Origin: Chloroflexota bacterium
GTDB lineage: Bacteria > Chloroflexota > Anaerolineae > Aggregatilineales > Phototrophicaceae
Length of the DNA: 64,000 bases
Direction of reading: 5' to 3'
Assembly: GCA_026707665.1 (NCBI GenBank)
Contig: JAPOWK010000084.1
Span: 1 to 64,000 of the forward strand
How positions within the stretch are numbered: the first letter of the stretch is position 1; the number at the start of each line of letters is the position of its first letter. Under the pieces are notes generated by a model, which had not been told where the DNA came from, did no database searches, and saw nothing but the letters and a program-made list of their open reading frames with translations. Below, one piece after another: positions 1 through 64,000 of this stretch. Made by a program: the position numbers and the translations under genes.

Positions 1-195
1 CACCGCGACACACTCGCCGATTATGTCGCCGCGATTGGTACGCAGGGCTGGAAGGATGTCTTCGAGAAATGGGATATCGGCATCGCTCTCATCGAATCGA
101 CAAGTTTCCTCGCGGCGCAGCTTGAGGCATCGTCCGCTTGGCGGCGCGATTATATTGATGATATCGCCAGCATATTTGTGAGATCGGAGCTGTGA
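1..195 (+). CDS. C-terminal fragment of a membrane glycosyltransferase-like protein (truncated by window edge)
   Basis: Frame 1 is open from base 1 to TGA at 193-195; the tail ...WRRDYIDDIASIFVRSEL resembles C-termini of GT39/DUF2029-type membrane proteins. Confidence 0.5.
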   Translation, partial: HRDTLADYVAAIGTQGWKDVFEKWDIGIALIESTSFLAAQLEASSAWRRDYIDDIASIFVRSEL

Positions 196-743
196 AACGC
201 GCCAAGCGAGACCGGGTATTGCGTTGTCTTTATGCTGAACTAGAGAGCGGCGACTTTGATGTTCGCGAATTCGCCATGTTTCAGCTCGTGTTGATGCTTC
301 GGCGTGCCAACGACGGCCCGTCGTCTTCGGACATCATTGACGAGGTCGAGCACTTGTCGCGGGATCAAATGCGCCTTCGCTTGTCTCATGGCGATCAAGC
401 GCAGATCACCGCTCATCTCTTGCGGGTGGTCTCGCGGCAAGCCGGGAGCCGGGCAACTGCCTTCTGGGCGCTGGGTGAAGTCGCGCCCGATATTGCTTTT
501 GCGCCGGTCATATCCGTCATTGGGGAGCAGGGCAAACCGTTCAACGACGAGACCGCTTATCAAGCTTGTCGCGCCCTGCGGAGATGGCTGGAATCGGACA
601 GCCTCGACAGCGACGAGCTCAAGGTGCTGAAGGACGACGATAGACTTTCCTCATGCCTGAAGCGCTGGTCGCGTTCCAGCGACATTCGCCTAGCCAAGTG
701 CGCGAGCGCAATCATTGGCCTTGCGCGCGAGCGGTCGAATTGA
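192..743 (+). CDS. hypothetical protein, helical, possibly HEAT-repeat-like
   Basis: 183-aa ORF whose GTG start overlaps the upstream stop (GTGA); helical, repeat-like composition. Confidence 0.55.
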   Translation: MKRAKRDRVLRCLYAELESGDFDVREFAMFQLVLMLRRANDGPSSSDIIDEVEHLSRDQMRLRLSHGDQAQITAHLLRVVSRQAGSRATAFWALGEVAPDIAFAPVISVIGEQGKPFNDETAYQACRALRRWLESDSLDSDELKVLKDDDRLSSCLKRWSRSSDIRLAKCASAIIGLARERSN

Positions 744-744
744 A

Positions 745-2340
745 GTGCAAAGGCGGCTGCCTGGCCCATTGATTTTTGTCCTTGCCGCGCTTGTCGTCGT
801 GGCGAGCCTGGCGCGTGGCGTCACAGCCGAGCCCACGTACACCGACGCCTTCTATCACTTCAACGCCGCCAGTCGTCTGGCGCGGGGTGACGGGTTCGTC
901 GAGGACTATCTCTGGAACTACCTGGACGCGCCGATGGAATTGCCAGCGCCTTCGCATCGATACTGGATGCCGCTAACATCAATACTGGCCGCTTTGGGCA
1001 TGGCCGCATTCGGGGCGCCCGGCGATTACCACGCCGCCCAAGCGCCTTTCATTTTGCTGGCTGCTGGCGCAGGCATAGTCGCATTTGAAACGACTAGATC
1101 TCTTGGCGGCAATCGGTGGAATGCCTGGATCGCCGGCTTATTGACCGCGCTTGGCGGATTCTTCGCGCCGCGCTGGGGCGCGATCGATACCTTCGCCCCC
1201 TACGCTTTGATTGGTTCCCTGGCGCTTCTCTGCTGCGGCAAGGCCATGATGCGCCGAGAAGGACAGTGGCTGTATTGGGTTTTGGCGGGCGGCCTCGCGG
1301 CGCTAGGACACTTGACGCGGCCGGATGGCTTGCTGCTATTGATCGCCGCCTGCTTCGCCGCGATTCCTGCATGGGGAATCATTGACCTGCTACGGCAGCG
1401 TCGGTGGTCTGTCTGTCCAAGACCACTACTCTTGGTGGGCATGTCATACTTGCTCGTGATGCTGCCTTGGTTCGCGCGCAATATTGCGGCGCTCGGTCTG
1501 ATTTTGCCGACCGGCGGCCTGCAGGGCATCAGATTCAGCCAATATGATGATTTGTTTCGATACACGGCGACGGCGGTCCCAGCGCTTGCCTTAGACGAAA
1601 GGATTCTGCGCTTGCTGGAAGTCCGCTGGACCGCCGCCCTGCATGGCTTTGGAACTTTCGTCGCTGTCGAAGGCTTGATCGTGCTGGCGCCCTTCATGCT
1701 GATCGGCTGGTGGCTGCGCCGCCAGCACCCGCTGCTGCGTGGATTTACCGCTCTCGCGATCGGCATTCATGTCGTTATGGTTTTGGTATTTCCCCTTCAG
1801 GGTTTACGCGGCGGCTTGTTTCACGCGGTTGCTGCGCTCTTTCCTTTCTGGATGGCCTTGGGCGTCTTGGGATTGGACGCGGCGGTGGAGTGGGCGGCCA
1901 AACGGCGGCGGACCTGGAATGCGGAACAGGCGAAGCGCATCTTCTCCATCGCCGTCTTGGGCATCGGCGTCCTCATTTCGCTCTCGGTCGTGCGATCAGC
2001 ACTCACCGAAGACCGTCAAGACCTGCCGTACCTGTACCGGGAGCTGCGCGCGGTCTTGCCGCCTGGCGCCCGCGTGATGATCAACGATCCCGCGCGGCTG
2101 TACTATCATACGGGGCACGGTGGCGTGACGATTCCCAACGAGCCCGTTCAGATTGTGCCCGAAATTGCGAAACGATTCCGCATTGATTACCTTGTCCTTG
2201 AGCATGTCGGCGACGGCGGATACATCGGCGGGGGGCCGGCCGCTTTTCAGTTTGATGTCGGCAGCCCGCCCGATTTCCTTCGCGCCGTCAGCATTGAGGC
2301 GGGCAGCGACCTTCGTTTGTACCAGATCGCACCCAGTTGA
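745..2340 (+). CDS. multi-pass membrane glycosyltransferase (GT39/PMT-like)
   Basis: ORF 715..2340; many TM segments; N-terminal 'YTDAFYHFNAASRLARGDGF' resembles dolichyl-P-mannose-type transferases. Start at 745 (GTG) or 715 (TTG). Confidence 0.7.
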   Translation: MQRRLPGPLIFVLAALVVVASLARGVTAEPTYTDAFYHFNAASRLARGDGFVEDYLWNYLDAPMELPAPSHRYWMPLTSILAALGMAAFGAPGDYHAAQAPFILLAAGAGIVAFETTRSLGGNRWNAWIAGLLTALGGFFAPRWGAIDTFAPYALIGSLALLCCGKAMMRREGQWLYWVLAGGLAALGHLTRPDGLLLLIAACFAAIPAWGIIDLLRQRRWSVCPRPLLLVGMSYLLVMLPWFARNIAALGLILPTGGLQGIRFSQYDDLFRYTATAVPALALDERILRLLEVRWTAALHGFGTFVAVEGLIVLAPFMLIGWWLRRQHPLLRGFTALAIGIHVVMVLVFPLQGLRGGLFHAVAALFPFWMALGVLGLDAAVEWAAKRRRTWNAEQAKRIFSIAVLGIGVLISLSVVRSALTEDRQDLPYLYRELRAVLPPGARVMINDPARLYYHTGHGGVTIPNEPVQIVPEIAKRFRIDYLVLEHVGDGGYIGGGPAAFQFDVGSPPDFLRAVSIEAGSDLRLYQIAPS

Positions 2341-2341
2341 C

Positions 2342-3847
2342 ATGAACCGATTCGACATGTTTCTATTTGCCTCCGCCTTGGCGCTTGTCGGTCTCTTCAC
2401 GTTCATCGCCGGCGCTGGCCTGCCGCTTGATGACAGTTGGATCTATCAGAGCGCGGCGCGCACCCTGGCGACTAACGGGGAATGGGCGCTTGTGCCAAGC
2501 CACGCGGGCGCCGCAGTCACTTCGCCGCTATTTACCATGTTGCTGGCGATCGGTTACAAGCTCGGCATAAACCATTTGCTTTGGACTCACCTGCTAGGCG
2601 CGTCTGCCCTTGGTTTGCAGGCGATTCTGATTGCGCGGCTCGCTGTTCGCGCTTTTCCTGGTCTTGCCGCTGGCGGCTGGATCGCCGGTCTGCTATCCAT
2701 CTCGACCTGGCAGTTGGTCTGGGCTGCCGCTTCAGGCATGGAAACCGCGCTTTTCTGCCTGCTGACAACGGGCTTAATCTACTTCGCCTGGCACATGCCG
2801 GCCGGAGATTCGGGGACCTCTGTTTTCGGCGGCGCTGCGGCTTTTGGCATCCTCGCTGGCTTAACCATCCTGACGCGCCCCGAAGGCGCCGTTTTGGCTG
2901 GGCTGGCCTGGCTGGCGAAGTGGCTTGGCAAATCGCGCCGGCCGCGGGCGCTGGCGCAAAGCCTGCTTGCGCTGCTTGTTTGCGCGCTCGTCATCGCGCC
3001 GAGCCTCGCTATCAATTTCCAGCAGACCGGGGCGCTGCTGCCGCAGACTGCGACTGCCAAGCTTGCGCAATTCATGCCGCTGACGCGCTTGTACTTGTCG
3101 ACGAGAATCGCGAATATCGTGCTGCCGGTATTGGTCGGCGGTCAAGTTCTGCTGCTGCCGGGCGCGCTCGTATTTTTGTGGCGCCTGTTGCGGAAGCGGA
3201 ACTGGCGCAGCGCGGCCCTTGTCGCCTTGCCTTGTCTTTGGATTGCTGCGCTTGTCTTGATGTATGCCACATTTCTGCCGGCCGGCTATCATCACGGTCG
3301 CTATTTGATCCCGGCACTGCCATCGCTCATTCTGGCGGGCAGCATCAGTCTCGCGAGCGCGATTACTGGCTGGACGCGTACACGGTTGTGGCGTGCAATT
3401 GCGAAATCCTGGCTGCTTGCCTGCCTGACGAGTTCGGTGATCTTCGTATTGTTCATTTCGCCGTCGATATTCCGGCGCGATGTGGCGATCGTGAATGAAG
3501 AGATGGTCGCGGCAGCCAGCTGGGTCGCGGAGAATGTCCCTCACCAGGAGACATTGGCGGCGCATGACATAGGCGCTCTCAGCTATTTTGCCCGTCGATT
3601 GCCGATAGACATGTCCGGATTGAGCGATCGAGATGTCGTCGCGGTGATTTCCGATGCGAGCGCAATCTGGGACCTTTTGGCGGAACGCGATGTGGGATAC
3701 CTGATGGCCTTCCCGAATCAGATTCCGGATTTCCAAGGTCGGCGCCAGATGCTCTGTCCGGTCTACGTCAGCGAAGGCAAGGAAGTTCTTCGCGCCGGCG
3801 GCGTCAAGATGATGGTCTATCGGCTCGCCTGGAATGGCGATTGCTGA
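2342..3847 (+). CDS. multi-pass membrane glycosyltransferase-like protein
   Basis: ORF 2153..3847 with ATG at 2342 immediately after the upstream stop; 'GLPLDDSWIYQSAARTLATNGEWAL...PLFTMLLA' acidic loop typical of GT-C proteins. Confidence 0.7.
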   Translation: MNRFDMFLFASALALVGLFTFIAGAGLPLDDSWIYQSAARTLATNGEWALVPSHAGAAVTSPLFTMLLAIGYKLGINHLLWTHLLGASALGLQAILIARLAVRAFPGLAAGGWIAGLLSISTWQLVWAAASGMETALFCLLTTGLIYFAWHMPAGDSGTSVFGGAAAFGILAGLTILTRPEGAVLAGLAWLAKWLGKSRRPRALAQSLLALLVCALVIAPSLAINFQQTGALLPQTATAKLAQFMPLTRLYLSTRIANIVLPVLVGGQVLLLPGALVFLWRLLRKRNWRSAALVALPCLWIAALVLMYATFLPAGYHHGRYLIPALPSLILAGSISLASAITGWTRTRLWRAIAKSWLLACLTSSVIFVLFISPSIFRRDVAIVNEEMVAAASWVAENVPHQETLAAHDIGALSYFARRLPIDMSGLSDRDVVAVISDASAIWDLLAERDVGYLMAFPNQIPDFQGRRQMLCPVYVSEGKEVLRAGGVKMMVYRLAWNGDC

Positions 3848-3930
3848 GAGTCCAGCGCGGTCTTCAGACGCGGCGACATTCTGAACTATAATGGAGCCGT
3901 GCAGGGACAAATGAACCGAAAGCCACCAGC

Positions 3931-4683
3931 ATGTCTGACATATTCGACAAGATTTCCACACTGATTAATGCGCAGCTCAACGACTTCCTGGGCAAGAACC
4001 CGAGGTCGCCCTTGGCGCGCATTCAACTGCAGGCCGACGAAGCGGAAAAGAATCCCCAGCGGTCGGCTCAGAGCTTGCGGCAGCGGTTGGAAGAAGCGAT
4101 TGAATATGAAGACGAATTGCAGGCGCGGATCGAAGAACGCATGCGCGCTGTTGTCGAGTTGGACAAGCTCGTGGATGACATGCTGCGCAGCGGCGACGAG
4201 GTTTCAGCAGAGCGGCTGCAAAACCAGCTCAACATGAAGCAACAGCACCTGACCATCGCAGAATCGGAGCTTCATGACCATCGCTTGATGACTCGGCATC
4301 TCATGCAGGAATTGGCGACGCTGGAAACAGCGCTGGACAAACAAGAACGGGAGCGGGGCAGTCAACGCGCGCAGTCCTCGCCTTCAGCCGGCCGAAGGCG
4401 CATCCCCGTAGACGGCGAAGCTGGGCCAGCCAAACGCGGTGGCAACGTCAAGAGAACGATATTGGACACGATGTCAAACAAATTTGACGAAACGCGAGCG
4501 AATCTGGAGAATATGCTGGACGGTTCGCCGGCGCCGTCGCGACCGGCACGCCCCAGCGGCGTTCAGCGATTCGAAATTGTGGACGAAGAACCGGATCCGC
4601 GAAGGCCGAAGCCGCGCAAGAAGGACGAGCCCGATATGAAAACCCGATTATCGCGTCTCAGCAAACCACCCGAAGACGATTGA
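3931..4683 (+). CDS. coiled-coil protein (possibly PspA/IM30-like)
   Basis: 250-aa ORF with a long central coiled coil (RLEEAIEYEDELQARIEERMRAVVELDKLVDDML) and a charged C-terminus. Confidence 0.55.
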   Translation: MSDIFDKISTLINAQLNDFLGKNPRSPLARIQLQADEAEKNPQRSAQSLRQRLEEAIEYEDELQARIEERMRAVVELDKLVDDMLRSGDEVSAERLQNQLNMKQQHLTIAESELHDHRLMTRHLMQELATLETALDKQERERGSQRAQSSPSAGRRRIPVDGEAGPAKRGGNVKRTILDTMSNKFDETRANLENMLDGSPAPSRPARPSGVQRFEIVDEEPDPRRPKPRKKDEPDMKTRLSRLSKPPEDD

Positions 4684-4702
4684 TTCGTAGGATCTCCAGT
4701 GG

Positions 4703-5491
4703 CTAGACGGCGCGAGAATGATCTGAGTCAAGCGTCTCGATGAGATCTTGCATCGATCGTTCGAAATAGGGAAAGCCCAACCAAGCGCTCATCAATCCGA
4801 ACAGACCACCAGTCACAATTCGGAATATGGGCGCGGTCTCGCGCACTGGCCAGAATTCGAAGGGCGGATAGCTCAATAGCTGGCTGAATCCGTCAAGCCC
4901 CACGGGACCCAATCCGACTAAGAGGTAGAGCAAAAAGGGCAGGGGGCGGATCCGCCAGCGAAACTGCCGATAGATCAAGCCTCCTACGAAAATCATCGTG
5001 TAGATTGCGAGGTCGCGCGCGCAAAGGCTTGTCTTATAGCCGAATGTTTCGTCGCCGATAAAGTGCCGAGCGGCGAATTGCTGGACGACGCTGAATTCGG
5101 CGAGTCCTTCAATTGTGGCGGGAGGGGCAGGCGCCCGGCCGCCATATATACCGGACCAATACCGATACTGTTCCAGGAACCCCTCCGATTCGCTGGCAGC
5201 CGCCTCGAATGGCCGGTATGCGCTATCAGCGGCGCCACGCGGGTAAAAGGCCTGTTCGCCAAAGAGGAAGGGAGAACGAAAGGCGAACTGGTGACAGAAG
5301 GGACTATATATCGTGTATATGAAATCCGCCGTGTCCTCTAGACCGAGCTTTGCCAACGTTGGCGCCAGCCAGGGCAAGCTGATATAAATCGCCAGCGCGG
5401 TCATCGCGATTCGCAGCCAATTGCGCGCCAATCGCAGCAGAGCCTGGCGCGCTTTCGTTTTCACCGTTCTGAAGGCCGCACGCGCTCTCAA
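4703..5491 (-). CDS. DUF2085 family membrane protein
   Basis: 262 aa, several TM segments, 'FIYTIYSPFCHQFAFRSPFLFG...SLCARDLAIYTM' as in DUF2085. Confidence 0.75.
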   Translation of the reverse strand: MRARAAFRTVKTKARQALLRLARNWLRIAMTALAIYISLPWLAPTLAKLGLEDTADFIYTIYSPFCHQFAFRSPFLFGEQAFYPRGAADSAYRPFEAAASESEGFLEQYRYWSGIYGGRAPAPPATIEGLAEFSVVQQFAARHFIGDETFGYKTSLCARDLAIYTMIFVGGLIYRQFRWRIRPLPFLLYLLVGLGPVGLDGFSQLLSYPPFEFWPVRETAPIFRIVTGGLFGLMSAWLGFPYFERSMQDLIETLDSDHSRAV

Positions 5492-5497
5492 AATCGT

Positions 5498-6115
5498 TCA
5501 AGCCTTTTTGCCCAGATGGTTCAGATCCCCGAGTAGCTGGTCCAGGCGAACCTCACCATAATACACGCGGCGGATGATGTGATCTGGATCAAGCATGAAA
5601 GTCGTCGGCAGCCCGCGAACCTGATAGCGCGAGGCCACCGTGCCCTGCCAATCGAGTAGAATATCATAGGTCAGTCCAAGCTGAATCGCCCAGTCGCGCG
5701 CGGCTTGCAGGCTCTCGCCCAGGTTTACCGCCAGTATGCGCAATCGTCCCGGATGGCTGTCGTAGAGCGCTTGCAGATCGCGCATTTCGCGCCGGCATGG
5801 CTGACACCAGGTGGCCCAGAAGTTTATGATGGTGATGGCGCCGCGAGCCTGCTCAAGCGCAAGCGCGCGCGCCGACGCCGTCGGCAGCGTGAATGACGGC
5901 GCCTGCGAATCGACTTCCGGCGCTTGGATGAGATAATTCTGGTTGGGAACCCCGCTGTGGTCGCTGCGGTTGGGCAAACCAGCGTGGATCACGATAACAA
6001 TTGCCGCGCCCAGTGACAGAAGCGCGGCAAGCACATGAAAGAGTCGATTCAGCTTCGACATATCTTTCGGGCGGCAAGTTTCATGCTTGCGCAAAAGCCT
6101 CGACGAGCATTTCAC
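5498..6115 (-). CDS. TlpA/ResA-family thioredoxin-like disulfide reductase
   Basis: N-terminal TM anchor; 'INFWATWCQPCRREMRDLQALY' CxxC motif; 'RGLPTTFMLDPD' cis-Pro region. The true start may be an internal Met. Confidence 0.85.
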   Translation of the reverse strand: MKCSSRLLRKHETCRPKDMSKLNRLFHVLAALLSLGAAIVIVIHAGLPNRSDHSGVPNQNYLIQAPEVDSQAPSFTLPTASARALALEQARGAITIINFWATWCQPCRREMRDLQALYDSHPGRLRILAVNLGESLQAARDWAIQLGLTYDILLDWQGTVASRYQVRGLPTTFMLDPDHIIRRVYYGEVRLDQLLGDLNHLGKKA

Positions 6116-8042
6116 TCAGTTGCGCCTCAGTCATGATGCCAAAATGCCGCGCCAGTATCACGCCATCGCGGTCGAGCAAGTATGAGCTGGGACGCGTCTG
6201 AATGCCGTAAGCGTCATTGATCTCACCGCTGTCATCGAGCGCCAGCGGGAAACTCAAGGCGAACTCATCACGAAAGGATAACATCGCCTCTTCTGTATCG
6301 TTGTAAGCGATGGCAAGTATCTCGAAGCCTTGCTCATTCCATTCTTCGAAGGCTTTTTGGAATTCCGGCATTTCGCGCCGGCAAGGCCCACACCAGGTGC
6401 CCCAGAAATTCAGCAGCACCACCCGGTCCCGCAGACCGGATAGCGCAACGACTTCATCGTCGAGAGTTTCGATGGTAAACGCGGGCGCGCGATTGCCCTC
6501 CGCCAAGCCGACCGCCGGCGCCAAATCAGCGGCGATATCGGCGAAACTGTTCATCGCATCGTCAGATTGCGCCGGCTCGCTCGTTGTTGTGTCGGCGGCC
6601 GCGGGCGAACTTGACTCGGGCCTTGTGATCGCTTCGGCATCGCGCGCCTTGACGCGGAATCGCGCCATATCGGCTTGCGAAGAATTGCGCAACGCGACGC
6701 GATATTTTCCGTCGCTTTTGAGCTCGAAGCCGGCCAGAGGATAGAAGCGACCGTCGGACTCCAGGCTCTCGGCTTTGCTGGCGCGCGCCAGTTCCGTTTC
6801 AGCGGGTCCAAATAGGATGAATTCGAAATCCGGTAGGTCTGCATTGACGCTGCGCACTTCGAAATCGATCCTTTGCCCGGCTTCGCCATGGAAAAGATAT
6901 TCCTGTTGCGGCCGGTCTGGCGCGAAGAAACCGCTTGCGCTCTGATTGATGGCGACCGGCGCCAGCGAGCCGCCAAGGCAAGCGCCGAGATGACTCAAGC
7001 CCACTTCACCGTCAAAGAATCCGACGCCGCATTCTTCAACTCGGAAGGTGAAATCGGCGAATTCGCCCCGAGAAAATGTCTGGCTCAGGCTCTGCAGCTG
7101 TCCGCTGGCGACCAGCAGCCCAATGGCGATCAGCAGCGTCCCGCTGAGCAACTCAATCTTGTGCATGTGACGCTGCAGGCGGCGCAGAATTCCTTGCGCG
7201 CTATTCATGAGCAGCGCGGTGATGACGAATGGAATGCCTAGACCGATGGAGTAGGCGGTGAGCAGCAGCATGCCCTGCGCGATATCGCCGCTGGTGGCGC
7301 CGCTCGCCGCCGCCACGGTCAAAATTGTCCCGAGCAGCGGACCAATGCAGGGCGTCCAACCGGCGGAGAACACCATGCCCATGAAGGTAGAGCCAAGCAG
7401 ACCCTCGCGCCCGCTTCCTCCAATATCGGCGCGCGTATCGGAATAGAGCATGGTTTCCAGCCGCTCGAGGGTTCCGTGCCAGAAGTTTGCCGGCTCGGTA
7501 AATGCGCCCTTGACGAATAACGCGAGGACCAGGACGGCGATTAAAGGCAGCGCGACAGCGGCTTGCTCAAGGAAAGCCCAGTAAATCAGCGCGCTCGCGA
7601 GAATGACAAATACGAGGCTGAAGAGGACGTTGTCCAATATGGCAGCTTGACCCTTTTTGCGCAGCCAGGCGAAGAAGCGCGGCATCACGCCCATGAACTG
7701 GAAGCCGAAGAAGATGATCACCAAGCCGCCGACGCGGCCGAGAATCTCGGTGAAGGTGCTGACGTGCTGGCCCGCCAGGCTGGATAAGGCAGTCGTGAAC
7801 AAGCCGATCAAGACAAATACAATCGTGAAGCCAAGGACGAAGGCGATGCCATGCAGGAGCATCTGCAGACGCACGGCTAGGCTGACCGTGGCGCCTGTGC
7901 CAGAAGCCGCCTGCCGACTGATGTTATGCGTCAAGCGCCCGCCCATATAACCGATATAGGCGGGCACCAGCGGCAAGACACAAGGCGAAATGAAGGACAG
8001 AATGCCGGCAACGAGCGCCAGACCTATTGTGACATTTTCCAT
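6081..8042 (-). CDS. CcdA-like cytochrome c biogenesis membrane domain fused to a beta-rich domain and a C-terminal TlpA-like thioredoxin domain
   Basis: 'LSFISPCVLPLVPAYIGYMGG' and 'GWTPCIGPLLG' CcdA motifs; C-terminal 'LNFWGTWCGPCRREMPEFQKAF'. Start Met MENVTIG at 8042. Confidence 0.88.
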   Translation of the reverse strand: MENVTIGLALVAGILSFISPCVLPLVPAYIGYMGGRLTHNISRQAASGTGATVSLAVRLQMLLHGIAFVLGFTIVFVLIGLFTTALSSLAGQHVSTFTEILGRVGGLVIIFFGFQFMGVMPRFFAWLRKKGQAAILDNVLFSLVFVILASALIYWAFLEQAAVALPLIAVLVLALFVKGAFTEPANFWHGTLERLETMLYSDTRADIGGSGREGLLGSTFMGMVFSAGWTPCIGPLLGTILTVAAASGATSGDIAQGMLLLTAYSIGLGIPFVITALLMNSAQGILRRLQRHMHKIELLSGTLLIAIGLLVASGQLQSLSQTFSRGEFADFTFRVEECGVGFFDGEVGLSHLGACLGGSLAPVAINQSASGFFAPDRPQQEYLFHGEAGQRIDFEVRSVNADLPDFEFILFGPAETELARASKAESLESDGRFYPLAGFELKSDGKYRVALRNSSQADMARFRVKARDAEAITRPESSSPAAADTTTSEPAQSDDAMNSFADIAADLAPAVGLAEGNRAPAFTIETLDDEVVALSGLRDRVVLLNFWGTWCGPCRREMPEFQKAFEEWNEQGFEILAIAYNDTEEAMLSFRDEFALSFPLALDDSGEINDAYGIQTRPSSYLLDRDGVILARHFGIMTEAQLSEMLVEAFAQA

Positions 8043-8253
8043 GCTTGCTACCTCCGGTGGTTCCAGGCGCCGGTCAGGCGTCAATTCTCCACTACTTCCG
8101 CATTAAGCTTGACGCCAATTGATTACGAGAGCCTTGCTAGCAGCTAATTGAATCCTTATCGGATTGCTGCTGGCGTGCGGGCGCAGGATTCACTATGCTG
8201 CGCTTGCCGCAATCGCTCATAACTCGTAATGTAAGACGGAATGTCCTGCTGTC

Positions 8254-9597
8254 TCAGCTTCCCTCGTCCAATAGCTGCCGCAGCAGCGCCGCCTCTTCTT
8301 GGGCTGAACCGACCTCGCCATCAATCCAGGCGAAGCGGAGCCGATCAAGGAGCTGTCGATAGCGCGGTCCCGGAGCAAGTCCCATCGCCTTCAGGTCTTC
8401 GCCCGAAATTGTCGGTCGGCGCTGGCGCCAATCCGATGCGTATTTGGCAATCAGTTCCTGTACCGTCGGTGTCTCAGCCGCGAGCAGCCAGCCAACCAGC
8501 AGCGCAGCCTCAGGAAACACATCCAGGTTCTGCGCGACCCGGCTCGGGCGAATGTCCGGATCTTCGAGAAGGCGAATTCCTTCACGCAGTCTCGTGCTCG
8601 CGGTAATCGCCCCTTTCAACCTGTTTGTCAGCGCCAATCGTTCACACAGATCGCGCGCCTCCGCGCTGCCGATGCTGCTCATGAGCATCATCCAGCGGAG
8701 CGTATGCCCATCGACGCTCTCCGTCGACCAGGGTGGCTCGAGACTTTCGCAGCGAGCGATCAGATCGGGCAGCTGCGGGCTGATGCGAAAAGCCGGGTGA
8801 ATGCTCGCCAACGCGCCCAATTCTTGCAGGCGGAGCAGCATCTCGCCAGCGAGAGGCTCGCGCAAGATCAGGTCGATTTCGTTTCTCAGCCGCTGACCTG
8901 TCACCTGTCCGAGATAGGGAAGCGCCGCTCGCATCCACTCGGCGGTATTCGATTCCAGTTCGAAACCAAGCCGCTCGGCATAGCGCAGCGCCCGCAGAAT
9001 TCGCGTCGGATCATCGACGAAGCTTTGATCGTGCAGCGCGCGAATCAGTCCGCGGTCTAGATCAGCCTTGCCGTCGCAAACATCGACCAATGGCCACGGC
9101 TCCTCAAGCGGGCTTACCTGAATGGCGAGCGCGTTGACGCTGAAGTCCCGCCGCTGGAGATCGCTTTCCATGTCGCCGGGCGTCACATTGGGCAGAGCGG
9201 CTGGATGCGCATAGGTTTCCCTGCGCGCCGCGACGAAATCTATGCTGGCTGGCAGCTCATCAAGCACAAGAGAAGGGCTGTAGGTGACGCTGTTATCCAG
9301 GATCCATTTTGCCGTTCCAAATGACTTATGAACTTCGACTCTTCCGCCGCATGTTATTGCCAACGATCTGGCAAAGCTGATGGCATCGCCTTCGACGGCA
9401 AAGTCGAAATCGAGCGTTCGCCGACGCAGCAGCAGATCGCGCGCAAGTCCGCCCGCAAGGTAAAGCGCCAGATTCTGCTCACGTGCCGTATGCGAAATGA
9501 GCCAAACCATCCTGGCGCCGTGCTCGCCCAGAATTAGCTGAAAGTCGCTGAGTTGAAATCTTGGGGGATCGCTGGCGCCGCCAGCTTTCGTCATCAC
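8254..9597 (-). CDS. CCA tRNA nucleotidyltransferase / poly(A) polymerase family
   Basis: 'LYLAGGLARDLLLRRRTLDFDFAVEGDA' nucleotidyltransferase motif and 'DLQRRDFSVNALAI'. Confidence 0.88.
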   Translation of the reverse strand: MMTKAGGASDPPRFQLSDFQLILGEHGARMVWLISHTAREQNLALYLAGGLARDLLLRRRTLDFDFAVEGDAISFARSLAITCGGRVEVHKSFGTAKWILDNSVTYSPSLVLDELPASIDFVAARRETYAHPAALPNVTPGDMESDLQRRDFSVNALAIQVSPLEEPWPLVDVCDGKADLDRGLIRALHDQSFVDDPTRILRALRYAERLGFELESNTAEWMRAALPYLGQVTGQRLRNEIDLILREPLAGEMLLRLQELGALASIHPAFRISPQLPDLIARCESLEPPWSTESVDGHTLRWMMLMSSIGSAEARDLCERLALTNRLKGAITASTRLREGIRLLEDPDIRPSRVAQNLDVFPEAALLVGWLLAAETPTVQELIAKYASDWRQRRPTISGEDLKAMGLAPGPRYRQLLDRLRFAWIDGEVGSAQEEAALLRQLLDEGS

Positions 9598-9614
9598 ACT
9601 ATCCCGAATCAGGC

Positions 9615-10007
9615 TTATGTCGGCGCGACCCAGGGACCTACCAGCTCTCTCTCCATCATGCTCAGCGAAGTTGTAAAGTTGAAGAAAGCCAGCAGCGCGT
9701 AGGCGAGGGCGGCGCGTTTGTCGTCCCGGCCGCTCATCAGACTAAACAGTCCAGGCATGATAATGGCCAGCCAAAGCATATAGAGCAGGTAGACAACGAC
9801 GCGCCCCGAGCGTGGCTGCATTCCCGATAGCAGCAGCGCGACACCGACTGCCAGCGTCACCGCCGCCAGCAGCGCATAGGTAAGAACCGCTCCCCAGTAA
9901 TGCCCCGAGATCGCTTCATGCCGGCTCGCCATGTACACTGCCCAAACGCCCAAGGCTAGCGAGTACATGATATGCATATTGAACAGGATTTGGTGCAGGT
10001 CTGCCAT
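9615..10007 (-). CDS. small integral membrane protein
   Basis: 130 aa with about four predicted TM segments. Confidence 0.6.
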   Translation of the reverse strand: MADLHQILFNMHIMYSLALGVWAVYMASRHEAISGHYWGAVLTYALLAAVTLAVGVALLLSGMQPRSGRVVVYLLYMLWLAIIMPGLFSLMSGRDDKRAALAYALLAFFNFTTSLSMMERELVGPWVAPT

Positions 10008-10068
10008 TTGACGTCACAGCGGACAATCGATTATGCAGTCATTCTATCATATCGCATCGTGTTATTGC

Positions 10069-10986
10069 TTAAAGGATCGTTATCATTCCCATATTGGAAG
10101 CCAGCCAGACAAGCGCCAGCAGATTGGCGATGATCAGACCGGGACGCTGCATATTTCCGCCCTCTTGCGCCAGGTTGCCGCGCATATCAAATTCCCAGGG
10201 GAAAATGATTGTCGTGATAACGCCGATGATCAAGATCGTGCCCAGCCAAACGGGGAAAAGCGCCTGCATGATGGCGACAACGATACAGATCAGCGCGCCG
10301 ACAATCGAGAGGTGACCGAGGATTGAAGTTGGTACTTTGCCCAGGAGCACGGCGGTATTTTTCAATCCCGCTTCTTTATCCACCTCGTAATCGACCACCT
10401 GATTGTAGAATTGCCCGTAAGCGGAAAACAGGCTTGCCGAGGCAATGACGAGCCAGACTTCGCGCGGCGCCGAACCATAAGTGAAGTAGCCGGCCGCCAG
10501 CAGCAGCCCGCTGAGCATGAGCGCGTGCGTAACCACATCTGTGATCGGGCGCGCCTTGAAGCGAAACGGATGCGCCGAATAAAGGTAACAGAGCGCGAGC
10601 GTTGCCCCGCCGATCACGAGCGCTCGGGCGCCGCCTGCGGCATATAACCCAAGGGAGGCGAAAAACGTTGCCGCGCTTAATACCATGCCCTCGCGTCGGC
10701 TTACGAGACCGCTGCTGATGACGTTTTGTTGTTTCTTTTGAGAATCAAGCGCGTCATCGGGCGCGTCTTCAATGTTATTCAGCATAAAGGCGAAGGACAT
10801 CGCCAGAATATTGGCCGCCAAGACGGCGAAGAGGCGCCAGTCGGCAGCAGCCGCGTCCGGCTCAAGCGCCAGGAGCCCGCCGATGACGGTGAGCGGAATG
10901 GTGAAGGGGACATGCTCGCGCCAGCGCGACAAACGGATGATGGCGGCGACCTTGTTGCGATGCTGCGATGCGGCTACATTCGTCAA
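10069..10986 (-). CDS. UbiA-family prenyltransferase
   Basis: ORF 10069..11466; the conserved part begins near 'KVAAIIRLSRWREHVPF'; 'LNNIEDAPDDALD' and 'YNQVVDYEVDKEAG' Asp motifs. Start uncertain (in-frame TTG at 10986). Confidence 0.75.
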   Translation of the reverse strand: MTNVAASQHRNKVAAIIRLSRWREHVPFTIPLTVIGGLLALEPDAAAADWRLFAVLAANILAMSFAFMLNNIEDAPDDALDSQKKQQNVISSGLVSRREGMVLSAATFFASLGLYAAGGARALVIGGATLALCYLYSAHPFRFKARPITDVVTHALMLSGLLLAAGYFTYGSAPREVWLVIASASLFSAYGQFYNQVVDYEVDKEAGLKNTAVLLGKVPTSILGHLSIVGALICIVVAIMQALFPVWLGTILIIGVITTIIFPWEFDMRGNLAQEGGNMQRPGLIIANLLALVWLASNMGMITIL

Positions 10987-11107
10987 TTTTCCACTGACCG
11001 CTTCAACTGTTCGGTGATGCGTAATCCGCAAAGCATAGCACAGCAGGCAACAAATGCGATACGGCGCGCCTGCGCAAGTCACCTTGTCTACGACAATAGA
11101 GCTTAGT

Positions 11108-12715
11108 ATGATGCGCGATATGTTTCGTATTCTAGCCCCCTGTATCGTCGGCCTAATTGCCTTGTCCGGCTGCAATCTCGCCAGAAGCTCTATGCCGGAT
11201 GTCACGGTAGAATCTGGCGAAACGCGCGTTCGCTTACAAGCTAGCCCGATTCCAGCGACTGCCACTCTGGGCGCATTGATCGCAAGCGCGACTGAGAGCG
11301 GCGCAAGCCCAACCCCAACCGAAGCCGCTTCCGAGCGCTGTGATGCCGATGGTGAAAAGCGCCCGGCTAGACAGGTCAGCGCTGAGATTAACATTGATTT
11401 CGCAACGAAATCGGCTGATGTCGTCCAGAAGATTGAGTTTCTGAATCGAGAAGCGCTCCCACTCAAGTCAATTGTGTTGGATGTGCAGGCGAACCAGTGG
11501 GAAGACGGCTTTCAACTGATGGGTCTGACCGTCAACGGCATGGCATCAGACTATGACCTGAACCTGAATCGCCTTCGGCTCAGTTTGGACCAGCCATTGG
11601 ATTCCGGCTGTCGGCTTGAGATCGGTCTGAAGTTTCGGCTGCAGCCGGCGGCGATACGCGATGGCTTACGCTCTTACCGCGGTTTCTTCGGTTACAGTAA
11701 ACGACAGCTCAATCTGGGCCATTTCCTTCCGACGGTGGCGGCGCGGCTGGATGACGATTGGCGAATTCACGATCCCGTCGGCATCGGCGAGCAAGTGGTT
11801 TACGATGTAGCGGACTGGCAAGTGATGGTGTCGGTGGAGAATGCGCCGGACGCGCTCGCGCTCGCCGCGCCGGGAACGGTCACTCCCCGCGGATCGACTA
11901 CCTGGGACATAGAGTTGTTGAATTCGCGCGACCTTGCCATCAGCCTCGGCGATGGGATGACCGCGAGCGAACTGCAGCTTGCCAATGGCGTGACCGTCGA
12001 GGTTTATGCCTTTGACGACGCCCAGATCTACGCAAACGGCGTCCGGTTGAACGGCGCTGACCATGTGCTGAAAGAAACGGAAAAAGCGCTGCCGCTATTT
12101 GAAAAGCTGTTCGCGCCCTATGATCGGGAGCGATTCGTCATCGTCCAGGGCGACTTTCCTGATGGCATGGAGTTCAGCGGGCTGGTCTTTGTCGGCGGCG
12201 CCTGGTTCACCAGCTTTGACGGAGGACCGCGAAACTATCTCACGCTAATCTCCGTTCACGAGATCGCCCATCAGTGGTGGTATGCAAGGGTTGGCAATGA
12301 TTCGGCGCTCAATCCCTGGCTGGACGAGGCGCTGGCCACCTACAGCGAGTATCTGTTTATCGAAGCGCATTACCCGGCATACAAAAATTGGTGGTGGTCC
12401 TTTCGCGTCGCTGGTTTCTTCCCGCAAGGCAAGGTGGACAGCGACGTTTACGAATTCGCCACCGCTCGCGAGTATATCAATGCGGTTTATTTGCGGGGCG
12501 TTCAGATGCTGCACAACCTGCGCGTCGACATCGGTGATGAAGCCTTTTTCCAGTTGCTACGCGCTTACCTCGCGGCGGGAGACGGACAAATTGCCGAGCC
12601 GACGCTATTCTGGCGCCAGCTTCCGCCGGAGCAGCGCGACGTGACTCTGGCGACGCGCGCGGAATACTTGCGCCAGCCTGATGATCAGGTCCTGTTTGGC
12701 GCGTCAGGCAGTTGA
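11108..12715 (+). CDS. M1-family (gluzincin) metallopeptidase lipoprotein
   Basis: 'LIALSGCNLA' lipobox; 'HEIAHQWWYARVGNDSALNPWLDEALATYSE' HExxH...E zinc motif. Confidence 0.82.
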   Translation: MMRDMFRILAPCIVGLIALSGCNLARSSMPDVTVESGETRVRLQASPIPATATLGALIASATESGASPTPTEAASERCDADGEKRPARQVSAEINIDFATKSADVVQKIEFLNREALPLKSIVLDVQANQWEDGFQLMGLTVNGMASDYDLNLNRLRLSLDQPLDSGCRLEIGLKFRLQPAAIRDGLRSYRGFFGYSKRQLNLGHFLPTVAARLDDDWRIHDPVGIGEQVVYDVADWQVMVSVENAPDALALAAPGTVTPRGSTTWDIELLNSRDLAISLGDGMTASELQLANGVTVEVYAFDDAQIYANGVRLNGADHVLKETEKALPLFEKLFAPYDRERFVIVQGDFPDGMEFSGLVFVGGAWFTSFDGGPRNYLTLISVHEIAHQWWYARVGNDSALNPWLDEALATYSEYLFIEAHYPAYKNWWWSFRVAGFFPQGKVDSDVYEFATAREYINAVYLRGVQMLHNLRVDIGDEAFFQLLRAYLAAGDGQIAEPTLFWRQLPPEQRDVTLATRAEYLRQPDDQVLFGASGS

Positions 12716-12753
12716 CTGTAGCCGCCGCGATAAGCCAGGCAGGAGGAATCGCC

Positions 12754-13149
12754 ATGAGTGAATTGCCGATTGACGCCCAGATCACCTTTATCTATGCAAG
12801 CAATTTGGAGAGCTCCGCCCGCTTTTACGAAGCGGTGCTCGGGTTGCCGCTGGCGGTTGATCAGGGCTCTTGTCGCATTTATTGCGTCTTGGATGGAAGA
12901 GCTTATCTCGGCCTTTGTCAGGGCAAGCCGGCGCCTGAGGACCTGTCCGGCATCATTATCACTTTGGTCACAAGCGATGTGGATGGCTGCTATGCCCGTA
13001 TTGTAGCGCGCGGCTGGCAGTGTGAGCATCCGCCCCAACGCAATGAAAATTACCAGATCTATCACTTCTTCCTGCGAGATCCTTCCGGCTACCGCATTGA
13101 GATTCAACGCTTTGACCGGGAAGATTGGGATCGGAGGCGCGCGACCTAG
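12754..13149 (+). CDS. VOC (glyoxalase/bleomycin resistance) superfamily protein
   Basis: 'FIYASNLESSARFYEAVLGLPL...YHFFLRDPSGYRIEIQRF' VOC fold motifs. Confidence 0.85.
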   Translation: MSELPIDAQITFIYASNLESSARFYEAVLGLPLAVDQGSCRIYCVLDGRAYLGLCQGKPAPEDLSGIIITLVTSDVDGCYARIVARGWQCEHPPQRNENYQIYHFFLRDPSGYRIEIQRFDREDWDRRRAT

Positions 13150-15827
13150 CCGGTCGTCTTCATGCCAGCGGCAATGCCGTTGATGGTCGCAAGGGTGGCA
13201 TCCAGCGTGGAGCGCCAGATTTCGTCGCCCTCATCCAATTGACGCAGCTCGCGCAGCAAGGCGACTTGCATGAAATTGAGCGGGTCGACATAGGGATTGC
13301 GCCGCTCAATCGAAGTCTTGATGGCGGACATATTGGTCAACAGATCGTCTTGCGCGGTCACCGATATGATCATCTCACTGCTGAGCAGGTGTTCTTCTCT
13401 GATCCAGTTGAAGAAACGCGCCCGCAGTTCGACTGGCTCGACCAGGGAGGCGTAGAGTTCAGCGATTCCCATATCGGCTTTGGCGACATCAAGTTGGGCA
13501 TTGTCAATCAGCGCGTTGAAGAATGACCATTCGCGATACAGCTCTCGCAGGACCTGCAGCCCGTTGTTTTCTTCTTCAATGTAGGTCTTGAAAGCCGTGC
13601 CCAGACCAAACCAGCTCGGCACGATGGCGCGGCTCTGCATCCAACTGAACATCCAGGGGATCGCGCGCATGGCGGAGAAGCCGCCCTTTTTCTGCCGCTT
13701 GGCCGGGCGCGAGCTGATTTGCATCCGCGCCAACTCGTTGATTGGAGTCGCTTGCTGCCAATAATCCAGGAAGCCATCGCTCTCGTAGACGAACTTGCGA
13801 TAGTATCGCTGACTGAGATCGGACAGCCGCGCCATCACCTCGTAATACTCAGGCGGAACATGATGCCGCTCTTGCAAGCCCATGCCGATGAGCACAGCGT
13901 TCATCACCTGATTCAGGTGGCGATGACCGATGCCTCGGTTGCTGTAGCGATAGGCGATGACTTCTCCCTGTTCGGTAATCTTGACGCCGCCGTGCAAAGA
14001 TTCGGGCGGCTGCGACAAAATCGCGCGGTTGGTGGGTCCGCCCCCGCGGCCGATGCTGCCGCCGCGCCCGTGAAATAACTCGAGCGATACGCCGTGCTCC
14101 ACGCACTTCTGCGTCAAAATGCGCTGCGCGTTGTACAGGTTCCAGTTTGACGCCAGATAACCGCCGTCCTTGCTGCTGTCGGAATAACCGATCATCACTT
14201 GCTGGCGCAGCCCGCGTTTTCCGGCGCGCGCGACCAGATGCTTGCGATATTCGGTATTTTCAAATAAGGCGCCCATAATGCCCGGCGAACGGTAAAGGTC
14301 ATCAATCGTCTCGAATAGCGGCACGATGTAGACATGATTGTCGATGCCAACTTCGCGCGCGAAAAGCAGCATCGCCAGAACATCGCTCGGCTCGGTGGAC
14401 ATACTGGCGATAACGGTATCAATGACGATGGCATCGTACCGGGAATGCGCTTCCGCGATCATGCGCCAGGTCCGAATGATGCTCTGTGTCGTCTCGCTGA
14501 AAACCGCGATGTCATTGGGGAATAGCGGACGCTTGTTGCGAATCTCCGCTGTCAGCAGTTCTTGCTTTTCGCGCTCGGGCAGTCCGCCATAATTCTGAAC
14601 TACGCCGTAATGATTGAACAGCTCGTCTAAAGCCGCTCTATGCAAGTTGGCATCTTCTCGCACTTCGAGCGGGACGAGATGCAAACCAAAAAGCCGGATC
14701 TTGCGCACCAGTCGCTGCACCGCGCCCATTGCCGCGCGCCGGCCGCGATGCGCTCTAAGGCTGTCTTGTATGAGCAAGAGATCGCCCAGCAATTCGCGGC
14801 TTGATCGATACTGATCATCTTGCAGCTTCTTGCGAATAGTAGCAAGCATCTGACGGTAGACTTCACCGGGATAGCGATTGCTGGCGGGGAAGTAGCCGTC
14901 GACCGCCTTTTGCAATGCTTCGGAAACGCCTAGTTGATTGGTGTCTTGCGTCAGGTTGTCGGTCAGCGCTTCAATCTCTTCCAGATAGATTTGCCGCGCT
15001 GTCTCTCGCAGAGTCGCCAAAGTTTGCAAGGTGACATCGGTTGTGACGTTGGGGTTGCCATCGCGGTCGCCGCCGATCCACGATGCATAGCGCAAGACTG
15101 GCGGCAGTTCCGACCAGTCTTCGTCCGGGTAGTAACGTTCCAAAGCCAGCTGCAGATCTTCATAAATGTCGATTACGACATCAACAATGACCGAGCGAAT
15201 GAAATAAATCCCAAAGTCGACTTCGTCCGACACTTGTTTCTTCGAGGCGCGCACTTGACGGGTCTGCCATAATTCTTCCACTTCTTCCGCCAGTTTGCTT
15301 TCCAGCTTGCGCAGCTCTCGCGGGAGCAGGTTGTGGCGATCGCGCATCTCCATCATCTGGGCAATGTGGCGCAGAATGACCAGAATCTCTTGCCGTTTCG
15401 CTTCTGATGGATGGGCGGTAAGCACGAGCCGCAGACGCGTCTGCTCAAGAAGCGAGCGAATCTCATTTGCAGTCTTGCCGCCGGCTTGTAAGGCGCGAAT
15501 CGCATGGACGATGGATTCGCGCAATGTGCCCTTGGCTTCGCGCTGGCGGATCACCCGGATGCGCTGCAAGTCTTCGGCGATGTTGATCAACTGAAAATAA
15601 TTGGAGAAGGCTTTGATGAGAATGTGTTTCGAGCCCAGCGGCAGATTTTCCAGGCGATCGGCCAATTGGAACGCGGCCGCCGCATCGCCGCTGCGACGCG
15701 CTTTGGACATGCCGCGAATCTCCTCGACCAGCTCATAAGCCTCCATACCGTTCTGTTCCTGGATGATGACGCCAAGGCAATTGCCCAGCGTATGGATGTC
15801 TTGGCTAAGGGAAGAGTTGTTCGCCAT
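13146..15827 (-). CDS. ppc: phosphoenolpyruvate carboxylase
   Basis: 893 aa; 'LVLTAHPSEAKRQ', 'MIGYSDSSKDGGYLASNW', 'FHGRGGSIGRGGGPTNRAI' signatures. Confidence 0.96.
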   Translation of the reverse strand: MANNSSLSQDIHTLGNCLGVIIQEQNGMEAYELVEEIRGMSKARRSGDAAAAFQLADRLENLPLGSKHILIKAFSNYFQLINIAEDLQRIRVIRQREAKGTLRESIVHAIRALQAGGKTANEIRSLLEQTRLRLVLTAHPSEAKRQEILVILRHIAQMMEMRDRHNLLPRELRKLESKLAEEVEELWQTRQVRASKKQVSDEVDFGIYFIRSVIVDVVIDIYEDLQLALERYYPDEDWSELPPVLRYASWIGGDRDGNPNVTTDVTLQTLATLRETARQIYLEEIEALTDNLTQDTNQLGVSEALQKAVDGYFPASNRYPGEVYRQMLATIRKKLQDDQYRSSRELLGDLLLIQDSLRAHRGRRAAMGAVQRLVRKIRLFGLHLVPLEVREDANLHRAALDELFNHYGVVQNYGGLPEREKQELLTAEIRNKRPLFPNDIAVFSETTQSIIRTWRMIAEAHSRYDAIVIDTVIASMSTEPSDVLAMLLFAREVGIDNHVYIVPLFETIDDLYRSPGIMGALFENTEYRKHLVARAGKRGLRQQVMIGYSDSSKDGGYLASNWNLYNAQRILTQKCVEHGVSLELFHGRGGSIGRGGGPTNRAILSQPPESLHGGVKITEQGEVIAYRYSNRGIGHRHLNQVMNAVLIGMGLQERHHVPPEYYEVMARLSDLSQRYYRKFVYESDGFLDYWQQATPINELARMQISSRPAKRQKKGGFSAMRAIPWMFSWMQSRAIVPSWFGLGTAFKTYIEEENNGLQVLRELYREWSFFNALIDNAQLDVAKADMGIAELYASLVEPVELRARFFNWIREEHLLSSEMIISVTAQDDLLTNMSAIKTSIERRNPYVDPLNFMQVALLRELRQLDEGDEIWRSTLDATLATINGIAAGMKTTG

Positions 15828-15926
15828 TCGCTTTTACGCTCCCGCCGGCGACTTGAAAGACCGCTCACTTGCAGATGCAACTCGCCAGGCACTATAGTTC
15901 AACTTAGAATCCTATTCCAGTAGGAG

Positions 15927-16889
15927 ATGAGCGCGAAAGCGGCTGTGCCGGCTGATGGCTCGAAGGCGCAACCTGGTTCGTCGAGGTATCCGTTGAAAAC
16001 AATCGTCGAATGCGTCGCCAATTTCTCTGAGGGCCGGCGCGAAAAAATTGTTGACCAAATTGTCGATTCAATAGCGGGCTTCTCCGGCGTTGACGTGCTT
16101 GGCGCTGAAAGCGATATGGATCACAATCGCTCGGTCGTGACCTTCGCAGGCGCGCCGCACGCGGTTGCCAATGCCGCCTTTGCCAGCGTACAGGTCGCAG
16201 CCACGATGATAGACATGAACCAGCATCGGGGTCAACACCCGCGAATTGGCGCGGCCGATGTGATCCCTTTTGTGCCCTTGCGAAATGTGACCATGGCCGA
16301 GTGCGTAGAATTGGCGCGATCGCTGGGCGCGCGCGTGGGAGAAGCGCTGCAGCTGCCTGTGTTTCTCTATGCGGAAGCGGCTTTGCAAGAGGAGAATAGA
16401 GAGCTATCGGCAATTCGGCGCGGCGGGTACGAAAGCTTGCGCGAATCAATTAAGACCGGGGTAGCGCCGCAGCCGGACTTTGGACCCGGCTTCTTACACA
16501 GTCCCGGTGGCAGCGTCATAGGCGCTCGGGACATTCTCATCGCCTTCAATGTCTACCTGGCGACGACGGATGTATCCATCGCAAAAGCCATCGCGCGTGC
16601 GATACGGCAGTCCTCTGGTGGGATGCCCAGTGTCAAAGCGCTTGGCTTCTTCGTCAAGGGCAGAGCGCAAGTGTCGCTGAATTTGACCGATTATCGCGTG
16701 ACATCCATGAGCGCTGCCTTCGAGAGGATTCGCCAATTGGCGGCTGAATACGGCGTCGGCATTGACGGTTCTGAGATCATTGGCTTGATCCCAGGAGCGG
16801 CTCTGGACGGCAGGTCGGCGGCGGAACTGCAAATTATGAATTATGGTCCGGACCGAATCCTGGAGACTTTCCTGGATGAAGCTCAATAA
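15927..16889 (+). CDS. ftcD: glutamate formimidoyltransferase
   Basis: 'IVECVANFSEGRREKIVDQIVDSI...DMDHNRSVVTFAG', 'HPRIGAADVIPFVPL', typical FTCD N-domain. Confidence 0.88.
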   Translation: MSAKAAVPADGSKAQPGSSRYPLKTIVECVANFSEGRREKIVDQIVDSIAGFSGVDVLGAESDMDHNRSVVTFAGAPHAVANAAFASVQVAATMIDMNQHRGQHPRIGAADVIPFVPLRNVTMAECVELARSLGARVGEALQLPVFLYAEAALQEENRELSAIRRGGYESLRESIKTGVAPQPDFGPGFLHSPGGSVIGARDILIAFNVYLATTDVSIAKAIARAIRQSSGGMPSVKALGFFVKGRAQVSLNLTDYRVTSMSAAFERIRQLAAEYGVGIDGSEIIGLIPGAALDGRSAAELQIMNYGPDRILETFLDEAQ

Positions 16890-16906
16890 TCTCGCTTACT
16901 AGCCGC

Positions 16907-18442
16907 TCATTCAATCGGTGGTCGATATTGCAGCGCTTCGGCGATATGCGGGACCTGGATATCGGCGGACGCGTCCAGGTCGGCGATCGTTCGGCTGAGC
17001 TTGAGCACGCGATGATAGCTGCGCGCGCTCAGCCGCAGCTTCTTCACTGAGAGCGTCAGAATCCCCCGCGCCTCGTCATTCAGCGCGCAATACTGGTCGA
17101 TTTCACTGACCGACATATCGGCGTTGGCGACGAGCCCCGGATGATCTTGGAACCGTTCGGTTTGGCGGCTGCGCGCTTCTTCCACCCGCTGTCGAATATC
17201 ACGAGAGCGCTCGGCGCGCGCCTCGCCCATTAGCTTGTCGAAATCTACCCGCGGCACAGCGACGTGGATATCGATGCGGTCGAGAATCGGTCCGGAGATT
17301 CGCGATTGATAGCGCTGGATTTGATTCGGCGTGCAAGAACAGGCTTGCAGGGGATCGCCATAAAAGCCGCAGGGGCAGGGGTTTCGCGCGCCGACCAGCA
17401 AGAAATTGGCGGGGAAGGTGATGCTGCCCTTTGCCCGGCTGATGGTCACGATCTTGTCTTCAATTGGCTGCCGCAGCACCTCCAGCACTTTGCTTGAGTG
17501 CTCGTTGATTTCATCGAGGAATAAGACGCCACGATGAGCCAGGCTGATTTCGCCTGGTTTCGGGATCGAACCGCCGCCGACTAGCCCAACCTGGGAAATG
17601 GTGTGGTGGGGCGCGCGGAAGGGCCGTTGGCGGACGAGCGGCTCGTCCTGCGATAGCATGTCCACGATGGAGTAGATCCGGGTGACCTCGAGCGATTCTT
17701 GCAGCGTCAATGCAGGCAGGATGCCGGCCAGCGCCCGCGCTTGCAGGCTCTTGCCCGCGCCCGGCGGACCCGACATCAGGATATTGTGGTTGCCGGCGGC
17801 CGCCACTTCCAGAGCGCGCTTCACATGCTCCTGGCCGCGTATATCGGCGAAGTCCTCAATGCCATCAGCAAGCGGGGAGTCCGCGTCTTGACCGTTCGCA
17901 AGGGGCTGGAAGGGCTCAATCGGATTCAGCTGATAGAGATGCTCAACCAACTGGCCGATGGATTGCACCGGAATGATCGATACGTCTTCAAGCAAAGCGG
18001 CTTCCGCTGCATCGGCTTCGGGCACGTAAACCGTGTCCAAGCCCTGCTGCATAGCGGTGTACACCATCGGCAGGACGCCTTGCACGTGGCGGATGCTGCC
18101 GTCCAGTGAAAGCTCGCCGATGAACATGGAATTGTCCAGCGCGTGCAGCGGGATCTGATCGGTGGCGGCCAGTACGCCGATAGCGATCGCCAGGTCATAC
18201 GATGGTCCATGCTTGTGAATATCGGCCGGCGAAAGATTGACCACATAAGCTTTGTTGGGAAAGCGCAGCCCGCTGTTGCGGATGGCCGAGCGGGCGCGGT
18301 CCTTGCTCTCGCGCACGGCCAAGCCCGGCAAGCCCACCAGATTAAAGCTGGGCAGCGCCGCGCGCGGGTTGAAGTCGGTCTGGACCTCGACGATCTGGCC
18401 GTCCAAGCCGATGACGGCGCAGGTGTTGACGATGGCTAGCAT
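16907..18442 (-). CDS. YifB/ComM family Mg-chelatase-like AAA+ ATPase
   Basis: 'SFNLVGLPGLAVRESKDRARSAIRNSG', 'MSGPPGAGKSLQARALAGILP', 'RPFRAPHHTIS', 'GARNPCPCGFYGD'. Confidence 0.94.
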   Translation of the reverse strand: MLAIVNTCAVIGLDGQIVEVQTDFNPRAALPSFNLVGLPGLAVRESKDRARSAIRNSGLRFPNKAYVVNLSPADIHKHGPSYDLAIAIGVLAATDQIPLHALDNSMFIGELSLDGSIRHVQGVLPMVYTAMQQGLDTVYVPEADAAEAALLEDVSIIPVQSIGQLVEHLYQLNPIEPFQPLANGQDADSPLADGIEDFADIRGQEHVKRALEVAAAGNHNILMSGPPGAGKSLQARALAGILPALTLQESLEVTRIYSIVDMLSQDEPLVRQRPFRAPHHTISQVGLVGGGSIPKPGEISLAHRGVLFLDEINEHSSKVLEVLRQPIEDKIVTISRAKGSITFPANFLLVGARNPCPCGFYGDPLQACSCTPNQIQRYQSRISGPILDRIDIHVAVPRVDFDKLMGEARAERSRDIRQRVEEARSRQTERFQDHPGLVANADMSVSEIDQYCALNDEARGILTLSVKKLRLSARSYHRVLKLSRTIADLDASADIQVPHIAEALQYRPPIE

Positions 18443-18531
18443 AGGCGCTCCCCTTTGCGCGCAGGCGATATCGCGTAATATTACAGGTGAATTCCTGGAA
18501 AATCACCGGCAATCTGCGTTATTGGCTGCGT

Positions 18532-19023
18532 TCAGGAGTTTTGTTGAAGGAAAGCGATAATGCCGCCGGCGCTGACAATTTCGCGCACCTGATCCGGCAA
18601 TGGCGGAAACGAATAAGCCGCTCCCGCATAATGGATCTGTGCCTCGTCCATATCGATCTCGATCTTTGCGCCGTCTGCAGCCGCCTCAGCGAGTTCGGGG
18701 CAGGTGATGACCAGCAGTCCGCCGTTTATCGCGTTGCGATAGTAGATTCGCGCAAAGCTGCTGGCGATGACAGCGTGGATGCCGGCCGCGATTAGACAAT
18801 GGACCGCTTGCTCGCGGCTGCTGCCATTGCCCCAGTTGCGCCCGGCGACAATGACATCTCCCGCTTGGACCGCGCCGGCGAAGCTTGGGTCGAGGTCTTC
18901 CAGGGCGTGGCGCGCCAATTCCGCCGGATCCCGGTCAATGGTGTAGGTATACTTGCCGGGAAAGATGACATCCGTGTTGACATTGTCGCCGTACTTCCAG
19001 ACCCGATGTCGCGTTCTCGCCAT
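18532..19023 (-). CDS. 3-isopropylmalate dehydratase/homoaconitase small subunit (LysU/LeuD-like)
   Basis: 'KYGDNVNTDVIFPGKYTYT...GRNWGNGSSREQAVHCLIAAGIHAVIASSFARIYYRNAINGGL'. Start Met MARTRHRVW at 19023. Confidence 0.87.
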   Translation of the reverse strand: MARTRHRVWKYGDNVNTDVIFPGKYTYTIDRDPAELARHALEDLDPSFAGAVQAGDVIVAGRNWGNGSSREQAVHCLIAAGIHAVIASSFARIYYRNAINGGLLVITCPELAEAAADGAKIEIDMDEAQIHYAGAAYSFPPLPDQVREIVSAGGIIAFLQQNS

Positions 19024-19069
19024 GCCTGAGCTTCCTCTCCCGAGGCAACAGTCATTTGCCAACTGGGAT

Positions 19070-20350
19070 TCAGCCGGTCAGTTCGGCCGGATGGATGAGC
19101 CGTCCGGCAATGCAGCTCGCCGCGACCACGGCCGGATTCGCAAGATAGATTTCGGCGCCGGGCTCGCCCATTCGTCCGCGAAAGTTTCGATTGGCGCTGC
19201 TGATACATACCTCGCCCGGCGCCAGAACGCCGGAATGAACGCCCATGCAGGGTCCGCAGCCAGGTGTGCCAATGGTGGCGCCGGCGTCGATGAGATCGGC
19301 GATATAACCGGCCTCAGCCGCGTCGCGCAGCACCATCGATGAAGCCGGTATAACAATCAGCCGCTTGCTTAGTCGCCGGCCGCGCGCGATTTCGGCCGCG
19401 GCCGCGATGTCTTCCAGCCGTCCGTTGGTGCAGGTGCCGATGAAACCGACATCGACTTCTGTGGCTTCTATCTCAGACAGGGCTTGCGTATTGTCCACGC
19501 TGTGCGGGCATGAAATCATTGGCTCGATTTCGTCCAATGCGATCTGATATTGGCTAGCATAGTTCGCGCCCGGATCAGCACAGAGCGCGCGTTGACGAAA
19601 GGTTGCCAGCCTGTCTTCGTGATTATCCGGGCGCGTCCGTCCGAGCGTCTTTTCCAGCCAGCGCCAGGTGACCGCGTCCGGCGCCATGCAGGCGTTCTTC
19701 GCGCCCATCTCCGCCATCATATTCGTCAGAACGGCACGCGAATCCGGTGACAAGCCAGCGACGCCGTCGCCAGCGAACTCGACCGCCATGTAGGTCGCGC
19801 CGTCGGCCGACAGATCTCCAATCAAGTGGATGGTCAAGTCTTTGGTCGTAACCCCAGGATTCAGCCTTCCCGAAAGCGTGATGCGCATCGTCTCCGGGAC
19901 GCGCAGCCACAATTGCCCGGTCGCCCACAGAGCCGCGACCTCGCTGCGCCCGATGCCGGCGCTGAAGGCGCCAAGCCAGCCATAATGCGTGCTGTGGCTG
20001 TCGGCGCCCAAGAGAGTCATGCCCGGGCCGACAATGCCTTCTTCGCAGAGGACCTGGTGACAGATGCCGCGCCCGACTTCAAAGAAATGCATGATGCCTT
20101 GGGCGCGAACGAATTCACGCACGCGCGCGTGATTCTGGGCGTGGCTGGCCGTCGGTGGCGGCGCCGCGTGATCGAGCGTGATCGCCAGCCGGTCGGGAAC
20201 CTTGACCCGTCCTTGAGGCAACTGCTCGAAGATCCGGGCGATCGCGGCGGTGTTGTCATGGCTCAGAATGACATCCGGTTCAATGAAGACGATTTCACCG
20301 GGTTTGACTATGTCATTGCCGCTGGCCCGCGCCAGCAGCTTTTCCGTCAT
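19070..20350 (-). CDS. 3-isopropylmalate dehydratase/homoaconitase large subunit (LysT/LeuC-like)
   Basis: Aconitase-family motifs '[25 protein letters not shown]', '[15 protein letters not shown]', '[35 protein letters not shown]'. Confidence 0.88.
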
Positions 20351-20429
20351 GGTTTGCGCTGTCAATTGCTGAACACTTTCTCAATACTGCAATTTGGATA
20401 GTCTGCTAGAATTGCCGCTTGGCATTCAA

Positions 20430-21737
20430 ATGACCACGCTGGCTGGCTCTATGCTGCCGCAGGATCTGCGCGACAAGCTCCATCACAACGCTGTCGTCAA
20501 TATATTTGATGGCAGTCTGTTCGGCTTTGGCCTCATGGGTTTGGCATCGTATGTTACCATAATCCCGCTGTTCCTGTCGTTCCTCACTGAGTCGACCGCG
20601 TTGATCGGCTTTGTCGCCACGCTTTTCCACATCGGCTGGCAAGTGCCGCAATTGCTGACCTCCAGCTACGTCGCCAGTCTTCAGCGTTACAAGCCGATGG
20701 TCTTGGCAATGACCATGGTCGAGCGCGTGCCCTATTTCGGGCTGGCGCTGCTGGCATTCATGATCCCGCAGATTGGCCTGGATGCGGCGCTTGTCCTGGC
20801 GCTGATCCTGCTCGGAGTGCAGTCGCTGGGCGGCGGATTCACCGGCACGGCCTGGCAGAGCATGATCAGCAAGATTATGCCGCCTCATCGTCTCGGCGCT
20901 TTCTTCGGCATTCAAGCTGCCTGCGTCAATCTCTTCGGCGCCGGCGGCGCATTGCTCGCCAGCGTCATCCTTGAGAGGCTGGACTTTCCCGAAAGTTTTT
21001 CGCTGTTGTTCACGTTGGCTGGTATCAGCCTGCTGGTGTCCTTTGTGGGTTTGGCCTTGACCTATGAACCGAAGAGTCATCCGCGGAATGTGGCTGAACC
21101 GGTCAGATGGCGTCAATTTGGCGGACGCCTGCGGCAAATTCTGCGCGAAGACGACAACTTTCGCTGGTTTCTCATCGCGCGGGGCTTAACCGCGGTGAGC
21201 CTGACCGCGATTTCCTTTTACACCATTTACGGCATTCGGCGCTTCGAGATGTCGCCAGAATTCGCCGGTGTCTTGACCAGCGTGCTGCTGGTTTCCAATA
21301 CCTTGAGCAGTTCGGTCATCGGCTGGGTCGGAGATCGCTGGGGCCACCGGCGCGTTCTGATAACGGCTAATCTGCTGACCGTGTTGGGGATCGCTATTGC
21401 CCTGCAGGCCAGCGATGTCAGCTGGTTCTACGCGGTTTTCGCCTTGACCGGTATCGTTAATTCGGCGCAGTGGTCCACAATCATGACCTTCACCGTGCAA
21501 TTCGGCTCGGTGGCGGAGCGCCCTTATTACATCGGGATGGCAAATTCACTCATCGCGCCGGTGACGATTTTCGCGCCGATTTTTGGCGGTTGGCTGGTCG
21601 ATGCCGTCAACTTCGAACTCACCTTCGGCATCTTCGCGCTGGCTGGTTTTCTGTCGATCTTGGTCTATGTCTTCCCCATGGGCGATCCGCAGGGGGCATC
21701 CCCCGCGCGCAAGCGGAATGTCGCCCCCGCCGATTAG
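20430..21737 (+). CDS. MFS transporter
   Basis: ~12 TM segments; ATG at 20430 (ORF 20394..21737); MFS-type loop 'VIGWVGDRWGHRRVL'. Confidence 0.8.
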   Translation: MTTLAGSMLPQDLRDKLHHNAVVNIFDGSLFGFGLMGLASYVTIIPLFLSFLTESTALIGFVATLFHIGWQVPQLLTSSYVASLQRYKPMVLAMTMVERVPYFGLALLAFMIPQIGLDAALVLALILLGVQSLGGGFTGTAWQSMISKIMPPHRLGAFFGIQAACVNLFGAGGALLASVILERLDFPESFSLLFTLAGISLLVSFVGLALTYEPKSHPRNVAEPVRWRQFGGRLRQILREDDNFRWFLIARGLTAVSLTAISFYTIYGIRRFEMSPEFAGVLTSVLLVSNTLSSSVIGWVGDRWGHRRVLITANLLTVLGIAIALQASDVSWFYAVFALTGIVNSAQWSTIMTFTVQFGSVAERPYYIGMANSLIAPVTIFAPIFGGWLVDAVNFELTFGIFALAGFLSILVYVFPMGDPQGASPARKRNVAPAD

Positions 21738-22885
21738 TCGTCGACTGGCAGCATCATTTTGCTGAGGATTCTGTTGACGTCTTCCAGGGTAATCGGCCGT
21801 TCGTCCGCCATCAGCTTGATCTGAGCCGTGACCAGGTTGAGCACGTCGTTGGGCAGGGTGATGCCGCGGCCGGCGGCGTATTCACGGACGGCGTTACGTC
21901 CCACCAGGCGATGGGCGACATCTATGATGCGCGGCAAGCCAAAGTCTTCCGGGTCAATCGCTTCATAGGTGGTCGGGTTCTTCAATACGGCATTGGTATG
22001 AACGCCCGCCTTGTGGTGAAACGCGACCTCGCCGGTGATAGGCGTATTGTAGGGAATTTCGATGCCCAGTTTCTCAGCCACGACCCGTTCAATCTCGGGC
22101 AGCAGGTTTAGCTGGTACTTCTCCACCAGCGATCTATCGCAGGTATAGAGCCGGCCGACCAGCGCGCCCATTGGCGTGATGCCGTTGCGTTCACCGATGC
22201 CCAAGACTGTCGTGTCAATATGGGTCGCGCCCGCTTGCAAGGCGCAGAAGGCGTTGGCGACGGCGCAGCTGCTGTCGTTATGACCGTGGAACTCGATATC
22301 GCAGCTCACCACGTCGCGCAAATTAGAAATGAGGTTGTAGGTTTGCAGCGGATCGGCGATGCCCACCGTGTCGGCGACCCCGACGCGATCCACGCCCGCC
22401 AAGTCCATCGCGCGGTAGACCGTCATAACATCGGCGAAATTGCTGCGGAAGGTATCCTCCGTGCTGAAGCGCGTCTCAATGTCTTGCTGATTCAGATAGG
22501 CGATGACCTCCTGCCCAATCTCAATGACCTGCTCGAGGCTCTTGCCATGGCTGTATTCGCGCATGTATTCAGATGTTCCGATATAGACATCGGCGCCGTC
22601 AACGCCACAATCGACCGCCAGCCTGGCGTCATCCATATTGGCGCGAATATGCGTCAAGAGCTTGAACCGGCGCGGCATATCGGCGAGGGCGCGGATGGCA
22701 TCGGCGCTTTGCGGGCTGGCCACCGGCGTGGACAACTCCATGTATTCGACGCCAAATTGATCGAGTAGCTGAGCGATTTCGCGCTTGTCGTCCAAGGTAA
22801 AGTGCGTCCCGCGGAATTGCTCGCCTTCACGCAAAGTGGAATCGATGAAGTTGAATCCGGGAACTGGAATTTTGCGATTGTGCAT
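21734..22885 (-). CDS. homocitrate synthase (LysS/NifV-like)
   Basis: 'FIDSTLREGEQFRGTHFTLDDKREIAQLLDQFGVEYMELSTPVASPQSADA...GHNDSSCAVANAFCALQAGATHIDTTVLGIGERNG'; last gene of the LysW operon. Confidence 0.9.
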   Translation of the reverse strand: MHNRKIPVPGFNFIDSTLREGEQFRGTHFTLDDKREIAQLLDQFGVEYMELSTPVASPQSADAIRALADMPRRFKLLTHIRANMDDARLAVDCGVDGADVYIGTSEYMREYSHGKSLEQVIEIGQEVIAYLNQQDIETRFSTEDTFRSNFADVMTVYRAMDLAGVDRVGVADTVGIADPLQTYNLISNLRDVVSCDIEFHGHNDSSCAVANAFCALQAGATHIDTTVLGIGERNGITPMGALVGRLYTCDRSLVEKYQLNLLPEIERVVAEKLGIEIPYNTPITGEVAFHHKAGVHTNAVLKNPTTYEAIDPEDFGLPRIIDVAHRLVGRNAVREYAAGRGITLPNDVLNLVTAQIKLMADERPITLEDVNRILSKMMLPVDD

Positions 22886-22902
22886 TGGTTGACTGACCTC
22901 AC

Positions 22903-23955
22903 TCAGACGGTCTCAAGGACGAGTGTCAAAACGTCAATCGCGCGCAGGTACTCGTCAAGTTGAATGTGCTCGTCCGGGGTATGGTCCAGCGCGGAATCGC
23001 CCGGTCCATAAGCCACGATCGGGCAGTCCCAACGCGGACCGACAATGTTCATATCGGATGTGCCGGTCTTGAAAACGAAGCGCGGGACGCCGCCCTTGGC
23101 GCGGATCGCTCGCCGGAAGTGACGGCTGAGCGCGCTATTTTTGTCGCTGCTGAAGGCGCATTCGGCGCCGCGCCCCGACACGGTTGCGCCATCGCTCGCG
23201 GGAAATTGAAGACGGATTTCGTCCGGCATGACATTGGGCGGTAGGCGGAAACCAACGGTCATCTCTGCCACGCCGTTGACGCCTTCCTGCCAGGTATTGA
23301 TATCGCGAACCGAGGGGTCCAGCCTGGCATACAGCGAACCGATGCCAGCATTGAAATCGTCGCAGTATGTTTTGATGCCCTGCCAATAATCCAAAGCGCG
23401 TTCCGCCGGGCTGGGCGCTTCCCCGGCGCTATGCGCGAGGCCGCCTTCCCAGCGCCAGTCTAGCAGGAGCCGACCCTTGTAGCCCAAGGTGATGCGATCC
23501 CATTGCGATGGCTCGCCAATGACGCAGCAGGCTGGCTGGTATTGGGTCAGCGCATAGTGGGCGCCGCGACTGGTGGCCGCCTCTTCTTCCACCGCGCCGA
23601 TGACGATGACTTGAACGTCCGCTGCTAAATTGGCTCTGGCTGCTGCCACGGCGAATGCGCACAGCGGTCCCTTGGCGTCGACGGCGCCGCGTCCATAAAG
23701 GGTTCGATTCTCCAGCCGAACCGGCGGAAAGCCGGCGAAGGTATCGATATGCCCTAGCAATACAATCTGACGTGAACCGGTCCCGATGATGCCAACCGCG
23801 TTTCCAGCCTCATCGACAAAGGCGTCGTCATATCCGTGTCGCCGCATCCACGAGGTCAGGAAGGCAGCCGCCTCCGCTTCGTCGCAAGACGGGCTGGGAA
23901 TGGCGACCACATCATGCAGCAATTGCGCCGCGCCGCTGTCGGATTGGTGGCTCAT
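22903..23955 (-). CDS. lysK: [LysW]-lysine hydrolase (M20 family)
   Basis: M20 metallopeptidase signatures 'VLLGHIDTFAGFPPVR', 'GRGAVDAKGPLCAFAVAA', 'GAVEEEAATSRGAHY'; position within the LysW cluster. Confidence 0.88.
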   Translation of the reverse strand: MSHQSDSGAAQLLHDVVAIPSPSCDEAEAAAFLTSWMRRHGYDDAFVDEAGNAVGIIGTGSRQIVLLGHIDTFAGFPPVRLENRTLYGRGAVDAKGPLCAFAVAAARANLAADVQVIVIGAVEEEAATSRGAHYALTQYQPACCVIGEPSQWDRITLGYKGRLLLDWRWEGGLAHSAGEAPSPAERALDYWQGIKTYCDDFNAGIGSLYARLDPSVRDINTWQEGVNGVAEMTVGFRLPPNVMPDEIRLQFPASDGATVSGRGAECAFSSDKNSALSRHFRRAIRAKGGVPRFVFKTGTSDMNIVGPRWDCPIVAYGPGDSALDHTPDEHIQLDEYLRAIDVLTLVLETV

Positions 23956-23958
23956 CCG

Positions 23959-25125
23959 CTATCCCAGAACGGCTTCGATTGCGCCGGAAACAATAGAAAG
24001 CTGCTCGCGACTGATGATCAACGGCGGCAGCAAGCGCAGCGTATTCAGTCCAGCAGGCAGGGCGAGCACACCTTGTTCCTGGAGCGCCTTCAGTATTGGT
24101 GTCACGCGACCTCTTAACTCAAGACCGATCATGAGCCCGCGGCCGCGCACTTGGCGTACGCCGCGCAAATTCAGCGCGGTCAATTCTTCAATGAACCACT
24201 CGCCGTTGACTCGCGCCCTTTCGACCAAACCCTCATCGCGTATCGCGCTGATCGCGGCGATAGCGGCGGCGCAAGCGAGCGGGTTGCCCCCGAATGTGCT
24301 GCCATGGGTAGCGCGGTCTATCGGTCCGTGCGCGTCACGCCAGCAGACGGCGCCCATCGGCAGGCCGCCAGCGATCGCTTTGCCGATCGATATGATGTCG
24401 GGGATGATGCCGGCTTGCTCGAATCCAAACCATCTTCCCGTTCGGCCCAAGCCGGTTTGAATCTCGTCAATAATCAGCTTGGCGCCCTTTTGATCGCAGC
24501 GCTCGCGCAGCGCACCCAGATATTCGTCATCGGCCGGGTGCACGCCGCCTTCGCCCTGGATCGCCTCGACGACGACAGCCGCCGTCGCTTCCGTGATCGC
24601 ATTCCGTGCCGCTTCAATGTCGTTGAAGGCCACATAGTCGACAGTTGGCAGCCATTCCTGAAAGGGCTTGCGGTATTTTTGCGTCCAGGTCAAGGAGAGG
24701 GCGCCGGTTGTTCGACCATGAAAGGAGCGCTTCGCCGCGACGATACCATCGCGTCCGGTTAGCAGCTTGGCCACTTTCAGCGCGCCCTCGTTGGCTTCGG
24801 CGCCACTGTTGCATAGAAAAAAGCGCTTGAGATCCGCCGGCATCACACTTGTCAGCAGCTGATAGAGCGCGGCGCGGCGATCGTTGTAGAAGGACTCGTG
24901 GCAAGTGATCAGAGTCGCCGCCTGCTGGCTTATCGCCTTGATGACCGCCGGATGGCAATGGCCGAGCGCCGCTACGCCTTGGCCGCTGGTCGCGTCCAGA
25001 TAGCGATTGCCCAACTGGTCGTATGCGTAGACGCCCTCGCCGCGAACCAATGCCGTCGGTCGCTTGCCATAAGCGCCGGATCCGTGCCGATTCTCTAAAT
25101 CGAAGAGAGATTCAGTCTCAATCAT
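23959..25125 (-). CDS. lysJ: [LysW]-aminoadipate semialdehyde/glutamate semialdehyde transaminase
   Basis: Class III aminotransferase; 'LIIDEIQTGLGRTGRWFGFEQAGIIPDIISIGKAIAGGLPMGA', 'NSGAEANEGALKVAKL'; overlaps lysZ by 4 bp. Confidence 0.9.
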   Translation of the reverse strand: MIETESLFDLENRHGSGAYGKRPTALVRGEGVYAYDQLGNRYLDATSGQGVAALGHCHPAVIKAISQQAATLITCHESFYNDRRAALYQLLTSVMPADLKRFFLCNSGAEANEGALKVAKLLTGRDGIVAAKRSFHGRTTGALSLTWTQKYRKPFQEWLPTVDYVAFNDIEAARNAITEATAAVVVEAIQGEGGVHPADDEYLGALRERCDQKGAKLIIDEIQTGLGRTGRWFGFEQAGIIPDIISIGKAIAGGLPMGAVCWRDAHGPIDRATHGSTFGGNPLACAAAIAAISAIRDEGLVERARVNGEWFIEELTALNLRGVRQVRGRGLMIGLELRGRVTPILKALQEQGVLALPAGLNTLRLLPPLIISREQLSIVSGAIEAVLG

Positions 25126-25931
25126 GGGGTAAACCTCGTGCCAGCACCGTCCAGCGCGCGCGACACCGGATAGGAAACACGTCCATCAGCAATAATGACG
25201 CGCTCGACGCCCAGAGAGAGCGCCTCCTGGGCGGCTAGTACCTTTCGTTTCATTCGTCCTTGCGCCCAATCCAGCGCCCCGTCAATCTGCGAATGGGGCA
25301 CGTGATCGACAATGGAAGATTCGTCAGGAAAACGCCGATACAGCCCGGCGACATTGCTTAGGATAACGAGAGTCTCGGCGTCCAGCGCTCCAGAGACGGC
25401 GGCGGCGGCGCGATCGCCATCGACATTGAGGGGACCGTCGCTGCTGCGCGCCATCGGCGGCAGCACCGGTATATTGCCCTGGTCGAGCGTTCGACGGAGT
25501 ATTGCGTCATCAGCGCCGATAATCGAGCCGCTGTGGTCATCGCGGATCACGCGCACGCGTCCGTTCACTACCGCTCGAATCGCCGTTTTGCGCCGGCCCA
25601 TCAGCGCCAGATTTTCGCCCACGAATCCGACCGCGCTCAAGCCCCGCTCGCGCAATGCCGATACCAGCGACTCATTGGCTGCTTCCGCGGCGCGGACGTA
25701 GATGTCGCGCACAGCCGGCGGGGTATAACGGGAGCTGTGTCCGGATGGTGATTGCAGCGACTGCACCTCGACGCCGCTCTCCAGGCAGAGCTGATTCATG
25801 ATCGCGCTGACGCCATGCACGACAGCGAGTGAGCGCCTACCGGCAATCGCTGACAAATCATCACATGCGGCCGCCAAGTCCAAGCCTTCTCCACCTCCCA
25901 ACTTGACGACCAAAAATCTTGATGCAGCCAT
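25122..25931 (-). CDS. lysZ: [LysW]-aminoadipate/glutamate kinase
   Basis: Amino acid kinase family (ArgB-like): 'LVVKLGGGEGLDLAAAC', 'VNGRVRVIRDDHSG', 'NVDGDRAAAAVSGALDAETLVILSNVAGLY'. Confidence 0.9.
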   Translation of the reverse strand: MAASRFLVVKLGGGEGLDLAAACDDLSAIAGRRSLAVVHGVSAIMNQLCLESGVEVQSLQSPSGHSSRYTPPAVRDIYVRAAEAANESLVSALRERGLSAVGFVGENLALMGRRKTAIRAVVNGRVRVIRDDHSGSIIGADDAILRRTLDQGNIPVLPPMARSSDGPLNVDGDRAAAAVSGALDAETLVILSNVAGLYRRFPDESSIVDHVPHSQIDGALDWAQGRMKRKVLAAQEALSLGVERVIIADGRVSYPVSRALDGAGTRFTP

Positions 25932-25945
25932 CGTCCCGCTTCTCT

Positions 25946-26971
25946 CTAAGGGTAAATCCCGGGAAACTCCAGCCCGGTCGTTTCATCCAACTCATGCATC
26001 AGATTCATTGCTTGCACGGCGCTGCCGGCCGCGCCCTTGCCTAGATTGTCCAGCGCAGCGATGACCACCAGGTGCGCACCATCGTCGTCCAGCTCGAAGC
26101 CGATGTCACAGTAATTCGTGCCGGCGACCACACGCGGTTCCGGCAGGCGATGCAAGCCCGCTTTGCCGCTCACCAGACGCAGAAAGGGCTCGTCGATATA
26201 GCGCCCGCGATAAAGCCGCCAGATGTCGCGCTCGACCTTTGGCTCGCTCAGGTAACAATGCGCCAGCAGATGAATGCCGCGCACCATCTCAATTGCCGTA
26301 ACCGAGAAATGAAGCGGGATATCTTCGCCCAGCACAAGCTGCGCTTCCGCCAGGTGTCGATGTCCGGTGGCTTTGTAGCTGCGGACGGCGCCGCTGCGAA
26401 TCGGATGATGCGAGCCGGGATTGCTCTTATTGCCGCCCTCCGAAGAGCCAACCTTGATCTCACAAGCAGCGCGCTCCAGGATGCCCGCCTGGACCAGCGG
26501 AAGCAGCGCCAGATTCAACGCGGTCGCATTGCAGCCAACCCCGCTGACGTAGCTGGCGCCAATGAGCGATTCGCGATTGACCTCGGGCAAGCCGTAAGCG
26601 AAACGATACAGCCAGCGCGGCGCCGGATGCGGCTCGCCGTAATATTTCTCGTAGGTGGCGGCGCAATCGAGGCGGAAATCGGCGGACAGGTCTATGAGCT
26701 TGGGCGCAAGCCCGGCATAGCGCTCGATATGGCGCGCGGCGGTCCCGTGCGGCAGCGCCAGAAAAAGCAGGTCGCACTCGTCCAGCGCATCGGGATGAAT
26801 AAACCGCAAGCGGGAGACGCCACGCAGATTTGGATGCACGGTATGCGCATAGCGGCCCGCTTGTTCGCGACTGGTGATCTGCGTCACCTCAATATGCGGG
26901 TGAAAGTGCAGCAGTCGCAGCAGCTCGCCGCCGGTATAGCCGCTGCCGCCAACGATGCCCGCCCGAATCAC
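25946..26971 (-). CDS. lysY: [LysW]-aminoadipate/glutamate phosphate reductase
   Basis: ArgC-like: 'RAGIVGGSGYTGGELLRLLHFHPHIE', 'YVSGVGCNATALNLALLPL'; overlaps lysX by 4 bp. Confidence 0.9.
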   Translation of the reverse strand: MIRAGIVGGSGYTGGELLRLLHFHPHIEVTQITSREQAGRYAHTVHPNLRGVSRLRFIHPDALDECDLLFLALPHGTAARHIERYAGLAPKLIDLSADFRLDCAATYEKYYGEPHPAPRWLYRFAYGLPEVNRESLIGASYVSGVGCNATALNLALLPLVQAGILERAACEIKVGSSEGGNKSNPGSHHPIRSGAVRSYKATGHRHLAEAQLVLGEDIPLHFSVTAIEMVRGIHLLAHCYLSEPKVERDIWRLYRGRYIDEPFLRLVSGKAGLHRLPEPRVVAGTNYCDIGFELDDDGAHLVVIAALDNLGKGAAGSAVQAMNLMHELDETTGLEFPGIYP

Positions 26972-27846
26972 GCCACCACTCCAATCTGCCCGATGACGAA
27001 GTCAATGACCTCCTGCGCAATATCGACGCCGGTGGGTTTGCTGCTGTTGCGGAACTCCATTGTGTGGTTGATCTCATTGACCACGAAGTTGCCCTCCGCG
27101 TCTTCCAGCAGATCAACCGCCAGAATGCCGCCGCCGACGGCATGCGCCGCGCGAACGCAGATGTCGTCAAGTGGGTCGGTCACCGGGCAATTGGTGGCCA
27201 ATCCGCCGCGGGCGGTATTGGTGATCCAGTGATTGGACTCGCGGTAGATCGCCGCAATGGTGCGATCGCCGACGACAAAGGCGCGGATGTCGCGTCCAGG
27301 CTTGTCGACATATTCCTGCACGTAATAAATGTGATGATTGTAATCACCCAGGGTCTGACGGTGTTCGAGGATGGCCTCGGCGCTATCTCGATTGTGGACG
27401 CGAGCCAGCAGCCGCCCCCAGGAACCGGTCACCGGTTTCAGCACCGCTGGATATTTGACGTCTTCAATTGCCTGCATTGCGCTGTCCGGGGTGAAGGCAA
27501 CGCGCGTATGTGGCTGCGGAATATTGTGTTTCATCAAGGCGACGCTCGTTCGAAGCTTGTCACTGCAAGCGGCCGCCGTTTCATAGGTGTTGAAAGTCTG
27601 CACGCCCCAGCTGTTGAGAATCGCCAGCGCGTACATTCCGCGTGACGTGCTGACGCAGCGTTCAAATATCAAATCGTAATCGCGCCAGGCGATTCCCGAA
27701 GGCGCCAATTGGCCGGCGCCCTGCGTGATTTCGAAATTCAGTTCGCGATCGAGGATAATGTCCGGGCTGATTTCGCGCTTGTTGAAGGCGGCCAGGATCA
27801 GCTTTTCTTCAGCGCGAATATGCGTGACCAACAGGGCGACGCGCAT
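26968..27846 (-). CDS. lysX: lysine biosynthesis protein LysX (RimK-family ATP-grasp [LysW]-aminoadipate ligase)
   Basis: 'VLKPVTGSWGRLLARV', 'YVQEYVDKPGRDIRAFVVGDRTIAAIYR', 'FVVNEINHTMEFRN'; adjacent to lysW. Confidence 0.93.
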   Translation of the reverse strand: MRVALLVTHIRAEEKLILAAFNKREISPDIILDRELNFEITQGAGQLAPSGIAWRDYDLIFERCVSTSRGMYALAILNSWGVQTFNTYETAAACSDKLRTSVALMKHNIPQPHTRVAFTPDSAMQAIEDVKYPAVLKPVTGSWGRLLARVHNRDSAEAILEHRQTLGDYNHHIYYVQEYVDKPGRDIRAFVVGDRTIAAIYRESNHWITNTARGGLATNCPVTDPLDDICVRAAHAVGGGILAVDLLEDAEGNFVVNEINHTMEFRNSSKPTGVDIAQEVIDFVIGQIGVVA

Positions 27847-27851
27847 GAGAT

Positions 27852-28034
27852 CTACTCTCCCCAGTCTTCTTCCACTTCGGGCGCCAATTCCAGCTCCATT
27901 GGGTCGAGGCTCATGATCTCAAGTTCCGTGCCGCACTCGGGGCAGGACACCAGCTCGTTCTCCATCGCGTCGGTTGGAATATCGACTTCGCCTTCGCATT
28001 CCGGGCAGACCGGACTTCCACTACTCATCGTCAT
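27852..28034 (-). CDS. lysW: alpha-aminoadipate carrier protein LysW
   Basis: 60 aa with two zinc-ribbon half-sites CPECEG...CPECGTE and the diagnostic C-terminus EDWGE; GAGGAG ribosome binding site upstream. Confidence 0.96.
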   Translation of the reverse strand: MTMSSGSPVCPECEGEVDIPTDAMENELVSCPECGTELEIMSLDPMELELAPEVEEDWGE

Positions 28035-28059
28035 TACTCCTCACTCAATTCCCCTCAAG

Positions 28060-28084
28060 AAAAAAACCCGCCGTATGGGCGGGT
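28060..28084 (-). terminator. intrinsic terminator inside the lysW leader (attenuator)
   Basis: Minus-strand ACCCGCC-CATAC-GGCGGGT (7-bp perfect stem, 5-nt loop, 28084..28066) followed by TTTTTTT; lies between promoter and lysW start. Confidence 0.88.
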
Positions 28085-28124
28085 AATTGTACAAAGTTCT
28101 CTAGCAGCACAAACAAGCCCATTC

Positions 28125-28184
28125 TCAGTGGGTAACGGTCTTCTTCACCTTCTTGCTGTCCGTTGCACTGCTAGTCGCGTTCAT
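28125..28184 (-). CDS. putative lysine leader peptide MNATSSATDSKKVKKTVTH
   Basis: Minus strand ATG AAC GCG ACT AGC AGT GCA ACG GAC AGC AAG AAG GTG AAG AAG ACC GTT ACC CAC TGA; four Lys codons in five; stop 40 nt upstream of the terminator stem. Confidence 0.82.
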   Translation of the reverse strand: MNATSSATDSKKVKKTVTH

Positions 28185-28248
28185 CTCATTTTGCCATGCT
28201 AATTCGGCTCAATACAAGCAACTACTTTATCGCTTGCATCGCCAATAA

Positions 28249-28276
28249 ACTATAACCAGATTGTACGAAAAGTCAA
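28249..28276 (-). promoter_or_regulatory. sigma70-type promoter for the lysW leader/operon
   Basis: Minus strand TTGACT (28276..28271), 16-nt spacer, TATAGT (28254..28249). Confidence 0.72.
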
Positions 28277-28297
28277 ACATTACTAACGGGAATCTAA

Positions 28298-29164
28298 CTA
28301 TTTCCCGACTCGTTCCAGCGATTCGTATATGGGCTGAAGGAATCTTTCGCCGAAGATGACAAGATGAATCAGCAGTGGATATAGATTATAGATGTGGCGT
28401 CTCGTGCGAAAGAAGCCGTCTTCAATCACAATCTGATCGGTGTAGGCGTCGAAGAATTCGGGACCCGTGCCGTCGAAGAGCGTCATATACGCGAGTTCCA
28501 TCTCGTTGTGCCCATAATAGAGCGCGGGATCGATGATTGCTTCCACCCGACCATCCCGCGCGATCACATTCGTTTTCCACATGTCGCCGTGAATCAAAGC
28601 GGGCTTTGCTGGTTCGTAGAGATACCCTTCCAGCTGATCGGCGAGGCGTAAAAGCCGCCGCTCGAGCTCAGCGGGGAGCTCGCCCGATTCGCGCGCGATC
28701 CCGATCATATAGAGCAGCCGCTGCTCGCGAAAGAAGCCGATCCATGAGGCCGTCCGCGGATTCGGCTGGTGCAGCGGCCCGATCAGCGTGTCGCGTTCGA
28801 GACCGTAGCAAGGGCTAGTCACTTGATGACATCGTGCCAAGAGTTCACCGAGATGTCGCAGGGCTTCTCCCTCCCACTGGATGCGACCTTCTACGAATTC
28901 CATCAAGAGCAGGTTGGCTTCGTCATGCAGCACCGCCGGCACTGGCAAGCCCGAATGCTGGCGCAAGTAACGCAGCATATAAGCTTCGATCGTCAGATCG
29001 TGGCTGCCATCGCCGACTTTGGCGACGATCGATTCGCCGTCAGCCAACACGACCCGCAGCACCTGGCTGATCATGCCGCCCGAGAGCGGCTGCCAGGCCT
29101 GTACCTTGCGATTTAGCGCTCGTTCAAGACCGGATTGAAGCGCGCTGTTGATGATACTGTCCAT
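28298..29164 (-). CDS. fructosamine/ketosamine-3-kinase family protein
   Basis: 'GGMISQVLRVVLADGESIVAKVG' and 'LIHGDMWKTNVIARDGRVEAIIDPALYYGHNEMELAYMTLF'. Confidence 0.87.
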   Translation of the reverse strand: MDSIINSALQSGLERALNRKVQAWQPLSGGMISQVLRVVLADGESIVAKVGDGSHDLTIEAYMLRYLRQHSGLPVPAVLHDEANLLLMEFVEGRIQWEGEALRHLGELLARCHQVTSPCYGLERDTLIGPLHQPNPRTASWIGFFREQRLLYMIGIARESGELPAELERRLLRLADQLEGYLYEPAKPALIHGDMWKTNVIARDGRVEAIIDPALYYGHNEMELAYMTLFDGTGPEFFDAYTDQIVIEDGFFRTRRHIYNLYPLLIHLVIFGERFLQPIYESLERVGK

Positions 29165-29202
29165 CGCTATCTCGTTTTGTAGCGTCAGCCGGCATACTTG
29201 GC

Positions 29203-29232
29203 TTGACAGTCGTACAAGCCGACCGGTATAAT
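29203..29232 (+). promoter_or_regulatory. consensus sigma70 promoter for rpmF
   Basis: TTGACA (29203-29208), 18-nt spacer, TATAAT (29227-29232). Confidence 0.75.
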
Positions 29233-29269
29233 GCGCCGATTATGCTCGAATATGTTCAGGAGTAAAGAT

Positions 29270-29455
29270 ATGGGTCCCCTGCCAAAGCGAAAAGTCTCCA
29301 AATCCCGGCGGGACCGCCGCCGCGCTCATCACGCTTTGACACTCAAGCATTTGGTGGAATGCGAGAGCTGCGGCGAATATCATATCGCGCACCGTGTCTG
29401 CCCGAAATGCGGCTCTTATCGTGGCGAACAGGTCGTCGAGGTCGAAAGCGACTAG
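29270..29455 (+). CDS. rpmF: 50S ribosomal protein L32
   Basis: MGPLPKRKVSKSRRDRRRAHHAL...CESCGEYHIAHRVCPKCGSYRGEQV; start ATG at 29270 within ORF 29231..29455. Confidence 0.95.
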   Translation: MGPLPKRKVSKSRRDRRRAHHALTLKHLVECESCGEYHIAHRVCPKCGSYRGEQVVEVESD

Positions 29456-29492
29456 AAGGCAGCTCATACTCACTGGAATTGTACTGACGGGC

Positions 29493-29516
29493 CGCGCTGT
29501 CGAGGCGCGGTCTTTT
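29493..29516 (+). terminator. possible intrinsic terminator downstream of rpmF
   Basis: CCGCGC-TGTCGAG-GCGCGG hairpin followed by TCTTTT. Confidence 0.5.
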
Positions 29517-29601
29517 GCGCCCTGCGAGTAATGATGCCTCGCGCCAGGAACTGCTCTTGGGCATAGTCGTGTCTGGCGGATGAAGGGCAAAGTAAAGAAC
29601 G

Positions 29602-30552
29602 ATGGACTGGAATTCAAGCGCTGCATTATTTCCCGGACAAGGCTCGCAAGTCGTGGGAATGGGCGCGGACTTTGCGCGCACCTATTCAGCCGCCCGTGAA
29701 ACCTTCGAGCAGGCGGATGAGATCCTCGGCTTCGGCCTGTCTCGCGTCTGTTTCAAGGGACCCGGCAACAAATTGGATCAAACGGTCGTCACGCAGCCGG
29801 CGCTTTATGTATGCAGCATTGCCATTTGGCGCGTCTTGCGAGAGCTGCTGCCTTCGGCGCAGCCAGCCTGGATGGCCGGGCACAGCCTGGGCGAGTTTTC
29901 GGCGTTGACCTCCTCCAATGCGCTAAGTTTCCAAGATGGTCTGCGGCTGGTGCAAGCGCGTGGGTGGTTCATGCAGCAGGCGGGCGAAGGCAATCCGGGA
30001 GCGATGGCGGCGATATTGGCGCTGGATATCCAACAGGTTGAATCGCTTTGTGCCGAGGTATCGGCGGAAACGGGACAGATCGTCGTGCTGGCGAATGACA
30101 ACTGTCCGGGGCAGGCGGTCGTTTCCGGAAACATCGCCGCGGTCGACCGGCTTATCGAACGCGCGTCAGCTGCCGGCGCAAGACGCGCAGTGAAGTTGTC
30201 GGTTAGTGTGGCGGCGCATTCACCGTTGATGGCGGCCGCTTTGGAAGGCTTCCTTGAAGTTGTTCACAGCACACCATTTTCGCCGCCAGACCCGTCTGTA
30301 TACGGCAATGTCTCGGCGCAGCCTCTGGCAACGGCGGCTGAGATCAAGATCGAGTTGGATCAACAGTTGACGCGGTCCGTGCGCTGGACTGATTCCATGC
30401 GGTCGCTCATCGGCGCGGGCGCGGAGACTTTCATCGAGATCGGCTCCGGAAGCGTGCTCACCGGTTTGATGCGCCGGATTGATCGTTCGAAAAAACGCGT
30501 CAACCTCAATTCGGTAGCGGCGCTGAATGCGTTCCTGGAATCCTTGGCATGA
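29602..30552 (+). CDS. fabD: malonyl CoA-acyl carrier protein transacylase
   Basis: 'ALFPGQGSQVVGMG', 'MAGHSLGEFSAL' active-site motif; follows rpmF. Confidence 0.93.
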   Translation: MDWNSSAALFPGQGSQVVGMGADFARTYSAARETFEQADEILGFGLSRVCFKGPGNKLDQTVVTQPALYVCSIAIWRVLRELLPSAQPAWMAGHSLGEFSALTSSNALSFQDGLRLVQARGWFMQQAGEGNPGAMAAILALDIQQVESLCAEVSAETGQIVVLANDNCPGQAVVSGNIAAVDRLIERASAAGARRAVKLSVSVAAHSPLMAAALEGFLEVVHSTPFSPPDPSVYGNVSAQPLATAAEIKIELDQQLTRSVRWTDSMRSLIGAGAETFIEIGSGSVLTGLMRRIDRSKKRVNLNSVAALNAFLESLA

Positions 30553-30579
30553 GACGTCTGGATTGAGGAGGCGCAGACC

Positions 30580-31368
30580 ATGTCTGACCTGGTGCTTGCC
30601 AAGCGGGACGGAACGAATTTTGAAGTGATTCTCAACCGGCCGGCAGAGCGCAACGCCATCAATGACGAGATGATGAGCGCGATCTCGGGCGCCTTCGATC
30701 AGGCGGAGCGCGAATTCCATGATGGCGCGCGTGTGGTTCTGGTCCGCGGCGCCGGGCGCGTCTTCTCCGCGGGCATCGACTTAAAGCAATTCCTGACGCA
30801 GGATGAAGGACTGCGCGACAACCTCTTTCCCTTCACCGAAGGCTATCAAGCCATCTTTAACAAGATTGAGCGCTGTTCTCTACCGGTCATCTGTGTCATG
30901 CAAGGCTACTGTCTGGGTATGGCGCTGGAGTTGGCGCTCGCCTGTGATTTCCGCATTGCCGCGGAGCGCACGAAGTTGGGGCTGCCGGAAGCGCGCCTGG
31001 GCATCATTCCTGATGTCGGCGGCACGACACGCTTGATCAAGCTTATTGGTCCCGCGCGCGCCAAAGACTTGATTCTCAGCGGCCGCAATATCGATGTGGG
31101 GCAAGCATCCGCGTGGGGGCTGGTCAATGAGGTCTTCGCCAAAGCTGAACTGGAGCGTGGCGTTCAAAACTTTGTCGAGGCGCTTGCCGCTTCGGCGCCG
31201 CTGGCGGTTAGCTATGGCAAGCGAGTCGTCAATGACATCGTTGGCAACGCGCAAGGCTTGCAAGTTGAGGCTTGGGCGCAGGCGCAGCTATTCCGTACAG
31301 ACGATTTCCGCCGGGCGATTCAGGCGATGATTAACAGGACCTATCCGATTGATTGGGAAGGCAAGTAG
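30580..31368 (+). CDS. enoyl-CoA hydratase/isomerase family protein
   Basis: Crotonase signature 'RGAGRVFSAGIDLKQF', 'VMQGYCLGMALELALACDFRIAAERTKLGLPEARLGIIPDVGGTTRL'. Confidence 0.9.
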   Translation: MSDLVLAKRDGTNFEVILNRPAERNAINDEMMSAISGAFDQAEREFHDGARVVLVRGAGRVFSAGIDLKQFLTQDEGLRDNLFPFTEGYQAIFNKIERCSLPVICVMQGYCLGMALELALACDFRIAAERTKLGLPEARLGIIPDVGGTTRLIKLIGPARAKDLILSGRNIDVGQASAWGLVNEVFAKAELERGVQNFVEALAASAPLAVSYGKRVVNDIVGNAQGLQVEAWAQAQLFRTDDFRRAIQAMINRTYPIDWEGK

Positions 31369-31460
31369 ATTCGCGCGCGGTGAAACCGCCTACCTCGCCA
31401 TACACATTACGTCTCGCTGAGGGCAAGATACTGGTTGAATCTAGCGTTCGCACGTTTTAG

Positions 31461-31504
31461 CTCCCCTTCCCTAGCTCGCTGGGGCAAGGGGCCGGGGGAT
31501 GGGG
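31461..31504 (+). repeat. intergenic dispersed repeat, copy A
   Basis: ctccccttccctagctcgctggggcaaggggccgggggatgggg; its inverse occurs at 56840-56919. Confidence 0.75.
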
Positions 31505-31541
31505 TTTGCCTCTGGGAAGGCAAGTAGCGGCGGGCTCGGGC

Positions 31542-32429
31542 TCAATCCCCGCCGATGACTACGCGCAGTTTTCCCTTTGCCTGCGCTAAGAGTTCACGCG
31601 CCTCTTCGTACTCCAGGCCCAGCCGCGCCATGACAACCGCCGACTTCACATCTTGGTTGGCGCCCGCCAAGAGCGTTCGCGCCCGCTCGCTGTCGACGCC
31701 CGTCAATCGCATGACCAAGCGACTGGCTCGATCAGCCAGCTTCTGATTTGACACCTTCACATCGACCATCAAATTGCCATAGACCTTGCCCAGGCGGATC
31801 ATGGCTCCCGAGCTGAGCATATTCAGAATCATCTTCTGCGCGGTGCCCGCTTTCATTCGCGTTGACCCGGCGATAATTTCTGGTCCCACAACGACGCATA
31901 TCGAAATGTCGGCGATCTCGCCCATCGGAGAGCGCGCGTTGCAGGCGATTGCTATCGTCTTGGCGCCCAGCGCCTTGGCATAGCTGAGTCCGCCGATGAC
32001 GTAGGGCGTTCGTCCGCTGGCGGCAATGCCACAGACGACATCCGATTCCCTAAGCCCACGCTCTATCAAATCATACCGCGCGTCTTCGGGACGGTCTTCC
32101 GCGCCCTCAATGGATTGCGTCAAGGCTTCCAATCCGCCGGCGATGAGGCCTTGCACCAGGTGAGGCGGGACGCTGAAGGTCGGCACGCATTCGACCGCGT
32201 CGAGAACGCCTAACCGGCCGCTGGTGCCGGCGCCCAGGTAGAACAGGCGTCCACCATTGGCGAGCGCCTCAGTGATGACTTCGACCGCTTCCGCGACCTG
32301 CGGCAGCGCCTCTCGCACAGCAGCGGCAACCTGGGCGTCTTCGCGGTTGATCAGGCTTAGCGCGTCCAGCGTCGACATCTGATCGATATTCTTGCTGTCG
32401 GGATTGTCCTGTTCTGTCGTCAAGTTCAT
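31542..32429 (-). CDS. murQ: N-acetylmuramic acid 6-phosphate etherase
   Basis: SIS-domain protein 'GGRLFYLGAGTSGRLGVLDAVECVPTF', 'GIAASGRTPYVIGGL', 'STRMKAGTAQKMILNMLSS'. Confidence 0.95.
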   Translation of the reverse strand: MNLTTEQDNPDSKNIDQMSTLDALSLINREDAQVAAAVREALPQVAEAVEVITEALANGGRLFYLGAGTSGRLGVLDAVECVPTFSVPPHLVQGLIAGGLEALTQSIEGAEDRPEDARYDLIERGLRESDVVCGIAASGRTPYVIGGLSYAKALGAKTIAIACNARSPMGEIADISICVVVGPEIIAGSTRMKAGTAQKMILNMLSSGAMIRLGKVYGNLMVDVKVSNQKLADRASRLVMRLTGVDSERARTLLAGANQDVKSAVVMARLGLEYEEARELLAQAKGKLRVVIGGD

Positions 32430-33358
32430 AGCTTATGAATCGCGCTCCATTCGATCATGGCGAGCAGGGCAGCGCCAACGACTGGCGGGTATTTGGCGGC
32501 TGGGCGCGCTGGCAGGTTGAGGCGCTTGGCGAGTTCGCTGGAAAGCCAATTGTCGCTTTCGAGCAGCCCACCGGCGAATGCAATCGGCGCCTCGTAGTCA
32601 TTCACGCGTCGTCGTATCGTTTCGAGCTGCTCCGCCAGATGCCGCGCGGCGCCGCGCAGAATGTCGCGCGCCAATTCGTCGCCCGCGTCTGCGCGCCGCA
32701 GGACAAAGGGCGCCAGGCACGCGATCCTCACCGCCGGCGCCTGCTCGGACCGATACACCCAAGCGACCAGCTCGCGAGGGGCAGTCAAACCCAACTTGTC
32801 CAAACAAGCGCGACCCAAAGCCGTCATGCTGCGCTCGCCGCCGATGTCGAATGTCGTGGCGACATGCTTCAAAAGCTGGGTTCCAATCCAGAAGCTGCTG
32901 CCCTGGTCGCCGAGCAGGTAACCCCAGCCGCCGACTTGAAGGCGCCTGCCAGCGGTTGAAACGCCGAAAACCGCGCTGCCCGTCCCCGCCAATACCAGCA
33001 GGCCCTTGCGTTGTCCCAAGGCGCCAACCAAGGCGATCTCCAAATCGGAACTGGCCACGATGTGAGCGCTCGGTAGTGCGGGCTTCAAAGTCTCACGAAG
33101 CCAGTCTTCGCTATGGAGATTGGAGGCGCCAGCGATTCCGATGCCGACGGCCGCGATGTCTTCCTGTTGTATGTCCGCCAAGCGCATTGACTGGAGAACA
33201 CCTTCTTGAATCCGCTCGCGCGCCGCATCGCGCCCAACGATGCTCGGATTGACGGCGCCCGCCGCCAGCGACGACGACTCGTCCAGATTCTCATCCACGA
33301 TGGCGACACGCAGCGTGCTCCCGCCGCCATCAATGCCCATAAACAGACGCTTAATCAT
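32426..33358 (-). CDS. BadF/BcrA-family N-acetylhexosamine (GlcNAc/MurNAc) kinase
   Basis: 'MGIDGGGSTLRVAIVD', 'VLAGTGSAVFGVS', 'GGWGYLLGDQGSSFWIG'; overlaps murQ by 4 bp. Confidence 0.88.
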   Translation of the reverse strand: MIKRLFMGIDGGGSTLRVAIVDENLDESSSLAAGAVNPSIVGRDAARERIQEGVLQSMRLADIQQEDIAAVGIGIAGASNLHSEDWLRETLKPALPSAHIVASSDLEIALVGALGQRKGLLVLAGTGSAVFGVSTAGRRLQVGGWGYLLGDQGSSFWIGTQLLKHVATTFDIGGERSMTALGRACLDKLGLTAPRELVAWVYRSEQAPAVRIACLAPFVLRRADAGDELARDILRGAARHLAEQLETIRRRVNDYEAPIAFAGGLLESDNWLSSELAKRLNLPARPAAKYPPVVGAALLAMIEWSAIHKL

Positions 33359-34554
33359 CGCGAGTCAATGCTTTCGACGATGAGATCGTGCATCGCGCGG
33401 CGAAAGGCATGAATGCCCTCATCCGCGCGCCCATGATACACGCGATTGGTTAGTACGGCGCTGACGAGCTCACGATCCGGGTCAATCCAGAGCGACGTGC
33501 CGGTGAATCCGGTATGCCCATAAGAGTTTGCGCTATAGAGGTCGCCGGCAGACGAGTCGCTTTCGGCTTTCAGCATCCAGCCCAGACCGAGTCGGAACTG
33601 ACCGCTGACCTGCCGGCTAGTTGCCAGTTGGCGAAGGTCGGCGCCGATGGCGAGGCGCTGGTCTCCCGCGAGCCAGGCTTGGCCGAATCGGGCGACATCC
33701 CGCGCGGTGGCGAAGAGCCCGGCGTGCCCGGCGATGCCACCAAGTCCACAGGCGTTTTCATCATGGACTTCGCCCCAGGCGCGCCGCTTCCGCCAGTGAT
33801 TGTCCAGCTCGGTCGGCGCGATTCGCTCACGCGGAACGCCGTTCAGCATCGGATTGTAAATGAACGAATCCAGCCCCAATGGCTTCAGAACCAGGTCGCC
33901 GACAGCCGTATCCAGGCGGCCGCCATGTAAGCGCGCGACCGACTCGCCAAGGAGCATGATGCCGATATCAGTGTAGCGCACTGCCTCGCCGACGCTTCCC
34001 GCGAAGGGGAAATCCACCATGGATTTCAAGCCGCGTCGCCAGCGCTCCTCGTCGTATTGAGCAAGGTGAGTCGGCGGGGACGGTGGACTGTCGCCGGCCA
34101 GCAGGTAGACGGAACGCCAGGGAGGCAGCCCGGAAGAATGCGTGAGCAGATGCTTGAATGTGACGTCGGTCGGATCGACCTGCGAATCTAGGTACTGTGG
34201 CTCCGCCGGTAGCAAGACGCGGGTATGCGGATCTTGTCCGCCTCTGATTTCCCGCGGATTCACGTGGCCGAATTCGGGGATGACGTCAACCAGGCGGCTC
34301 TCAAGCGCGATCGCGCCCGCATCGACCAGGACGAGAAAACTTGTCTCGACAATGAGCTTGGTCACCGAAGCCAGATCAAAGAGCGACTCAACTGTGATCG
34401 GCCAGGATTTGTCATCAGGATCAATCCAGCCGCGGGCATCCTGCCAGACCGTTTCGCCCCCGTGAATGACGCAAACGCTCAACGCGGGAAATGTCGCCGG
34501 CAGGTGATGCGCCAAGAGTCTTTCGTAGGCTGCGCCGTCCATGGTGCCGGACAT
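33355..34554 (-). CDS. serine hydrolase of the beta-lactamase/AmpC (YbbE-like) family
   Basis: 'LFDLASVTKLI' SxxK motif, 'YTDIGIML' YxN-like motif, 'GHTGFTGTSLWIDP'; overlaps neighbours. Confidence 0.85.
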   Translation of the reverse strand: MSGTMDGAAYERLLAHHLPATFPALSVCVIHGGETVWQDARGWIDPDDKSWPITVESLFDLASVTKLIVETSFLVLVDAGAIALESRLVDVIPEFGHVNPREIRGGQDPHTRVLLPAEPQYLDSQVDPTDVTFKHLLTHSSGLPPWRSVYLLAGDSPPSPPTHLAQYDEERWRRGLKSMVDFPFAGSVGEAVRYTDIGIMLLGESVARLHGGRLDTAVGDLVLKPLGLDSFIYNPMLNGVPRERIAPTELDNHWRKRRAWGEVHDENACGLGGIAGHAGLFATARDVARFGQAWLAGDQRLAIGADLRQLATSRQVSGQFRLGLGWMLKAESDSSAGDLYSANSYGHTGFTGTSLWIDPDRELVSAVLTNRVYHGRADEGIHAFRRAMHDLIVESIDSR

Positions 34555-36095
34555 CAGATTTCCACTGTGAGCTTGCCGCCGGGGCTGAAGTCGCCGCATA
34601 TGGCGTCAACGGCGGCTTCAAGCGACGGACCGCTGTCGCCGTTGGTGCAGATGACGCTGTCCGCTCCCTGAATCATCCCCGCGTCATAGGGATTGCGGAC
34701 GCAAACCAAGATTGCCTGGCGCGCGCTGTCGCAGACAAACTGGGCGAGCCGCAACTGCTCCGGCTGCATGTGCGCGTTCCGCGTGACCAGGATGACGGTT
34801 TCCGCTCCGCTCAATACGCCGCTCAGTTCCGTAGTGATACTGGCGACAGCAGCCTTCGGATCGATCAAGTGGCTGGAGGCTAAGCGAATGCGCTGTGACA
34901 AGAGCAATGCGAAGCGGCTTTGAGTAAGCGTCTTATCGGCATCAGGTGACCCCTGTGAAGAGAATTCGATCAAGACGATTTGCTTCGACGATGCGTTGAG
35001 CGGGAGGGCGCCGCCTCGCTTTTCCATGACAGTGCCAGCGCGCGCCGCTTGTAGCGCCAACGCCCGATGCGCTGCACATCCTACGATCTCAAGCGGCGGG
35101 GCATTTTTGAGACCAAAGCGGTGCTTGAGCGCCTGGACGCGTAACAAAGACAGATCGATTCGCTCTTCTGATATCCGACCTGACAGCGCCGCATTCAGCA
35201 CCGCGTCATAAGCCTCGTCCTGAGCCTCGCGGCTGTGTGAAAAAAGCGCCAGGTCGACGCCCGCCAGCAGTGTCAAAACGGCCGATTCACCCGGGCCAAA
35301 GGCATCGGTCATCGCCTTCATTTCCATGCAGTCGGTGCAAACGGCGCCGTCGAAACCGAGCTCCCGCCTCAGCAGCCCGTTTACGATGCGTGGTGAAAGC
35401 GTTGCGGGCAATTCGCTGTCCAGCGCATCGTAGATGACGTGCGTCAACATGACGCAGCCGACGCCGGCGGCGACCGCGGCGCGGAATGGCAGCAGATCCT
35501 CCGCCTGCAATCGCGAAAGGGAGCCTTTGACTGTTGCTGGGGCGTCGTGTGTGTCGATGACGGACTGGCCAAGCCCCGGAAAGTGCTTCACGGTCGCCGC
35601 CAAGCCCGTGCGCTGAAAGCCGCGAATTTGCGCCGCGACGATCTCGCTGACCAAGCGCGGATCACGCCCGACCGATCGCGTGCCGACGGATGGATTGTCG
35701 CGTTGATGGGCGATATCGGCGACCGGCGCAAAATTCCAGTTGATGCCCAATGCCGCCATTTCCCGTCCCAGCATGTAGGCGATGTCTTCCGCAAGCTGGC
35801 AGTCGCCCCCCGCGCCCAAAGCCATCGCTCCGGGGCTTTCGCTGAAGCCAGCGCGAAGCCTCGCGACGATTCCGCCTTCCTGATCGATGCCGACTAGAAT
35901 GGGGTGCTTTGCCGCCGCCCGACAATCGTTGATCAGTCGCTTGACTTGCGCCGGCGATTCGATATTGCGCGCGAACAGATAGATGCCGCCGATGCGCCCG
36001 CTCGCCAGCCAGGCCAGAATGTGCGGCGGTGGCTTCAGTCCGTCAAAGCCCACCATCGTCAACTGCCCGACTTTTTCAGCAATAGGCTTCATCAT
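34554..36095 (-). CDS. glycoside hydrolase family 3 beta-N-acetylhexosaminidase (NagZ-like)
   Basis: 'LVGIDQEGGIVARLRAGF', 'GINWNFAPVADI', 'VKHFPGLGQSVIDTHD' GH3/NagZ motifs. Confidence 0.9.
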   Translation of the reverse strand: MMKPIAEKVGQLTMVGFDGLKPPPHILAWLASGRIGGIYLFARNIESPAQVKRLINDCRAAAKHPILVGIDQEGGIVARLRAGFSESPGAMALGAGGDCQLAEDIAYMLGREMAALGINWNFAPVADIAHQRDNPSVGTRSVGRDPRLVSEIVAAQIRGFQRTGLAATVKHFPGLGQSVIDTHDAPATVKGSLSRLQAEDLLPFRAAVAAGVGCVMLTHVIYDALDSELPATLSPRIVNGLLRRELGFDGAVCTDCMEMKAMTDAFGPGESAVLTLLAGVDLALFSHSREAQDEAYDAVLNAALSGRISEERIDLSLLRVQALKHRFGLKNAPPLEIVGCAAHRALALQAARAGTVMEKRGGALPLNASSKQIVLIEFSSQGSPDADKTLTQSRFALLLSQRIRLASSHLIDPKAAVASITTELSGVLSGAETVILVTRNAHMQPEQLRLAQFVCDSARQAILVCVRNPYDAGMIQGADSVICTNGDSGPSLEAAVDAICGDFSPGGKLTVEI

Positions 36096-36101
36096 GAGCG
36101 T

Positions 36102-37310
36102 TTAGAACGGCTCTTTTCCCACTTGTCCGACTTCCCAGCGGATCATGAACTCATACAGCGCGAATGTCAGAAGCGCGCCGACTAGTATGAATAAGCTGAT
36201 TGACTCCGGTCCGACATATTCGGCGAAGACCCCGCCCGTGCCGGAGAGCGCCGCGCCGCCGAGCCCGGCACAGCCGACCTGAAAGCCGATTGCGTTCGAA
36301 GCATGCGCCCGCCCGACCCGCCGATTCGTCTGCAGGATCAGTATCGGGAAGATCGCCGCCAAGCCGAAACCCATCCCAATAAAGCCCATCAGGCTGAATG
36401 CATCGTTCAAATTGAGGAAGAGCAGAACGGCGCCCACGACCGTGAAGCCGAAACAGATGTTCAGCAACGTCTTGTCGCCCAGGCGCAAGGCAAGCAGCCC
36501 CATCGTGATTCGCCCGGCGGTGAAGCTGGCCCAATAGGCGCTGACCCAGCTGCTCGCTATCGCTTGCGGCAGTCCGCGCGCTTCAATGAGCAGCGTATTC
36601 GCAAGCTGTCCGGTTCCCAGCTCGACCCCGCCATAGAGAAAGAAAAACAGCAAGCCGATAATCACAATTGGGCGGCGCAGGCTCTCTCTAAGCGGTGGGC
36701 TCGCGCTGATGCCTTTTGACTTGCCCTTTTGGGACTCTATCTTCCAAAGCGGCAAACTGAGCAAGATAATCAGACCAATGAGAAGGATGATCAAGCCAAC
36801 AAGGACGTAGCTCAATTGCCAGCCGCCGTCCTGATAGATTACGAAGTGCGTGACCACGGCCGGCGCGATGGTCAAGCCGATGCCCCAACAGGCATGCAGC
36901 CAGTTCATCTCGCTGGCGCCGTAGTTGGCCGAGGCGAAATTGTTCAAGACCGCGTCCGTCAAGCCTTTACCGATACTGGCGATGAAAGCGACGCCGAGCA
37001 GAATAATCCAGATTGGCGCGATGGCGTAACCGAACATGCCGACGCCGGCGAAGGCCATGCCGCCGACCAGCGCCGGACCGATCGAAACTCGGCCGATGAT
37101 TGAGCCGCTGAGGAAAGCGGCGATCAACCCGCCCAGCATCGCCGCCGGCGCCAGAACCGCCAGCGAATCGTGCGAGACATGGAAGGTGTCTTGCATATAC
37201 GTCCAGGAAATGTTTAGGAGACCCGACGCGATGCCTATCACAATGAAGACCAGGTAGGCGATCAGGATCGGAAAACTTCTCTTGAAGGTCAATTTGGCTC
37301 GATTCTCCAA
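36102..37310 (-). CDS. MFS transporter (sugar/FucP-like?)
   Basis: ~12 TM segments, 7 bp upstream of nagZ-like gene on the same strand. Confidence 0.8.
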   Translation of the reverse strand: MENRAKLTFKRSFPILIAYLVFIVIGIASGLLNISWTYMQDTFHVSHDSLAVLAPAAMLGGLIAAFLSGSIIGRVSIGPALVGGMAFAGVGMFGYAIAPIWIILLGVAFIASIGKGLTDAVLNNFASANYGASEMNWLHACWGIGLTIAPAVVTHFVIYQDGGWQLSYVLVGLIILLIGLIILLSLPLWKIESQKGKSKGISASPPLRESLRRPIVIIGLLFFFLYGGVELGTGQLANTLLIEARGLPQAIASSWVSAYWASFTAGRITMGLLALRLGDKTLLNICFGFTVVGAVLLFLNLNDAFSLMGFIGMGFGLAAIFPILILQTNRRVGRAHASNAIGFQVGCAGLGGAALSGTGGVFAEYVGPESISLFILVGALLTFALYEFMIRWEVGQVGKEPF

Positions 37311-37484
37311 AGATGCTATCGCTTATCATACTCCGCAACGACGGACGCGCAATGGTATCACCGGTCGAAACTGCTAGAGGCAGAGTTTCTCGCGTACAGC
37401 GAATTTGAAGAAGATCTGCGCGGCTGTGGTAGACTGACGGCGTATCCAAATTGCTTGTATCGCTAATGAGGTAGACAACGCGCC

Positions 37485-38558
37485 ATGTCATCGCCAGCCG
37501 AGCACGACCTGATTGAAGTCCGCGCCGACGAACGGTTTGACGAAATGCGCCTGCGGCGGTACTTACGTGACCGGCTGCCGGGCGCCCAAGGCGAGATGAT
37601 CGTCCGGCAGTTCAGCGGAGGCAAGGCAAACCTGACTTATCTGCTGGCTTTTGGCGAATCATCGGAATATGTATTGCGCCGGCCGCCATTGGGCGACTAT
37701 GCGCCGTCGGCGCATGATATGGGGCGCGAAAACCGGGTGCTTTCCGTCTTGCACCAGGCCTTTCCCTTCGCGCCAAGAACTTACCTCTATTGCGAAGACG
37801 AGGCCGTTATCGGCGCGCCATTCCTGATTATGGAGCGCTGCCGCGGCGTCGTCGTGCGCGATGCCATGCCGCAGCGATTCACAGGCGATCGCAGTGCGCC
37901 TCAGCGAATGAGCCGCGCGCTTGTTGATACTTTGGCCGCCTTCCATGCTGTCGATTATGAGGCAATAGGATTGTCCGAGTTGGGTCGGCCCGCGGGTTTC
38001 ATCCAGCGGCAAGTGGAAGGCTGGTGGCGGCGCTGGGGAGCGGCGGCGCTGGACGATGACCTGCGGGTAAAGCAAATCTATCGTTGGCTGGCGGATCACT
38101 TGCCCGAATCGAGCTATCACTCGTTGGTCCACAATGATTTTAAGCTGGATAACACCATGTTTGACGCTGAGGATCCATCCCGCGTTGTCGCCATCCTCGA
38201 CTGGGACATGTGTACGCTTGGCGATCCGCTCTCTGATGTTGGCACACTTTTGACCTACTGGACGGGGCCCGGCGATTCGGCCGCTGTCAGGGCGATCGGC
38301 ACGATGCCCGTCGGCGACTTTGACTTTTACAGCCGGGGGCAGATTCTCCAGCGATACGCCGAGCAAAGCGGGCGAGACCTCTCAAATATGCCCTTCTATC
38401 ACGTGCTCGGGATATTCCGTTTGCTCGTCATCTTGCAGCAAATCTACATCCGCTATGTCCGCGGCTATACGCAGGACACGCGCTTCGCCGGGCTAAATGT
38501 CTCCGTGAAAGCGCTGACCGCATGGGCGCATGAAATCATGAGCGAGAACGCGGGTTAA
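37485..38558 (+). CDS. APH/ACAD10-like phosphotransferase family protein
   Basis: 'RQFSGGKANLTYLLAFGESSEYVLRRPP', 'LVHNDFKLDNTMFDAEDPSRVVAILDWDMCTLGDPLSDVG'. Confidence 0.88.
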   Translation: MSSPAEHDLIEVRADERFDEMRLRRYLRDRLPGAQGEMIVRQFSGGKANLTYLLAFGESSEYVLRRPPLGDYAPSAHDMGRENRVLSVLHQAFPFAPRTYLYCEDEAVIGAPFLIMERCRGVVVRDAMPQRFTGDRSAPQRMSRALVDTLAAFHAVDYEAIGLSELGRPAGFIQRQVEGWWRRWGAAALDDDLRVKQIYRWLADHLPESSYHSLVHNDFKLDNTMFDAEDPSRVVAILDWDMCTLGDPLSDVGTLLTYWTGPGDSAAVRAIGTMPVGDFDFYSRGQILQRYAEQSGRDLSNMPFYHVLGIFRLLVILQQIYIRYVRGYTQDTRFAGLNVSVKALTAWAHEIMSENAG

Positions 38559-38572
38559 GCGTCGGCGCTGGC

Positions 38573-39313
38573 TTACAAGAATTCCAGACAATCAGTGCGG
38601 GCGTCTTCTACGTCGCTATAGAAGCCGCGCAAATGCGCGTATTCTTCGGGAATGGTCAAGGCCAACTGGTGCATAGCTTGCGCCGTCATTTCCGAGAGTT
38701 CCGTCCGCGGGATGCGCCGCCGCCCGTCTGTGCAGAGACGAAATGGCGCGCCAAATACCACTTTCGCGTAAGCTCGGCGGAAGCGCTTCAGACGCCGCCG
38801 CCAGTCTTCCGCGCCGCAAATCGCCGCTGGCACGATTACGGCATCGGCTTTTGTCACGACGTATGCCATGCCTTCCTTCGCCCGCTGCATGCCACCGGGA
38901 TGGCGCGTGCCTTCAGGCGCCATGAGCACGAGCTGTTCGCTTTTCAGCAGCTCAATCGTCTGCATCAGCGCTTTGCGATCATATTCGCCGCGATGGATGG
39001 GGTAGTGTCCCCATTGGCGCAGAAACCAGCCAGCGACGGGAATGCTGAAGTTTTCCACTTTGGACAGAGAGACGGTATGGCGAAAGGGAATGCTGACGGT
39101 CACGACGATTGGATCGAGGTATGACACATGATTGATCATGAGGCAGGTTCGGCCCTGCCGCGGGACATTCTCAAGACCAGCGACTTCGACTTTGCAGAAG
39201 GTCGGCACGACGGCTCGCAGGAGCGGATGCATGATGCGCCGCGCCCGCTCATAGTGGGGCTGCCGCGCGATGTATTCTTCAATGCTCAATTCATGGGACA
39301 TGGCGCTGTTCAA
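38573..39313 (-). CDS. 1-acyl-sn-glycerol-3-phosphate acyltransferase family (PlsC-like)
   Basis: 'MINHVSYLDPIVV' NHxxxxD motif and 'LMAPEGTRHPGG'. Confidence 0.87.
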   Translation of the reverse strand: MNSAMSHELSIEEYIARQPHYERARRIMHPLLRAVVPTFCKVEVAGLENVPRQGRTCLMINHVSYLDPIVVTVSIPFRHTVSLSKVENFSIPVAGWFLRQWGHYPIHRGEYDRKALMQTIELLKSEQLVLMAPEGTRHPGGMQRAKEGMAYVVTKADAVIVPAAICGAEDWRRRLKRFRRAYAKVVFGAPFRLCTDGRRRIPRTELSEMTAQAMHQLALTIPEEYAHLRGFYSDVEDARTDCLEFL

Positions 39314-39319
39314 GCGGGC

Positions 39320-40120
39320 TCACCGGCGGGACTTGCGCTTGCGCTCGCGCCGCAGCCGTCTGATCGCGCTCAACTCCTGAGCGGGCGTCAGCATCGCGCT
39401 GATTTCGTCCTCATCGAGTTGATACCAGGCGCCTTTTCGCAGCGTTCCCAAACCCAACTGCCCGATATGCGTCCGGACGAGCCGCAGCACCGGATGGCCC
39501 AGAGACGCGGCGACGCGCTTGATTTGTCGCTTGCGCCCTTCGATCATGACCAGGCGCAAGACCGTTGAGCGCTTGGTCGACTGCAGTATGGTCAGCGAGC
39601 AGGCAGCGGTGCGGCTGTCATCCAGCCAGATGCCGCTCTCCCAGGCTTCAGCCGACTCTCTCGATACTTTGCCCTTAACGGTTACTTTGTAAGTTTTCGT
39701 GTGGTCGTATCGTGGATGAGAGATTCGGTTGGCGACCTCCCCATCATTGGTCAAGACCATAAGACCTTCGCTGTCGGCGTCCAGCCGGCCGATCGTAAAA
39801 AGGTGCCCGGGCACGTCCACCAATTCGCGAATCGTTGGGCGGTCATCGTTCTTCTCGGCTCTGTTGGTGCTCAGCACACCTTTGGGTTTGTTGACGACGA
39901 TGTAGAGCGGCTCGAAGGAATCGCCAATGCGCTCGCCGTCGACCTGAATCACATCTTTGCTCGGGTCAGCCTTCGTTCCCAGCCTGATAACTTTCCCGTT
40001 CACTCGAACGCGACCCTGGCGGATGATCTCTTCGCATTTTCGCCGCGAACCGATGTCCGCTTGCGCCATTATCTTGTGTACGCGCTGGCTTGGCACGGCC
40101 TGTCTCTCCCACGGCGACAC
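39320..40120 (-). CDS. pseudouridine synthase (RluB/RsuA family)
   Basis: S4 domain 'RVHKIMAQADIGSRRKCEEIIRQGRVRVNGK'; 'GRLDADSEGLMVLTNDG'; 'EGRKRQIKRVAASLGHPVLRLVR'. Confidence 0.93.
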   Translation of the reverse strand: MSPWERQAVPSQRVHKIMAQADIGSRRKCEEIIRQGRVRVNGKVIRLGTKADPSKDVIQVDGERIGDSFEPLYIVVNKPKGVLSTNRAEKNDDRPTIRELVDVPGHLFTIGRLDADSEGLMVLTNDGEVANRISHPRYDHTKTYKVTVKGKVSRESAEAWESGIWLDDSRTAACSLTILQSTKRSTVLRLVMIEGRKRQIKRVAASLGHPVLRLVRTHIGQLGLGTLRKGAWYQLDEDEISAMLTPAQELSAIRRLRRERKRKSRR

Positions 40121-40237
40121 TTCGACGCGCTCGCATCCTAATGATAGGCAAGGCGACCGCCTCGCGCTAGGGAGACTCCGAGACGCAATGCCATTGATGG
40201 ATGGACGCCGAGCGTCAGTTGCGCAAATGGTCAGCGT

Positions 40238-41881
40238 TCATTTGTCGATGGACTTCTCGGTGACGATAAACTGTAGCGGGATGCCGAGCAGGAGCCGCGT
40301 CTGCGCGACCAGCGTGGGCAAGGCGACCACCAGCAAGGTCAAAACCAGCATGAAGGGAATGCTTAAGAGCTCTAGAATGGACTCGCCAAAAGTGTAGGGC
40401 GAAAGACGCGGCGGACGAATGCGATAATCTTGAATCTGAAATACCACGACCAGAACAATCATGACAATGCCGGATATCGCGAGCAGAATCCAGGCGGGGT
40501 GGCTCGTGGCAATGCCTTCCACAACATAGGTGAGCTTGTCGCTGGCGGCCATCATGCCCTCCACCTTGATGGGGGCGATCTTGGGGTGAAAGAAAACGGG
40601 AAGTTGTGAACCGACCGTCAAGATTATCCAGCCGGCGCCCGCGAGCAGAATATCATGAGCGATGCGCAACAGCAGCTTGAAAGAGTCAAATGATACAACC
40701 TGGGGATTCTCGATCAGCTTGGCGAGCATATATCCGACTTCTTTGCTGCCCCAGGCGTGTCGAAGAGTCTGGCTATAACGATTCTTAATCGATTCGAATA
40801 TATTGGATCCGGTTGTTGAATCCGCCAGGAAGGGCAGATAGATATGCTGCAATTTCACTAGCCCGCCAGTGGCGAAATAGGCTTTGATCCACATATGCCA
40901 TTCGTCGGCGATCACATCGGTATCCCAGTTGCCGCTCCGTTCGAGCAGCTGCAGGCTCAGCGAATATGAGGACATCGGCATCGCCATCCACCAGGGCGCA
41001 GCCAGGTAAGCCAGTTCAAAGGCGGTTGCGTAGGTATTGATGATGCGCATCAGGGGATTGACTTGCCAGATATTGCCGTGATAACGAATCGGCGCCTGCC
41101 AAAATGTTCGATGTCGATCTGGATTGAGAGCGAAGTGATAGGTCAGCGCGGCGAAGTGCTTTTCATGCCAGCGCGTATCGGCGTCCATCGTCGTAAGTAC
41201 ATAGTTGTCGACATTCAGGTCTTCTTCGTCCACGACATTCTCAAAGAAGCGATTGATCGCCCAGGCGAGGTTTGCTGATTTGCACTGCATCTCCCCAATT
41301 AACCCGCGCGGGTGCACGGTAAAGTAAATGTCGGCGAAATGGGCGGCATACTGGCGGTGAAGGCTCTGCGCCATTTGATAGCTGTCCGGTTCCGCCGCTT
41401 CCATTGCCAGCAAGACCGAGATCTGTGAAGCCGCGTTTTCTTGCAAGCTCAATTGATCCAAGGTGCGAATTAATATTTTCATGGACTCGTTGTAAATTGG
41501 GATGATGACCAAGTGGTGAACACTGTCCCAATCGAGCGAATCCGGTCCCCGGTCTTGCAGATACTTTCTGTACCAGTCGATCGATTCCCATTCTTTAATC
41601 TGGCGCATGCCCATGCCATTGGCGATGCCGGCGAGGAGAAATCGGATTGCTGAATAAGTTGCTACCAAAGCGGCGGTGAGCATAAGGGTCAGCGGGAAAG
41701 CGACCGCGCTGGCGATGGAAATCAGCAAAGCCAGCCAGGCGAGGAACCCTGGAATGCCGTCGAGAACGCGCTCGGGAATCGGTGGCAGCGGCGCGCCACC
41801 CCATAGCGAGCGCCCGACATCGGATGGTCGAGGCGGGCGGGGATTGCTTGATGTATAAGGCACAGCAACCCTAAGCGACAA
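40238..41881 (-). CDS. membrane glycosyltransferase (GT2-like)
   Basis: TM segments at both ends; 'HLVIIPIYNESMKILIRTLDQL', 'VLTTMDADTRWHEKHFAALTYHF' DxD motif. Confidence 0.75.
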   Translation of the reverse strand: MSLRVAVPYTSSNPRPPRPSDVGRSLWGGAPLPPIPERVLDGIPGFLAWLALLISIASAVAFPLTLMLTAALVATYSAIRFLLAGIANGMGMRQIKEWESIDWYRKYLQDRGPDSLDWDSVHHLVIIPIYNESMKILIRTLDQLSLQENAASQISVLLAMEAAEPDSYQMAQSLHRQYAAHFADIYFTVHPRGLIGEMQCKSANLAWAINRFFENVVDEEDLNVDNYVLTTMDADTRWHEKHFAALTYHFALNPDRHRTFWQAPIRYHGNIWQVNPLMRIINTYATAFELAYLAAPWWMAMPMSSYSLSLQLLERSGNWDTDVIADEWHMWIKAYFATGGLVKLQHIYLPFLADSTTGSNIFESIKNRYSQTLRHAWGSKEVGYMLAKLIENPQVVSFDSFKLLLRIAHDILLAGAGWIILTVGSQLPVFFHPKIAPIKVEGMMAASDKLTYVVEGIATSHPAWILLAISGIVMIVLVVVFQIQDYRIRPPRLSPYTFGESILELLSIPFMLVLTLLVVALPTLVAQTRLLLGIPLQFIVTEKSIDK

Positions 41882-42084
41882 ACAGAAATACGTTTAAAGG
41901 GTAGAGCCTCTGGCTGGGCGCAATACAAACGGAACCCAATTGCAATCCTGGAAGCGGACCTCGCAAAAGATCGAGAGGCCGCAGCAAGAGGCAATCCACT
42001 TCGCCGTTATCATAACATAGCGGCGCTTGCTATCAAGTCAAGCGACAGCACTGGCGAATGCAGCATCCGCTGTTTCGACGCCCG

Positions 42085-43278
42085 CTATTTCGCGCCCTTG
42101 CCGCCTTTGATGCCTTGCTGGCTGGCGATGTCTACCAAGTTGGTCTTGTAGTCGTAGGTATTCCGGCGCTTTTCCGCGTGAGCATCACGGGCGAGTTGGA
42201 CCAACTTCTGAACCAGGTCAGTCGACGTGTAGCCGTCTTCGCGCCACAGATAGAAAGCCAAAGAGCCCGGCATGCTGTTGATCTCGTTGAGAAACAGTTC
42301 GTTCTGGTCCGGTCGCACAAGATAGTCGATGCGAGCGATGCCACGGCCATCGACAGCTTTGAAAGCAGCGACGCTCGTTTGCTGGATTCGTCCCGTGAGC
42401 TCGGCGCTTATCGGCGCAGGCACAAGGCGTTCGGCGCTCTTCATGCCTTCGCTTCCCCGCAAGTATTTGTCTTCGTAGGACAGGAATTCGTCCCAAGAGA
42501 CCGGCTGTTCCAAGGTAGAAGCTTCATAGTGGTCGCCGAATCCAATTACTGAGCAATTGATTTCGATGCCCTTTGTCACCGCTGGCTCAATCAGTATGCG
42601 CCGATCGAAATTGGCGGCGATATCGATACTGGCGCGCAGCAGCGCCTCCGAATCCGCGCGTCCAATGCCGATGCTGGAGCCGAGAGTCGCTGGCTTCACG
42701 AAAAGCGGAAGCTCGAATCGGGCAAGCAAATCAGAAATGACGTCATCAGATCGGTCGAGCCAAGTATCACGGGTACACCAAAAGTCATCAAGCACTGGTA
42801 TCCCCGCCTGCCGCAATACCGCCTTGGTCATGATCTTGTCATTAGCCAGCGCCGACCCGAGCGTGGCGTAGCCGACGTAGGGAATGTCGGCCAAGTCGAA
42901 GAGCCCTTGAATGCTGCCGTCCTCGCCGTGTGAGCCATGAAGCGCGGGAAAGGCGACATCAATGCGCCGTATCTCGCTCTTGCTGAAGCGCCCGGCTAGT
43001 GGATCGACAATCAGTCCATGGTGCCGCGTATCAGGGGACAAGAGGCAGGCGCGCACGCCCTCGTGGCGCTGAATATCGTCGTCCTGGAAGTTGTCCAGAT
43101 CGCGCAGGGCATCGCCGGTGAACCAACGTCCATCGCGCGTTATATATACCGGGACAATGTCGTAGGCTTCTGCGGGAAAGGCGCTCATGATCTGATGCCC
43201 GGTGACGATGGAGACATCATGCTCTACGCTGCGTCCGCCAAAAATGACGGCTATGGTGGTGCGGCGGCGACTGCTCAT
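42085..43278 (-). CDS. ddl: D-alanine--D-alanine ligase
   Basis: 'IAVIFGGRSVEHDVSIVTG', 'FPALHGSHGEDGSIQGLFDLADIPYVG', 'VKPATLGSSIGIGRA', 'EINSMPG'. Confidence 0.94.
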   Translation of the reverse strand: MSSRRRTTIAVIFGGRSVEHDVSIVTGHQIMSAFPAEAYDIVPVYITRDGRWFTGDALRDLDNFQDDDIQRHEGVRACLLSPDTRHHGLIVDPLAGRFSKSEIRRIDVAFPALHGSHGEDGSIQGLFDLADIPYVGYATLGSALANDKIMTKAVLRQAGIPVLDDFWCTRDTWLDRSDDVISDLLARFELPLFVKPATLGSSIGIGRADSEALLRASIDIAANFDRRILIEPAVTKGIEINCSVIGFGDHYEASTLEQPVSWDEFLSYEDKYLRGSEGMKSAERLVPAPISAELTGRIQQTSVAAFKAVDGRGIARIDYLVRPDQNELFLNEINSMPGSLAFYLWREDGYTSTDLVQKLVQLARDAHAEKRRNTYDYKTNLVDIASQQGIKGGKGAK

Positions 43279-43305
43279 TGCGCGATCCTCATCGACAGGT
43301 CATCT

Positions 43306-44952
43306 TCAATATGTATCGGGCAGGTCATTGAGAAAAAGCACGGTGTCGCCCGCTTTCAGGTTGTGCTGATACCAGTCTACCGACTCCTGCAGCGTCTCAA
43401 CCACGCGAAGGCGCGACCGGTCAAAGGAGGTCGATTCGATCGCATCGACGATGGGCTGCGTTTGCGATTTTCCGACCAGAATGATATCGGTGGCGTGCTG
43501 GGCCGCCAATAAGCCCAGCTTTTGGTTCTCGGCCTCTTGCAGATCTCCCAGTTCAATCATGCCTGGCGTGATCAGCAAGCGCGCGCCCTTCTGGTGCAAG
43601 CCGAGGACGTTCAAAGCGCTGACGACTCCTTTTGGATTGGCGCTGTAGGCGTCATTGATGATGGTGATCCCGGACGCGGTCTGCTTCACGACAAGTCGAC
43701 TTTCGGCTGGCTGCAGGCTGCGGATGCGCCCCGCGATATCGCGCAGGGGAATCCCCTCGTGATAGGCGACAGCGATGCACAGAAGCAGGTTGGTTACGTT
43801 GTGTTCACCGACCACCTTCGTCGAGATATGCGCTCGCTCGCCAGATGAGGTGTGCGCGGCGGTAAACGATAAGCCCCCGAGCGTCGCTTTGACATCGCTG
43901 GCGATCCAGGTGATGCCTTGCCCTTGCGCCCCTTCTTCCGTCAGCTCGCGGCTGACCGTTAGAATGGTCTTCGGATGGCCCGCCTCGGTCATAGCGCGGA
44001 CGTAGGGATTGTCCCAGTTCAAGACTGCAACACCGTCGGCCGGGGTGTTCTTGACGATCTCGTACTTCGCCCGGCGGATGTTGTCCAGCGAGCCGAAGCG
44101 CTCCAAATGCTGTGGTCCGACTTCGGTGACGATAGCGATATCAGGCGGCGTCAGTTGGCAGATTTGGTCGATCTCGCCTTCGACATAAGCGCCCATCTCG
44201 CATATGAAATACTCGCTGCGGTAGTCATCAGCCAGGTCCCGATTGATCGCCAGCGAGATTCCCATCAAAGTGTTGTAGCTCTTTGGCGTAGCGTAGGCGC
44301 TAAATCGGACGCTGAGAATGTCGCGCAGGAAGGTCTTGGTCGTCGTCTTGCCATAGCTGCCGGTGATTCCGATAATTTTGGGCTTGATCTGGTCCAGGGT
44401 GTCTGCCGCACTCCGCAGATATCGGCGGCGCAGCGCGCTTTCCACTGGCTGCAATATCCAGTTTCCCGCAACAAGCCACAATGGCGCGGCGAGGAAATGG
44501 ATCAGACCGATTGCGCTGAAGGCAAATACAAGCAAGAAATCTATTTCGCCAAGAGGAATCGTGTCGAAGCCGGCAAACGCTGCGGCGAATCCCAGGACGC
44601 TCGCCAGCCAGGCGCCGGCCAGCAGCCGCTTCATTCTTGCTGTTGCAGCAAACGCTTGCTTGGTTTCGCGTTGACGTGGCGGAAAGACGGCGACAAGCGC
44701 GGCGAAGATGGCGACAATCTGTGGCACGATGCTGTCGGGCGCTTCCGCCAGCAGGCTCCCAATCGCCAAGCCGAGGATCCAGGCTGCGATGGGCCGCGCC
44801 GGCAGCGATCGCGAGCGCTCACCAAGAACCCAACGCAGATAGCGCCGGCTCAGATACTCTTCGATTTGATAGTAGCGCGCCTGCCGGTAAATCCGCAGCC
44901 AGGCGCCAATCAGCCAGACGGCGGCCATTGGGGCGAGCAGAATCTCTGACAT
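43306..44952 (-). CDS. murF: UDP-N-acetylmuramoyl-tripeptide--D-alanyl-D-alanine ligase-like (MurF)
   Basis: 'IIGITGSYGKTTTKTFLRDIL', 'NTLMGISLAINRDL', 'INDAYSANPKGVVSALNVL'; N-terminal membrane segments. Confidence 0.88.
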   Translation of the reverse strand: MSEILLAPMAAVWLIGAWLRIYRQARYYQIEEYLSRRYLRWVLGERSRSLPARPIAAWILGLAIGSLLAEAPDSIVPQIVAIFAALVAVFPPRQRETKQAFAATARMKRLLAGAWLASVLGFAAAFAGFDTIPLGEIDFLLVFAFSAIGLIHFLAAPLWLVAGNWILQPVESALRRRYLRSAADTLDQIKPKIIGITGSYGKTTTKTFLRDILSVRFSAYATPKSYNTLMGISLAINRDLADDYRSEYFICEMGAYVEGEIDQICQLTPPDIAIVTEVGPQHLERFGSLDNIRRAKYEIVKNTPADGVAVLNWDNPYVRAMTEAGHPKTILTVSRELTEEGAQGQGITWIASDVKATLGGLSFTAAHTSSGERAHISTKVVGEHNVTNLLLCIAVAYHEGIPLRDIAGRIRSLQPAESRLVVKQTASGITIINDAYSANPKGVVSALNVLGLHQKGARLLITPGMIELGDLQEAENQKLGLLAAQHATDIILVGKSQTQPIVDAIESTSFDRSRLRVVETLQESVDWYQHNLKAGDTVLFLNDLPDTY

Positions 44953-45042
44953 GCTTCACCCTGCTTTGTCAACGCACAGTCATTATAGACGTGAACCGAC
45001 TGGACGGAAAAGCGAGCGGCGCCGCGCTTTGATTTTGGAAGG

Positions 45043-45822
45043 CTACGCGCTTCGATAGAGGGCATCCATGATGCTGGCGGTTCTATCGGGGAATTCGAGA
45101 TAAGCGTAGTGCCCGGCGCCATCATGGAGGATCAGCGCGGCATCAGGAATGGCGGCTTCCAGCTTCCGTCCCATCCAAAGCGGCGTCTCCTGGTCTTCGT
45201 CTCCCCAGATCAGTATGGTCGGGACGGTGACCCGTTTCGCGTGGTCCAGCAAGTCTTGGTTGACAACATTGATCAGCGTTTGCCGCAAGACGGGCGAGGC
45301 TTTGCGGTAGTCGTCCGAGCCGAATCGCTGATTGTAGCTATTCCGCAGCGCCTCCGCCGCTGACTTCACGCCGATCTTCTCAAGGCCGCGCCTCAGCGAC
45401 TTGTAGGCGCTCAATCGCAAACGAGTCTGAGTCGACCCTTCGATCTTGATGCCGGCGCTGTTCGACAATACCAGACTGCAAATGCGGACACTGTGATCTG
45501 ATCCCAGAATCAGCCCGATGCGCCCACCGAGAGAGTGTCCAAAGTAGTGGATTTTGTCGATGCCGTGGTGATCCAGGTATGCGAGACAAAATGCCGCGTA
45601 GTCGAATATGGTGAATGGCTCGTTCGGTTCAGCGCTGCCGCCGAAACCAGGCAGATCAATTTGGTAGCAGCGATATCCCAGACGGCTCAGGCGGAGAGAG
45701 AGGGGCGCCAGAAGTTCGATGCTAGCGCCCCACCCGTGTACCATCAGTATCGGCGTTCCATCACCGACAATGGCTTCTCTTATTCGAATGCCGTTGATGA
45801 CGACATTGCCGCATTGGCCCAC
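45043..45822 (-). CDS. alpha/beta hydrolase
   Basis: 'ILMVHGWGASIELLAPLS', nucleophile elbow 'YFGHSLGGRIGL', 'ILIWGDEDQETPL'. Confidence 0.9.
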   Translation of the reverse strand: MGQCGNVVINGIRIREAIVGDGTPILMVHGWGASIELLAPLSLRLSRLGYRCYQIDLPGFGGSAEPNEPFTIFDYAAFCLAYLDHHGIDKIHYFGHSLGGRIGLILGSDHSVRICSLVLSNSAGIKIEGSTQTRLRLSAYKSLRRGLEKIGVKSAAEALRNSYNQRFGSDDYRKASPVLRQTLINVVNQDLLDHAKRVTVPTILIWGDEDQETPLWMGRKLEAAIPDAALILHDGAGHYAYLEFPDRTASIMDALYRSA

Positions 45823-45828
45823 AACGGA

Positions 45829-47751
45829 TTAGCCGATTGCGCTGAGCGGAATGGCGACCTGACGAGCGCGTTTTCGTTCGCTGATCGGTGTCACCGGCGG
45901 GCATTCCCAAGCCATATCCTCGGTGGTGGAGCGTTCCTTGGCGAATTTGGGCAATATCCCGCAAGCGAAACACTTGTCACGGCAATCAACTCGCGTCTCG
46001 CGCTTGATGCTCATCAAGTAATCCTCGCGCAGGAACTTCTTGTGTATCCCGACATCAATATGATCCCAGGGGAAGACTTCGTCCAGATCGCGCTCGCGGA
46101 AGTTATAAAAGTCCGGATCGATGCCCAGTTCAGCGAAAGCGCGCAGCCATTTTCCGTGCCGGTGCTGATCCTGCCAGGCATCGAACTTGCAGCCTAGTTC
46201 CCAGGCGCGTCGAATTACCGGTCCCAGCCGGCGATCGCCGCGGCTGAGCCAGCCTTCAAACTCGCTGTCTTCATAGTTGTTCCAGCGCAAATGCATGCCG
46301 CCGCGCCGCATCTGCTGTTTCAACAAGCGCTGCTTGCGATCGACACTCTCCCGTGTATCTTGCGGCGCCCATTGAAAGGGCGTGTGGGGCTTGGGGATGA
46401 AGGTGCTGACGCCGACGTTCAGCGTCGCTTTCTTGCCCAGAATCCGAGTGCCTTCATTCAGCGTCTTGACGCACAAGTCGATAATCGCCTGCACATCGTC
46501 AAGGGTCTCCTCCGGGTGGCCAATCATGAAGTAGAACTTGATGGTGCGCCAGCCGCGCGAGTAGACGTCACGCGCCGTTTGGAGCACCTGTTCATCGGGC
46601 ACATACTTGTTGATCAAATCGCGCATTTTCTCGGTCGCCGCTTCCGGCGCGAAGGTGAAGCCGCTGCGGCGCGTTCCGCCAATCTTTTCCAGCAGATCAG
46701 CGCTGGCGCTTTCGATGCGCAGGCTCGGCAAGCTGAGGCTGAGGCCGGCGTCCTTGTATACGCGATTGACTTCTTCCGCCAGTTCTTCCACCCAGACATA
46801 GTCTGAGGATGAGAGACTGAGCAGGCTAATCTCTTCAAAACCGGTATGCTGGACGATTTCGGCGATGGCCGCCATGATCTCTTGAACGGGTCGCTCGCGA
46901 ACCGGGCGCGTCACCATGCCCGCGTGGCAGAAGCGGCAGCCGCGCGTGCAACCACGCATGATTTCGATTGGCGCGCGATTATGCACGGTGTCAATATTGG
47001 GTACGATGAACTTGGTGAAGGGCTTGGGCAATGTGATGACGATGCGTTTCAAGACTCGGGCGGGGATGCCCGGCTCGTTGGGTACTATCGAGTGGACGGT
47101 GCCATCACCGTTATATTCCACGTCATAGAATCGCGGCACATACATGCCTTGAATCTTGGCGATTTCGCGTAGTTGCTGGTGACGGCGCAGACCTCGCAGC
47201 CGGCCGACGGCTCGGGCGATTTCGACGATGATCTCTTCGCCCTCGCCAATGACAAAGGCATCGATAAAGTCGGCCATCGGCTCGGGATTGAAGCAGGCGT
47301 GCCCGCCAGCGATGACCAACGGATAGCGCTCGTCGCGCTCTCGACTAAGCAGCGGCAGCCCGGCCAGATCGAGCAGGTTGACCGCGTTGGTATAGAGCTG
47401 CTCATAAGGCAGGCTGATACCCAACAAGTCGAAATCACGCAGTGGATGTTTGGTCTCCAGCGAGAAGAGCGGAATCTCACCCTGGCGCATCACCGCTTCC
47501 ATGTCCAGCCAGGGCGAGAAGACGCGTTCCGCCAGCATATCGGGCTGCTGGTTCACCTGATCGTAGAGGTTCATGATGCCCAGGTTGGACATGCCCAAGT
47601 CGTAAATGTCGGGGAAGGCCAGGGCGACCTTGACATCGGCGCGCTCCCAGTTCTTGACGACGCTATTGTACTCACCGCCGACATAGCGACCGGGTTTCTC
47701 CACACTCAGCAGGTGGCGTTCCAGTTGGCTTTCAATGCGCCGCGGATCCAT
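45829..47751 (-). CDS. TIGR03960-type B12-binding/radical SAM protein
   Basis: 'VALAFPDIYDLGMSNLGIMNLYDQVN', 'IEIMRGCTRGCRFCHAGM' CxxxCxxC; C-terminal 'CRDKCFACGIL'. Start at internal Met (47751 or 47769). Confidence 0.9.
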   Translation of the reverse strand: MDPRRIESQLERHLLSVEKPGRYVGGEYNSVVKNWERADVKVALAFPDIYDLGMSNLGIMNLYDQVNQQPDMLAERVFSPWLDMEAVMRQGEIPLFSLETKHPLRDFDLLGISLPYEQLYTNAVNLLDLAGLPLLSRERDERYPLVIAGGHACFNPEPMADFIDAFVIGEGEEIIVEIARAVGRLRGLRRHQQLREIAKIQGMYVPRFYDVEYNGDGTVHSIVPNEPGIPARVLKRIVITLPKPFTKFIVPNIDTVHNRAPIEIMRGCTRGCRFCHAGMVTRPVRERPVQEIMAAIAEIVQHTGFEEISLLSLSSSDYVWVEELAEEVNRVYKDAGLSLSLPSLRIESASADLLEKIGGTRRSGFTFAPEAATEKMRDLINKYVPDEQVLQTARDVYSRGWRTIKFYFMIGHPEETLDDVQAIIDLCVKTLNEGTRILGKKATLNVGVSTFIPKPHTPFQWAPQDTRESVDRKQRLLKQQMRRGGMHLRWNNYEDSEFEGWLSRGDRRLGPVIRRAWELGCKFDAWQDQHRHGKWLRAFAELGIDPDFYNFRERDLDEVFPWDHIDVGIHKKFLREDYLMSIKRETRVDCRDKCFACGILPKFAKERSTTEDMAWECPPVTPISERKRARQVAIPLSAIG

Positions 47752-47857
47752 AATAGACGCGCTAACCATTTCTGCCTGTCGTTTACTGCGCGCGTTCGAG
47801 TATAACCTATGGCAGTTCCAATGTATAGCGATTCTAGCGGCAGGGAGCGCGATTCGC

Positions 47858-48355
47858 ATGAACCCTCAGCAGGTTTCGACACTGTTCGATTATCACTACG
47901 CTTCGTTTGACAGAATTCGGCTGTGTGCCGCCGCGCTGTCTCAGGACCAGTTCGTCGCCGGTTCGAGCTATTCGGTCGGCTCGGTCCGCAATCAGCTGGC
48001 ACATTGTTTGATGGTCGACAATCGCTGGCTGGCTCGGCTGAATGGGCAGCGGCCGCCGGAAATGGAATACGCGGATTTCCCCGATCAAGCGACTCTGTGG
48101 CGCGAATGGGACAAAGTCCGGCAGCAGGTGATGGCCTACGTCAATCGATTAAACGCGGAGCAACTTGACGAAGTCGTCGACTTGCAATTCCCCGATCGTG
48201 GCGGATTGCGGCGCAGTCGTCGCTGGCAAATCCTATTTCACATGGTGAATCATGGCACCGATCACCGGGCGCAGATCCTGGCGCTTCTTGGTGGTTTCGG
48301 CGCGGCGACCTTTGAACAGGATCTGATCCTGCATCTTTGGTCAACAGAACAATAG
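47858..48355 (+). CDS. DinB-family protein
   Basis: 'LFDYHYASFDRI', 'NQLAHCLMVDNRWLARL', 'ILFHMVNHGTDHRAQILALLG' DinB His motifs; ATG at 47858. Confidence 0.87.
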   Translation: MNPQQVSTLFDYHYASFDRIRLCAAALSQDQFVAGSSYSVGSVRNQLAHCLMVDNRWLARLNGQRPPEMEYADFPDQATLWREWDKVRQQVMAYVNRLNAEQLDEVVDLQFPDRGGLRRSRRWQILFHMVNHGTDHRAQILALLGGFGAATFEQDLILHLWSTEQ

Positions 48356-48359
48356 GGCG

Positions 48360-49271
48360 CTACGGCCGGCTCAATTCGCGGGCGATCTCACCAGCGATAC
48401 GCGCATTGTTGATGAGCAAGGCGATATTCGCCGCCATTGAAGCGCCCTTCGTCAGTTCGCTTACGCGACCGAGCACATAGGGCGTGATGTCCTTGCCGCC
48501 GATCGCCGCTGCCTCCGCATCGCGCGTCGCCTGGGCGATGGCGGCCTCGGCAATCTCCAGCTCGAGCTCATGTTCAGCGGGAACCGGCACAGCAACCAAT
48601 ATACCGTTCTGAGCGCCCAAAGCCTCGGCCGCTCGAATGATCGCCGCTGCCTCCGCCGCCGACTCAATGCGCTGATCGATCGGCAGGTCCGTCCGTCCAG
48701 AGTAGAACGCTGGCAGTACATCCGTCTGGTAGCCGAGTATAGGTACGCCATTCGTTTCAAGCGCCTCGAGAGTCAAGGGCAGATCCAGAATCGATTTGGC
48801 TCCTGACGAGACGACCGTGACTGGCGTTCGTCCGAATTCAGTCAGATCGGCCGAAACGTCGTGGGGCTGACCGCGGTGCACGCCACCGATGCCGCCGGTC
48901 GCGAAGAGCTTGATTCCCGCCATTTTGGCGACGATCATCGTGCCAGCGACGGTCGTGGCGCCGTACTGACCCAAGGCGGTGGCGATGGCCAGGTCGCGGC
49001 GGCTGCATTTGCGCACCTGAGCGGCCGGCATTCGCGCCAGCGATTCAATTTCGTCAGCGCTGATGCCAACGGTGATCGCTCCTTGGAGAATGGCGATGGT
49101 CGCCGGCACTGCTTCGGCTTCGCGTACAGCAGCTTCCATCGCGAGCGCCGTCTCCACGTTTGTCGGGTGGGGCAGGCCGTGCGTGATTAGGGTCGATTCG
49201 AGGGCGACGACGGGCGCCCCGCCTTGCAGGGCGGCTTTCACTTCGGGGCTAATGGTCAAAGGCAAGGTCAT
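48360..49271 (-). CDS. psuG: pseudouridine-5'-phosphate glycosidase
   Basis: '[21 protein letters not shown]', '[30 protein letters not shown]', '[17 protein letters not shown]'. Confidence 0.94.
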   Translation of the reverse strand: [303 protein letters not shown]

Positions 49272-49298
49272 GCAAGTGTCTTTCCTCTGTCGTTAGGC

Positions 49299-49431
49299 GG
49301 GAGGGCGAGACAAGTCTCGCCCCTACGGTTTGCGATGTGGCGGGCTGCCCAGTGGCTCGCCCCTACGGATTGGGATTGACGGGAGGGCGAGACAAGACTC
49401 GCCCTTACAGTTTGCGTTGTGGCGGGCTGCC
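49299..49431. repeat. two 51-bp direct repeats (49299-49349 and 49381-49431, period 82) each with a GGGCGAGAC-AA-GTCTCGCCC palindrome
   Basis: Copies differ at only a few positions; first copy has a perfect 9-bp inverted repeat with a 2-nt centre; a degenerate third piece (ggctcgcccctacggattggg) lies between. Confidence 0.85.
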
Positions 49432-49494
49432 TGAAAAGCTGCGAATATCGCGCAGACACGGATCGCCGACACCGACCGCCAGGCGAGCGACGAA

Positions 49495-50157
49495 TCATTC
49501 TGGCAAGAAATGCAGCTTTAAGCGATGGACAGTATGATGCAAGTCGGACAAGCCAAGGTGCTCCATCAACTGATCGGGACGCAAGTTGCCCCGGTCGCCG
49601 ACGGAAAGATGGGCGATGAGCTGGTCATTGCTATCGAGACGAAGTCGCAGTATAAGCGGCCTTATATCCATGACGCTTCGCTTGCGCCGCCGTACGCGGT
49701 CGACGATGATTGATTTTCGGCTGAGCAAGTCGTCTATCCTCCGCTGCACGTCTTGGTGGTCGATGTCATCCAGAAACTGAATGCGATATTCCGCATTGTC
49801 GACGAGCGAATGCAAAGTGGATGCGCGCGTATTGACCTCGACAATCGCGCCGATTGTTAAACCCTTCGGCGATACTGACAGCAAGCGTTCCCGTAATTCG
49901 TCTTCGCACAGGTCTATTTGCTCGCGCAGGGAAATCTCGAGTATCTCGCATTCGCTGGAGATGCCGAGCGGCAGCGGCATCGCAAGCGAAATGCGCGGAC
50001 GTGTGTTGAAGCCCTTCGTGTACAGTATCGGCAGGTCGGCGCGCCGCAGCACGCGCTCCCAGATTTTGGCGGTATCGAGATTGCTGGTGTATATCAGCGG
50101 ACCCGATTTGCCGAAGGTCACCCGAAGACGTTGCGCGACCGGCGATATATGGCTCAT
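49495..50157 (-). CDS. TIGR03936/DUF2344 radical SAM-linked protein
   Basis: 'RLRVTFGKSGPLIYTSNLDTAKIWERVLRRADLPILYTKGFNTRPRISLAMPLPLGISSECEILEI'. Confidence 0.87.
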   Translation of the reverse strand: MSHISPVAQRLRVTFGKSGPLIYTSNLDTAKIWERVLRRADLPILYTKGFNTRPRISLAMPLPLGISSECEILEISLREQIDLCEDELRERLLSVSPKGLTIGAIVEVNTRASTLHSLVDNAEYRIQFLDDIDHQDVQRRIDDLLSRKSIIVDRVRRRKRSVMDIRPLILRLRLDSNDQLIAHLSVGDRGNLRPDQLMEHLGLSDLHHTVHRLKLHFLPE

Positions 50158-50204
50158 TTGTTCGAAACTCTTTCTGGAAACTCTCAAGGCGCTACTGTAC
50201 AATA

Positions 50205-50714
50205 TTGTATGTGTTGGTGGCAGATGATGGAAGGCGGATGGGCCAGCAAGAGGAAACTAGCGGCGATACGAGGGGACTGCGCCCGCTTGCGCCAGGGCGC
50301 GCGGAACAGCGTGGCGTCTGGCTGAGTGTGCTGCTGCCATTTGCTCTCGTGTTGGTAACCGTGATCGCGATTGTCGGCACGATACTATCGCTGCGGTCTC
50401 CGGTGCAAGTGGCGGTGCTGGCGGACTCCATGCTGACGGTGCTGGTGCTATTTCCGCTGGTCTTGTGCACCTTTCCGTTGGTTATCTTGAGCCTGGTCTT
50501 GGTGGTTTTGCTCAACCGCTGGCGTCCGAAGTCGCGCTCGCCCTTGCGGCGTTTGGAAGCCTGGACAGCGCTGATGGAGCACAATATTGAGGGCTGGCTG
50601 GAAAATGTGGACGAACGCGTTTTGAATTGGGCGGTAAGGCTGGCGCCGCTTCGCGAATTGCTGACCACCTTTGACCCGCCCGCAGTTGAGTCAAGCGATG
50701 AGGGAAGCGAATGA
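50205..50714 (+). CDS. small membrane protein, unknown function
   Basis: 169-aa ORF with two hydrophobic segments; overlaps the next ORF by 4 bp. Start uncertain. Confidence 0.6.
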   Translation: MYVLVADDGRRMGQQEETSGDTRGLRPLAPGRAEQRGVWLSVLLPFALVLVTVIAIVGTILSLRSPVQVAVLADSMLTVLVLFPLVLCTFPLVILSLVLVVLLNRWRPKSRSPLRRLEAWTALMEHNIEGWLENVDERVLNWAVRLAPLRELLTTFDPPAVESSDEGSE

Positions 50715-50986
50715 GCACAACGAATAGCGACCAAAGTCAGGACAGCTTGCAGGACCGGAAAGGTCGCATCATACTCGCGGGCGCGGCCCTTGGCGCGGCG
50801 CTCGGCTTGCTTTCGAGCTATCTTTACACACGCGCGGCCGAAGAGAGCGACAATCCAGAGGCGGGCGCGCTGGGCTCAGTGTCGACGGGGCAAGCGCTCG
50901 CTGTGCTCTTGGCGATCATGGGCCTCGTGCGCCAGATAGCCGAATTGGGCAAACCGAATAAAGACGAGAAGTCGGGCAAGAAGTAA
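50711..50986 (+). CDS. small membrane protein, unknown function
   Basis: 91-aa ORF with two hydrophobic segments, translationally coupled (ATGA) to the upstream ORF. Confidence 0.6.
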   Translation: MSTTNSDQSQDSLQDRKGRIILAGAALGAALGLLSSYLYTRAAEESDNPEAGALGSVSTGQALAVLLAIMGLVRQIAELGKPNKDEKSGKK

Positions 50987-51077
50987 GTAATGCGCTGGCT
51001 TGTTGCATGCTCGGGGTCCGGTGTCCCGGCATTTGTAGCGCTTCAACGGGCGATCGTACAGATGCTGACCTAAGTCG

Positions 51078-52133
51078 TCATTGCACTTGAGCGATCAGAA
51101 CCGCGATAAAGTATGCGACAGAGGCGACCGCCAGTATCAGCAACACTACAATTAACACACTCGTAGCTCGTGACGAGCCCGCTGTCGGCGGTTCCGGTCC
51201 CCGAGAAACTGGCTCTACCTTTTGCGATGGCGCGCCGCGTCTGCCGAAATCACGTTGGGCGGAAACGGAGGCGGCTCGGTGTTCTATTCGGTGTGGTGTG
51301 TTCGTCGCATTGGCGGGCGATTCGCGCAGACAGAGTTCCGCCAGATAATGAGCGACCGCGGTCGGGGTGGATGTGGCATAGTCGGCTACATCATCGGCCA
51401 GAGTGCTATCTCTGTGGTGACCAATGCCAGTAACGAAGTAGGTTTTGCTTTGAATGACAGCTTCCGCAATTTCGAAGGAATCGAAGACGGCGAGATTCTC
51501 CGAGCGCCCGCCGCCGCGAATGATCGCGATCAGGTTTATGGCCGAGCTTTTGTCGAAGGCGTGAATGGCATCAACTATGGATTGGATTGCACGATCGCCT
51601 TCCAGAATGACGTATTTCCATTCAACTGGCGCTAGCACGCGGCGTTCGCCGGCGCTCTGATAGGCGTCCTCAAAATCGCCAATGGCGCGGCTACCTCGGC
51701 TGGTTATAATGCCGATCCGCCGAATGCGCGAGGGAGGCGTTCTCTTTTCTGGAGGATAGAGCCCCTGCGCGCGTAAGCGATCAACAGCAGGAGTTGCATC
51801 GACAGAATCGTCCGAAAGGCGCAGGTCGGTCACATTCATCTGCGCTTCGGCGCGATCTTCGTAGAAGTGAATGTCTCCGAAGACTTCGACATCGAGGTGA
51901 TTGCGAAGTTCAAGCGGTAAACGGCCCGCCTGCTCTGCGCGCATCATGCAGCGGATTCGCGTCTTGTCATCGACCAGATCGAAATAGACATGTCCCAAAT
52001 CCGACTTGAAATAACGGTCGATTCGGCCGCCAACCCAGAAGAATTGTTCCAGCGTCTCCGCCTCAACGATACTGCGGATCATTCGATTGACTTGACCGAT
52101 GCTGCGTCGGCGCGCGGAAGTGGGCGTGGTCAT
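51078..52133 (-). CDS. exodeoxyribonuclease VII large subunit-like protein, short, with C-terminal TM helix
   Basis: OB-fold N-terminus plus XseA core 'RRIGIITSRGSRAIGDF', 'IRGGGRSENLAVFDSFEIAEAVIQSKTYFVTGIGHHRDSTLADDVADYATSTPTAVAHYLAE'; ends in SVLIVVLLILAVASVAYFIAVLIAQVQ. Confidence 0.82.
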   Translation of the reverse strand: MTTPTSARRRSIGQVNRMIRSIVEAETLEQFFWVGGRIDRYFKSDLGHVYFDLVDDKTRIRCMMRAEQAGRLPLELRNHLDVEVFGDIHFYEDRAEAQMNVTDLRLSDDSVDATPAVDRLRAQGLYPPEKRTPPSRIRRIGIITSRGSRAIGDFEDAYQSAGERRVLAPVEWKYVILEGDRAIQSIVDAIHAFDKSSAINLIAIIRGGGRSENLAVFDSFEIAEAVIQSKTYFVTGIGHHRDSTLADDVADYATSTPTAVAHYLAELCLRESPANATNTPHRIEHRAASVSAQRDFGRRGAPSQKVEPVSRGPEPPTAGSSRATSVLIVVLLILAVASVAYFIAVLIAQVQ

Positions 52134-52159
52134 CTAATCTGGTCGTCGTCGCAGGCGGT

Positions 52160-54697
52160 CTATGATTGCGATTTCATGTATTGATCAAAGACAAACTTGA
52201 CTGGGTCCACACCTGGCGGAAGGATGACTTTGCGACTGCGACCGGCGCCGGGTTCTTCGCCGACCACGCCCCATTTTTCAAGCAGATCCATGATGCGCCC
52301 GGCTCTCGGATAGCCCAATCCGAGCCGCCGTTGAATCAGGGACGCGGATGCCTCGTCGCTCTCGACCACAAGCTTAAGCACGTCTTGCAGCATTGGATCC
52401 GTATCGGACATGAATTGACGGCGCTTCAGATCTGGCTCCCAAGGTCCTTTGTCTCTGGGCGGCGCCAAGCCGGCTTCTAGAAGCTGCGCCTGCTTTTCCT
52501 TCCAGTGTTCCACAACGACGCGGACATCATCCTCGGAGACGAAGCAGCCCTGGACTCGCTGTGGGTCGGCCGCGTCCGCAGACAGAAAGAGCATATCGCC
52601 GCTGCCGAGCAACTGTTCGGCCCCGACTCGGTCAATGATCACTCGCGAATCGGCGCCAGAGGCGACAGAGAAGGCGATCCGGGACGGGAAATTCGCTTTT
52701 ATCAAACCGGTGATCACATCGACGCTTGGCCTCTGTGTCGCAACCACCATGTGCATGCCGACGGCGCGCGCCATTTGCGCCAGCCGGGTGAGGGCGCGTT
52801 CCGTTTCATCGGGGTTGCTGAGCATCAAATCGCCGATCTCATCGATCAGAATCACCATGTATGGCAGCGGCGACGCAATTTCGCTCTTGGCAAGCTGCGC
52901 CTCGTTATACATGTGGATGTTTCTCGCGCCGCTTTCATTCAGCAGTTTGTAGCGGCGGTCCATTTCTCGCGTGCACCAGCGCAAGACACCGATGATGCGA
53001 TCGTGGTTGAGCTCCACTGGACCGAGCAAATGTGGAATGCCGTCGAATCGCGAGAGTTCCACCATCTTGGGATCCAGCATCACCAGTTGCAATTCGTCCG
53101 GCGGATATTGCATAAGCAGCGCTGTGGCGATCGCGCCCATGCAGACGGATTTTCCAGAACCGGTTGTGCCAGCAATGAGCAAGTGAGGCATCTGCGCCAG
53201 ATCAACGGATACCGGCTCACCGGTGACGTTTCTGCCAAGCGGAATCAGCAGCGGCCTACCTATGCTCGCCCGCTCCCGCTTGTATTCTTCGCTTTCCATT
53301 ACGTTTCGGAGCGCCACGATACCCGCTTTCTTGTTGGGCACCTCTATGCCCATGTAGTTGGTACCGGGGACCGGCGTCTCCATCCGCAGTCGCTTGGCGG
53401 CGAGGGCCAGCGAAAGGTCACGCGCATAGGAGGCGATTCTGCTCATTCGCACACGGTCGCTGCCGTCTTCCTTGTGCGGCTGTAAGGCGTAGCGTGTGAC
53501 TGTCGGTCCTACTTGCACATCGATAACGGTTGTCTCGAGATCGAATTCCAGCAGTGTATTCTGAATTAACTTCGCGTTGTGATTGGTCTCTTCTTTATCA
53601 GGCAAGATCAGGTCGGTAAGGGTCAAGCAATCGATGTGCGGCAGGGAGTCCAGCCATACATCCCGCCTGACCGCATTCTCCGCGCCCGCCGTATCCCTGT
53701 GAAATTGGCTGTCGTCAGGCGACAGCGTCGCTTGGTCGGCGGCATTTCCGCGATCGCGATTGCCCATGGCGGAGGCTTCCGCCGGCGCAGGACTATCGAC
53801 GCCTGATTCAAGCGATTCCTTTTGATTGCGCGAAGCGGGACGCCCGGAGCGCACTCTCGCCACGCCATTTTCTTTCTCAGGCAGAGACCGGCCGTCTGGG
53901 TGTGCCGGCTCCGGTACGCTTGCTGGATTTGGCCGGATTCTCATGACCTGAGCGCGAAAAGCGGAGGATCCAGCGAGACGATGGTAGATTGCACGCGATT
54001 CGTCGTCTTCCGCAATGGACTGGGGCGCTTTCGTCGAGAGTTCGCTATAGAGCTGCAGCTTCCCGCCAACCTTCGTCAATACCGACGCGATATGCCTCCG
54101 CCGCAAACCTACTGTCACAATTGCGCAGATACCTATGAGCCCCCCAAAAAACACCAACGCGGCTTGCCGACCGAGTATCCAGAATATCGGATAGCTCAAA
54201 CCCCAGCCGATTAAACCACCGCCTTGCCCTGCGCGAGCCAGGGCACGCAACTCGCTGTCACTGTTGGCCAAATGCAGAATGGCGAGGATCGAGAGAAATA
54301 TGATCTCCAAAGCCAGCATTCTCGCGGAGCTAACGCGGAAGCGGAGGCCGGATTTTGGGAGCCAAAGCGCGATGCCAAAGGCAAACAGGGCGGAAGCAAC
54401 AAAGATCGCGCCATCGCCGAACAGTGCGGTCAACATGTCCGCCCAGGTCACCGCTACCAGCGCGTCGGAAGCGATGTAAAGCGAAATGAAGGACAAAATT
54501 CCAAATACGATAAGGGCGAAGCCAACCACTTCGTTCATCCAAGGCGGCACGCTATCTTTGAGGTCTTCCCAAAAATCGAAGTCCGGCTTCAGGTCATCCA
54601 GGGGCTTGATGACATCTTCCGCCGCGGCCGCCAAGGGGCGTTCAGCCAAGACTTCGGCAGAATGCAGCGCCTCTGGCTCGAGTGTCTCTCGTTCCAC
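52160..54697 (-). CDS. ftsK: FtsK/SpoIIIE DNA translocase
   Basis: N-terminal TM segments; 'PHLLIAGTTGSGKSVCMGAI' Walker A; 'MLDPKMVELSRFDGIPHLLGPV'; gamma winged-helix domain 'ASASLIQRRLGLGYPRAGRIMDLLEKWGVVG'. Confidence 0.95.
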   Translation of the reverse strand: MERETLEPEALHSAEVLAERPLAAAAEDVIKPLDDLKPDFDFWEDLKDSVPPWMNEVVGFALIVFGILSFISLYIASDALVAVTWADMLTALFGDGAIFVASALFAFGIALWLPKSGLRFRVSSARMLALEIIFLSILAILHLANSDSELRALARAGQGGGLIGWGLSYPIFWILGRQAALVFFGGLIGICAIVTVGLRRRHIASVLTKVGGKLQLYSELSTKAPQSIAEDDESRAIYHRLAGSSAFRAQVMRIRPNPASVPEPAHPDGRSLPEKENGVARVRSGRPASRNQKESLESGVDSPAPAEASAMGNRDRGNAADQATLSPDDSQFHRDTAGAENAVRRDVWLDSLPHIDCLTLTDLILPDKEETNHNAKLIQNTLLEFDLETTVIDVQVGPTVTRYALQPHKEDGSDRVRMSRIASYARDLSLALAAKRLRMETPVPGTNYMGIEVPNKKAGIVALRNVMESEEYKRERASIGRPLLIPLGRNVTGEPVSVDLAQMPHLLIAGTTGSGKSVCMGAIATALLMQYPPDELQLVMLDPKMVELSRFDGIPHLLGPVELNHDRIIGVLRWCTREMDRRYKLLNESGARNIHMYNEAQLAKSEIASPLPYMVILIDEIGDLMLSNPDETERALTRLAQMARAVGMHMVVATQRPSVDVITGLIKANFPSRIAFSVASGADSRVIIDRVGAEQLLGSGDMLFLSADAADPQRVQGCFVSEDDVRVVVEHWKEKQAQLLEAGLAPPRDKGPWEPDLKRRQFMSDTDPMLQDVLKLVVESDEASASLIQRRLGLGYPRAGRIMDLLEKWGVVGEEPGAGRSRKVILPPGVDPVKFVFDQYMKSQS

Positions 54698-54848
54698 AAT
54701 TCAATCCGCTTATGCGCAATTCCAATTCTGACACTAGTATAGACAGATTCAAGGTTTGCTATGTCGGAAATCACTGGCAAAACAGGTTGGCGCGACTGGA
54801 ATCTGCGATTGGTGATGCCACAATGAAATCGCAGTCGGCTTTGAGGAT

Positions 54849-56768
54849 TCAATCCAGCAGCGTCTGTTCTTGCTTCAATATCAAGTCGGTCACGGCGAGA
54901 ATCGCAATGCGCTGTTTGCGATAGAGGTCGGCTTCACTCATACTCAAGCTCCGCGCTACTTCGCGAACTTTTCGGTTTTCGAGAAAACGGAGCTGCAAAA
55001 TGTTGTACAAGGTCCATTCGGGGCTCAGCAATTTGCGCTCGCCCTCGGGCTTCAGGGATGCAATTGCCTCTGCAAGCAGTTTTCGCAGCGCATTCACCGG
55101 CGTCTCTTCGCCATTTTGCATGCGGCTCTGCACGGCTCTCAGCATGATCATATTGCTCTGTGTGATGCCCGATCCGCCCCAGTAGTGCCTCAATGCGGCG
55201 CGCACTTGCTCAAAGAGCTCGTCGCGATCGGGCAAAGCGTCGATGCGTGGCGGATGCACATCCGATTGTCGGTATTCGACCTGCACCGCCCGCGAACGCG
55301 TCATCTGCAGTTGCGGCAGCAAACCTTCCAGCAGGTTAAACATTTCCGCTTGCAGATGCATATCATCGAGGCTTGTTTCAACCCGATTGACAAATGCCTC
55401 GAGGTAACCGCCCGGCGCCGCCAGTTCATCGCGCAGCGCCGCTTCGCTGTTCAACAAGCCAAGAAGACCGATGGTCAGCGACTCCGTGCCGTTGCCGCTC
55501 GCCCGACTGCTGCGCAATGGCACCAGCGCGAATTCGCCCCAGGCGAGATATCCAGGATCGGGCCGCGCCTTGCTCCGTATCGAGGCTTGCCTTAAGAGCT
55601 CGCTATCATTCAAGAGGCTTGCTTCGTCAAAATCAGCTGATCCAACCCGGCTTACCATCTCGGGCTTAGCGCCCGCGAGGCTGATGACGAAAGCCTGGTC
55701 GATGCGAAGGTAATCGCAAATGGATTCGGTCGTTGCCAGGATCAGTTGAGAAAGATCGGTGTGGGTCAAAACGCGGTCGCTGAGGGTCTGCAACTTGGTG
55801 ATCTGTTCGTCGTCCTCGTCGCGGTAGATGAAAAACTTTTCGAAGTATGGCAAGGCGAGAGAGACGAACCACTGCCACAGCAAGACGGCCGCGACAACGG
55901 CGGGCGGTGTAAACGCTTCACCGGGCAAACTCAGGATGCGGGTGGCTTGCGCCGTGAAGTTGACCACTGCCAGCGCGATAAGCCCGGTCGCGGGACCACG
56001 CAAAAGAAAATCAAGCAATTGCTTTTTTACCAGGCGATCAGGTCTGTCGGAGCCGAAAAAGTAAAGCGGGTACGACAAGAAAAAGAGCATGAGGATGATG
56101 ATGACGTTGGCCGTATTGATCACCAGCAAGCCGAACAATGAAAATTCGTCACCCGGCTTCAGCAGTACCGAATAGGGAAATATCCCCAATGCAGGCGTCA
56201 GGAACGCGATCTGCAAATAAGCCATTCGCCGGGCGCTCGCTTGTGTCAGGCATCGCTTGCGCGCGCGCTGCACATTAAAGAAGGCGAATGCATTGGCAAG
56301 TAGGAAATAAAGCGAATAGATTAAGAATACAGGACCGGCCTGAATACTCACCGATTCTTGCGCGGCGACTACCTGGACGAGCGAATCGGAAAAAGCGACG
56401 GAGAGCAGGAATGCGGCGCCAATCAGATAGAGCAGGCGGATCACGCGCTTTCGCCGGCCGCGCGATGGCAAACCGGTCGTCGCCAGCAGCGCGTCTGACA
56501 AGTGATACATCGCGGCCGGTATAAAGGCGATGCCCGTCCACTGCAGGCGCGAGGCAATCTCGTGCGCAGCGTTGTCCGGCTCAAGCGAGATGAAGGCGTC
56601 GGCCACATAGGCGGCGGCTACACAAGCCAAAACGACAGCCGATGTCTTGGCGACTCGATTATTCAGGTTCCGAGTCAAATTGAATAGCAGAAGGGAAACC
56701 GCGATGATGGCGTTGCCCGCGGTCAAGGTCTCATTGATGGTCAAAAGCAAGGTCGTGAGTATGCTCAA
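54849..56768 (-). CDS. membrane sensor (N-terminal 7TM-like module, GAF-like domain, C-terminal HTH)
   Basis: N-terminal third strongly hydrophobic; middle 'LSQLILATTESICDYLRIDQAFVISL' GAF-like; C-terminal 'EWTLYNILQLRFLENRKVREVARSLSMSEADLYRKQRIAILAVTDLI' HTH-like; no His-kinase motifs seen. Confidence 0.7.
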   Translation of the reverse strand: MSILTTLLLTINETLTAGNAIIAVSLLLFNLTRNLNNRVAKTSAVVLACVAAAYVADAFISLEPDNAAHEIASRLQWTGIAFIPAAMYHLSDALLATTGLPSRGRRKRVIRLLYLIGAAFLLSVAFSDSLVQVVAAQESVSIQAGPVFLIYSLYFLLANAFAFFNVQRARKRCLTQASARRMAYLQIAFLTPALGIFPYSVLLKPGDEFSLFGLLVINTANVIIILMLFFLSYPLYFFGSDRPDRLVKKQLLDFLLRGPATGLIALAVVNFTAQATRILSLPGEAFTPPAVVAAVLLWQWFVSLALPYFEKFFIYRDEDDEQITKLQTLSDRVLTHTDLSQLILATTESICDYLRIDQAFVISLAGAKPEMVSRVGSADFDEASLLNDSELLRQASIRSKARPDPGYLAWGEFALVPLRSSRASGNGTESLTIGLLGLLNSEAALRDELAAPGGYLEAFVNRVETSLDDMHLQAEMFNLLEGLLPQLQMTRSRAVQVEYRQSDVHPPRIDALPDRDELFEQVRAALRHYWGGSGITQSNMIMLRAVQSRMQNGEETPVNALRKLLAEAIASLKPEGERKLLSPEWTLYNILQLRFLENRKVREVARSLSMSEADLYRKQRIAILAVTDLILKQEQTLLD

Positions 56769-56839
56769 CTCAGGTCCCTATGCGCTGTCACTCTGTAGAT
56801 CCAAGTAAGTTATGAGAATTCTGCTTCGCCGCTATGTCA

Positions 56840-56919
56840 CCCCATCCCCCGGCCCCTGTTCACCCCTCGGTCCCCCCGCTCAACGGGGGGCGGACTTCCA
56901 GCGAGCTAGGGAAGGGGAG
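56840..56919 (-). repeat. intergenic dispersed repeat, copy B (inverted relative to copy A)
   Basis: ccccatcccccggcccc...ccagcgagctagggaaggggag; the ends are the reverse complement of 31461-31504, with an internal segment containing ccccccg-ctcaa-cgggggg. Confidence 0.75.
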
Positions 56920-57004
56920 ATCGTTGGCGAGGCTGTTTCTCGCACGACTAACATGGACCTACTTCTGTTAACCAGTTTAGCAAAAATCAGATTCGGCGAT
57001 GAGC

Positions 57005-57568
57005 CTAAATGGACAGGCTGAAGAAGAGCGCAATCTCACGGTTGGCGAAATGGTGGTCATTGAAGCCACAGAAACTGAAGCCCAGCGCCTTGGCAAACAG
57101 AATGCAGGGAAAGTTGGTCGTGGGAATCTCAAAGAGGATCTGCCTCAAGTGGTATTCGCTCGCCCACAGACGCGCGACGTTTACCAGGCGCGATCCTATG
57201 CTGCGGCGGCGGTAGGGTCGGTCGATCACGATATCTTGAAGATAGGCGACCTGGCTTGACGGATCCACCCGCATCGAGACGTAGCCGAGAATATGATTGC
57301 TGCTCTTGTCTTGGACAACAACAAAACAAAAGTTCTGCCGCAACGTCCATTCGAGCTGCTGCGGATCGGTTACATGCCGAGAATCCAATTGGCGCGGCAG
57401 CCGCTGTTTTCGGCAGCTGACCTGGACCTCGTCGGCCGCTTCCTGCACGGTCATTTGCCACACATGTTCGCTATGAAAGTCGCTGTCCAGCGCCAGGCAG
57501 TAGGGGATATCGGTATCGACGCCATCGCGAAATATCAGTTGAGCGGTGTCAATTCCGGCAGCTTGCAT
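57005..57568 (-). CDS. GNAT-family N-acetyltransferase
   Basis: 'YLQDIVIDRPYRRRSIGSRLVNVARLWASEYHLRQILFEI...NFPCILFAKALGFSFCGFND'; ATG at 57568. Confidence 0.82.
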   Translation of the reverse strand: MQAAGIDTAQLIFRDGVDTDIPYCLALDSDFHSEHVWQMTVQEAADEVQVSCRKQRLPRQLDSRHVTDPQQLEWTLRQNFCFVVVQDKSSNHILGYVSMRVDPSSQVAYLQDIVIDRPYRRRSIGSRLVNVARLWASEYHLRQILFEIPTTNFPCILFAKALGFSFCGFNDHHFANREIALFFSLSI

Positions 57569-57622
57569 GGCTCTTGCGCTCCAAAGGGCTCGGAGATTGC
57601 GGACCCCAGACCGGCCGCAATC

Positions 57623-57667
57623 AAATAAAATTATGACCCCAATCACGCAATTCGTGTGGGGTCATAA
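57623..57667 (-). terminator. intrinsic terminator downstream of rpoD
   Basis: Minus strand TTATGACCCCA-CACG...CGTG-TGGGGTCATAA (11-bp perfect outer stem, 57667..57631) followed by TTTTATTT. Confidence 0.7.
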
Positions 57668-57710
57668 GAGGGAATTTGTAGATTGCTTCAATCGTGCAGG
57701 CTGCTGGACG

Positions 57711-59018
57711 CTATACCTCGTATAGATAGTCCTTGAGAATTACATGGGCAGAAGATTGGCGCAGGCGATTCAATGCTTGCGCTTCCAATTGGCGGACGCG
57801 CTCCCGGGTCACGCCGATTGTTTGCCCGACTTCTTCCAGCGTGTAAACGCGCCCATCGGCGAGCCCGTAACGCAAGCGCAAAATCTGCGCTTCACGATCC
57901 GGCAGCTTGTCCAGTGCCTGCTGCAACTGCACGTGCAGCAGATGAGTCGCGACCTCTTCCGATGGCGCCGGGCTGTTACTATCTTCGACAAAGTCGCCAA
58001 AGGTGGAATCGCCTTCGTCGTCGATTGGCGTTTCCAGGCTCACGGGTCGGCGCGAAATCTCCAGCAGGTTTTCTACCTTGTCCGGCGTTGTATCCATACC
58101 CAGAGCCAATTCATCGATTTTGGGCTCGCGTCCCAGTTCCTGCAGCAACTGCAGCTGTACGCGGCGCATCCGGTTCAATTGGTCGCCCATGTGCACCGGG
58201 ACGCGAATCGTTCGGCCCTGATCGGCGACAGCTCGGCTAACCGCTTGCCGGATCCACCAGGTGGCGTAGGTGCTGAACTTGTGGCCGCGCTGATATTCAA
58301 ATTTGTTGGTGGCGCGAATGAGCCCGATATTGCCCTCTTGAATCAGATCGAGGAAGGGAACGCCGCGGCCGATATATTTCTTGGCCACGCTGATGACGAG
58401 ACGCGCGTTGGCGCGGATCAAATGCTCTTGCGCCTTTTCTCCATCCAGCATCGTCGCGCGCAGCCCTTGTTCTTCGCTCCAACTGAGCTCAAGAACATGC
58501 TGATCCTCGCAGTCTTCGAGCCGGACTCGGGCGAACTCGGCCGCCTCCATGCGCTTCGCCAGCATCACTTCTTCCGCCGCGGTCAAAAGCGGAACACGGC
58601 CTGCTTCTTTCAAGTAGAGGCCCACTACATCGTCGGTGTCGAGCGCGGCTTGATAGCCCGCATCCGCCGTCAAGTCCTTTTTTAAGACATGGAGCAGGGC
58701 ATCGCGTTCGTCTTCTTCCTCGTCGTCAGCGTCCGCAGGCAAGGTATCGGAATGGGGCTTAACGTCCTTTTGCTCTTCCTCATCCGCGCTCTCCTGGACG
58801 GGCTTGGCCGGTCCGGGGATGACTTCAATCCCGGCTTCGAGCAAGCTATCCATGAGATCGTCAAGCAATGCGACATCGCCTTCGACGTCTGGCATTAGCT
58901 CGAGGATGTCGCTGTAAGTGACAAAACCTTGACTGTTTGACTTTTCGACTAGCTGCTTCCGCAACTCTTCGCGCTGCGTCAAATTACTGACGTTTTCCAA
59001 TACCGCTACCACAGACAT
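57711..59018 (-). CDS. rpoD: RNA polymerase primary sigma factor (sigma70)
   Basis: 'HLIRANARLVISVAKKYIGRGVPFLDLIQEGNIGLIRATNKFEYQRGHKFSTYATWWIRQAVSRAVADQGRTIRVPVHM', region 4 'EVGQTIGVTRERVRQLEAQALNRLR'. Confidence 0.94.
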   Translation of the reverse strand: MSVVAVLENVSNLTQREELRKQLVEKSNSQGFVTYSDILELMPDVEGDVALLDDLMDSLLEAGIEVIPGPAKPVQESADEEEQKDVKPHSDTLPADADDEEEDERDALLHVLKKDLTADAGYQAALDTDDVVGLYLKEAGRVPLLTAAEEVMLAKRMEAAEFARVRLEDCEDQHVLELSWSEEQGLRATMLDGEKAQEHLIRANARLVISVAKKYIGRGVPFLDLIQEGNIGLIRATNKFEYQRGHKFSTYATWWIRQAVSRAVADQGRTIRVPVHMGDQLNRMRRVQLQLLQELGREPKIDELALGMDTTPDKVENLLEISRRPVSLETPIDDEGDSTFGDFVEDSNSPAPSEEVATHLLHVQLQQALDKLPDREAQILRLRYGLADGRVYTLEEVGQTIGVTRERVRQLEAQALNRLRQSSAHVILKDYLYEV

Positions 59019-59251
59019 GCCTTTCCACTTCAGAACGCTATCCAACGACTAACGAGGCAGACGCAATCTAACCTAAATCCCATTTTCGGGCAAATGAGAT
59101 CGCGCGCTGAAAACTCAAATGTCCATGCTTCGCCATTCACATTGGTATACAGCGCTATGCGACAAGGTTCTTGCGCGCAACGCGCTGTTATTCACAAATT
59201 GAATCTAAGCAAACCAAGAGAATGACTATTAGTTCGTCCTGCTCCAGGAAC

Positions 59252-59280
59252 AATTTAACGTGTATTCAATTACTTGTCAA
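59252..59280 (-). promoter_or_regulatory. candidate promoter for rpoD
   Basis: Minus strand TTGACA (59280..59275), 17-nt spacer, TAAATT (59257..59252); implies a >200-nt 5' UTR. Confidence 0.5.
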
Positions 59281-59666
59281 GTTTTTCACAAAGTTGATTC
59301 AGGATTGGGCATAATTCGTCCGGAATTGGTCGGCGATATTTCGCTGAACGTACCGTCTCACTCCGCTCAAAACCACAAAACGTAAAAGGTACTCAAGCTG
59401 CAAAGCGAGGCGAATCGCGCAACATACATACTCTATGACAGTTTGCAGTTCGCGGCATTTGTCGCCACTGCTGTTGTCCGCCGCCATGCCTGCGATTGGT
59501 CACCGGATATGCCACGATGCTCACAAACTGTCTCTTTTCCGCAGCGACAACTGCAATAGGCGCCAGCATTCCGATGCGCCAGCGAAATCAGCATCCGGAA
59601 CCTGCACGAATCTTCGTATATATTGCACAAGGAAAATTCAATAGTGCATAAAGATATATTCCTGAG

Positions 59667-59695
59667 TTGACTAATTCTGGCGCGAAAACTAGAAT
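59667..59695 (+). promoter_or_regulatory. sigma70-type promoter for the argC leader/operon
   Basis: TTGACT (59667-59672), 17-nt spacer, TAGAAT (59690-59695). Confidence 0.75.
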
Positions 59696-59724
59696 TTGAT
59701 GAGCATCAATTGGACAAAATCAAG

Positions 59725-59811
59725 ATGTCAAATTACAAAGTGACATTCGAACCTTTGAGGCGTCGCCGTCCCGCACCGGTCGAGTTCAGCGCGCGCGGTT
59801 TGTGTTTGTGA
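59725..59811 (+). CDS. putative arginine leader peptide MSNYKVTFEPLRRRRPAPVEFSARGLCL
   Basis: ATG TCA AAT TAC AAA GTG ACA TTC GAA CCT TTG AGG CGT CGC CGT CCC ... TTG TGA; four consecutive Arg codons (12-15); followed by an intrinsic terminator and then argC. Confidence 0.82.
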   Translation: MSNYKVTFEPLRRRRPAPVEFSARGLCL

Positions 59812-59839
59812 CAAGACGTCTGTTCAAATGCAAATGAGG

Positions 59840-59876
59840 CCCTGATCTCGAATTCGCAGGTCAGGGTTTTTGTTTT
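59840..59876 (+). terminator. intrinsic terminator inside the argC leader (attenuator)
   Basis: CCCTGATCT-CG-AATT-CG-C-AGGTCAGGG hairpin (59840-59866) followed by TTTTTGTTTT; only 14 nt before the argC ATG. Confidence 0.88.
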
Positions 59877-59890
59877 GTAGGGAGAGGACG

Positions 59891-60895
59891 ATGAAGAGCA
59901 AAATCTGCGCTGGTGTTTATGGCGGCTCTGGTTATGCTGGTCTTGATCTGGTGGAGCTACTGTGGCGCCATCCACAAATTGAATTGGCTTTCGCGACATC
60001 AAATACCTATGCTGGCGACTCTGTGCCCGGCACGAATCTGCATTATGTATCTCCGGATTCGGTCGCGCTGGAAAATGTCGATGTGATTTTCCTAGCGCTC
60101 CCGCACAAGGCCTCGGCCGCGATGGCGAAACGTGGCATGGACGAGGGCGTCAAAGTGGTGGATCTATCGGCCGACCTGCGAATCGATACGCCCGAAGCCT
60201 ATGAACGGTCGTATCATAGTCCCCATCCTCACCCGGAATTGCTGCCAAGGCCTTATGGACTGCCGGAAATCAATCGCGAAAATGTCAATGGCGCTGACGT
60301 CGTCGCGACCCCCGGCTGCTACCCGACAACCGCCTTGCTCGGCATCTATCCCTTGCTGGTAACCGAGGCGCTTTGCGAAGACAGTCCGGTGATCATCGAC
60401 GCCAAGTCGGGCGTCACCGGCGCCGGACGCAAGCCGTCGCTCACGACGCATTTCGCCGAGGTCTACAGCAATTTGATTCCCTACAAGACTGGCCGATCTC
60501 ATCGTCACCTGGGCGAAATCGAGCAGGAGGCGCATAAGATCAGCGATCGCATCGGTCCCATCATCTTTTGCCCGCATCTTCTGCCGGTTGACCGTGGCCT
60601 GATGACGAGCATTTACGTAACGCTGAACGAAGGTCTCGAGAGCGATCAGATGCATGACCTCTACAGCGAGATGTACGATGACGAAGCGCTGGTGGATGTC
60701 TTGCCAGCGGGCGAACAGGCGACGTTGCGGCATGCGGTGAAGACGAATAAATGTGTCATCAGCATCACGCCTGTATTGCCGCGCCACGCGCACATCACAA
60801 GCGTGACCGACAATCTGCGCAAGGGCGCCGCAAGCCAGGCGGTGCAGAATATGAACTTGATGTTTGGATTGAAAGAAACCCTGGGATTAATATAG
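59891..60895 (+). CDS. argC: N-acetyl-gamma-glutamyl-phosphate reductase
   Basis: 'AGVYGGSGYAGLDLVELLWRHPQIE', 'VVATPGCYPTTALLGIYPLL', 'PHLLPVDRGLMTSIYV'; ATG at 59891. Confidence 0.94.
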   Translation: MKSKICAGVYGGSGYAGLDLVELLWRHPQIELAFATSNTYAGDSVPGTNLHYVSPDSVALENVDVIFLALPHKASAAMAKRGMDEGVKVVDLSADLRIDTPEAYERSYHSPHPHPELLPRPYGLPEINRENVNGADVVATPGCYPTTALLGIYPLLVTEALCEDSPVIIDAKSGVTGAGRKPSLTTHFAEVYSNLIPYKTGRSHRHLGEIEQEAHKISDRIGPIIFCPHLLPVDRGLMTSIYVTLNEGLESDQMHDLYSEMYDDEALVDVLPAGEQATLRHAVKTNKCVISITPVLPRHAHITSVTDNLRKGAASQAVQNMNLMFGLKETLGLI

Positions 60896-60897
60896 CG

Positions 60898-61673
60898 ATG
60901 GATTCCATCAGCGTCGTCAAGGTCTCAGGACATTGCCTGGACGACCACGAATTGATTAGTCAGTTTGCGAAGGTCGTTGCTTCAACCGACGAGCCTGTGG
61001 TAATCGTGCACGGCGGCGGCGTGGAAATCTCGCAGTTACAGCACAAATTGAATATCGAGCCTAGGTACGTCGATGGCTTGCGTGTGACAGACGCCGATTC
61101 GCTGGCTCTCGTCGAGATGGTATTATGCGGAAGCGTCAACAAGCGACTTGTGCGATACTTGCTTTCGGCGGGGGTGGATGCCCAGGGCTTATCGGGCGTC
61201 GATCGTGGATTGGTTCGCGCGCGCCGAATGCGACACGAGTCCCTAGACATGGGCTATACGGGCGAAGTCGTTTCTGTTCGCGGCGAAGTTATCACCGACT
61301 TGCTTGAGCGGGGTATAACGCCGGTTGTGTCGCCAGTCAGCTTGGGCGCGTGCAGCAATTTCAACCTCAATGCTGATCCGGTTGCCGGCGCAATCGCAGC
61401 CGCCATCGGCGCGCATGAGGTGGTATTCATTTCAAATGTCGCCGGCGTATTGGTCGAAGGGAAGCGCGCCGCCAGTTTAACCCGGCTACAAGCGCTGGAT
61501 TTGATCGAGCGCGGTGTGATTCATGGCGGCATGATACCCAAAGTGGAAAGCGCTCTGGTTGTGCTATCATCGGGTGTGCCGCAAGCGGTGATCACCGATT
61601 TGCAAGGTTGGGCAAGTCGCGAAGGCACGACCTTTATTGGCTCGGGCGCGAAAGCGAGAATTAGCGAGGAGAT

Positions 61674-61683
<10 letters not shown>
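60898..61683 (+). CDS. argB: acetylglutamate kinase
   Basis: ATG at 60898 inside ORF 60751..61683; 'EPVVIVHGGGVEISQLQHKLNIEPRYVDGLRVTD', 'LNADPVAGAIAAAIGAHEVVFISNVAGVL'. Confidence 0.92.
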
Positions 61684-62862
<1,179 letters not shown>

Positions 62863-62876
<14 letters not shown>

Positions 62877-64000
62877 TCCTTCGGTAGATTCTGTTCGCGG
62901 CTTTCAAGTCTCCGGAGTACATGCCGGACTGAAAAAGGACGGCGCGCCGGACTTCTCGCTGGTGGTGAGCGAAGTCGATTGTGTCGCTGCTGGCGTGTTC
63001 ACGAAGAACAAGGTAAAAGCGGCGCCGGTGTTGCTGGATATGCAGCGTCTGGAAGAAAACCCGAAATCGATTCGAGCGGTCGCGACCAACACCGTCAGCG
63101 CCAATGCTTGCACGGGCGCCATTGGGTTGAAAAATGCGCGCGCCACTTCCAACCTGGTGGCGGACGCGCTCTCTATTGTGGCGGAACAGGTTTTGGTGAT
63201 GTCCACCGGCGTCATCGGGACACACCTGCCGATGGACAAGATCGCCCGCGGCGTCGAGCTGGCGAGCGCGAATCTTGGCTCGGACTGGCGCGCGGCGGCC
63301 GCCGGCATAATGACCACCGATACGCGACCCAAGTTCGGTTCGATCACGGTGGAAACGGCTGAGGGATCTTATTCCATCGCCGGCATGGTCAAGGGCGCCG
63401 GCATGATCGCGCCCAATATGGCGACGATGCTGAGTGTGGTCGTTACCGACGCTGAGTTGCCGCTGCCGGACTTGCAGTCGTCGCTGCGGGCGGCGGCCGA
63501 TCAGAGTTACAATCGGATCGTGATTGATGGCGACACCAGCACGAACGATACCGTCCTTCTTCTTGCCAATGGGATGAGCGGCATCTCGCTCGCAAGCGAA
63601 GAAGAATTGGACGCATTTGACGAGGCGTTAAACGCGCTCACACGATTTCTGGCGCAGGAAGTCGTGCGTGATGGCGAAGGCGTCACCAAATTCATCACAC
63701 TCAACATTGTAAATGCTGAGTCTGTAGCTGACGCTGAGAAGATCGGGCAGACGATTGGCGCGTCGGTCCTGACCAAGTCGGCCTTTTACGGCAGTGACGC
63801 CAATTGGGGGCGCATCATGGCGGCTGCGGGCCGCGCGGAGGCGCCGCTTGAGCCGGACAGCGCATCGCTGTGGGTGGCGGCGGGCGAATCGGGACCAAGT
63901 GAGGCGCCCGGCCTGGAGATCTTCAGCGGCGGCATGCCCACCGATTATCGCGAAGAAGACGCGGCCGCGATCATGGCGGCGCCCTCGATCACCTTCACGC
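62863..64000 (+). CDS. argJ: bifunctional glutamate N-acetyltransferase/amino-acid acetyltransferase ArgJ (truncated by window edge)
   Basis: ATG at 62863 overlapping the argD stop; open to the window end; 'VKGAGMIAPNMATMLSVVVTDA' autocleavage motif, 'VIDGDTSTNDTVLLLANG', 'SDANWGRIMAAAGRA'. Confidence 0.93.

Follow-up and report, generated by a model that had tools for sequence, protein, structure and literature searches.

Classical transcription attenuators, described for the trp, his, leu, ilv, thr and pheA leaders of Proteobacteria and Actinobacteria, combine a short open reading frame (ORF) carrying a run of codons for the end product with mutually exclusive antiterminator and intrinsic terminator helices, upstream of a biosynthetic operon. 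T-box leaders (RF00230) are likewise RNAs that sense tRNA charging and control a terminator, but they bind the tRNA directly and have no leader peptide. In most studied bacteria, feedback control of the arginine genes is the task of a DNA-binding protein, ArgR/AhrC. In fungi, the arginine attenuator peptide encoded by the upstream ORF (uORF) of arg-2/CPA1 causes an arginine-dependent peptide arrest; it acts on eukaryotic translation, involves no terminator, and depends on the sequence of the peptide. The nearest known bacterial arginine-codon sensor is the speF leader (orf34) of Salmonella and relatives, in which consecutive arginine codons of a short ORF sense the arginine supply (PMC6386406). 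Its target is an ornithine decarboxylase gene, and it acts by Rho termination, RNA decay and masking of the ribosome site, without an intrinsic terminator (PMC6386406). In the open-access literature, we found no leader-peptide attenuator on arginine biosynthesis, and none in Chloroflexota. A 2010 survey of premature terminators makes no mention of argC, arginine or Chloroflexi, three genome-wide RNA-motif papers contain neither Chloroflexi nor an arginine leader of this kind, and Rfam holds no model for the element described here.

We analyzed a window (the whole stretch of DNA under study, 64,000 nucleotides) from an assembly of 4.67 Mb. This genome is a metagenome bin, as are its named congeners. 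The original prediction was that an attenuator with arginine codons precedes argC, the first gene of an argC-argB-argD-argJ operon. The features of the locus, with the evidence for each, are as follows.

59667-59695, + strand: sigma-70-type promoter, TTGACT (59667-59672), 17-nt spacer, TAGAAT (59690-59695); consensus scan, with invariant T, A and T in the -10 element of 30 congeneric leaders.
59725-59811, + strand: leader-peptide ORF of 28 codons (ATG 59725, TGA 59811), predicted peptide MSNYKVTFEPLRRRRPAPVEFSARGLCL; sequence, with frame and stop kept in relatives.
59758-59769, + strand: putative regulatory arginine codons AGG CGT CGC CGT, codons 12-15; an arginine cluster is found in every genus leader and most class leaders.
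59780-59789, + strand: antiterminator 5' arm UCGAGUUCAG, on Glu-Phe-Ser codons; pairing with 59842-59851, compensatory changes, swap test at 41 loci, in-silico fold.
59796-59835, + strand: inner helix of the antiterminator hairpin, GGUUUGUGUUUG with CAAAUGCAAAU; the window's own sequence, conserved only in nearest relatives.
59836-59879, + strand: intrinsic terminator, made up of hairpin 59836-59870 and the remaining T-rich tract TTTTTGTTTTG; fold, pairing across relatives.
59842-59851, + strand: antiterminator 3' arm CUGAUCUCGA, which is also the terminator 5' arm and the start of its loop; pairing, compensatory changes, in-silico fold.
59891-60895, + strand: argC, N-acetyl-gamma-glutamyl-phosphate reductase, the first regulated gene; Pfam Semialdhyde_dh/dhC.
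60898-61683, + strand: argB, acetylglutamate kinase; Pfam AA_kinase, operon position.
61674-62876, + strand: argD, acetylornithine aminotransferase; Pfam Aminotran_3, operon position.
62863-63999, + strand: argJ, glutamate N-acetyltransferase, extending past the window end; Pfam ArgJ, 5e-119.

The consensus scan recovered the promoter exactly where it had been predicted, and the 28-residue ORF with its four consecutive arginine codons was also correctly placed. Translation of this ORF could alternatively begin at an in-frame TTG (59710). The start codon of argC is the ATG at 59891, and Pfam matches confirmed argC, argB, argD and argJ downstream of the leader. Elsewhere in the window, the minus strand (25970-26968) carries another ArgC-like gene, whose product has 38% identity to ArgC and which is present in nearly all relatives; it possibly encodes a LysY-type enzyme of lysine biosynthesis.

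Of 61 related genomes, 55 contained argC, and 30 congeneric leaders, all in the same orientation, were aligned. Such a comparison had been proposed as a check of the prediction, and its outcome was favourable: all 30 leaders keep the -10 element, the arginine run, a GAGTTCAG-like segment, the stop codon and the terminator (CCCTGATCTCGA...GGTCAGGG followed by a T run). An argC gene that has lost both the arginine ORF and the terminator, which the prediction had named as counter-evidence, occurs at none of 32 loci of the genus and is rare in the class. Two Anaerolineae argC genes, L034 (G034) and L064 (JAPOVC010000014.1), have no arginine leader or terminator; either the element was lost there, or argC was relocated behind another promoter.

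Insertions and deletions within the ORF are multiples of three among the genus leaders, the arginine codons show third-position differences, and both TGA and TAA occur as stop codon, all of which indicates a coding sequence selected for arginine. With its conserved frame, stop and arginine identity, the ORF is probably translated and has what is expected of the short ORF of an attenuator. Between the first arginine codon and the terminator, genus leaders have a spacing of 85 +/- 6 nt and leaders of other families one of 89 +/- 11 nt; in the latter, the distance from the stop codon to the terminator is relatively looser (33 +/- 10 nt).

The strong hairpin noticed just before the argC ATG was borne out by folding. 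The 59836-59870 hairpin has a predicted energy of -19.6 kcal/mol (z = -4.56), which none of 200 shuffled sequences equalled, and 99.6% of the cells of its stem are paired across 30 species. A simple terminator scan missed the terminator upstream of argC. It lies after the leader ORF and ahead of argC, which is the position of the intrinsic terminator in the attenuator class.

For the antiterminator, the original prediction offered only a weak candidate, CGAGUUC with GAAUUCG. In the 30-species alignment this helix is paired in 58% of cells, compared with 20-44% when one strand is slid, and it is not kept outside loci L001-L005; we therefore dropped it. Pairing across the 30 species led to its replacement by the helix 59780-59789/59842-59851, which is paired in 86% of cells as opposed to 22-60% when slid by 1-2 bases. 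Its 8-bp core is 90% paired, and three pairs are altered on both sides. A G-C pair has become A-U in L004 (UCAAG/CUUGA versus UCGAG/CUCGA), and an A-U pair has become G-C in L029 (GAGAUCGG/CCGAUCUC). The covariation check proposed for the hairpins thus yielded compensatory changes in the antiterminator, although the arm varies so little that the covariation seen among congeners is modest. As 59842-59851 belongs to both helices, antiterminator and terminator exclude each other. The alignment and folds thus provide, for an attenuator, the expected parts, their conservation, a coding arginine run and mutually exclusive helices with compensatory changes, including what appears to be a shared-arm antiterminator starting just past the regulatory codons.

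Two further pairings had been proposed. The helix between the arginine codons and 59815-59821 (AGGCGUC/GACGUCU) is partly supported, being paired in 74% of cells in the 30-species alignment, compared with 35-45% when slid. The GUUUGUGUUUG/CAAAUGCAAAU pairing forms the inner antiterminator helix in the window, but across the genus it does not stand out (55% versus 45-54%) and is confined to L001-L005. The RNAalifold consensus of the leader preceding the terminator shows only weak pairing, of the arginine codons with bases after the antiterminator arm.

In-silico folding was performed with and without a ribosome. With the ribosome on codons 12-15 and the terminator 3' arm still untranscribed, the antiterminator forms with P = 0.98, and with the ribosome at the stop codon the terminator forms with P = 0.999. 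In the absence of a ribosome, the antiterminator is favoured (P = 0.96), unlike in the trp leader. We found no strong 1:2 protector hairpin in the leader, so that read-through is predicted in the absence of translation, the opposite of trp. The antiterminator 5' arm ends 19 nt before the leader stop codon. Judging from the ribosome footprint, the arm would be exposed again by the time a ribosome paused at the stop. Shut-off would then depend on timing or on another pairing, for which support is partial; this may be the pairing of the arginine codons with the post-stop bases.

The explanation best supported by the comparative evidence remains the predicted one, an attenuator with arginine codons on argC. 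We consider that the element is a ribosome-mediated transcription attenuator sensing charged arginine tRNA, with a probability of roughly 0.88 as judged from sequence comparison. We infer ribosome stalling, its timing and the cellular response to arginine, which would proceed as follows. RNA polymerase would start near 59702, and a ribosome would begin the 28-codon leader. When charged arginine tRNA is scarce, the ribosome would stall on codons 12-15, leaving the segment just ahead (59780-59789) free to pair with 59842-59851 once the latter is transcribed. This pairing would remove the terminator 5' arm, and transcription would proceed into argCBDJ. When charged arginine tRNA is plentiful, the ribosome would cross 59780-59789 to reach the stop codon, and the antiterminator would not form in time. 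The 59836-59870 hairpin would then form, and transcription would end before argC. Compared with classical attenuators, such a leader would differ in sensing arginine, in occurring in Chloroflexota, in the frequent location of the antiterminator arm inside the ORF (8-17 nt past the regulatory codons and before the stop), and in the apparent lack of a strong protector hairpin with the read-through predicted for an untranslated leader. It most likely represents a known mechanism class, with a new amino acid and in a new phylum.

Stalling could also be due to the nascent peptide itself. The leader peptide, together with free arginine or a polyamine, would arrest the ribosome in the manner of the fungal arginine attenuator peptide, and this arrest would control the same terminator or the translation of argC. 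As in fungi, a uORF lies upstream of an arginine-biosynthesis gene; here it encodes an arginine-rich peptide, and some members of the genus seem to share the residues that follow the arginine run (E-F-S and G-L-C). However, the E-F-S codons are the antiterminator arm. The residues encoded there vary (Gly or Lys in place of Glu, Ile of Phe, Gly of Ser) with base pairing retained, indicating that the RNA, rather than the peptide, is selected at this position. Beyond the genus, the peptides have only arginine codons in common, and their length and C-terminus vary freely. Conserved residues other than the sensed codons, the mark of an arrest peptide, were thus not found, those conserved in the genus coinciding largely with the RNA arm. 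We regard peptide arrest as very improbable.

The proposed attenuator is not a local feature of the window: it is spread over a class and part of a second one. In other families of the order and in Thermoflexus, Promineifilum, Caldilineaceae-like and Herpetosiphon/Roseiflexus-like leaders, the bases are quite different but the plan is the same, namely an arginine-rich short ORF, a segment complementary to the 5' arm of the terminator, the terminator and argC. When leaders and terminators were swapped among 41 loci, the duplex energy changed from -17.1 kcal/mol (native) to -13.3 kcal/mol (swapped), and none of 20000 permutations matched the native total; support from this test is weak or absent for the Caldilineaceae-like loci L075, L081, L082 and L084-L086. 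At all 43 non-genus loci tested, upstream pairing of the terminator 5' arm exceeds that in shuffled sequences. The antiterminator arm mostly starts 8-17 nt past the last arginine codon, which is about the distance to the front edge of a stalled ribosome.

An automatic criterion was applied, requiring an ORF with at least three arginines in six codons and a stop near a strong hairpin with a U tract. The resulting counts are not probabilities, because related leaders are not independent samples: positives were 32/32 argC leaders in the genus, 57/67 in other Anaerolineae and 5/7 in Herpetosiphon/Roseiflexus-like genomes, against 0/9 in ArgR-bearing Chloroflexota, 0/9 in Chloroflexus-like genomes (with f67), 1/21 in other Chloroflexota, 3/43 in other phyla, 2/28 for argG/OTC upstream regions of the surveyed genomes and 10/450 for dinucleotide shuffles. 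No convincing attenuator was seen before argG or OTC/ATC-family genes in eight genomes, and control therefore appears specific to argC. In G043, G258 and G162, argG follows argC in the same orientation within about 3-4 kb, so that the argC leader may govern argG too. In families f9 and f12 of the class (e.g. G074 and G156), ArgC-like matches are only distant (E ~1e-57 to 1e-61) or lacking; the arginine pathway or its control may differ in these Anaerolineae.

These counts also bear on a reading slightly less probable than peptide arrest, in which the terminator belongs to an ordinary riboswitch, a T-box or a protein-binding leader and the arginine-rich ORF is a by-product of GC-rich sequence. 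Such sequence does raise arginine content, and the T-box before trpE in the same genome shows that other leader types exist there. Against this, arginine clusters occur in 89 of 99 class leaders but in only 10 of 450 shuffles, and the arginine codons vary at the third position, 122 of 123 being CGC or CGT outside the genus. No Rfam model matched the leader up to E = 1, and the leaders of ten relatives had no Rfam match at the gathering threshold except a tRNA gene. The T-box model RF00230 in particular gave no match up to E = 1 in 59600-59900, nor was any T-box found before argC, while the model does find the trpE T-boxes in the same genome. Least probable of all is Rho- or translation-level control with a hairpin acting after transcription, as in the speF leader, which shares the consecutive arginine-sensing codons (PMC6386406) but has no intrinsic terminator (PMC6386406), whereas a canonical one with a U tract is present in all genus leaders and most of the class.

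Other leaders were noted in this lineage. T-box leaders precede trpE in the genome of the window (L220 1102-1351, G000:C159) and in three relatives (L219, L221 and L222), so tryptophan is served in this lineage by another kind of tRNA-sensing attenuator. In G043, from the same order, a candidate histidine leader peptide, MLKNQLSIAVYHHHHHNFRLHFRW, lies about 290-360 bases upstream of hisG, with a terminator between the two (L228), and G047 has a weaker HHYH candidate (L229); no such leader was seen in the window's genus. One relative, G057, carries a tRNA-Arg gene with anticodon CCG (L033 298-370) a few hundred bases ahead of the ORF of its argC leader.

We next turn to the usual regulator. ArgR-type repressors had been named in the original prediction as the usual control of arginine genes; this does not apply here, the window's genome having no ArgR and the class being essentially devoid of it. 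ArgR (PF01316) had no match in the genome, while nine control genomes did match, and an ArgR-controlled operon was rejected on this ground. Of 301 genomes drawn from across the phylum, 75 had an ArgR match, none of them from this class. In a class-wide draw, 3 of 248 genomes exceeded the ArgR cut-off, with marginal matches to a partial domain, all in one genus. These three matches, in G043, G049 and G054 (27.5-28.2 bits, residues 24-68 of 70, in 112-aa frames), look like unrelated winged helices and were discarded. Attenuator and ArgR look mutually exclusive in these genomes, and some Chloroflexota (Dehalococcoidia-like and Chloroflexus-like) seem to have neither.

The choice of arginine codons in the leaders was compared with that in argC, p-values not being taken at face value as the loci are phylogenetically dependent. 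Outside the genus, the share of CGC/CGT noted above compares with 61% in argC of the same loci, indicating that the leader arginines are chosen as codons. In the genus, AGG makes up 34% of leader arginine codons versus 5.5% in argC, and every species has one in its run. This pattern fits regulatory codons tuned to the isoacceptor most sensitive to starvation, as in the theory of selective tRNA charging (PMC1183508), and the strict choice of CGC/CGT makes this theory testable for a six-codon amino acid (PMC1183508).

Arginine biosynthesis is a textbook case of control by a repressor, ArgR, and the element found here spans roughly a class and coincides with the near-absence of this repressor. 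We lean slightly towards the view that an ancient arginine attenuator replaced, or preceded, ArgR in Anaerolineae and part of Chloroflexia. The circuit would have been kept while nearly all bases other than the arginine codons turned over, and the codons would have been chosen for one isoacceptor (only CGC/CGT outside the genus, an invariant AGG within it), recording which arginine tRNA loses its charge first. Relatives among the culturable Herpetosiphon and Roseiflexus appear to carry the element, which makes it directly testable. Nearly complete sequence turnover with preservation of the circuit would thus offer a clean natural experiment on regulator swapping.
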